A stretch of 32,052 bases of DNA from Campylobacterota bacterium. GTDB lineage: Bacteria > Campylobacterota > Campylobacteria > Campylobacterales > Sulfurimonadaceae. The DNA is taken from positions 1-32,052 of the forward strand of contig VCAY01000013.1 of the NCBI GenBank assembly GCA_013607635.1. The letters are read 5' to 3'. Positions 1 through 32,052 of the stretch are shown in pieces. A program made the translations under genes and the position numbers. Numbering within the stretch: position 1 is the first letter of the stretch; each line of letters begins with the position of its first letter. The notes under the pieces were generated by a model that saw nothing but the letters and a program-made list of their open reading frames with translations, did no database searches and was not told where the DNA came from.

Positions 1-1
1 A

Positions 2-118
2 AAAGAGCGCAACGAAAAGATATTTCAGGCATATAAAGAGGGATATTCTCAGCATATGATAGCAGAGGTTATTGGCATATCGCAGCAAGCAATAGCAAAA
101 ATAATAAAAAAGTTGTAG
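2..118 (+). CDS. C-terminal fragment of a transposase-like protein with terminal helix-turn-helix (partial)
   Basis: The window opens inside a reading frame (codons from base 2) that ends with TAG at 116-118. The visible 38 residues include YKEGYSQHMIAEVIGISQQA followed by IAKIIKKL, a helix-turn-helix of the kind found at the C-terminus of some REP-associated Y1 tyrosine transposases (IS200-like) in Campylobacterota. The catalytic HUH and tyrosine motifs would lie outside the window, so the family call is inference from the HTH tail and the C-rich repeat tract just downstream. It could equally be the end of another HTH regulator. Confidence 0.45.
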   Translation, partial: KERNEKIFQAYKEGYSQHMIAEVIGISQQAIAKIIKKL

Positions 119-198
119 TTGTCACCTGACTCCCCTATTGCCCTATTGACTCCCCTATGCCCCCTATGCTACTGCTACTGGCGACCCCCTACTGTGAT
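119..198. repeat. C-rich low-complexity tract with imperfect direct repeats
   Basis: Directly after the transposase-like stop codon the + strand becomes pyrimidine-rich. GACTCCCCTAT occurs at 128-138 and again at 148-158, exactly 20 bases apart, with related CCCCCTATG and ACCCCCTACTG units up to about 193. Its composition contrasts with the AT-rich surroundings. It is too short and irregular for a CRISPR. It may be the 3' end or recognition tail of the mobile element whose last codons precede it. Confidence 0.5.
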
Positions 199-205
199 AT
201 TATTG

Positions 206-234
206 TTGACATAAAAAGACTTTTTATATATAAT
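206..234 (+). promoter_or_regulatory. Consensus sigma-70 promoter of the PIN toxin-antitoxin pair
   Basis: The -35 hexamer TTGACA (206-211) and the -10 hexamer TATAAT (229-234) are separated by 17 bases, a perfect match to the consensus. Transcription should start near 241. This excludes the ATG at 233, which lies inside the -10, as translation start of the downstream antitoxin. Confidence 0.8.
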
Positions 235-254
235 GGTTATAGTATATATAAAAG
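220..254. promoter_or_regulatory. Inverted repeat over the -10 region, probable autoregulatory operator
   Basis: CTTTTTATATATA (220-232) and TATATATAAAAG (243-254) form an inverted repeat with one extra T on the left and a 10-base spacer. It overlaps the -10 hexamer and probable start site. Type II antitoxins commonly bind such palindromes to repress their own operon; that role here is inference. Confidence 0.5.
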
Positions 255-262
255 GGGAGATG

Positions 263-517
263 ATGATAAGTGTGGGTATAGGCGAGATTCAAAAAAATAG
301 TTCCATTTTTTCTAATCTGACAGAGACTATGCAGATAGTAGATAAACGAAAGAAACAAGTTCTTGCTATGGTGTATCCTGTACAAAATATCAGCATTGTT
401 GATAAACTTGCAGGAAAGTATCACAAAAAAGTCCAACTAACACAGACAGATTTTCAGAGCATTAAAGAATCAGCAATGCAAATAGCAATGAAAGAGAAAT
501 ATGGTTTATCTTCTTGA
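263..517 (+). CDS. Phd/YefM-like antitoxin of a type II toxin-antitoxin pair
   Basis: A small protein of about 84 residues whose N-terminal half (ISVGIGEIQKNSSIF, then an IVDKRKKQVLAMVYP segment) has the layout of Phd/YefM antitoxins: a strand, a helix for DNA binding, and a basic turn leading to a hydrophobic strand. The C-terminal half is charged and helical, as expected for the toxin-neutralising tail. The start at 263 follows AGGGG at 253-257 with suitable spacing; ATG 260 abuts the Shine-Dalgarno and ATG 233 lies in the promoter. The last 17 bases overlap the PIN-domain toxin gene, the usual coupled arrangement. Family assignment is by pattern and is moderately secure; function as antitoxin rests mainly on the context. 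Confidence 0.7.
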   Translation: MISVGIGEIQKNSSIFSNLTETMQIVDKRKKQVLAMVYPVQNISIVDKLAGKYHKKVQLTQTDFQSIKESAMQIAMKEKYGLSS

Positions 518-878
518 TACAAACATCATTATACGCTTTTTGGTTGGTGATCATGAAAAACATCTGTCCGAGTGTATAAATATTTTTAAAGATATAGAGT
601 GTGCAAAACTGCAAGTTGAGATATTGGATGGTGTTTTGATGGAAGCTTTTTTTGTGTTGACGAAATTTTATAAGCTTCCTACAAATGAAGTGATTGATGA
701 TTTAAAGACTATTTTGGCTTTAAACGGAGTTGTAAATAGCAATAAAGCCATCTTGTATGAGGCACTAACTATTATAGAGGCTAAAAATATTGATTTTGTA
801 GATGCTTTAATCTGTGCAAAAAGTAGATTGCAGGGGTATGGGAAACTTAGTTTTGACAGTGATTTAAAAAAGTGTTGA
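501..878 (+). CDS. PIN-domain (VapC-type) ribonuclease toxin
   Basis: A 125-residue protein with a complete PIN domain. Asp6 lies in the N-terminal LLDTNIIIR strand, Glu48 in VLMEAFFVL, Asp98/Asp101 in the IDFVDALICA segment, and Asp119/Asp121 in SFDSDLKKC. These acidic residues form the magnesium-binding site of VapC-type RNases, which cleave tRNA or other RNA when released from their antitoxin. The length is normal for VapC. The gene starts inside the antitoxin gene (17-base overlap), so the two are translated together. All catalytic positions are present, so the toxin looks intact. The RNA target cannot be predicted from sequence. Confidence 0.85.
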   Translation: MVYLLDTNIIIRFLVGDHEKHLSECINIFKDIECAKLQVEILDGVLMEAFFVLTKFYKLPTNEVIDDLKTILALNGVVNSNKAILYEALTIIEAKNIDFVDALICAKSRLQGYGKLSFDSDLKKC

Positions 879-889
879 AGTAGTGATAC

Positions 890-903
890 AGTCTCAAAAG
901 ACT
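890..903. terminator. Short hairpin between convergent toxin and purM genes
   Basis: AGTCT (890-894), loop CAAA and AGACT (899-903) form a 5-bp hairpin that touches the purM stop codon. It has no strong U tract. It may be a weak bidirectional terminator. Confidence 0.35.
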
Positions 904-1900
904 ATACCATTACAACTTGGCGCTCGCCCTCTTTGATCTCTCCTATAAGGTAAGAACCCTCTGCTGTAGCTAACACTTTATCGACATTTTTCTCATCGAC
1001 AACCAAAATCATTCCAACACCCATATTAAAGGCTCGAAACATCTCATCACGCGCAACATGCTCACTCATTAGCTCAAAGATAGGTAGCACTTTGATGGCA
1101 TCTTGTTTCACTTCCGCCATCACATTCTCAGGTAGTACACGAGGAAGATTCTCTACAATCCCGCCACCTGTGATGTGTGCCATCGCTACGATCTCATTTT
1201 TAAGTGCTTTAAATGTTTTGACATAGATTTTTGTAGGCTCAAGCAAAGACTCAATGAGTGGTTTGCCGTTAAAATCATCATCAAATTGCATCCCCATTTT
1301 TTCAAACAGCACTTTTCTTGCCAAACTAAAACCGTTTGAGTGCAGACCCGATGAAGGAAGAGCGATCAGTTTTTGCCCCGCTTTAACAAGGCTGACGCGA
1401 TCCATCTCGCTTTTTTCTGCTACACCAACTGCAAAACCAGCAAGGTCATAATCATCCTCTGCATACATCCCCGGCATCTCTGCTGTCTCACCGCCAATGA
1501 GTGCACACTCTGCCTGTCTGCACCCCTCGGCGATCCCTGCTACTACATTGGTAGCCACATCAACTTCAAGTTTGCCCGTAGCGTAGTAGTCTAGGAAAAA
1601 TGAAGGTGTAGCGAAGTTACAAATAAGATCATTCACACACATTGCAACAAGATCGATCCCTACAGTGTTGTGGATACCGCTGTCAATAGCGAGTTTGAGT
1701 TTTGTACCCACACCATCGGTTGCAGCAAGCATCACAGGCTCTTTGTAGCCACTTGGAAGCTCAAACGCTCCGGCAAATGAGCCTATGCCGCCCATCACGC
1801 CAGGGATGGCAGTGCTTTTAACGAGTGGTTTGATATTTTCAACAAAGCTGTTACCCGCATCGATATCGACACCGGCATCTTTATAAGAGATTTGAGACAT
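902..1900 (-). CDS. purM: Phosphoribosylformylglycinamidine cyclo-ligase (AIR synthetase)
   Basis: PurM catalyses the ATP-dependent closure of FGAM to aminoimidazole ribonucleotide, the fifth step of de novo purine synthesis, in the cytoplasm. The 332-residue product has the usual family length and motifs: [10 protein letters not shown] near residue 37, [12 protein letters not shown] near 60, [11 protein letters not shown] near 137, [14 protein letters not shown] near 180 and [16 protein letters not shown] near 243. The start follows an AGGAA ribosome site embedded in the end of the upstream DUF2892 gene, only two bases after its stop, so the two are probably translationally coupled. In Campylobacter jejuni purM also lies next to coaE and dapF, as it does here. 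Confidence 0.97.
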
Positions 1901-1902
1901 AA

Positions 1903-2091
1903 TTATTCCTGATTTGTTTGATTTGCTTCTTCGGGAAGATCACATTTTTTTGTAATAATACAAAGTGGACAAAAGTTTGTAATACCTGCGATCAGAGGAA
2001 CAACACCAAGATAAAACCTGTGGCAATGAGGGATAATCCCACCACTATTACGAATAGGTCTGCAGATTTTGCGAATTTTATTAACATCCAT
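1903..2091 (-). pseudogene. DUF2892 small membrane protein with two compensating frame shifts
   Basis: The open frame gives 62 residues: a normal start (MDVNKIRKICRPIR), a non-hydrophobic stretch (NSGGIIPHCHR), then a typical DUF2892 end (LGVVPLIAGITNFCPLC). Read one base over, the middle (about 2013-2050) encodes IVVGLSLIATGF, exactly the transmembrane segment expected in DUF2892. An extra base near 2049 (CGTAATAG) and a missing T near 2013 (GGTTTTATC) would explain both joints. Thus the gene is either damaged by two indels or the sequence carries two errors. DUF2892 proteins are tiny inner-membrane proteins of unknown function, often near sulfur or rhodanese genes. The gene sits 2 bases upstream of purM. 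Confidence 0.7.
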
Positions 2092-2179
2092 TTTCTTATC
2101 TTAACTTAAATATTTCGTAATTATATCAATATTAAGTAAAATTAATCCAAAAGTAGATAAAATCGCGCTCAGGCTAATG

Positions 2180-2255
2180 AACTTATTAGGCAACTCTAAA
2201 CGAGGACAAATCTTCGCTTCGCTCTGAGCCTCTTATTGGAGCTACCTAATAAGTT
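2180..2255. repeat. Palindromic element 1: conserved 25-nt core with site-specific inverted-repeat arms
   Basis: AACTTATTAGG (2180-2190) is perfectly inverted at 2245-2255, and pairing continues inward imperfectly to about 2204. The centre (2205-2229) reads GACAAATC...TCTGAGC and matches the centre of the second element at 3448-3472 in 21 of 25 positions, while the arms of the two elements are unrelated. It lies between divergent genes, so it terminates neither. It ends 21 bases before the speE-like start codon, within the probable leader. Confidence 0.8.
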
Positions 2256-2276
2256 AAAAAAAGGGAACAAAGAGAT

Positions 2277-2819
2277 ATGAAACAATTTATCTACAACGAA
2301 ATGATGGTACATATACCACTGTGTACACATAAAGAGCCAAAAAATGTTTTGATCGTTGGACAAAACGGTGAAGCTTTGGCAAAAGAGGTTGCAAAGCACG
2401 AGGGTATTACATGTAACACTGTTGCAGATGCCAATGGACTGAGAGATGCAACTGAGAACGGGTATGATGTAGTGATCTCTGAGATTGAATATGATGCAGC
2501 AGTGCTTGCACACTATAACAGAGTATTAAATGAAGAGGGTTTGTTAGTGACTAAACACCCTGAGCTAGAGGATATTGAGGCTAACAAACAGATGATGGAG
2601 ATTTTGGGAAAATATGCAAAAATCATCATGCCTTACAACTTGGGTAACTGTCAAACAGCACTTTTGGCTTCAAAATGTTACCATCCAACGGCAGATATCA
2701 TCTTGCACCGTGCCGATATGCTTGATGGGCTTGAATATTACAATTCAGATGTTCACCCCGCAGCGTTTGCGATGGGCAACTACATCCGCAAAGCATATCT
2801 TGGGGTGATTAAAAACTAA
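2277..2819 (+). CDS. Spermidine synthase-like protein, N-terminally short
   Basis: The 180-residue product resembles the C-terminal two thirds of epsilonproteobacterial SpeE: YNEMMVHIPLCTHKEPKNVL leads into the Rossmann strand (VLIVG), and YYNSDVHPAAFAM near residue 153 matches the end of Helicobacter SpeE (YYNEDIHRAAFAL). SpeE transfers aminopropyl from decarboxylated SAM to putrescine. About 60-80 N-terminal residues, which form the beta-domain used in oligomerisation and part of the active site, are absent, and the usual glycine-rich GGGDGG loop reads VGQNGEAL. Activity is therefore uncertain. AAAGGGAA precedes the start at suitable distance. The stop overlaps the coaE start (TAATG), and speE-coaE adjacency is also known in Helicobacter pylori. 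Confidence 0.75.
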   Translation: MKQFIYNEMMVHIPLCTHKEPKNVLIVGQNGEALAKEVAKHEGITCNTVADANGLRDATENGYDVVISEIEYDAAVLAHYNRVLNEEGLLVTKHPELEDIEANKQMMEILGKYAKIIMPYNLGNCQTALLASKCYHPTADIILHRADMLDGLEYYNSDVHPAAFAMGNYIRKAYLGVIKN

Positions 2820-3418
2820 TGGCGTTTGCGTATGCCATAGCACTCACAGGAGGGATCGCAACAGGTAAGAGTACAGTTGCTTCTTTGCTAGCACTTAATG
2901 GTATGCGTGTTATAGATGCTGATACCATCTCGCATCAGATTTTAGATGCATCGAGTGGGTGGGTGGCAGATGTTTTTGGCTCAGAGTATGTGAGCGCTAA
3001 CAACAAAGTTGATCGCACAAAGTTAGGGGCATATATCTTTTCACATCCTGAGGCAAAAAAAACGCTTGAAGAGTATTTGCACCCTAAAATCAAAGCAGAG
3101 ATAAAAAAACAAAGTCATAAACAAGATCAGTTTGAGTTTCCTTACCTTATCGATATCCCACTTTTTTTTGAAAACGGCAACTATCCCATCAAAGAGAGTG
3201 TCGTTGTTTATACACCAAGCGATATTCAGGTAGAGCGATTTATGAAGCGAAACGGTTTTAGCAAGGAGGAATCACTTAGGCGTATAGCATCGCAGATGGA
3301 TATAGATGCAAAAAAAGCAAAAGCGACATGGGTGATAGACAATTCTAAAGATTTGAAGCATTTGCAAAATGAGGTGGAGTTGTTTGTAGAAAAAATAAAA
3401 AAGCAGTATAACAAATAA
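2819..3418 (+). CDS. coaE: Dephospho-CoA kinase
   Basis: CoaE phosphorylates the 3'-hydroxyl of dephospho-CoA with ATP, the last step of coenzyme A synthesis. The 199-residue protein has normal length. The P-loop GGIATGKSTVASLL lies at residues 11-24, the DADTISHQ acceptor-site motif near 34, and a LIDIPLFFENG segment (the family's dxPLLfE motif) near 111. The start codon shares its A with the TAA of the speE-like gene, so translation is coupled. The stop codon lies inside the left arm of palindromic element 2. Confidence 0.94.
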   Translation: MAFAYAIALTGGIATGKSTVASLLALNGMRVIDADTISHQILDASSGWVADVFGSEYVSANNKVDRTKLGAYIFSHPEAKKTLEEYLHPKIKAEIKKQSHKQDQFEFPYLIDIPLFFENGNYPIKESVVVYTPSDIQVERFMKRNGFSKEESLRRIASQMDIDAKKAKATWVIDNSKDLKHLQNEVELFVEKIKKQYNK

Positions 3419-3505
3419 GCGCCTTGTAAAATATCTGAAAATATAACGACAAATCCTCCCTTTGGTCTGAGCATTATATTTCCAGATATTTTACAAGGCT
3501 TATTG
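3412..3505. repeat. Palindromic element 2: same core, different and longer perfect arms
   Basis: CCTTGTAAAATATCTG and its upstream G (3421-3437) are perfectly inverted at 3485-3501 (17 bp). With a 2-base bulge the arms continue outward through the coaE stop codon (CAAATAAG near 3412 against CTTATTG at 3499-3505), and inward for 9 more near-perfect pairs. The central 25 bases (3448-3472) match element 1. Core positions 12 and 18 differ between the two copies but stay complementary (G/C at 2216/2222, C/G at 3459/3465). Confidence 0.85.
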
Positions 3506-3538
3506 TAATGAGAGTAGGGATAGAAGGAGAAAACAACT

Positions 3539-4300
3539 ATGTTACATGTAGCAAAATACAGCGCAAACGGCAATGACTTTGTGATCTTTCATGATGATGC
3601 AAAAAAAGAGAGAGGTGAACTTGCTAAAATTTTGTGCCACAGGCAAGATGGTGTCGGTGCGGATGGTTTGATCGTGGTGGTGCCGCATGAGCAGTACGAT
3701 TTTGAGTGGGAGTTTTACAACTCCGATGGAAGTTATGCCGCAATGTGTGGTAACGGTAGCCGTGCGTGTGCCCATTATGCTTACAATCACAATCTTGCAT
3801 CTGCAAATATGGCATTTTTAACAGGTGCAGGGGTGATCCATGCGCAGGTGAGTGAAAATACTGAGCGCACAGGGATGGTGATGAGTGAACTGACTCCCCC
3901 AGAGGTGCTTGAGCAAAACATAGAGCATAACGGTAAAATCTGGTGGCTTATCAATACAGGTGTGCCGCATCTTGTTTGTTTGCAAGGGGATGTTGAGCAT
4001 TTTAACATTGAAGAGGTGAGAGAGCTACGATATAAATACAATGCCAATATCAATATATGCTGTGTTACAAACGATGGCAATATGTTTGTTAGAACCTATG
4101 AGCGGGGTGTGGAGGATGAAACACTCGCGTGTGGTACAGGGATGGCTGCGTGTTTTTACAGAGCGTTTTTAGAGCAAAAAGTACAAAACAACATCGAAGT
4201 GTATCCAACAAGTAAAGAGACCCTCTATCTTGGTTATAATGGTAAAACGATCACTTTCAAAGGAAGAGTGAAAAAGACTTTTGAGACAGACTGGGAATAG
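3539..4300 (+). CDS. dapF: Diaminopimelate epimerase
   Basis: DapF interconverts LL- and meso-diaminopimelate by a two-cysteine, cofactor-free mechanism, feeding lysine and peptidoglycan synthesis. The 253-residue protein carries the first catalytic cysteine at Cys70 (MCGNGSRACAHYA) and the second near residue 199 (LACGTGMAACF). The N-terminal YSANGNDFVIF and the FYNSDGS segment are also typical. A GAAGGAGAAAAC ribosome site precedes ATG 3539. It is co-directional with coaE, as in Campylobacter, with palindromic element 2 in the gap. Confidence 0.96.
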   Translation: MLHVAKYSANGNDFVIFHDDAKKERGELAKILCHRQDGVGADGLIVVVPHEQYDFEWEFYNSDGSYAAMCGNGSRACAHYAYNHNLASANMAFLTGAGVIHAQVSENTERTGMVMSELTPPEVLEQNIEHNGKIWWLINTGVPHLVCLQGDVEHFNIEEVRELRYKYNANINICCVTNDGNMFVRTYERGVEDETLACGTGMAACFYRAFLEQKVQNNIEVYPTSKETLYLGYNGKTITFKGRVKKTFETDWE

Positions 4301-4314
4301 TCCAAAAAGGACTA
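4298..4314. terminator. Hairpin between convergent dapF and prfA
   Basis: TAGTCC (4298-4303), AAAAA, GGACTA (4309-4314) form a 6-bp stem that contains the stop codons of both convergent genes. It is symmetric, so it could serve both strands. No long U tract follows. Confidence 0.45.
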
Positions 4315-5379
4315 CAATCCCGCAGCCTCAACGATTTTAGCTTGAGTGTCGGCGATAAGCGGCTCGATGATCTCATCGAAAAGTCCCCCACCCATAATCT
4401 CTTGGAGTCTGTAGAGTGTGAGGTTGATGCGGTGATCGCTGATACGGTTTTGCGGGTAGTTGTAGGTTCTAATGCGCCCACTTCTATCCCCTGTTCCAAC
4501 TTGTGCAGCGCGCTCAGCGGCGTTGGCTGATTGTTGCTCTTGCATCTCGATCTTATAAAGGCGAGATTTAAGCACTTTCATCGCTTTTTCTTTGTTTTTG
4601 TGTTGCGATTTTTGATCTTGGTTGGTAACCACAATGCCTGTTGGCAAGTGGGTGATACGCACAGCTGAATCGGTTGTGTTGACCGACTGCCCACCACAAC
4701 CACTTGAGCGCATCACATCGATTTTTAGATCGGCATCTTTGATCTCGATCTCAACATCATCAACCTCAGGCATGATCGCTACCGTAATAGCTGAGGTGTG
4801 TACACGCCCTTGGGACTCAGTTGCCGGAACACGTTGGACTCGGTGTGTACCTGCTTCATATTTCAATCGGCTATAAACCTGCTCCCCTTTAATGAGTGCT
4901 ACCACCTCTTTGTATCCACCCGCTTCAGAAGCAGAGGTGTTTATGATCTCGATCTTCCAACCCTTAAGGTCGGCATAGCGGGTGTAGGCATCAAACATAT
5001 CTCCAACAAAAATAGCAGCCTCATCACCACCGGCACCTGCGCGAAGCTCCATGATGATATTGCGATCATCGTTTGGATCTTTGGGCAGCATTAGCATTTT
5101 GATCTCCTCTTCAAGAGCCGGTACTTGAGGTTCAAGCTCTTTGAGCTCCTCTTTTGCCATATCTGCCATCTCAGGATCTGTAAGCATCTCTTTGGAGTCG
5201 TTGATCTCTTGGATAAGTGCTTGATACTCTTTGGCTTTTTCTACGATAGGTAAGAGTGAAGATTGTTCTTTGGAGAGTTCTGTCATCTTTTTGATGTCAG
5301 AGGTGATGTCAGGTGAGCTTAGCAGTTTGCTAAGCTCATTATAGCGATTGATAAACGGGGTAAGTTTATCTGCTAACAT
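4312..5379 (-). CDS. prfA: Peptide chain release factor 1
   Basis: RF1 reads UAA and UAG in the ribosomal A site and triggers peptide release. The 355-residue product has the universal GGQ motif in [17 protein letters not shown] (about residue 226) and the PAT stop-codon-reading tripeptide in [15 protein letters not shown] (about 184), which identifies RF1 and not RF2 (SPF). The C-terminal [17 protein letters not shown] segment is also typical. It lies 13 bases downstream of rpsT on the same strand; rpsT and prfA are neighbours in Helicobacter too. Confidence 0.97.
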
Positions 5380-5392
5380 TATAAGGTTAGCC

Positions 5393-5653
5393 TTACAGAG
5401 CGTTTACAGCTTTGTGTAGACGGCTCACTTTTCTAGCAGCAGTCTCTTTTTTAAGGATCCCTTTGCTTACAAATTTGTGAATTTGTTGGTTGGCTACTTT
5501 AAGTGCAGCAGCTGCTTCCTCTTTGTTCCCTGCATCAACTGCAGCGCGAACATCCTTTACAATGTTTTTAAGACGAGTTCTATAGAAACGATTACGCTCA
5601 GTGCGAACGATAGTTTGGCGAATTCTCTTAATTGATGACTTGTGATTTGCCAT
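5393..5653 (-). CDS. rpsT: 30S ribosomal protein S20
   Basis: S20 binds 16S rRNA early in 30S assembly. The 86-residue, very basic protein begins [17 protein letters not shown] and ends [19 protein letters not shown], both standard for the family. An AAGGA ribosome site precedes the start. It is transcribed away from glmM, so the 5654-5790 gap is a divergent promoter region. Confidence 0.97.
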
Positions 5654-5790
5654 TAATTTATCCTTCTTGGAAATTTAGGTGCGAAATACTAGCTTAAAAA
5701 TAATTAAAATTAAGTTAAGTGGTGGTAAAATACTCAAGTTTTCGCTTATGTGAATCGAAGGTTGAGATATTTTATAAAAGAGAGCAGAAA

Positions 5791-7131
5791 ATGAAACTAT
5801 TTGGAACAGACGGCGTACGGGGTGAGGCTGGAGCTTTTTTAAGTGCTGAGGTGGCTATGAAGGTAGCTATGGCGGCTGGGATCTATCTTAAAAGCAAAGC
5901 ACTAACCAATAAGATACTTGTAGGAAAAGATACGCGTCGTAGTGGATATATGATCGAAAATGCGATTGTTTGCGGACTTACTGCTGTGGGGTATGATGTG
6001 ATCGAGGTTGGACCGATGCCTACACCTGCTATTGCGTTTATTACCGAAAATATGCGTTGTGATGCGGGGATCATGATCTCAGCTTCGCACAACTCTTTTG
6101 AAGATAACGGGATCAAATTTTTTGATGCACACGGAGATAAGTTCTCCACCGATGTGGAGCAAGAGATAGAAAATATTTACTTCGATAAGGCAAAACTGCA
6201 AGCCTCGCAGGTGACCGGCAAAGCGATAGGTAAGGCAAAGCGGATCGATGATGTGATTGGGCGCTACATTGTACAGCTGAAAAACTCTTTTCCTGTAGAG
6301 ATGACTTTGCAGGGGATGCGCATTGTGCTTGATACCGCCAATGGTGCGGCGTACAAGGTGGCACCTACAATTTTAGAGGAGCTTGGTGCTGAGGTGGTTG
6401 TATTGCATAATGAGCCAAACGGTTTTAATATTAACGAGGATTGTGGAGCATTATACACTAAAGATCTTAAAAACAATGTGATCAAGTACCGCGCCGATCT
6501 TGGGATTGCTTTAGATGGTGATGCTGACAGGCTTGTGGTTGTGGATGAGCAAGGGGAGGTGATCGATGGGGATCAGCTCCTTGGTGCGCTTGGATTGTTT
6601 CTCAAAAACAAGGGTTGTCTCAAAGGTGACGGTGTTGTTGCAACGGTGATGAGTAACGGTGCTTTGGAGGATTATTTACAAGAAAACGGACTGCAGCTGC
6701 ATCGAAGCAATGTGGGTGACAAATATGTTTTAGAGATTATGAAAAACGAAAAGATCAACTTTGGCGGGGAGCAAAGTGGGCATATTATCTTTGGTGATTT
6801 TGCCAAAACGGGTGATGGGCTGGTAGCTGCACTGCAGGTTTTGGCACTCATCATCTCAAGTGGTAAAAAAGCTTCTGAGGTGTTACGTCCGTTTGCGCTC
6901 TATCCACAAAAGTTGGTAAACATCAATGTCAAAGAGAAAAAGCCACTTGCGTCGATCGAAGGTTTGGCAGAGATGCTTCAGAGTTTAGAAAAAGAGCATA
7001 TTCGCCACCTTATTCGCTATAGTGGAACAGAGAATAAGCTTAGAGTACTGCTTGAAGCGAGTGATGCAACGCTGATGGATAAACGGATGGATGAGCTTGT
7101 AGATTTTTTCAAAAAAGCGCTCAATGGATAA
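5791..7131 (+). CDS. glmM: Phosphoglucosamine mutase
   Basis: GlmM converts glucosamine-6-phosphate to glucosamine-1-phosphate for UDP-GlcNAc, peptidoglycan and LPS synthesis. From ATG 5791 the product is 446 residues, the normal family length, starting [14 protein letters not shown]. The phosphoserine loop [12 protein letters not shown] places the catalytic serine at Ser99. The metal loop [15 protein letters not shown] lies near 238, the sugar-binding GGEQSGH near 323 and the phosphate-binding [12 protein letters not shown] near 405. An upstream in-frame GTG/ATG extension (5719) adds residues absent from the family, so 5791 is preferred. The 3' end overlaps lspA by 8 bases. Confidence 0.96.
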
Positions 7132-7582
7132 GCAAAAACAAGTACAATTTCTCGCGATACTCCTTTTAAGCATCGCTGGAGTATTCATCGTCGATCAAAA
7201 CATCAAGTCGCTCTTTGTGGATGGGTACCGCTATTATGGCGAGTGTATCGATCTTGTGCTTGTGTACAACAAGGGTGTTGCGTTTTCGATGTTTGCGTTT
7301 TTGGATGGGTACCTTAAATATATCCAGATTCTGTTTGTGCTGGGTGTTTTTGGGTATGTGGTCTATCTACAAAAGCTGTGCTACGCCTTTGGAGCAGGGC
7401 TTATTCTCGGTGGGGCGATCTCTAACATCTATGACAGGTTTATTCATGGCGGGGTTGTTGATATGGTGTATTGGCACTGCGGGTTTGATTTCGCGGTGTT
7501 TAATTTTGCCGATGTGATGATCGATGTGGGTGTAGTGTGGCTGTTGGTTTTTAATTTCAAGCCACATTTGTGCAAGAATTAA
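7124..7582 (+). CDS. lspA: Lipoprotein signal peptidase (signal peptidase II), original copy
   Basis: LspA cleaves the signal peptide of diacylglyceryl-modified prolipoproteins in the inner membrane. The 152-residue protein has four hydrophobic segments and the aspartyl protease motifs: VDQNIKSLF near residue 23, NKGVAFSMF near 54, [16 protein letters not shown] near 103 and [12 protein letters not shown] near 127. The start overlaps the glmM stop (ATGGATAA), giving the glmM-lspA order seen in Helicobacter. All of it except the first 11 codons is repeated downstream. Confidence 0.93.
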
Positions 7583-7684
7583 ATACATTTTTTGGTATAA
7601 TTGCCTCAAATATTTAGAGTGCAAAGGAAATTGATGGATATCAAAGTTAATAAAATTAACGGTGCTAATGCTGAGATCTCAGCA
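7157..7684. repeat. Tandem duplication, unit A
   Basis: This 528-base stretch runs from codon 12 of lspA, through its stop and the tig promoter and leader, into codon 17 of tig. It recurs at 7688-8215 without a difference that I could find by eye. The offset is 531 bases, because three junction bases (GCT, 7685-7687) separate the copies. Confidence 0.93.
7596..7601 (+). promoter_or_regulatory. Duplicated tig promoter, -10 box, copy A
   Basis: TGGTATAAT gives an extended -10 element with TATAAT at 7596-7601, preceded by a T-rich stretch and no clear -35, a common form in Campylobacterota. In this copy it should drive the fused lspA gene starting at 7634. Confidence 0.5.
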
Positions 7685-8113
7685 GCTATACTCCTTTTAA
7701 GCATCGCTGGAGTATTCATCGTCGATCAAAACATCAAGTCGCTCTTTGTGGATGGGTACCGCTATTATGGCGAGTGTATCGATCTTGTGCTTGTGTACAA
7801 CAAGGGTGTTGCGTTTTCGATGTTTGCGTTTTTGGATGGGTACCTTAAATATATCCAGATTCTGTTTGTGCTGGGTGTTTTTGGGTATGTGGTCTATCTA
7901 CAAAAGCTGTGCTACGCCTTTGGAGCAGGGCTTATTCTCGGTGGGGCGATCTCTAACATCTATGACAGGTTTATTCATGGCGGGGTTGTTGATATGGTGT
8001 ATTGGCACTGCGGGTTTGATTTCGCGGTGTTTAATTTTGCCGATGTGATGATCGATGTGGGTGTAGTGTGGCTGTTGGTTTTTAATTTCAAGCCACATTT
8101 GTGCAAGAATTAA
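7634..8113 (+). CDS. Chimeric signal peptidase II: first 17 residues of trigger factor fused in frame to LspA
   Basis: Starting at the duplicated tig ATG with its AAAGGA ribosome site, the frame reads MDIKVNKINGANAEISA (identical to trigger factor residues 1-17), one junction alanine, then LspA from Ile12 to the end: 159 residues. All LspA membrane segments and both catalytic aspartate motifs are kept, and only 11 hydrophilic N-terminal residues are replaced, so the product could be active. It would be expressed from tig's promoter and ribosome site and not the glmM operon. A longer frame from TTG 7601 overlaps the -10 and is unlikely. An assembly artefact is possible. Confidence 0.75.
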   Translation: MDIKVNKINGANAEISAAILLLSIAGVFIVDQNIKSLFVDGYRYYGECIDLVLVYNKGVAFSMFAFLDGYLKYIQILFVLGVFGYVVYLQKLCYAFGAGLILGGAISNIYDRFIHGGVVDMVYWHCGFDFAVFNFADVMIDVGVVWLLVFNFKPHLCKN

Positions 8114-8215
8114 ATACATTTTTTGGTATAATTGCCTCAAATATTTAGAGTGCAAAGGAAATTGATGGATATCAAAGTTAATAAAATTAACGGTGCTAAT
8201 GCTGAGATCTCAGCA
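7688..8215. repeat. Tandem duplication, unit B
   Basis: Second copy of the 528-base unit, ending 51 bases into the intact tig gene. The joint at 7685-7690 mixes bases from both parents: G7685 matches lspA where tig has A, T7687 matches tig where lspA has G, and the surrounding C and AT are common to both. This points to joining at a short imperfect homology. Confidence 0.93.
8127..8132 (+). promoter_or_regulatory. tig promoter, -10 box, copy B
   Basis: Same TGGTATAAT extended -10 as copy A, now upstream of the intact tig gene (ATG 8165). Confidence 0.5.
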
Positions 8216-9463
8216 ACTATCTTAAGTGATGAGGTGAATGCAAACGTTGAGAAGATCGCAAAGCAATTAGCTAAGACTGCTAACATTCAGGGGTTTAGAA
8301 AAGGGAAAGCCCCTGTAGCTATTATTAAAAAACAGTATGGGCAAAAACTTGTAGAAGATGCGCAGAGTGAAGCACTTCGTGAAGTATTAAACAAGGGACT
8401 TGATGAGCTTGGAATTAAAAACGAAGAGCTAATCGGTGAGCCAAGTGTTACACAGTTTGACAAATCTGATGATAAGATCGAGGTGACTGTGAAAGTGGCT
8501 ATGCGCCCTTCGATCGAGCTTGGAGATGTTGACTCTTATACTCCAGATTTCAAAAAGCCTGAGATCAAAGACAAAGATGTCGATGCAAGAATCAAAGAGT
8601 TGGCAGAAGCTCAAGCACCGTTAGAAAACATCAAGCGTAACCGTAAGATGAAAGAGGGAGATACGGCTATCATCGACTTTGAAGGCTTCATCGACGGTGA
8701 GCCTTTTGAGGGTGGAAAAGCTGAGAATCACGCACTTTTATTAGGTAGCGGACAGTTTATCCCTGGTTTTGAAGATCAGCTCATTGGTGTGAAGCGTGAT
8801 GAAGAAGTTGAGATCAATGTAACTTTCCCTGAGAATTATGGTTCAGACAAACTTGCCGGTAAAGAGGCGATGTTTAAAGTAAAAGTAAATCAGGTTCAAG
8901 TCAAGGGTGAAGTGACAATTGATGATGAGCTTGCAAAAAAATTCCTCCCTGGTGATGAGGAAGCAAACCTTGATAAATTAAAAGCTGAAGTGAAAAAAGC
9001 GATGGAGCAAGAAGCGCTTACAAAACTTTACAACGAAGAGCTTAAGCCAAAACTTCTTGAAAAACTTGTTGATGCTTTAGATTTTGATCTTCCTGAGTTT
9101 GTTGTTGAGCAAGAGATCGATATGGCTGTGAACAAAAAAGCTGGAGAGATGAGCGAAGATGAGATCAAAGAGCTTCGTGAAAATGAGGAAAAACTTAAAG
9201 AGCTTCGTGAAAGTTTTAGAGAGGAAGCAACAAGAAGTGTTAAAGCAACATTTATCGTAGATGCTTTAGCGCAGGAGCTTGGCGTAGCTATCAATGAGCA
9301 AGAGTTGATGCAGACTATCTACTTTGAAGCGATGCAGATGGGTCAAGATCCACAAAAAGTGTACGAGCAGTATAAAGATGCAGGCTACCTACCAGCGATC
9401 CAGATGTCAATGGTAGAAGACAGAGTACTTACAACACTGTTAAATAAAAAGATCGAAGAGTAA
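8165..9463 (+). CDS. tig: Trigger factor (ribosome-associated chaperone and prolyl isomerase)
   Basis: Trigger factor binds ribosomal protein L23 at the tunnel exit and shields nascent chains. The 432-residue protein has three parts: the ribosome-binding domain with the signature GFRKGKAP near residue 43, an FKBP-type isomerase domain from about 150 to 245 (GDTAIIDFEGFIDGEPFEGG, GSGQFIPGFEDQLIG), and a helical C-terminal substrate cradle. The ATG at 8165 follows AAAGGAAATTG; frames extended upstream to 8132 would start in the promoter. It leads a tig-clpP-GGDEF-def-comM block like that of Helicobacter. Its first 51 bases are also present in the upstream chimera. Confidence 0.96.
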   Translation: MDIKVNKINGANAEISATILSDEVNANVEKIAKQLAKTANIQGFRKGKAPVAIIKKQYGQKLVEDAQSEALREVLNKGLDELGIKNEELIGEPSVTQFDKSDDKIEVTVKVAMRPSIELGDVDSYTPDFKKPEIKDKDVDARIKELAEAQAPLENIKRNRKMKEGDTAIIDFEGFIDGEPFEGGKAENHALLLGSGQFIPGFEDQLIGVKRDEEVEINVTFPENYGSDKLAGKEAMFKVKVNQVQVKGEVTIDDELAKKFLPGDEEANLDKLKAEVKKAMEQEALTKLYNEELKPKLLEKLVDALDFDLPEFVVEQEIDMAVNKKAGEMSEDEIKELRENEEKLKELRESFREEATRSVKATFIVDALAQELGVAINEQELMQTIYFEAMQMGQDPQKVYEQYKDAGYLPAIQMSMVEDRVLTTLLNKKIEE

Positions 9464-9469
9464 AATTTT

Positions 9470-10060
9470 ATGAGTTATATACCTTATGTAATTGAAAAAA
9501 CCGGTAGAGGGGAGCGAAGTTACGATATCTACTCGCGTCTTTTAAAAGATCGCATAGTGATGTTAAGCGGTGAAGTGAATGACGCTGTGGCATCAAGTAT
9601 TGTTGCGCAACTGCTTTTTTTGGAAGCGGAAGATCCGGAGAAAGATATCTATTTTTATATCAACTCACCCGGTGGTGTTGTTACAGCAGGTATGGCGATC
9701 TATGATACGATGAACTATATCCGTCCAAATGTTGCTACGATCTGTATAGGTCAGGCAGCATCGATGGGTGCTTTTTTACTCTCTAGTGGTGCAAAAGGTA
9801 AACGTTACGCTCTGCCACATGCTAGAATTATGATCCATCAACCACTTGGTGGTGCGCAGGGTCAAGCGACCGATATCGCAATCCAGGCAGAAGAGATTTT
9901 GCGTATGAAAAAAGAGCTTAATGAGATTTTGGCTCAAAATACAGGTCAGAAAGTTGCAACAATTGAAGCTGACACTGATCGTGACAACTTTATGAGTGCT
10001 GCTGAAGCTAAAGAGTATGGCATGATCGATGAGGTTTTAATTAAAAACGACAAAGAGTAA
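9470..10060 (+). CDS. clpP: ATP-dependent Clp protease proteolytic subunit
   Basis: ClpP forms the double-heptamer peptidase chamber fed by ClpX or ClpA. The 196-residue protein has the catalytic Ser98 in [14 protein letters not shown], His123 in [10 protein letters not shown] and the Asp in [13 protein letters not shown]. Residues INSPGG near 64 form the oxyanion region. The mature N-terminus follows a short propeptide ending before [14 protein letters not shown]. It starts 6 bases after tig, an arrangement known in Helicobacter. Confidence 0.97.
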
Positions 10061-10072
10061 GGGGAGTTTTAG

Positions 10073-11128
10073 ATGTCAGGTGTATTAAGAAAGAGAAATA
10101 GACGAATTATAGATGATATTAAGTATGAACCCGACAATTTACCTGATGAGAAACATTATGATTTCGACAACCCTTCAAGTGATATAGAGATCTACGCCAA
10201 AGAGGTTTTGACAGCTTTAATTGCCGATAATCTTCCACCAACTCCAAACAATTTTTTGCTCTATTTTGACAGACTGCTAGATGAGAAAAGTGAAGCGCTA
10301 CGTCGCCAGATACGTGGTGTATTCGAACTTGAAGAGAGTAGCGATGCGGAAAATACGATAGTCTTGGAGCAAAACCTCAAACGAGGATTTTTATCAATCA
10401 AAAATATCTTAAACGTAACCGCAAATCTTTATAAAAATATGGCATTGATGACAAAGATCCTTGAGAAAAGAAAAGCGGAACTCTCAGCTAATCCTCAAGG
10501 AACAGAAGCGCTAAGTATCATAGGTGTTTTAGAGAGTGATGTTTCTAAACTCAACTCAATTTTGAAAACACAAAGTTCGAAAATGAAAGAGGTTTACGAT
10601 GAAACAGCAGAAATTGTCCGTTCTGTTGAAAATAAAACCATCTTTGATGATCAGTTCGGTGTTTATAATAAGCGTTATTTGATGAAAAAAATAGAGCAAG
10701 AGATAGGTCTTATCAGTGAGTTTAAACACAAAAGCTCTTTGATGATGATTGAGCTTGATAAAAATCTCAAGAAAAGTATCAACAACGATAAAGCTGTTTT
10801 ACTGATGACAAGAGCGATCGCAAGGTTGTTGCTTAAAACATCAAGACGCAGTGATGTGGTTGCGCATTATAGCGGTGATGTTTTTGCGATGTTATTAAAA
10901 CATACAGATATCAAAGATGCGAAACGCGCAGCAATGCGCTTAAGTGAGCTTGTCTCAAACTCAAACTTCTTTTTGGCCGATCGAGAGATACAACTGAAAA
11001 TCTCCATTGGTGTAACCATTATCAGCGATACACTTTCTGTTGAAGAGATTGTTGTAGCTGCACTCGATGGGATACAAAAAGCTTATGAAGATCCAAAGCA
11101 AGATTTTGCAACTTTGGTAACTAAGTAG
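10073..11128 (+). CDS. Degenerate GGDEF-domain protein
   Basis: The 351-residue protein has an N-terminal helical half of unknown family (a tract of long amphipathic helices at about 100-190) and a C-terminal GGDEF fold: FGVYNKRYLMKKIEQEIG near residue 197, RRSDVVAHYSGDVFAMLL near 262, and IQLKISIGVTIIS near 310. The signature GGDEF reads SGDVF, lacking the first glycine and the metal-binding glutamate, so diguanylate cyclase activity is unlikely. It may bind nucleotide or act as a scaffold. There is no signal peptide or membrane segment. It is tightly packed between clpP (12 bases) and def (7 bases), which suggests a job tied to proteolysis, division or growth control; the role is unknown. 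Confidence 0.8.
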   Translation: MSGVLRKRNRRIIDDIKYEPDNLPDEKHYDFDNPSSDIEIYAKEVLTALIADNLPPTPNNFLLYFDRLLDEKSEALRRQIRGVFELEESSDAENTIVLEQNLKRGFLSIKNILNVTANLYKNMALMTKILEKRKAELSANPQGTEALSIIGVLESDVSKLNSILKTQSSKMKEVYDETAEIVRSVENKTIFDDQFGVYNKRYLMKKIEQEIGLISEFKHKSSLMMIELDKNLKKSINNDKAVLLMTRAIARLLLKTSRRSDVVAHYSGDVFAMLLKHTDIKDAKRAAMRLSELVSNSNFFLADREIQLKISIGVTIISDTLSVEEIVVAALDGIQKAYEDPKQDFATLVTK

Positions 11129-11135
11129 GCAGTGA

Positions 11136-11660
11136 ATGGATCTAACGATAGTAGAATACCCAGATAAAAGGTTGCGAGAAGAATCGAAGGAAGTTGTCAC
11201 TTTCGATCATAAATTGCATCAGCTTTTAGATGCAATGTACCCTTTGATGAACAATACCAATGGCATCGGTCTTGCAGCAATCCAAGTTGCACACCCTATT
11301 CGCGCACTTATTCTTAATATCCCTGATGAAGAAGGTAATCAGCCAGATGAGAATCTTTTAGAGATTATCAATCCTGTTGTGATTGAAACAAGAGGGGAGA
11401 CAACTTATCAGGAGGGGTGTTTGAGTGTACCGCAGTTTTATGAAGATATAAAACGGCATGAGTTTATCAAGATCAACTATCAAGATAGATTTGGCAACAC
11501 AAAAATACTAGAAGCTGAAGATCTTTTAGCTATCGCTATACAGCATGAGATGGATCATCTTGAGGGGATACTCTTTATCGACAAACTCTCCTACACCCGC
11601 CGTAAAAAGTTTGAAAAAGAGTATAAAAAACTTCAAAAAGAGCGTAAAGCGAAAAAATAA
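11136..11660 (+). CDS. def: Peptide deformylase
   Basis: Def removes the formyl group from the N-terminal methionine of new proteins using a bound metal ion. The 174-residue protein has all three motifs: GIGLAAIQV near residue 43, EGCLSVP (metal-binding Cys) near 92 and [15 protein letters not shown] (two metal-binding His) near 134. Placement after clpP and before comM follows Helicobacter pylori. Confidence 0.97.
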
Positions 11661-11723
11661 TTCTTCAAAATATGGCATTTTGTCATATCTTTAGCCCCTG
11701 CATGTAATATATGCTACACTTTT

Positions 11724-11746
11724 CTCAGTACTTCCAAAAGGCTGAG
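11724..11746 (+). promoter_or_regulatory. Hairpin covering the comM ribosome-binding site
   Basis: CTCAG (11724-11728) pairs with CTGAG (11742-11746), and the AAAAGG Shine-Dalgarno lies in the loop side of this stem, three bases before ATG 11749. Such a fold could limit comM translation. Confidence 0.3.
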
Positions 11747-11748
11747 TT

Positions 11749-13257
11749 ATGAAAAAGATCAAGTGTGCTACTTATGAGGGCTTAGATGCCAAAGTTGTGG
11801 ATGTTGAGCTGACACTCACACGCGGACTTCCATCATTTTCGATCGTTGGGATGGCATCTATGGCGATCACTGAGGCAAAAGAGCGGATCAAATCTGCACT
11901 GCTGAGTAACGAGTATACATTCCCACCTAAGCGCATAACAACCCTTTTAGCACCTTCAGAGTTGGCAAAATCTGGCAGTCAGTTTGATCTGTGTATGGCG
12001 CTGATGATTTTGCTGTATGATGATGCAAAAGATTTTGATGAGTGGTTTGTGTTTGGTGAACTCGGTCTTGATGGGCTGGTAAAAGAGAATACTCAACTCT
12101 ATCCGCTCATACTCTCACTAGCAAACCAAAAGCTCATTAATAAAGCGATTGTTCCTAAATCCTCTTTGGAAAAACTTTCAAAAATCCCCGGAGTTGCATT
12201 TTATGGTGTTGAGAGTTTACAAGAAGCTAAAGAGGTGCTTACAGATGAGAGTGCTCAACCAAGCGTTACATGCAACGATATCAACTACCCATCTTTTGAG
12301 ATAGCAAAAGAGAAATACTACTATGTCAAGGAGTATAAAGAAGATTTTCATGATGTTAAAGGGCAAGAGGTTGCAAAGAGAGCGGCACTCATCGCTGCTG
12401 TAGGATTGCATAATATCATTTTAGAGGGCAGCCCAGGATGTGGCAAGAGTATGATAGCAAACCGTCTTCGCTATATTTTACCCTCCATGAGTGAAGCAGA
12501 GGTGCTTGATATGGCAAAACTGCAAACCCTTGAGGGACAAGAGGTAGATTTCAAACCCCACAGACCTTTTAAAAACCCCCATCACAGTGCAACGAGTGCG
12601 AGCATCTTTGGGGGTGGCAGCCATAAGGCAAAAATAGGGGAGGTTGGACTGGCAAATAATGGGATCTTGTTTTTCGATGAGTTGCCACACTTTTCAAAAA
12701 ATGTGCTAGAAGCATTGCGTGAGCCGATGCAAGACAATAAAATAAAAATATCACGTGTCAACTCCAAAATTGAATATCCGGCTAACTTTTTGTTTGTGGG
12801 TGCGATGAATCCATGCCCGTGTGGTAACTTGCTCGATCCAAACAAAGAGTGTAGGTGTAATGAGCTGGAGATTCAGCGTTATAAAAATCGCTTAAGTGAC
12901 CCTTTTTTAGATCGTATAGATTTATATGTAGCGATGCAACAGGTGGATGGCAACGACAAATCATCCATCAGCTCCAAAGAGATGCACAAAGTGGTTCTTG
13001 AATCGCAGATATTTGCCAAACAACGGGGGCAAAGAAGTTTTAACGGTAAGATGTGTGATGAGGAGATAGAGCAGTTTTGTGTGATGGAGAGTGATGCCAA
13101 AGATGTTTTGGAGATGGCAACAAGGCAGTTTAACCTCAGTTTTCGCGGGATCAAAAAGGTGCAAAAGGTTGCTCGAACCATCGCAGATATTGCTCAAAGT
13201 GATATGATACAAAAGGAGCATATTTTAGAGGCGTTATCTTACAGAAGGCGGAGTTAA
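11749..13257 (+). CDS. comM: YifB/ComM family Mg-chelatase-like AAA+ ATPase
   Basis: ComM-type helicases promote branch migration of incoming DNA during natural transformation. The 502-residue protein has the N-terminal ChlI domain (GLPSFSIVGMASMAITEAKE, APSELAKSGSQFDL), a Walker A at about 225-235 (EGSPGCGKSM), a Walker B (ILFFDELPHF), a zinc-type cluster CPCGN...CRC in the middle, and the C-terminal lid RGIKKVQKVARTIADI. The length is normal. It starts 88 bases after def. Competence is common in Campylobacterota, but the role here is inferred from the family. Confidence 0.93.
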   Translation: MKKIKCATYEGLDAKVVDVELTLTRGLPSFSIVGMASMAITEAKERIKSALLSNEYTFPPKRITTLLAPSELAKSGSQFDLCMALMILLYDDAKDFDEWFVFGELGLDGLVKENTQLYPLILSLANQKLINKAIVPKSSLEKLSKIPGVAFYGVESLQEAKEVLTDESAQPSVTCNDINYPSFEIAKEKYYYVKEYKEDFHDVKGQEVAKRAALIAAVGLHNIILEGSPGCGKSMIANRLRYILPSMSEAEVLDMAKLQTLEGQEVDFKPHRPFKNPHHSATSASIFGGGSHKAKIGEVGLANNGILFFDELPHFSKNVLEALREPMQDNKIKISRVNSKIEYPANFLFVGAMNPCPCGNLLDPNKECRCNELEIQRYKNRLSDPFLDRIDLYVAMQQVDGNDKSSISSKEMHKVVLESQIFAKQRGQRSFNGKMCDEEIEQFCVMESDAKDVLEMATRQFNLSFRGIKKVQKVARTIADIAQSDMIQKEHILEALSYRRRS

Positions 13258-13266
13258 AAGAATAAA

Positions 13267-13294
13267 ATGACAATATAACTTTACATTTTATACT
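13267..13294 (+). promoter_or_regulatory. Probable hipAB promoter
   Basis: ATGACA (13267-13272) and TATACT (13289-13294), 16 bases apart, form a reasonable sigma-70 promoter just upstream of the palindrome and the hipA start. Confidence 0.45.
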
Positions 13295-13299
13295 AATAC

Positions 13300-13325
13300 T
13301 GATAAAATGATAAATGATTTTATCA
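13300..13325. promoter_or_regulatory. Palindromic operator candidate of the hipAB operon
   Basis: TGATAAAAT (13300-13308) and ATTTTATCA (13317-13325) form a perfect 9-bp inverted repeat around an 8-base spacer, placed just after the -10. The E. coli HipB operators also have an 8-base spacer, although the half-sites differ. Binding by the downstream HTH protein is inferred. Confidence 0.6.
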
Positions 13326-13339
13326 TTTAGGGTCAATAG

Positions 13340-14548
13340 ATGCAAAAAATAGATGTTGCGGTTGCAAACAAAAAAGTGGGAGAGCTTTTTTATGAGCAAC
13401 ATGAGGATCGTTACATATTCAACTATACGCAAAAGGGAGATGCTATTTCACTCATTATGCCTTATCGGGTATCTTCGTATATACACAAAAATAAGCTTCA
13501 TCCTATTTTTGATATGAACATGCCAGAGGGGTATTTGTTTGAGATACTCAAGCAGTATATCGCAAAAGAGTATGGTTATCTTGATGATTTTTTGATCTTC
13601 TCTTATCTTTGTCCCAATATACAAAGTAGACTCATCTATGAGAGTTGGTGCACAAAAAGTGATGTCGTTAGTTTTGATCTTGAAGATATTTTGCAAAATG
13701 ACACAACTGATACTTTTACCAATTTAGTACAAACCTATTTAAGCAAAAACGCCATTGGTGGAGTACAGCCAAAATCTCTCGCATTCTTGCGAGATAAAGA
13801 ATCACTTTTAACCAAGGAATATATTGTTAAAACATGGGGTGAAGAGTATGAGAATCTTGCACTCAATGAGTATTTTTGCCTCAAAGCGCTAAAGAAAGCA
13901 GGTGTGAAAACTGCTAATGTTCAGCTATCAAAGAATAAACGCTTTTTGGTTGTAGAGCGATTCAACTATGATAAAAAGAATGAGCAGTTTTTAGGTTTTG
14001 AAGAGGTTTTGACACTTCTTGGAAAAAATAAAGAGCAAAAGTACAGTGGATCATACGAAAGTGTGGCAAAAATCATCTATAGTGTTACGACAAATAAACT
14101 TGAATCGATGCAAAGTTATTTTGCGGTTGTAGTGATGAATTATCTACTAAAAAATGGGGATGCCCATCTGAAAAATTTTGGTATTCTTTATAGCAATGAT
14201 TGTAAAGATATCTATTTTGCTCCTGCGTATGATATTGTTAATACTGTAGTGTACCACCATAAGGATCGACCTGCTTTAACAATGTTTGGCAAGAAGATTT
14301 GGTTTGGAAAAAAAGAGCTGCTGAAATTTGGCGTGCAGGAGTGTTTTCTCTCTAAAAAAGAGGTACAGAGAATTTATAAAAGATGTATTCAAAGTCTTCA
14401 AAGTACAATAACCGAGATAGAGGAGTATATCCAAAAAGATGGTAGTTTTTATAATATCGGCTCAAAGATGGTTGATAGTTTAAAGCTTTCGCTTGATGCA
14501 AAGAGTTATAAGGAGATGCCAGATGAACTTGTACGAAATTGGAGATAG
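13340..14548 (+). CDS. HipA-family serine/threonine kinase toxin
   Basis: HipA kinases phosphorylate targets such as glutamyl-tRNA synthetase and cause growth arrest. The 402-residue protein has the N-terminal subdomain (DVAVANKKVGELFYE...FDMNMPEGYL), the flexible P-loop with the autophosphorylation serine region (GGVQPKSLAF near residue 138), the ATP-binding lysine in YIVKTWGEEYENLALNEYF, the catalytic loop LKNGDAHLKNFGIL near 271 and the metal-binding APAYDIVNT near 295. All key residues appear present. Unlike E. coli hipBA, the toxin gene comes first and the HTH gene follows with a 26-base overlap. Confidence 0.9.
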   Translation: MQKIDVAVANKKVGELFYEQHEDRYIFNYTQKGDAISLIMPYRVSSYIHKNKLHPIFDMNMPEGYLFEILKQYIAKEYGYLDDFLIFSYLCPNIQSRLIYESWCTKSDVVSFDLEDILQNDTTDTFTNLVQTYLSKNAIGGVQPKSLAFLRDKESLLTKEYIVKTWGEEYENLALNEYFCLKALKKAGVKTANVQLSKNKRFLVVERFNYDKKNEQFLGFEEVLTLLGKNKEQKYSGSYESVAKIIYSVTTNKLESMQSYFAVVVMNYLLKNGDAHLKNFGILYSNDCKDIYFAPAYDIVNTVVYHHKDRPALTMFGKKIWFGKKELLKFGVQECFLSKKEVQRIYKRCIQSLQSTITEIEEYIQKDGSFYNIGSKMVDSLKLSLDAKSYKEMPDELVRNWR

Positions 14549-14756
14549 GATTAAAAAGCTACGCAAAGAGCATAAAATGACACAAGCTGAGCTAGCAACT
14601 TTGGCAGGGGTTAGTCGTGTGACACTTAGCAAGATAGAGCGGGGCTATTTTGGAAGTGTCTCTGTTAAAACGCTTGACGTGATAGTTAATGCTTTAGGGT
14701 GTGAGATCGATTTAAAGACGAAAAACAGCTTCGGTCTTCCTGTTTTGGGCGAATAG
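14523..14756 (+). CDS. HipB-like XRE-family antitoxin and repressor
   Basis: A 77-residue helix-turn-helix protein: IGDRIKKLRKEHKMTQAELA then TLAGVSRVTLSKIERG is a canonical XRE/Cro domain. In hip systems this protein neutralises HipA and represses the operon through palindromes such as the one at 13300. The start at 14523 has AAGGAG at 14510-14515; an ATG at 14493 would add ten unlikely residues. It ends just before a terminator-like hairpin shared with metH. Confidence 0.88.
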   Translation: MNLYEIGDRIKKLRKEHKMTQAELATLAGVSRVTLSKIERGYFGSVSVKTLDVIVNALGCEIDLKTKNSFGLPVLGE

Positions 14757-14778
14757 CTTTTGGAATTACTTCCAAAAG
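14757..14778. terminator. Hairpin between convergent hipB and metH
   Basis: CTTTTGGAA (14757-14765), TTAC, TTCCAAAAG (14770-14778) form a perfect 9-bp stem with a 4-base loop, lying between the two stop codons. It is symmetric and can fold in either transcript. Confidence 0.6.
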
Positions 14779-14780
14779 CG

Positions 14781-17700
14781 TTACACATTATAGTACGTCG
14801 CGTTAGGATGATGCACCACAATCGCCGAGGTTGATTGCTCAGGATGGATCTGAAAAGTTTCACTTAGCTCTATGCCAAACTCTTCGGGTTTTAGCAGATC
14901 AAAAAGCGGACGGTTAAGCTCAAGGTCTGGACATGCGGGGTACCCAAAGGAGTAGCGCGCTCCTTGGTATCTGTTCATCTGTACATCGCCAAGGGTTGCT
15001 CCTTCGTTTTCGGCGATCCCTAAATCAAGTCGAATCTGCTTGTGGGCAATCTCTGCTAACGCTTCAGCAAGCTCAACACCAAGCCCATGCACTTGGTAGT
15101 ACTCGGTGTAGTTGCCCGCATCATAAATCTCTTTTTCAACTTCACTGATTTTTGAGCCGGCACTTACACAGGTAAGGGCTACCACATCGTGTCTGTCGCT
15201 GTGGAAAAAATCACTCAATGCACGGTGGGGCTGTTTGCGTTGCCTTGGGAAAGTGAACTTTTGCACCGCTCTGCTTATGACACTCTCAAGAGGCTTACGG
15301 TTGATTTCATCTTCGTTGTTGTATCCCTCACTTCTATCAAAAATGAGTAGCGTTGTATCATCACTGCGACATGGCCAGTACCCATAAAGGATGGTTGGCT
15401 CAAACAGTTTCTCATCGATAAAGCGCTGTTTGAGCTTCTCATAAGCCGGCCAAACCACTTCATCGAGCTGTTTTTGGTACGCCTCTTTACTCATCCCCTT
15501 CGAGCTGTAACCCCATCGTTGTTTAAAAAGGATTTTATGGTTGATCCACTCAAATGCCATCTCAACCTGTTGCGGTGTGAGTTTGATCTCGCGTCTGCCC
15601 CAAAATGGAGGTGTTGGCACCTTATTATCGCGTGAGGGCATCTTCAGCTCTTCAAATGGTGGGATAATGATCTCTTTTTGCTCTTTTTTCTCTATTTCAG
15701 GTGCATCAGGGTGTAAATTGGTGTTAAAATTGCCAGCTTCAATGCGACTCATCGCCGTTACACCATCAAACGCATCTTTGCAGTAAAATATTGGTCCATC
15801 ATAGATAGGGCGACAAAAATCATCGATAAAACTACGGGTGAGTGCCGCACCACCGAGTAAGATTGGGATCTTGATCCCACGGCGCTGCAACTCTTCAAGA
15901 TTCTCTCGCATCACCTGTGTTGATTTTACCAGCAGTCCACTCATCCCAAGTGCTGAGATATGCCCCGCTTCCATCGCTTCGATGAAGGACTCAAGTTCCA
16001 CTTTGATACCGAGATTTTTTACTTTAAAACCGTTGTTTGAGAGGATAATATCGACAAGGTTTTTCCCAACATCGTGCACATCCCCTTTCACGGTTCCAAG
16101 CGCCAAGGTGGTATCAACCGCTTTTTCAACTTTTGGCAGGTAAGGGTTAAGGTGATCAACCGTTGCTTTCATCGTCTCGGCAGACTGCAAAACAAACGGC
16201 AGTTGCATCTGTCCGCTTCCAAAGAGCTCACCCACCACTTTCATCGCATCGATTAGGATCTCATTGACGATCTTCTCAGGGGCAATTTTGTGGCGCACCT
16301 CCTCAACAAGGGGGATCATCCGCTCCTTATCCCCATCCATAAGCAATTTTTTGATCTTCTCCTCATCACTCATCGCCAAATACTCAGCATCCTCTGCTTT
16401 GGTATCGATCGCCTCTTTAGATGAGAAATGCTCAATAAACTTAAAAAGCGGATCCTCACCTCGGTTAAAGATCAAGTTATCGCATATCTCTTGATCCTCT
16501 TTGCTTATTTTGTTGATAGGGATGATATGCTTAACATTGATAATGACCGATGTAAGCCCCGCCTCAATACAATGGTGCAAAAACATCGAGTTTAGATACG
16601 GTCTAGCATCTTTATCGAGCCCAAAGGAGATGTTGGAAAGCCCCAGTGTTGTTCCCACTTCAGGGTGGCGCTGTTGAAACTCGCGGATCGCTTCGATGGT
16701 GTTGATCCCTGCATCGACATACTCCTCATCACCGCTTCCAAGGGTAAAAGTAAGCAGATCAAACACAAGATCTTCTGCTTTGATACCATGTTTTTGTGTG
16801 GCAAGCCCGTAGATACGCTCTGCTACTTCGAGTTTGCGCTCTTTGGTTTTTGCCATCCCCACTTCATCGATCACCAAACACACAAGGCTTGTACCAAATT
16901 TTTTCGCCAGTGAACAAACCGCATCAAATTTCTCTATGCCATCCTCAAGATTAACCGAGTTGATGATAGGCTTGCCACCGATGTTTTTCAGAGCTATTTC
17001 AAGTGCACTGACCTGCGTGGAGTCTGGCATGAGTGGGATCGAGATCTTTTGTGAATAAAGCTTCATCACCTCATTCATATCTTGACTCTCATCACGCCCC
17101 GCAAAGCCAACCGAGACATCAAGCAGATGTGCTCCTGCTCTTACCTGTTGTTGCCCAACCGAGAGTGTTCCCTCGTAGTCTTCGGCTAAAAGAAGCTCAC
17201 GAAACGCTTTTGATCCTGTTGCATTGCTTCGCTCACCGATAAGCAGCGGGGCAGGGTCTTGTTTGAGCGGTACGGTATTAAAGAGGGAAGCGAGCGATGT
17301 TGGGTGTGAACCGCAAGGCTCTTTTGGTGTGATGGAGTTTACGCGATCAACGAGTGTTCGGATATGTTGCGGGGTGGTACCACAACATCCACCAAGAAAA
17401 CTCACACCATCATATTCCAAAAACTTCTCTTGTTTGTCGGCAAACTCCTCAGGACCCATCGGGTAGTAGGTGTACCCCCCTCTGTTTTGCGGAAGCCCTG
17501 CATTGGCATGCACACTGATAGGTTTGTGCCACACCTCGCTAAGGGTTTTAACATGTTTTGCAACCTGATCGGGTCCTGTTCCACAGTTAAACCCAAGAGA
17601 GATGATATTAAACGGTTCCAAGATGGTAGCGATCGTTGTTGCGTCAGTTCCAATGAGCATCGTCCCGCTTAGCTCAATTGTGACTGAAACCATGATGGGG

Positions 17701-18263
17701 ATATCCACACCCCTTTGGCAACACGCTTCTTGGCATCCATGCAAAGCTGCTTTGATCTGCAGAGGATCTTGTGCCGTTTCAAGTAAAAAGATATCAACGC
17801 CGCCATCGATGAGTGCTAAACAAAATTCGGTATAACCCTCATACATCGCATCGTAGGTAATATGTCCCAAAGATGGCAGTTTTGTTCCAGGACCAATGCT
17901 ACCTAAACAAAAGCGGGGATGCTCCGGGGTAGAGAATTTTTCACACTCCTCTTTGACAAGCCTGGCTCCTGCTTTGGTAAGCTCATACGCACGATCACCT
18001 ATATCGTACTCATCCAAAACCCAGCTAAATGAGCCAAAGGTGTTGGTGGTGATAAGATCGGCTCCGGCGGTGAGATATGCATGAAAAATATCACGCATCA
18101 CTTCAGGTGCGGTAACATTTAACAGCTCATTGCACCCCTCATTACCTTCCCATGCTTCAGTTGGGATCTGTTCATGGCGCTGTTGGAGCTGTGTTCCCAT
18201 AGCACCGTCAATGATAAGGGGGCGTTTTTTGATTGTTTGTAAAATATGCTCTTTTGTTTGCAT
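14781..18263 (-). CDS. metH: Cobalamin-dependent methionine synthase
   Basis: MetH transfers a methyl group from methyltetrahydrofolate via cob(I)alamin to homocysteine. The 1160-residue protein has all four modules: a homocysteine/zinc barrel with GFNCGTGPD near residue 237 and GGCCGTTPQHIRTL near 299 (three zinc cysteines); a pterin-binding barrel (near 340-620); a cobalamin domain with the GDVHDVGKNLVDIIL motif near 728, whose His coordinates cobalt, and SGLLVKST; and a C-terminal SAM-dependent reactivation domain with RYSFGYPACPDL near 1085. Length is close to the E. coli enzyme. The monocistronic gene is transcribed towards hipAB. Confidence 0.97.
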   Translation of the reverse strand: MQTKEHILQTIKKRPLIIDGAMGTQLQQRHEQIPTEAWEGNEGCNELLNVTAPEVMRDIFHAYLTAGADLITTNTFGSFSWVLDEYDIGDRAYELTKAGARLVKEECEKFSTPEHPRFCLGSIGPGTKLPSLGHITYDAMYEGYTEFCLALIDGGVDIFLLETAQDPLQIKAALHGCQEACCQRGVDIPIMVSVTIELSGTMLIGTDATTIATILEPFNIISLGFNCGTGPDQVAKHVKTLSEVWHKPISVHANAGLPQNRGGYTYYPMGPEEFADKQEKFLEYDGVSFLGGCCGTTPQHIRTLVDRVNSITPKEPCGSHPTSLASLFNTVPLKQDPAPLLIGERSNATGSKAFRELLLAEDYEGTLSVGQQQVRAGAHLLDVSVGFAGRDESQDMNEVMKLYSQKISIPLMPDSTQVSALEIALKNIGGKPIINSVNLEDGIEKFDAVCSLAKKFGTSLVCLVIDEVGMAKTKERKLEVAERIYGLATQKHGIKAEDLVFDLLTFTLGSGDEEYVDAGINTIEAIREFQQRHPEVGTTLGLSNISFGLDKDARPYLNSMFLHHCIEAGLTSVIINVKHIIPINKISKEDQEICDNLIFNRGEDPLFKFIEHFSSKEAIDTKAEDAEYLAMSDEEKIKKLLMDGDKERMIPLVEEVRHKIAPEKIVNEILIDAMKVVGELFGSGQMQLPFVLQSAETMKATVDHLNPYLPKVEKAVDTTLALGTVKGDVHDVGKNLVDIILSNNGFKVKNLGIKVELESFIEAMEAGHISALGMSGLLVKSTQVMRENLEELQRRGIKIPILLGGAALTRSFIDDFCRPIYDGPIFYCKDAFDGVTAMSRIEAGNFNTNLHPDAPEIEKKEQKEIIIPPFEELKMPSRDNKVPTPPFWGRREIKLTPQQVEMAFEWINHKILFKQRWGYSSKGMSKEAYQKQLDEVVWPAYEKLKQRFIDEKLFEPTILYGYWPCRSDDTTLLIFDRSEGYNNEDEINRKPLESVISRAVQKFTFPRQRKQPHRALSDFFHSDRHDVVALTCVSAGSKISEVEKEIYDAGNYTEYYQVHGLGVELAEALAEIAHKQIRLDLGIAENEGATLGDVQMNRYQGARYSFGYPACPDLELNRPLFDLLKPEEFGIELSETFQIHPEQSTSAIVVHHPNATYYNV

Positions 18264-18393
18264 CGATATCTGTCTTTACATGTAGCGTTATAATAAAGTT
18301 CTTCATTTTACCAATTTTGAGCATAAAAACTGCTGTGAAACTTCTCTTTTGGAGTAAAGTTAAGCAAAATTGACGAAATAATTGTAATAATTA

Positions 18394-18423
18394 TTGACTT
18401 TTATCATCATAAATGGCTATAAT
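18394..18423 (+). promoter_or_regulatory. Sigma-70 promoter for the recombinase-like/ccoG operon
   Basis: TTGACT (18394-18399) and TATAAT (18418-18423) are 18 bases apart and lie 38 bases before ATG 18462. The 198-base gap also contains an AATTTTG/CAAAATT inverted repeat (18313-18371) of unknown meaning. Confidence 0.65.
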
Positions 18424-18461
18424 GACGATGAAAATCGATAATAAATGGAGTTACTTCGTTA

Positions 18462-19097
18462 ATGACTATAGCTTATATTCGCACAGAGAAGAATTTTGAT
18501 GCTGTTCATGAACAACTACAGTTGATCAATTCATACGCACAGGCGAACAACTTGGTTATTGATGATGAGTTTATCGATCACACTTCGCAAAACAAAACTC
18601 TTGATCAAAGAGAGCATGTCACCAAATACTTCCAATCACACCAAAATTCGACACTGCTTTTCAGTGATGTTTGGGTTTTAACAACACACATGGGGGATCT
18701 TATTCAGATGTTTTCATGTTTGCTAAGAAACCAATTTGAAGTTCATTTTATAAAACAAAATGTTATAATGAGCGATCAAAGTAGTGTGATGATGGTATTG
18801 GGTTTGATGGATCATCTGCGTCAAAGGCTTCAAGAGGATGCAAAACGCTCAATTGGACGACCAAAAGGAAGCAAGTCGAGTTCAAAATTTGATGTTTATT
18901 TCAATGAGATTATAGAGTATATCAAAGAGGGAAAAAGTGTTAGTGAGATGGCGCGGATCCTTGGGGTAAGCAGGAGCTCGCTTAAAGATTATATCGAATC
19001 CCGAGAGATGAAGCAGATCGCTGTTGGATCACTTTTAACTAACTTGCCCGATAATGGTGAAGAGCATCTGATCAATACGATAGTGTGCCCAAAATAA
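18462..19097 (+). CDS. Serine recombinase-like protein lacking catalytic residues, probable DNA-binding regulator
   Basis: The 211-residue protein follows the resolvase/invertase plan: an N-terminal catalytic-type fold (IAYIRTEKNFDAVHEQLQL, QREHV, DLIQMFSCLL, VHFIKQNVIMSD), a long helix with a GRPKGSK hinge near residue 127 and a C-terminal helix-turn-helix (SVSEMARILGVSRSSLKDYI). The active-site serine expected after YxR is replaced (YIRTEK), and the LDRLGRD arginines read VWVLTTH, so strand cleavage is implausible. The DNA-binding half is intact. It lies 18 bases upstream of ccoG, so it may regulate respiratory genes; this is inference. It is not flanked by repeats or inversion sites that I could see. 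Confidence 0.75.
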   Translation: MTIAYIRTEKNFDAVHEQLQLINSYAQANNLVIDDEFIDHTSQNKTLDQREHVTKYFQSHQNSTLLFSDVWVLTTHMGDLIQMFSCLLRNQFEVHFIKQNVIMSDQSSVMMVLGLMDHLRQRLQEDAKRSIGRPKGSKSSSKFDVYFNEIIEYIKEGKSVSEMARILGVSRSSLKDYIESREMKQIAVGSLLTNLPDNGEEHLINTIVCPK

Positions 19098-19115
19098 GAT
19101 AGGAGAAACAAAAGA

Positions 19116-20570
19116 ATGAGTCAAAAGACAGAGTCTAAAGCGATAGATATACCGACATCGTGGAGAATCAAACGGTATTATATGTACGGGATTGCCACTA
19201 TATTATCTTTGGTGGTACCTTGGATCCAAATCAATGGAAATCATCTCTTCTTGTTTAGTTTTGACAAGATGAAGCTTCATCTTGCATTTATTCAGTTTGA
19301 TATGCAAGAGTTGTATCTTATGCCGTTTTTGTTGATGCTGTTGTTTATCAGTATCTTTGGTATGACGGTTGTGGGTGGACGTGTTTTTTGTGGATGGCTG
19401 TGTCCACAGACGATCTTTAGGGTGGTTTATCGTGACTTGATTGAGACAAAACTTTTAAAGCTGCGTAAGCGTATCGGTAATAAACAGCAAGAGCCAGATA
19501 TGAGCAAGCCTGAAAATAAAGTGAAAAAGACGTTGGCCATTATTATTTGGACAGTATTGGCACTTATTGCCGGAGCTGATTTTATGTGGTATTTTGTACC
19601 GCCGCAAGACTTTTTTGCCTATTTGAATAATCCGGCAGATCACATGGTGATGATCGGTTTTGTTGTGGGTGTTGCTATCTTTTTGATTTACGATATTGTC
19701 TTTTTGAAAGAGAACTTTTGTGTCTATGTGTGTCCATATTCTCGTGTGCAGTCGGTGCTTTATGATGATCATACCGTTATGGCGATCTATGATGAGCATC
19801 GAGGTGGTACAATTTATGAAGATGAGGGTAATGGGCAATATAAAAAACTTTTTACCAAACAAAATAATCTACGTGAAGCCAATCCAAACTCGGAATGTAC
19901 AACATGTGAGAAGTGTGTAACTGTTTGTCCGACACATATCGACATCCGTAAAGGGTTGCAGCTTGAGTGTATCAACTGTTTGGAGTGTGTCGATGCTTGT
20001 ACAACGGTGATGGGTAAACTTGGCAAGCCTTCACTTGTTACATGGTCGAGTGATTATGAGATCGTTGAGCAAAAAGGGAAAACCCATTTCTTTAGACCAA
20101 AAGTTATCGGCTACGGGGTTATCCTTCTTCTCATTACAATTGCACTTGGATGGATGGGTACAACAAAAGAGCACATGTTGTTAAACATCAACAAAGACAC
20201 TGTTGCCTACACGATTGAAAAGACCGAGGATGGTAAAACTCTCATAGAGAACTCCTACACATTTTTGATGCAAAATATTCAGCAAGAGAAACAAAAATAC
20301 TATTTTGATGTCATTGTTCCTAAAGGATACAACGGTAAGATCAGTATCTCTAGACCAGTACATCCGTTTCCGGTAGTTCCAGGTAAAATTAAGAAAAAAA
20401 TTGTAATTCTCAGAACAACGGACAACATGGCAAAACATAAGCAGGAAGACACTATCATCCCAGTTACCATTCATGCTTATGCACTCGATAAAGATGGTAA
20501 GAAAAGCAAAAAGATCGCAGTTGATCGAAAAACAACTTTTATCTTCCCTGGCAGTGACACGCTGAAGTAA
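19116..20570 (+). CDS. ccoG: Cytochrome c oxidase accessory protein CcoG (FixG/RdxA family)
   Basis: CcoG is an inner-membrane iron-sulfur protein that reduces Cu(II) to Cu(I) for assembly of cbb3-type oxidase. The 484-residue protein has about five membrane segments (near residues 25, 75, 145, 180 and 335), the membrane-adjacent CGWLCPQ and CVYVCPYSRVQSVLYDD motifs, and two ferredoxin clusters: CTTCEKCVTVCP and CINCLECVDAC near 265-295. The C-terminal 120 residues form a periplasmic immunoglobulin-like domain. AGGAGA precedes the start. The cbb3 oxidase genes themselves are not in this window. Confidence 0.93.
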   Translation: MSQKTESKAIDIPTSWRIKRYYMYGIATILSLVVPWIQINGNHLFLFSFDKMKLHLAFIQFDMQELYLMPFLLMLLFISIFGMTVVGGRVFCGWLCPQTIFRVVYRDLIETKLLKLRKRIGNKQQEPDMSKPENKVKKTLAIIIWTVLALIAGADFMWYFVPPQDFFAYLNNPADHMVMIGFVVGVAIFLIYDIVFLKENFCVYVCPYSRVQSVLYDDHTVMAIYDEHRGGTIYEDEGNGQYKKLFTKQNNLREANPNSECTTCEKCVTVCPTHIDIRKGLQLECINCLECVDACTTVMGKLGKPSLVTWSSDYEIVEQKGKTHFFRPKVIGYGVILLLITIALGWMGTTKEHMLLNINKDTVAYTIEKTEDGKTLIENSYTFLMQNIQQEKQKYYFDVIVPKGYNGKISISRPVHPFPVVPGKIKKKIVILRTTDNMAKHKQEDTIIPVTIHAYALDKDGKKSKKIAVDRKTTFIFPGSDTLK

Positions 20571-20590
20571 ACGCCTTTTAGCACAAAACA

Positions 20591-20626
20591 ACTCAATCCT
20601 CTCCTCATGGGATGGGATTGGTGAGT
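20591..20626 (+). terminator. Hairpin downstream of ccoG
   Basis: ACTCAATCC (20591-20599) can pair with GGATTGGTGAGT-type sequence up to 20626, with a 2-base bulge, giving an interrupted stem around TCAT. A wider repeat, TGAAGTAA (20563-20570, the ccoG stop) with TTACTTCA (20637-20644), encloses it. Likely the ccoG terminator region; no strong U tract. Confidence 0.4.
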
Positions 20627-20709
20627 AATATAATCCCTTACTTCAAGTGAAATAAAACAAAATTTCGATAAAATTGCCACCTAAAAATTGACAAAATCAA
20701 GGAGATTTT

Positions 20710-21822
20710 ATGCCATTTTCTGCAGAAAATAGAAAAGGTACTATCTCTGGGATCATTTTTGTTGCTATCTTCGCAGCAGCGGCAACAATGATCGCAGATA
20801 TATCATTTATCAAAAACCTAGGACTTTCACCGCTTGTTATCGGTATTGTAATGGGTATTTTTTACGCAAATACTTTGCATCATCATATCCCAAGTGAGTG
20901 GGGTAATGGAATTGTTTTTTCAGGAAAAAAGATTCTTCGTTTCGCGATCGTATTTTACGGCTTTCGTATCACATTTCAAGAGATGATGGATGTAGGGTTG
21001 AGCGGTTTTACCGTGTCTGTCGTTATGCTCTCTTCAACGATGATTATAGGCTCATGGCTAGGGTATAAAATATTTAAAATGGAAAAAGATACAGCGATGT
21101 TGACTGCTTCAGGGGCGTCTGTTTGTGGTGCTGCAGCAGTTTTAGCAACAGAACCTGTACTAAAAGCCGAAGGGCATAAAACAGCTGTTGCTGTTTCAAT
21201 GGTTGTGCTTTTTGGTACGATCTCAATGTTTTTATATCCTGTTTTATATGAAACAATCATCAAACCGGCAACAGGCTTTTTGCACATGACACAACAGGAA
21301 TTTGGTATCTATGTAGGTGGTACGATTCATGAAGTTGCACAGGTTGTTGCTGTTCCTGCATCGATTCCCGGCGCACCAGAGTCGATGGCACACTCTGCCG
21401 TTATTGTAAAGATGACGCGCGTTATTTTGATTGCTCCTATGTTGATTGTATTGGGAATTTATCTTTCCTATACAGCCAAAAAAGAGGGGGGTGAAGCGAC
21501 CAAGGCAGGGCTTACAATTCCTTGGTTTGCTGTTTATTTTATTGGTATGGTTGGATTTTATTCCATTTTAGTGAATCTTTTTGATCTAAAAGCTGCACAC
21601 CCTTCTGATTTGGCAGTTATGATCAATGGTTTAATCGCTAATATCAATAAAATAGATACTTTCTTGCTTACAATGGCGATGACAGCTCTTGGTATGGGAA
21701 CCATCTTCTCAAAATTCAAAGGGCTGGGACTTGCACCACTTTATACTGCCGGAGCGATGTTTGCATGGCTTGTAGTTGGTGGTTTTATTGTCACGAAAGT
21801 TGTTGTAGCAGCTTTTTCATAA
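20710..21822 (+). CDS. YeiH/UPF0324 family membrane protein (putative sulfate exporter family)
   Basis: The 370-residue protein has about ten hydrophobic helices. Family features include the N-terminal GLSPLVIGIVMGIFYAN, the SGASVCGAAAVLATEP loop near residue 133 and the GTIHEVAQVVA segment near 198. The family is annotated as putative sulfate exporters on limited evidence. In a sulfur oxidiser an exporter of sulfate or a related anion would be useful, but the substrate is not shown by the sequence. AAGGAG precedes ATG 20710. It is likely transcribed separately from ccoG. Confidence 0.85.
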   Translation: MPFSAENRKGTISGIIFVAIFAAAATMIADISFIKNLGLSPLVIGIVMGIFYANTLHHHIPSEWGNGIVFSGKKILRFAIVFYGFRITFQEMMDVGLSGFTVSVVMLSSTMIIGSWLGYKIFKMEKDTAMLTASGASVCGAAAVLATEPVLKAEGHKTAVAVSMVVLFGTISMFLYPVLYETIIKPATGFLHMTQQEFGIYVGGTIHEVAQVVAVPASIPGAPESMAHSAVIVKMTRVILIAPMLIVLGIYLSYTAKKEGGEATKAGLTIPWFAVYFIGMVGFYSILVNLFDLKAAHPSDLAVMINGLIANINKIDTFLLTMAMTALGMGTIFSKFKGLGLAPLYTAGAMFAWLVVGGFIVTKVVVAAFS

Positions 21823-21865
21823 CCTTTTTTAATCCCCTTTAATATATCTGTTTGAAAAAAAAGAC

Positions 21866-21896
21866 TATAATATTTTAAGCAGATTGAAAGAGGGGG
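21866..21896 (+). promoter_or_regulatory. Promoter -10 and strong ribosome site of the split small gene
   Basis: TATAAT (21866-21871) and GAGGGGG (21890-21896) precede ATG 21901. A TTGAAA lies only 8 bases upstream of the -10, too near to be its -35. Confidence 0.45.
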
Positions 21897-21900
21897 ATAT

Positions 21901-22367
21901 ATGTCAGCTTTGCCAGATACACTGAACTCTTATTGGTTTTACAAAGAGGTGTATAAAAAGCTTGGCATATCAACCCTGCTTACAAATATTGGAAAGATAC
22001 TCCCAACATTAAACTCAACAACAAGTATCTTTTTGTTCAAAAAAATAGACTCCCCGATAAGTATCAGCACATCGAGGAGATACTTACGGACCTTTCCGGT
22101 TTTTTACCTATTAAATATGCTTCCGATCAACTCCATGTTAATGAACATATATTCATAAGTGATAAGATGCGACTTTACAGAGAGTTTGAGTACAAGTTTG
22201 TTGAAGATGTAAGGTTTGTGAACATCAGGAAGTTTTTTATTGAAAACGGTATTGTGATTCCAAACAATGCATTGATCCATCTAGGGAAGCTGAAAAATCT
22301 TGAGATCACACAAGATTGCAGTTTTTATAATCTCAAAGATGATTACGGGGTTGTGGTTTATAGCTGA
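21901..22367 (+). pseudogene. Unrecognised small protein gene with a one-base frame break in an A run
   Basis: Frame one begins with a good ribosome site at ATG 21901 (MSALPDTLNSYWFYKEVYKK) but then loses protein-like character. From about 21957 the -1 frame reads AWHINPAYKYWKDTPNIKLN and continues open and protein-like to TGA 22365-22367, without any start codon until ATG 22167. Joining the two at TATAAAAAG (21949-21958) gives one protein of about 155 residues. Either one A has been lost, the sequence has an error, or ribosomes slip by -1 at AAA-AAG. No family is recognised; the C-terminal half is charged with a predicted beta-rich region. The end overlaps the TPR gene start (TGATG), suggesting coupled translation. 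Confidence 0.65.
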
Positions 22368-23413
22368 TGGGTACATTTTTTATAGAGTTTCGCGATCCCC
22401 TTTTTTCAATTATCCTCTTTTTTGCTATCATTTTTGTTATCACTTTTATCTCTTATTGGTGGGGGAGACACAGACAAAAAGAGGATACTAAGCGCATAGG
22501 GAAGTTTTTAGAGCAGTTTCATACGCAGCCTTCTAAAAATGAACTTAAAGTGCTTATATCAAATGGTGGTCTTTCAAAAAAACCTTGGATGTTACTAGCT
22601 AACGCTTACTATAAAAACGGAGAGTTTGAAAAAACGATAGAGATATACAATGAGATACTAGAAAGTCAAAAAAAATCCAATCCCAAAGAGGTTATGTTTT
22701 TGCTTGGAAAAACCTATTTTAAAGCGGGTTTTTTAGAGCGAAGTAAACAGATCTTTTTAGAGATTCTTCAACACAATCCAAGAACCCCTGAGGCTTTGCA
22801 CTACCTTTTGCTCGTGTATGAGTATATGAGGGATTATGATGCGGCTTTAGAGGTGCTGGAGCCTTTAGAGGAGCTTGGTAAAGAGATTGTGGTTGAGACC
22901 CATTATCTTCAAGCTCTTAAAGTGCTTAGTGATACACAGATCAAACAAAAGGAGAAGATAGAAAAGCTTTTGGAGATATACAACAAAGATCACAGTTTGA
23001 CCTCTATGATCTTTGAGTATCTTTTTCAAGTAGATCCGGAAGTGGCATGGGAGCACTTGGATCTTACAAAGGTACAAAATTTGACACAAGTACTTTGGAA
23101 TTTAGAAGTGCAACATCTGAATTTGGATATAATTTCGCAAAATGGATATCTACGAGAACTCTATAGTGCCAGAGGGGATGTTGAACTTGCCAACAGCAGT
23201 TCTGTGTTTGAGTTTGATATCTTGATCAAGTTGCAAAAAAGAGCCAATGCAACACTTGGGTTTGAGTATATGTGTTTGGAGTGTAAACGGGAGTATCCAT
23301 TTGCATTTAATCGTTGCAGCAGCTGCCATGCTATTGACAGCGCTACAGTTGAGCTCTTTTTGTCAAGAGATTATATGAGGGAGTTTGGTGAAGAGAGTAA
23401 CTCTTTTCAGTGA
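22367..23413 (+). CDS. Membrane-anchored TPR protein with C-terminal zinc ribbon (LapB-like)
   Basis: The 348-residue protein has one N-terminal membrane helix (LFSIILFFAIIFVITFISYW), then TPR-like helix pairs from about residue 70 (KKPWMLLANAYYKNGEFEKTIEIYNEIL, VMFLLGKTYFKAGFLERSKQIFLEIL and others), and a C-terminal ribbon CLECKREY...CSSCHAID near 306-327. This is the layout of E. coli LapB/YciM, which tunes lipopolysaccharide synthesis through LpxC turnover. Homology to LapB is by architecture only. It overlaps rnhA by 26 bases. Confidence 0.75.
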   Translation: MGTFFIEFRDPLFSIILFFAIIFVITFISYWWGRHRQKEDTKRIGKFLEQFHTQPSKNELKVLISNGGLSKKPWMLLANAYYKNGEFEKTIEIYNEILESQKKSNPKEVMFLLGKTYFKAGFLERSKQIFLEILQHNPRTPEALHYLLLVYEYMRDYDAALEVLEPLEELGKEIVVETHYLQALKVLSDTQIKQKEKIEKLLEIYNKDHSLTSMIFEYLFQVDPEVAWEHLDLTKVQNLTQVLWNLEVQHLNLDIISQNGYLRELYSARGDVELANSSSVFEFDILIKLQKRANATLGFEYMCLECKREYPFAFNRCSSCHAIDSATVELFLSRDYMREFGEESNSFQ

Positions 23414-23816
23414 CGGTAGTGCCTTAGGCAATCCAGGTCCTGGTGGTTATGGTGTGATCTTGCGTTATGGTGAGAAAGAAAAAGAGCTTAGCAAGGGGTT
23501 TGAGCACACAACAAATAACCGTATGGAGCTTTTGGGTGTGATCGATGGGCTAAAAGCTTTAAAAGAGCCTTGCGAGGTCGATATAGTGAGCGACTCCTCT
23601 TATGTGGTCAAAGGGATTAATGAGTGGCTTGAGAATTGGATCAAAAAAGATTTTAAAAAAGTGAAAAACCCCGATCTTTGGCGTGAGTACATAGAGGTTG
23701 CCAAGCCACATAAGATACATGCAACTTGGGTTCGTGGGCACGCTGGACACAAAGAGAATGAAAGGTGTGATGTTTTGGCTAAACAAGCTGCTGAGGTTAT
23801 AAAAAAGAAAGGATAA
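23388..23816 (+). CDS. rnhA: Ribonuclease HI
   Basis: RNase HI cleaves RNA in RNA-DNA hybrids. The roughly 142-residue protein has the catalytic acids in LFSDGSALGNPGPGGYG (Asp), NNRMELLGVIDGL (Glu) and VSDSSYVVKGINEWL (Asp), plus WVRGHAGHKENERCDVLA (His and Asp) near the end. GTG 23388 follows GAGGGAG with a 4-base gap and gives a family-like N-terminus; TTG 23385 is too close to the ribosome site. It opens the rnhA-rnc-aroC cluster, also known in Helicobacter. Confidence 0.94.
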   Translation: MKRVTLFSDGSALGNPGPGGYGVILRYGEKEKELSKGFEHTTNNRMELLGVIDGLKALKEPCEVDIVSDSSYVVKGINEWLENWIKKDFKKVKNPDLWREYIEVAKPHKIHATWVRGHAGHKENERCDVLAKQAAEVIKKKG

Positions 23817-23825
23817 GGATCTTTT

Positions 23826-24506
23826 ATGCATAAAAAGATAGATAGCTTGGAGAAGAGACTCGAGTATGAGTTTGAGGATAAAAATCTTATTATCGAAGCG
23901 CTGACACATAAAAGTTATAAACAGCCCTACGATAATGAGCGTTTAGAGTTTTTGGGTGATGCGGTACTCGATCTTGTTGTGGGTGAGTATCTTTTTAGAA
24001 AATTTAGAAACTCTGATGAGGGAAAACTCTCAAAAATACGCGCATCACTTGTAAATGAAACAGGGTTTGACAAACTCGCACGCGCACTTCATTTAGGTGA
24101 TTATATCCTGATGTCCAATGCCGAAGATAACAATGGTGGTCGGAGTAAGCCCTCTTTGCTCTCCAATGCTTTTGAGGCTATTATGGGGGCGGTTTATCTT
24201 GAAGCGGGGCTCAAAAAGGTTCAAGAGATAGCGATAAAGCTTATTGAAGAGAATCACGATGAGATATCACTTGATTCACTCTTTAGAGACCACAAAACAA
24301 CACTGCAAGAGCTTACACAAGCGCGCTTTGGAATTACACCTGAGTATAGAGTACTAGCTTCACGTGGTCCGGATCACCAAAAAGAGTTTGAAGTGGGTGT
24401 GTATATCGAGGGAAGGGAGTATGCCAAAGCTCTTGGAAAAAGTAAAAAAATTGCACAACAAGAAGCGGCAAAGTTAGCTATAGCGATACTTAAAAAGGAA
24501 AAATAG
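23826..24506 (+). CDS. rnc: Ribonuclease III
   Basis: RNase III cuts double-stranded RNA in rRNA precursor maturation and gene regulation. The 226-residue protein has the signature NERLEFLGDAVLDLVVGEYL at residues 37-56 with the catalytic acids, NAFEAIMGAVYLEAG near 118 and a C-terminal dsRNA-binding domain (DHKTTLQELTQARFG ... KKIAQQEAAKLAIAIL). AAGGATC lies before ATG 23826. Its stop directly abuts the aroC start. Confidence 0.96.
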   Translation: MHKKIDSLEKRLEYEFEDKNLIIEALTHKSYKQPYDNERLEFLGDAVLDLVVGEYLFRKFRNSDEGKLSKIRASLVNETGFDKLARALHLGDYILMSNAEDNNGGRSKPSLLSNAFEAIMGAVYLEAGLKKVQEIAIKLIEENHDEISLDSLFRDHKTTLQELTQARFGITPEYRVLASRGPDHQKEFEVGVYIEGREYAKALGKSKKIAQQEAAKLAIAILKKEK

Positions 24507-25586
24507 TTGAACAGTTTTGGTATGAGATTGCGATTTTCCACCTTTGGGGAATCACACGGTAAAGCACTGGGGTGTATTTTGGATGGTGTACCGGCGGGTT
24601 TAGAGATCGATGAGGTATATATTCAAAGTGAACTCGATCGAAGAAAACCGGGCAAGAGTGAATTTGAAACAGCAAGAAAAGAGGCAGACAAGGTAGAGAT
24701 ACTAAGCGGTGTGTTTGAGGGTAAATCTACCGGTACACCTATTGCGATGGTGATCTTTAATACCAACCAAAAGTCTAAAGATTACAGCAACATTAAAGAT
24801 GTATTTCGCCCTGGACACGCTGATTTTACTTACTTTCACAAATACGGCATCAGAGATTACCGTGGCGGTGGACGCAGTTCTGCTAGAGAAACCGCTGCAC
24901 GCGTTGCTGCCGGTGCGATAGCCAAACTGATGTTAAAAGAGCTGGGGATCGAAGTTTTAAGCGGTATTAGTGAGGTTGCAGGCATCAAAGGTGATCGGTT
25001 TGATTATGAAGCGGCAAAAAGTAGCATTATCTACGCGCTTGATAGCGATGCAGAGCAAGCGCAAAAAGATGCCATATTAGAAGCGAAAAACAGACACGAT
25101 TCTGTAGGTGGTGTAAGTCGTGTTGTGATTAAAAATGTTCCTGTTGGTTTAGGCCAGCCGCTTTATTATAAACTCGATGGTGTTCTCGCTGATGCTATGA
25201 TGGGTATCAATGCCGTTAAAGCAGTAGAGATAGGTGATGGCTGTTTGAGTGCAAAGAACACAGGGAGTCAAAATAACGACCAAATACGAGCCAACGGTTT
25301 TGAAAGTAACCATGCCGGTGGTATCTTGGGTGGAGTCAGTAACGGCGATGATGTTATCTTAAATGTTTATTTTAAACCGACTCCATCGATCTTTCAACAG
25401 CAGCATACTGTTACAACATCCAATGAAGAGGTTGATTTTTCCCTTAAAGGTAGACACGACCCTTGTGTAGCGATTCGTGGCACGATTGTGTGTGAGGCGA
25501 TGGCATCTTTGGTGGTTGCAGATATGGTTCTTTTAAATATGGGATCAAATATGGACGGGGTGTTGCGGTATTATAGCGCAGAGTAA
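24507..25586 (+). CDS. aroC: Chorismate synthase
   Basis: AroC converts EPSP to chorismate with reduced FMN, ending the shikimate pathway. The 359-residue protein starts with TTG immediately after the rnc TAG; that start gives MNSFGMRLRFSTFGESHGK, the standard N-terminus in this phylum, with the conserved GESHG. RPGHADFTYFHKYGIRDYRGGGRSSARETAARVAAGAIA near 108-145, DSVGGVSRVVIKNVPVGLG near 199 and the C-terminal KGRHDPCVAIRG are also typical. The stop faces the DUF4395 gene across a small hairpin. Confidence 0.96.
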   Translation: MNSFGMRLRFSTFGESHGKALGCILDGVPAGLEIDEVYIQSELDRRKPGKSEFETARKEADKVEILSGVFEGKSTGTPIAMVIFNTNQKSKDYSNIKDVFRPGHADFTYFHKYGIRDYRGGGRSSARETAARVAAGAIAKLMLKELGIEVLSGISEVAGIKGDRFDYEAAKSSIIYALDSDAEQAQKDAILEAKNRHDSVGGVSRVVIKNVPVGLGQPLYYKLDGVLADAMMGINAVKAVEIGDGCLSAKNTGSQNNDQIRANGFESNHAGGILGGVSNGDDVILNVYFKPTPSIFQQQHTVTTSNEEVDFSLKGRHDPCVAIRGTIVCEAMASLVVADMVLLNMGSNMDGVLRYYSAE

Positions 25587-25587
25587 C

Positions 25588-25599
25588 GACTTAAAAGTC
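25588..25599. terminator. Short hairpin between convergent aroC and DUF4395 gene
   Basis: GACTT (25588-25592), AA, AAGTC (25595-25599) form a 5-bp stem over the stop codon of the minus-strand gene. The loop is only two bases, so folding is marginal. Confidence 0.25.
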
Positions 25600-26337
25600 C
25601 TCCTCATCCTCCCCAAACTCTTTTGCCATTTCACGTTCGTACGCTTCGTCCTGTTCTTTTTGCAGTTGCACTTTTGTCAGCACTGCTTCATGTAAAAACT
25701 CTCCAAAGAAAGTTTTTGACTCTGTTTTTGCCAAAAAGAGGTAAAGACCTACGGTAAGTGCTGTGATAGTAACAAGCGCAATAACCTTTTGGATAGGGTT
25801 AAACATCTGAATAGGCTCTCGTAATTGCACTTCACACACTCCTCCTGGGCAGTGTTGAGGATTTTCCCCTGTAATAGCTTTATAGATCATACACCCTACA
25901 CATATTGAAAATGCAGCTTCTAAAAACATCAGTGTCAGACACAAAACACACACCATGACCTTGTAGAAGGTGATATCCCAGTGTAGTACAAACCACCACA
26001 TCATCGGAAGTGAGATAAACCATCCAAGTGCCCATGCAAATCTTTTTTGCAATCCTCCAGCATATTCAGGTTTTTGGTTGCGTACGGAAAATTTACCAAG
26101 AAGTAAAGATGGGGAATAGTTAGGTGAAATCACTCTTGCCGTAAAATCGATAAACAAAAAAGCCAGATATACACGAGCAACGATAATATGGTTGTAACCG
26201 ATCCCTACAAAGATAACGATCATGCCAAGCATAAACAAAATGCCAGCTGCTGCTCTTGCTTCTCTCTCGTTAATAACGGTGACATCATAACCAGGAACAT
26301 GCTCTCCATACTCTGTTAAAAATTTTTGTAAATTCAT
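25591..26337 (-). CDS. DUF4395 family membrane protein
   Basis: The 248-residue protein shows the DUF4395 pattern: INEREARAAAGILFMLGMIV (first helix), SPNYSPSLLLGKF, a Cys pair ICVGCMIYKAI after a long hydrophobic segment and CPGGVC near residue 178. Four or five membrane helices are visible and the C-terminal 40 residues are charged. Function is unknown; the domain is often found near thioredoxin-like and sulfur genes. It lies downstream of MOSC and sox genes on the same strand, 69 bases after the MOSC stop. Confidence 0.75.
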   Translation of the reverse strand: MNLQKFLTEYGEHVPGYDVTVINEREARAAAGILFMLGMIVIFVGIGYNHIIVARVYLAFLFIDFTARVISPNYSPSLLLGKFSVRNQKPEYAGGLQKRFAWALGWFISLPMMWWFVLHWDITFYKVMVCVLCLTLMFLEAAFSICVGCMIYKAITGENPQHCPGGVCEVQLREPIQMFNPIQKVIALVTITALTVGLYLFLAKTESKTFFGEFLHEAVLTKVQLQKEQDEAYEREMAKEFGEDEEDF

Positions 26338-26406
26338 TACTTGCCTCTAAAATTGTTGGTTACAAAGTGTACTATATCATTTTTTTAATATAAAAAAATT
26401 AATAGC

Positions 26407-26838
26407 TTAAAATTTTACTTGATCACCAAGAGATATTTGAGATTTGCCACTAACAACCTTCGCAAAGATCCCTCTATCGTTTTTAAGCACTTTAGGGAGT
26501 GCAGGATTAACACTGGAGAGCCCTTTACAGAGTGTACAGTTTTGTGTGATTTCTAGTACTGTCTCTCCAATAATAAGCTGTTGTCCAGGAAGTAAACTAT
26601 AGGGATTGATATCTATCAAGATATTTTCTCCTAAAGATCCAAAAGGTAGGTCAATCTCTTTGGTTTTAGCAAGTTCATAGCTTTGCACTGCAGTAATCAA
26701 TACGGATCGCTGTAAGTTTTTAGCATAAAACTTATCATCAACTACCCCATTGTTATCAACTGTAATGGTTTCTACTTCTTCCCTTACTCTTTTTGTGCCG
26801 TTTTTAGTGATATAGAGCTTTAAAACTTTACCGTTCAT
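26407..26838 (-). CDS. MOSC-domain protein
   Basis: MOSC domains resemble the C-terminus of molybdenum cofactor sulfurases and bind or deliver sulfur through a cysteine. The 143-residue protein has the family's GENILIDINPYSLLPGQQL, LIIGETVLEITQNCTLCKGL with two cysteines, and RGIFAKVVSGKSQISLGDQV. It is a stand-alone MOSC domain with no signal peptide, so cytoplasmic. Because SoxC upstream carries molybdopterin, a role in its cofactor is attractive but unproven. The start is 13 bases past the thioredoxin stop. Confidence 0.8.
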   Translation of the reverse strand: MNGKVLKLYITKNGTKRVREEVETITVDNNGVVDDKFYAKNLQRSVLITAVQSYELAKTKEIDLPFGSLGENILIDINPYSLLPGQQLIIGETVLEITQNCTLCKGLSSVNPALPKVLKNDRGIFAKVVSGKSQISLGDQVKF

Positions 26839-26851
26839 TTTATTTGTTGTC

Positions 26852-27295
26852 TCATTCTTTATTGGATTTTGATGCCGCCTCGTGCAAGATAGTTAAAAAT
26901 TGATCCTCTTCAATATAGCCAAGAGCTGTTTGTATAATCTCACCTTTTTTGTTTATAAAAAGTACAACAGGATAGAAGTCATAGCCAAGATGCTCTCCAA
27001 ATTTTTTATTTGAAAACCATTCTTTTTTATAGACCACTTTATCTTTTTTGATCGAAGCGTTAAAAGAGAGTAATACAAAATGTTTTTTCATATATGCTGC
27101 AACCTTATCATCATCAAAGGTGAACTCTTCGAGTCTTTCGCAGTAAGGGCACCCTGTTTTGTGTAGGTAGATCATGAGTGTTTTATTGTTTGTTTTAAGT
27201 TTATTGATTGCTTTGTCGAGGTCTATAACCTGAGAAAAAAGCTGCGTATTTAAAAGTGAAAAAGTTAGGAAGATGTAAAAAAATTTGTTGAACAT
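26852..27295 (-). CDS. Periplasmic thioredoxin-like protein (SoxW-like)
   Basis: A 147-residue protein with an N-terminal signal peptide (about residues 1-21) and a thioredoxin fold of the SoxW/DsbD-gamma type: the active site is HKTGCPYCERLEEF with Cys49 and Cys52, and the cis-proline lies in YPVVLFINKKG. Such proteins keep the SoxY cysteine or other periplasmic thiols reduced. Placement 80 bases downstream of soxZ on the same strand supports a Sox-linked role, which is inferred. Confidence 0.82.
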   Translation of the reverse strand: MFNKFFYIFLTFSLLNTQLFSQVIDLDKAINKLKTNNKTLMIYLHKTGCPYCERLEEFTFDDDKVAAYMKKHFVLLSFNASIKKDKVVYKKEWFSNKKFGEHLGYDFYPVVLFINKKGEIIQTALGYIEEDQFLTILHEAASKSNKE

Positions 27296-27340
27296 ATATA
27301 AGCCTTCAAAGTAGTTAAGAAGTTATGAAGAGAGATCTAC

Positions 27341-27354
27341 TCCCCCAAAGGGGA
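27341..27354 (-). terminator. Hairpin after soxZ
   Basis: TCCCC (27341-27345) and GGGGA (27350-27354) flank CAAA; outside these, CTAC (27337-27340) and GTAG (27357-27360) may extend the stem. It follows soxZ in the minus-strand transcript and could be a partial terminator or mRNA-stabilising stem between soxZ and the thioredoxin gene. Confidence 0.45.
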
Positions 27355-27375
27355 ATTGTAGAAGAGAGGGTGAAA

Positions 27376-27690
27376 TTATTTGATTTTCCCTTTACCTTTA
27401 AGAGTATTGCCTTTTCTATCTACAGCAACCATAACAACTTTATCACCTTTTGCACCGATCCCTTTAAGATTAAACTTGAAGATCGGGTTTTTAGAAAGAA
27501 ACTGAGAAGTTGACATATCCCACACAGTCTCACCGTTGATAGTAGCAGAGATATGAGTAATGAAGTTCGCATTATCTCTATTACCTGTTTTTTTCTCAGC
27601 TATGTTGTATGTTGACATCTCATGTTTAGCCATAGCTTTAACTTTAAGCATACCACCTTTTAATTTCGCTTTTACTTTGATTTTAGACAT
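27376..27690 (-). CDS. soxZ: Sulfur carrier complex subunit SoxZ
   Basis: SoxZ pairs with SoxY to form the periplasmic carrier that holds the sulfur substrate during thiosulfate oxidation. The 104-residue protein has the immunoglobulin-like SoxZ layout: IKVKAKLKGGMLKVKAMAKH near the start, FITHISATINGETVWDMSTS and NPIFKFNLKGIGAKGDKV, ending in basic residues. It has no signal peptide, as expected, since it is exported with SoxY. The start has AAGGATAG upstream. It lies 47 bases after soxY. Confidence 0.93.
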   Translation of the reverse strand: MSKIKVKAKLKGGMLKVKAMAKHEMSTYNIAEKKTGNRDNANFITHISATINGETVWDMSTSQFLSKNPIFKFNLKGIGAKGDKVVMVAVDRKGNTLKGKGKIK

Positions 27691-27737
27691 TTTCTATCCT
27701 TATATTTTATTCTTTTTCAATAATATGAAAAGGTTGA

Positions 27738-28220
27738 TTAACCTTCACATCCACCAAGAGCAACATCAAGAGTTTGTTTAGCAGCGTATAACTTACCGTC
27801 TGTTCCTTCAGCTACAACAGTAATCGTACCAGATTTAGCCATTTTGATCTTGATAGAGTAGTTCATAGTGTCATATTTTGTTACATCGATAACACAAACA
27901 GCAGCTTCTGGGTTAGAGTCTTGGTAAACAGATACCGTTTTAGCAGGTACAGAAACTGAGAAATCTACAGGGATAGCACCACCGTTGCTTGCAACAGCTT
28001 TTTTAGGGCTGTCAGATGGAACTTTTGCAGTTATAAGTTTTACATTGCTCATTGTAAGCTCATTTGTACCATAAAGCGCTTTAATCGCATCATCAACAGT
28101 TTTTGCACTCCATACAGCCGGCTTAGATTTTCTAAAATCTTCCGCTTTTACGCTTGCAGGTACAACTGCTAACGCAAGTGCACCTACTGTCATACTTAAA
28201 AATTCTCTTCTTTTCATCAT
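27738..28220 (-). CDS. soxY: Thiosulfate-oxidising carrier protein SoxY
   Basis: SoxY carries sulfur intermediates on the cysteine of its flexible C-terminal arm. The 160-residue protein begins with a Tat-type leader (KRREFLSMTVGALALAVVPA) and has the SoxY core (AIKALYGTNELTMSNVKLIT, KTVSVYQDSNPEAAVCVIDV). The tail ends LGGCEG with carrier Cys158; the best known arm is GGCGG, so one glycine is replaced by glutamate. SoxYZ here sit beside soxCD; in Campylobacterota the sox genes are usually split, with soxXA and soxB elsewhere, and none of those is in this window. Confidence 0.93.
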   Translation of the reverse strand: MMKRREFLSMTVGALALAVVPASVKAEDFRKSKPAVWSAKTVDDAIKALYGTNELTMSNVKLITAKVPSDSPKKAVASNGGAIPVDFSVSVPAKTVSVYQDSNPEAAVCVIDVTKYDTMNYSIKIKMAKSGTITVVAEGTDGKLYAAKQTLDVALGGCEG

Positions 28221-28238
28221 CTTTCCTTTATTTGAGAT

Positions 28239-29369
28239 TTATTTGCTTTGATTAACGATGTAATCAACTATAAGCTTAACTTGTTTATCGCTAAGCGACG
28301 AACCGCCTTTTGCCGGCATACCAGCATCTGTGCCATGTATCGCATTGTTATAAACCGTATCCATACCTTGCGCCAAGATCCCTTCCCAAGCAGCTTTGTC
28401 CCCTGGAGCTGGAGCAGCACCTGTGTCGTGACACATTGCGCAAGACTCTGCATAAGCTGCTTTTGCATCAAATGAAGCGCTCCCCTCTTCTTCTTGTGGA
28501 AGATCTCTTGCTGCAGAGAGTGGTGGGTAAAACTCGCTTATACCAACAGTGATCCCTGCAACTTTTGCAGTAGGCTCTTGACAATCTTTCATACAAGGCT
28601 CTTCACCTTTTTTAAGTCTAATAGCGCCAAAGTTTGCAGGATTTGAATAGTACTTGCGTACATTTTCTACACCATTTGGACCATCTATGTTAGGAACATA
28701 GTCATCTTTTGCAGGCATTTTAATTTTTAAGAATTTTTCACGATCAAGTACATATTCATCATCAACATCTTCGCCATCAATTTGCATTTCATTGATGTTC
28801 AAAGTATAGGCAACTAACGCATACACTTCATCATCAGTCAAGGTTCCTGTTGCTGGGTGAGGCATACCATCTTTGATATACCACCATAATGTACTTGGAG
28901 TTGCCCAAAAACTTCCAAAAAACCTTTTTGGTCCATCTGCATCAGGGGTGAGTCTTTGGTAAGTAAGTGTCTTATGCATCTCCTCAGCATTACCTTTAGA
29001 GAGTGCCGGATATCCACCGCCACCACTTCCAAAGTCTCCATGACACATAACACATTTTTCTTCATAGACCTCTTCACCCTCAGAAACACTACCTTGCCCT
29101 TCAGGAAGACCTGTACCATCAGACATCACATCTGTATTCCAGGCATTATACTCATCTTTCGTAGGTGTACGACCATTGTTGATAGAGTAATTTTCTACCT
29201 GCGTGTTTACATAATAAGGCCCTGTTTTGCCATTAGCCACCGGGTAGCTTATACCACCATCTATCTCTTGTTTCGTTGGAGCAACTCCCTCGTTACATCC
29301 TATAAAGCCTGCAACAACAATCGCAGCAGCTGCAGCCGATAAAAAGAGTTTGTTAGTTATTTTTATCAT
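28239..29369 (-). CDS. soxD: SoxD, diheme cytochrome c subunit of sulfane dehydrogenase
   Basis: SoxD takes electrons from SoxC during oxidation of SoxY-bound sulfane. The 376-residue protein has two c-type heme sites: CVMCHGDFG near residue 106 and CAMCHDTG near 311, with candidate Met ligands downstream (for example KMPAKDD and GMPAKGG). The N-terminus (LFLSAAAAAIVVAGFIGCNEG) looks like a lipoprotein signal with cysteine near 25, so it may be membrane-tethered, though phenylalanine at -3 is unusual. The ATG overlaps the soxC stop (TAATG). Confidence 0.9.
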   Translation of the reverse strand: MIKITNKLFLSAAAAAIVVAGFIGCNEGVAPTKQEIDGGISYPVANGKTGPYYVNTQVENYSINNGRTPTKDEYNAWNTDVMSDGTGLPEGQGSVSEGEEVYEEKCVMCHGDFGSGGGGYPALSKGNAEEMHKTLTYQRLTPDADGPKRFFGSFWATPSTLWWYIKDGMPHPATGTLTDDEVYALVAYTLNINEMQIDGEDVDDEYVLDREKFLKIKMPAKDDYVPNIDGPNGVENVRKYYSNPANFGAIRLKKGEEPCMKDCQEPTAKVAGITVGISEFYPPLSAARDLPQEEEGSASFDAKAAYAESCAMCHDTGAAPAPGDKAAWEGILAQGMDTVYNNAIHGTDAGMPAKGGSSLSDKQVKLIVDYIVNQSK

Positions 29370-30772
29370 TACGCGTCCCCTTTCTTAATAATCACATTGC
29401 CATCGGCATCACGAGTAAGGTCGGAGCGTACTTGTACATGGTTCACTTTTCCATCTTTTTCAACTCTCCAAGTTTCAACTGCATTTCTGTGATAAACCGC
29501 TTCAACACCAACTTTTGTTAGCTCCTGATCAACTGTTGGTTGAATATATCCAGCATCATCCATAGCACGAGATGTAAGAAGTAGCTGGCTTCCATCTGGA
29601 TTTTGGAAGTTTTTAGGGATCGTAAAGATATAAGACCATCTTGTCCAACATTTTGGAAGTACTAAACCTTTAAGTTGTGCTTCCACATAGTTTTTACCAC
29701 CGTCAAATGAAAGATCAACTTTTGTAATCGTACCCATACCAGACCATGCAAGACCTTCGATCTCTACAACATCACCCTCTTTGAGGTTTGACCAGTCAAT
29801 CTCCGGAGATGGTGAAGTTACCGTGGAGTTTACTTCATTTGCATAAGTGTGTTGTTGGATCTTACCATCAGATTTAAGAACCGTATACTTAGAAGTCTCC
29901 TCTTTACAATACCAAGGCTCGTTAGCAAAGTCGAGTCTTCTTAGCCATTTTACACAAAGGTTACCTTCCCAACCAGGAACAAGTAAACGGATAGGGTATC
30001 CTTGTTCTGGGCGAAGTGCTTCACCGTTTTGACCCCAAACGACCATCGCATCATCCCAAACTTTTTCCATAGGGATAGTTCTACCCATCTTAGAAGAGTC
30101 TCCACCCTCTGCAAGCATCCAAAGTTTGCCAATGTTGTCTTTGTTGTAACCTAAACCTTTAAGGATATCTTTGATATAAACACCGGTCCACTCTGCACAA
30201 GACATGAACCCTTTTGAGAACTGAACAGAGTTGTATTGTGGCCCTCTCCACTCTTGTCCACTATTTGCCGGACATTCGATAAAGTGTGTACGAGTTACGC
30301 TTGGGTAACGTTTAAGCTCATCCATGGTGAGTACCAAAGATTTCTCTAAGCCGGTAATCATCAATCTGTGTTCATTTGGGTCGATATGTGCAGTACCGCC
30401 ATGCGAACGAGAGAAGAAAAGACCATTTGGTGTGATGATACCCATCGATTCTTGGATCGGTGTTACTGCAATAGAAGCTCTAAAGTTACCAGAAGCTAGT
30501 AGCTTAGTGTATCTTCTTGTTACATTATGCTCATATTTTGATGGCATTCCATAAAGGTTTTTAGTGAGTGGATCACCCCACTTAGTAGCCCATTCCGGCA
30601 TTTCAAGGATCGCTTTGTCACCCTCACCACCGCTATTTTCATCTGCAGTAGCATTTGAAGCCAGCAAAGCTGTTCCAGCCAAAGCAGCTGTTTTTTTGAA
30701 GAAATCTCTTCTTCCAACACTTTTTTTTTCAGTATTGTTAGATAAAGTATCTGTTTGAGATTTTTTATCCAT
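29369..30772 (-). CDS. soxC: SoxC, molybdopterin subunit of sulfane dehydrogenase
   Basis: SoxC is a sulfite oxidase-family molybdoprotein which, with SoxD, oxidises the SoxY-bound sulfane sulfur. From ATG 30772, preceded by AAAGGAG, the protein has about 467 residues; an upstream in-frame ATG at 30823 lacks such a site. A Tat leader (GRRDFFKKTAALAGTALLAS) is followed by the molybdopterin domain (IECPANSGQEWRGP, then KGFMSCAEWTGVYIKDIL with the molybdenum-ligand cysteine, VWGQNGEALRPEQGYPIRLL, PGWEGNLCVKWLRRL) and a C-terminal dimerisation domain (SPEIDWSNLKEGDVVEIEGL). Export requires folded cofactor-loaded protein. Confidence 0.93.
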   Translation of the reverse strand: MDKKSQTDTLSNNTEKKSVGRRDFFKKTAALAGTALLASNATADENSGGEGDKAILEMPEWATKWGDPLTKNLYGMPSKYEHNVTRRYTKLLASGNFRASIAVTPIQESMGIITPNGLFFSRSHGGTAHIDPNEHRLMITGLEKSLVLTMDELKRYPSVTRTHFIECPANSGQEWRGPQYNSVQFSKGFMSCAEWTGVYIKDILKGLGYNKDNIGKLWMLAEGGDSSKMGRTIPMEKVWDDAMVVWGQNGEALRPEQGYPIRLLVPGWEGNLCVKWLRRLDFANEPWYCKEETSKYTVLKSDGKIQQHTYANEVNSTVTSPSPEIDWSNLKEGDVVEIEGLAWSGMGTITKVDLSFDGGKNYVEAQLKGLVLPKCWTRWSYIFTIPKNFQNPDGSQLLLTSRAMDDAGYIQPTVDQELTKVGVEAVYHRNAVETWRVEKDGKVNHVQVRSDLTRDADGNVIIKKGDA

Positions 30773-30872
30773 ATTTTCTCCTTTGTAAGATTGGCTATTG
30801 CTATTAGTCAATAAGTTTTTCAAGTAAGCATTATGCCATTTTATACATTAATTATAATTTGCAGCAGACAAC

Positions 30873-30900
30873 ATTATACAGAAAAATGTGAAAACATTTT
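30873..30900 (-). promoter_or_regulatory. soxC promoter -10 and adjacent palindrome
   Basis: On the minus strand TATAAT (30878-30873) lies about 100 bases before soxC. Directly upstream is a perfect 7-bp inverted repeat, AAAATGT (30883-30889) and ACATTTT (30894-30900) with a 4-base spacer, placed where the -35 would be. It is a candidate site for a sox regulator. Confidence 0.5.
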
Positions 30901-30954
30901 AATGGAGTTACTTATTGAAACACAAATATTTAAAAAACATGCAAGCAACAATAT

Positions 30955-31227
30955 TTATAACACTTTTATAATCCCTAAAATAACGTACGTGTTATTTTGT
31001 TTATCGTGATAAAAGGGTATCTTATACCCTTCATGTTCAATCTCTTGAACATGTTCACTACCCATGAGGGTTGATTGCTTGTATTTGGCTGCTTTTGTCG
31101 GTATGTTGAGTAAAATAGTATCGAGGTATATTTTAAAGCTCTGGACAGTTTCGGGCTCTTGCGTGAGCATATTCTCTAAAATGTCTTGCATCTGTTGCTC
31201 AAAAGTTTGTGTTACAACGATCTTCAT
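30955..31227 (-). CDS. RelE/ParE-superfamily toxin-like protein
   Basis: A 90-residue protein with the RelE/ParE outline: an N-terminal strand and helices (IVVTQTFEQQMQDILENML), then strand-rich HVQEIEHEGYKIPFYHDKQN and a final hydrophobic strand TYVILGIIKVL. Toxins of this fold either cut mRNA on ribosomes (RelE) or poison gyrase (ParE); which one cannot be told. The ATG at 31227 overlaps the antitoxin stop (ATGA), with AAGGAAA upstream. Longer starts at 31251 are possible but less likely. Confidence 0.7.
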   Translation of the reverse strand: MKIVVTQTFEQQMQDILENMLTQEPETVQSFKIYLDTILLNIPTKAAKYKQSTLMGSEHVQEIEHEGYKIPFYHDKQNNTYVILGIIKVL

Positions 31228-31358
31228 TTGCTCAATTTTCCTTTTAGCCATAACGAGGATTCTTGCAGATACTTCAGAAGATCTTTTGTGTTTGAGTTTT
31301 CACCGCTTTGGTACTTCCCAAGCTCTTTTTTTATTTGTTCTATCTGAATATTCTGCAT
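31224..31358 (-). CDS. Very small putative antitoxin (44 residues)
   Basis: The frame from ATG 31358 encodes MQNIQIEQIKKELGKYQSGE followed by NSNTKDLLKYLQESSLWLKGKLSK, a charged, helical peptide. GAGGAG lies 10 bases upstream, inside the end of the DUF2231 gene. It is called an antitoxin because it precedes and overlaps (4 bases) a RelE/ParE-like toxin gene; no DNA-binding motif is visible and it matches no family I recognise. It lies 7 bases downstream of the DUF2231 stop, so it may depend on that gene's promoter. Confidence 0.55.
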   Translation of the reverse strand: MQNIQIEQIKKELGKYQSGENSNTKDLLKYLQESSLWLKGKLSK

Positions 31359-31365
31359 TGGCTCA

Positions 31366-31947
31366 TCACTCCTCTTCATCCTCTTTTTCATCAGCTTTGC
31401 AGCCAATCTTTTCACAAGTTGCTTCACCTATTGAGAGGATCGCTTCTTTGATGATTCCCACTTTCTCTTCATCATCCGCCATATCGAGATCTTCATCGTT
31501 TTCGATATAGTTTTGAAGTTGTGTCATTTGAAATGGTTTTCCATGCTCATAAACGATCTCTCCACCATGTTTTCCTTGCAAGAAAGTTGTAGCCATCACA
31601 CCGACAGTAAGTATGATACCAAGTGCTTGGATAGCAAAGTTTTTCATTTTGCAGCCCGCAGCCTGCATGAGTGCAACAACTGTCATCGCAACAGCAAGAT
31701 ATAACCCGAGTTGTTTATGTTCAAGTAACTCCTCTTTGCCTGAAGTATCAAGAAAGTTATAAATAAGTGGACCGGACTGGTTTCCTGTATACCATACAGC
31801 TATCATCGCAATTGCGGCAGCAACTGCCGTTCTTGCTGCAATTTTTGACATTGTTTCTGATCTGTTCATAAGATAAAGAAGACCAAAAACAGATGCGACT
31901 ACCGGTAAAACAATCGCAAAATGTGCTAAAGGTGGGTGTAATAACAT
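31366..31947 (-). CDS. DUF2231 family membrane protein
   Basis: The 193-residue protein starts MLLHPPLAHFAIVLPVVASV, the DUF2231 signature (HP..HF...), and has four membrane helices up to about residue 130. A C-terminal acidic tail of about 60 residues includes a Cys pair (TCEKIGC). DUF2231 proteins are of unknown function, often next to redox or cytochrome genes. The start has AGGGATATCT upstream. It precedes the toxin-antitoxin pair and the sox genes on the same strand. Confidence 0.75.
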   Translation of the reverse strand: MLLHPPLAHFAIVLPVVASVFGLLYLMNRSETMSKIAARTAVAAAIAMIAVWYTGNQSGPLIYNFLDTSGKEELLEHKQLGLYLAVAMTVVALMQAAGCKMKNFAIQALGIILTVGVMATTFLQGKHGGEIVYEHGKPFQMTQLQNYIENDEDLDMADDEEKVGIIKEAILSIGEATCEKIGCKADEKEDEEE

Positions 31948-32052
31948 AGATATCCCTTTGAGTTAAAATAAAATCACAAAAGATTAGAGCCACTTGCAGA
32001 TTCCCACAAAAGTAGGCAATTTAATTTTTTGTAGTTAAAAAAGTTGAAATCT

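Follow-up and report, generated by a model that had tools for sequence, protein, structure and literature searches.

The gene directly upstream of ccoG in this Campylobacterota contig likely encodes an autoregulating transcription factor descended from a small serine recombinase (resolvase/invertase), as judged from comparative sequence evidence. It lies at positions 18462–19097 on the forward strand of the window (the whole 32,052-nt stretch of DNA that was analysed), and the ORF, profile matches, and fold model describe its 211-aa product as a catalytically dead protein of the serine-recombinase fold. The original prediction of a recombinase turned transcription factor is strongly supported by the loss of catalytic residues across the order, the linkage to ccoG, and a conserved, co-varying operator that overlaps the promoter and is largely confined to carriers of the gene.

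The protein retains the resolvase domain order together with a helix-turn-helix (HTH), in agreement with the earlier reading. The ORF has one in-frame ATG start at the position predicted before; the predicted end at 19115 does not stand, as the ORF stops at 19097 and the longer span takes in the 18-bp gap to ccoG. The resolvase catalytic domain (PF00239) covers residues 3–119 with 29.8 bits against a Pfam cut-off of 23.3, and the profile was matched at E ≤ 0.001 by 27 of the 28 aligned members. Profile matches and models place the DNA-binding domain at about residues 149–181 (18906–19004, + strand), with HTH_28 and HTH_7 both below the Pfam threshold, and a GRPKGS arm (residues 132–137) precedes it. 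Two AlphaFold models, made from alignments of 28 and 71 orthologs with mean pLDDT values of 79 and 87, respectively, both predict a recombinase fold followed by the HTH, and the solved structures closest to the first model in Foldseek were the Tn3 and gamma-delta resolvase-DNA complexes. The recognition region SRSSLKDYI was nearly invariant in 71 diverse orthologs.

The active site has been dismantled throughout the family. In an alignment with gamma-delta resolvase and Hin, the window protein has E9 (codon 18486–18488, + strand) where gamma-delta resolvase carries its catalytic Ser10, and D67, R68, R71, and E118 are replaced by W, V, T, and L, respectively, which confirms the predicted loss of the serine and two key arginines (S10→E9, R68→V, R71→T); R8, Q19, and R45 are retained. 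The losses proved to be conserved when checked across the order: the nucleophilic serine is missing in 114 of the 116 orthologs, and D67 and two active-site arginines (R68 and R71) are gone from all 116, in which R45 is always kept and R8 is R or K in 115. A 14-residue segment of helix E (E124/R125) is also deleted in every ortholog, leaving the helix 14 residues shorter even than in other recombinases of the same order and 20 residues long in the predicted model. Because the reading frames are open and conserved down to ~30% identity, the family does not consist of pseudogenes.

A still-working site-specific recombinase with an unconventional active site, inverting or resolving DNA at the dyads described below, would account for the retained fold, HTH, R8, Q19, and R45, for the serine found at position 10 in two orthologs (L165 and L169), and for the resemblance of the dyads to paired resolvase binding sites. 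We nevertheless regard it as extremely improbable and reject it on the missing residues (Ser in 114 of 116 orthologs; D67, R68, R71, and distal helix E in all), the helix E deletion, and the orientation of the promoter, which is directed toward the gene across families. Moreover, the dyads are placed as promoter operators and flank no invertible segment, and the additional sites are single and unlinked. Restored active-site residues or traces of recombination were named beforehand as evidence against a regulator; the residues are missing order-wide, and no sign of promoter inversion was seen. A second, different degenerate serine-recombinase homolog was observed in six loci of one family, f9, perhaps Arcobacteraceae (L029, L179–L182, and L184). 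It has mostly lost Ser10 and R68 and has kept R71 and E118, it adjoins a divergent ubiX-like gene and usually rplI-hslVU, and recurring TTAACATTnTGTATAA-like boxes lie upstream; it may be another recombinase-derived regulator.

The gene pair with ccoG is conserved nearly without exception. In the window, ccoG (19116–20570, + strand), encoding the polyferredoxin/cupric reductase for cbb3 oxidase assembly, scores 457.9 bits with TIGR02745 against a cut-off of 316.7; it starts at 19116, 18 bp after the regulator ORF ends at 19097, exactly as noted before, and is likely on the same transcript. Searches with the ortholog alignment, first in 60 relatives and later in 397 genomes across the phylum, separated the orthologs (E ≤ 1e-50) clearly from ordinary recombinases (E ≥ 1e-22). 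The analysis drew on 116 unique ortholog loci, which represent some ten families of the order; the genus and family names of the compared genomes were inferred, and one relative bears the annotation Sulfurimonas autotrophica MAG. The linkage, checked in these loci as had been proposed, holds in 114 of 116, with ccoG directly downstream on the same strand, and within 100 bp in 111. The two loci lacking a downstream ccoG are one at a contig end (L169) and a divergent copy beside a SLAC1 gene (L026). Residue loss, ccoG linkage, and the promoter are common to 116 genomes and thus no chance property of one sequence.

In same-genus genomes without the regulator, metH or another gene adjoins ccoG and no dyad is present there, a layout that looks like clean loss of the regulator gene. 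Cargo of a mobile element was considered and rejected: phages and viral contigs gave no match, and plasmids yielded only ordinary recombinases of ~30% identity. Beyond ccoG, the window encodes a YeiH-type (PF03601) membrane protein at 20710–21822, which also adjoins ccoG in L031. Elsewhere in the window, positions 7154–7684 and 7685–8215 form an exact 531-bp tandem duplication, which takes in the greater part of lspA together with the beginning of the trigger-factor gene and may be an artefact of assembly.

A strong promoter overlapped by predicted operators lies upstream of the regulator. As predicted, the core promoter is strong, TTGACT-18-TATAAT at 18394–18423, with the −35 element at 18394–18399 and the −10 element at 18418–18423 (both + strand). 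The predicted operator O1 (18371–18409), conserved in position and sequence in orthologs, is a 39-bp imperfect dyad, TGACGA-N27-TCATCA, which contains the −35 element and is centred at about −40 from the predicted transcription start; its right arm is degenerate relative to the consensus TGACGA-N27-TCGTCA. The predicted operator O2 (18423–18461), a 39-bp dyad TGACGA-N27-TCGTTA, ends at the start codon; of 31 loci from the genus, 24 have it. Nearly all orthologs carry a ~39-bp dyad, TGACGA-N~27-TCGTCA or a co-varied form, over their own −35 element. In 85 of the 111 orthologs with an anchor, a near-consensus −35 of this promoter is followed by a −10 box at 17–19 bp.

When outer arm bases were counted at total dyad lengths of 38–40, at least 9 of 10 matched in 105 of 116 upstream regions, and dinucleotide shuffles gave an expectation of 0.4. 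The two arms change together from family to family (TGACGTA/TACGTCA, TGGCGAA/TTCGCCA, and AGACGA/TCGTCT). The operator was recognised from the same ortholog sequences; it is checked by the shuffles, by the gene-less genomes, and by the co-variation of its arms. The classical resolvase crossover site is 28 bp, which the 39-bp dyad exceeds by about one helical turn. This extra length would fit the loss of a long helix E that inserts into the site centre, a docking described previously (PMC9943657).

The dyads follow the gene through the genomes of the window's family. Among 48 genomes with the gene, 40 contain exact dyads, compared with 3 among 30 that lack it, these genomes not being phylogenetically independent; in the three gene-less genomes, the base composition of the dyads was unlike that of intergenic operators. 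A dyad upstream of a conserved small membrane protein gene (63–73 aa) that precedes a gene for an M48/CAAX-type protease (L053–L058, L190, L192, L196, L198, and L200) was found in 15 of 48 genomes with the regulator and 0 of 30 without (p = 0.0003, genomes again not phylogenetically independent). This count comes from the whole scan and replaces a 20-versus-11 set that had been partly chosen for having the site. The small membrane protein has no Pfam match, and the M48 gene itself was present in 20 of 20 genomes searched, with or without the regulator.

These distributions bear on the alternative that some other, unlinked regulator uses the dyad as its operator, with the dead recombinase no more than a passenger or a structural protein. 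Binding of the dyad by the dead recombinase is itself only predicted, which leaves room for this explanation, but we consider it highly unlikely. The dyads co-distribute with the gene and are missing without it although ccoG and the M48 gene persist, the recognition region is as invariant as the TGACG arms, and a dyad stands at the regulator gene's own promoter in every family.

An autoregulatory factor of recombinase descent remains our preferred reading. A dimer would occupy each dyad, setting one HTH on either TGACGA arm and the GRPK arm against the A/T-rich flank, and binding at O1, over the −35, and at O2, over the transcript start and leader, would repress the regulator-ccoG operon. We infer repression at the −40 sites because the core promoter is strong and O2 covers the start. 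Two site positions recur: the regulator's own promoter and the NifX-like promoters have the dyad over −35 with its centre at about −40, and at the small membrane protein-M48 (nine species) and DUF6858 promoters the dyad ends 41–42 bp before the −10, with no clear −35 and a centre at about −73 (the DUF6858 distance was read from the sequence). The ~33 bp between the two positions correspond to three helical turns, and at the latter promoters the same protein probably activates. The −40 centre could also suit a class-II activator, and activation rather than repression of its own operon would be in keeping with both this centre and the −73 centre at a fixed distance from −10, each typical of activators. 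We judge activation of the own operon unlikely, however, as a near-consensus −35 with a −10 at 17–19 bp, seen in most anchored orthologs, rarely needs an activator, and O2 lies over and downstream of the start.

The predicted targets extend from oxidase maturation to respiration and sulfide handling more broadly. Further dyads occur upstream of genes for an SQR-like flavoprotein (L194), DUF6858 (L191), and SLAC1-DUF302 (L060 and L061), and upstream of NifX-like genes (L193, and L059, where cydA follows). Genes of the SQR-like and NifX-like types in other families lie directly 3' of regulator-ccoG (L080, L084, and L086) or further on (L083), an independent hint that they belong with this pair. 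The suggested control of oxidase maturation or copper handling is thus only partly supported: the broader predicted targets include SQR-like, cytochrome bd, SLAC1, DUF6858, and M48 genes, and no dyad was found at ccoNOQP or copper genes among the sites examined. In the window's own genome (an assembly 92% complete), a one-mismatch scan recovered only O1 and O2, and the M48 gene has no upstream site. Because only these two operators are recognisable and the M48 gene lacks one, the regulon in this genome may be ccoG only. The most divergent ortholog, L026 (G052:C144, rec 1315-1869), faces the gene of a SLAC1-family transporter across an intervening dyad; it has lost both conserved cysteines and the C-terminal tail, and its genome has another dyad before a NifX-like gene and cydA.

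Two conserved cysteines are the candidate signal input of the regulator. C86 (codon 18717–18719, + strand) is conserved in 115 of 116 orthologs, and C209 (codon 19086–19088, + strand), in a C-terminal (I/L)xCP tail modelled with moderate confidence, in 114 of 116; both are absent from related recombinases. With less weight, we propose that they might detect a metal or a thiol-reactive signal (sulfane sulfur, redox, or copper); DNA binding would then change, and ccoG and respiratory and sulfide genes would be adjusted with it. CcoG is a cupric reductase for cbb3 assembly (PMC8267372). This role, together with the SQR-like genes that are predicted as targets, makes thiol-based sensing of sulfur/redox or copper plausible, although well short of an even chance. 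The full reading is that dead-recombinase factors across the order sense sulfane sulfur, redox, or copper through the two cysteines, repressing at −40 and activating at −73, and so control a respiratory regulon (ccoG, SQR-like, NifX-like/cydA, DUF6858, SLAC1-DUF302, and the membrane M48 protease); we hold it tentatively, as possible but still doubtful.

A simpler explanation, a plain negative autoregulator of ccoG dosage that binds no ligand and in which the cysteines are structural, strikes us as somewhat unlikely. It agrees with the presence of only O1 and O2 in the window's own genome, with the position of O2 over the transcription start and leader, and with the Pfam search of the window protein, which revealed no known sensor domain. 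Against it, the two cysteines are conserved down to ~30% identity and are both lost in L026, the sole copy unlinked to ccoG by genomic context, and several extra targets are predicted in other genera.

Public profile libraries class this family as resolvase/recombinase, which hides an apparent respiratory regulator conserved throughout a large group of microaerophilic and sulfur-oxidising bacteria. If true, a serine recombinase would clearly have been exapted as a dedicated and conserved transcription factor whose operator, lost residues, and two-cysteine candidate sensor are all identified, and the family would offer a handle on the tuning of cbb3 oxidase assembly and sulfide respiration in these bacteria. 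In the open-access literature, we found no report of a recombinase-like or serine-recombinase-derived regulator linked to ccoG, an absence that is no proof.

Known systems share parts of this design. The best curated NCBIfam match is the master DNA invertase Mpi (NF009949; residues 1–184, E 1.5e-12), but the score of 47.6 bits is below the cut-off of 272, and the window protein is without the catalytic residues. The resolvase of Tn3 is known as a self-regulated repressor, as references cited in PMC7157771 indicate. TnpR of Tn3/gamma-delta resembles the window protein in fold, domain order, HTH, and dyads over its own promoter region (binding being predicted here), and these resolvases are recombinases that also repress transcription. 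In contrast, the window protein lacks the active site and distal helix E, its 39-bp dyads are longer than classical res subsites, and it is chromosomal, order-wide, and linked to ccoG, with no transposon. MrpR of the Bacillus subtilis prophage SPbeta has a recombinase fold, has lost catalysis, and is now a repressor (PMC10516654). It is likewise a recombinase turned dedicated DNA-binding regulator, the role predicted for the window protein, but it is prophage-borne and of the tyrosine-recombinase fold, whereas the window protein is chromosomal, of the serine-recombinase fold, and set in a respiratory context. The ArsR-type repressors BigR and SoxR respond to sulfide/sulfane sulfur through two cysteines (PMC5823870, PMC10451225); they share with the family two conserved cysteines and sulfide-oxidation genes among the targets (predicted here), on a fold unrelated to that of the window protein, in which the role of the cysteines is putative.
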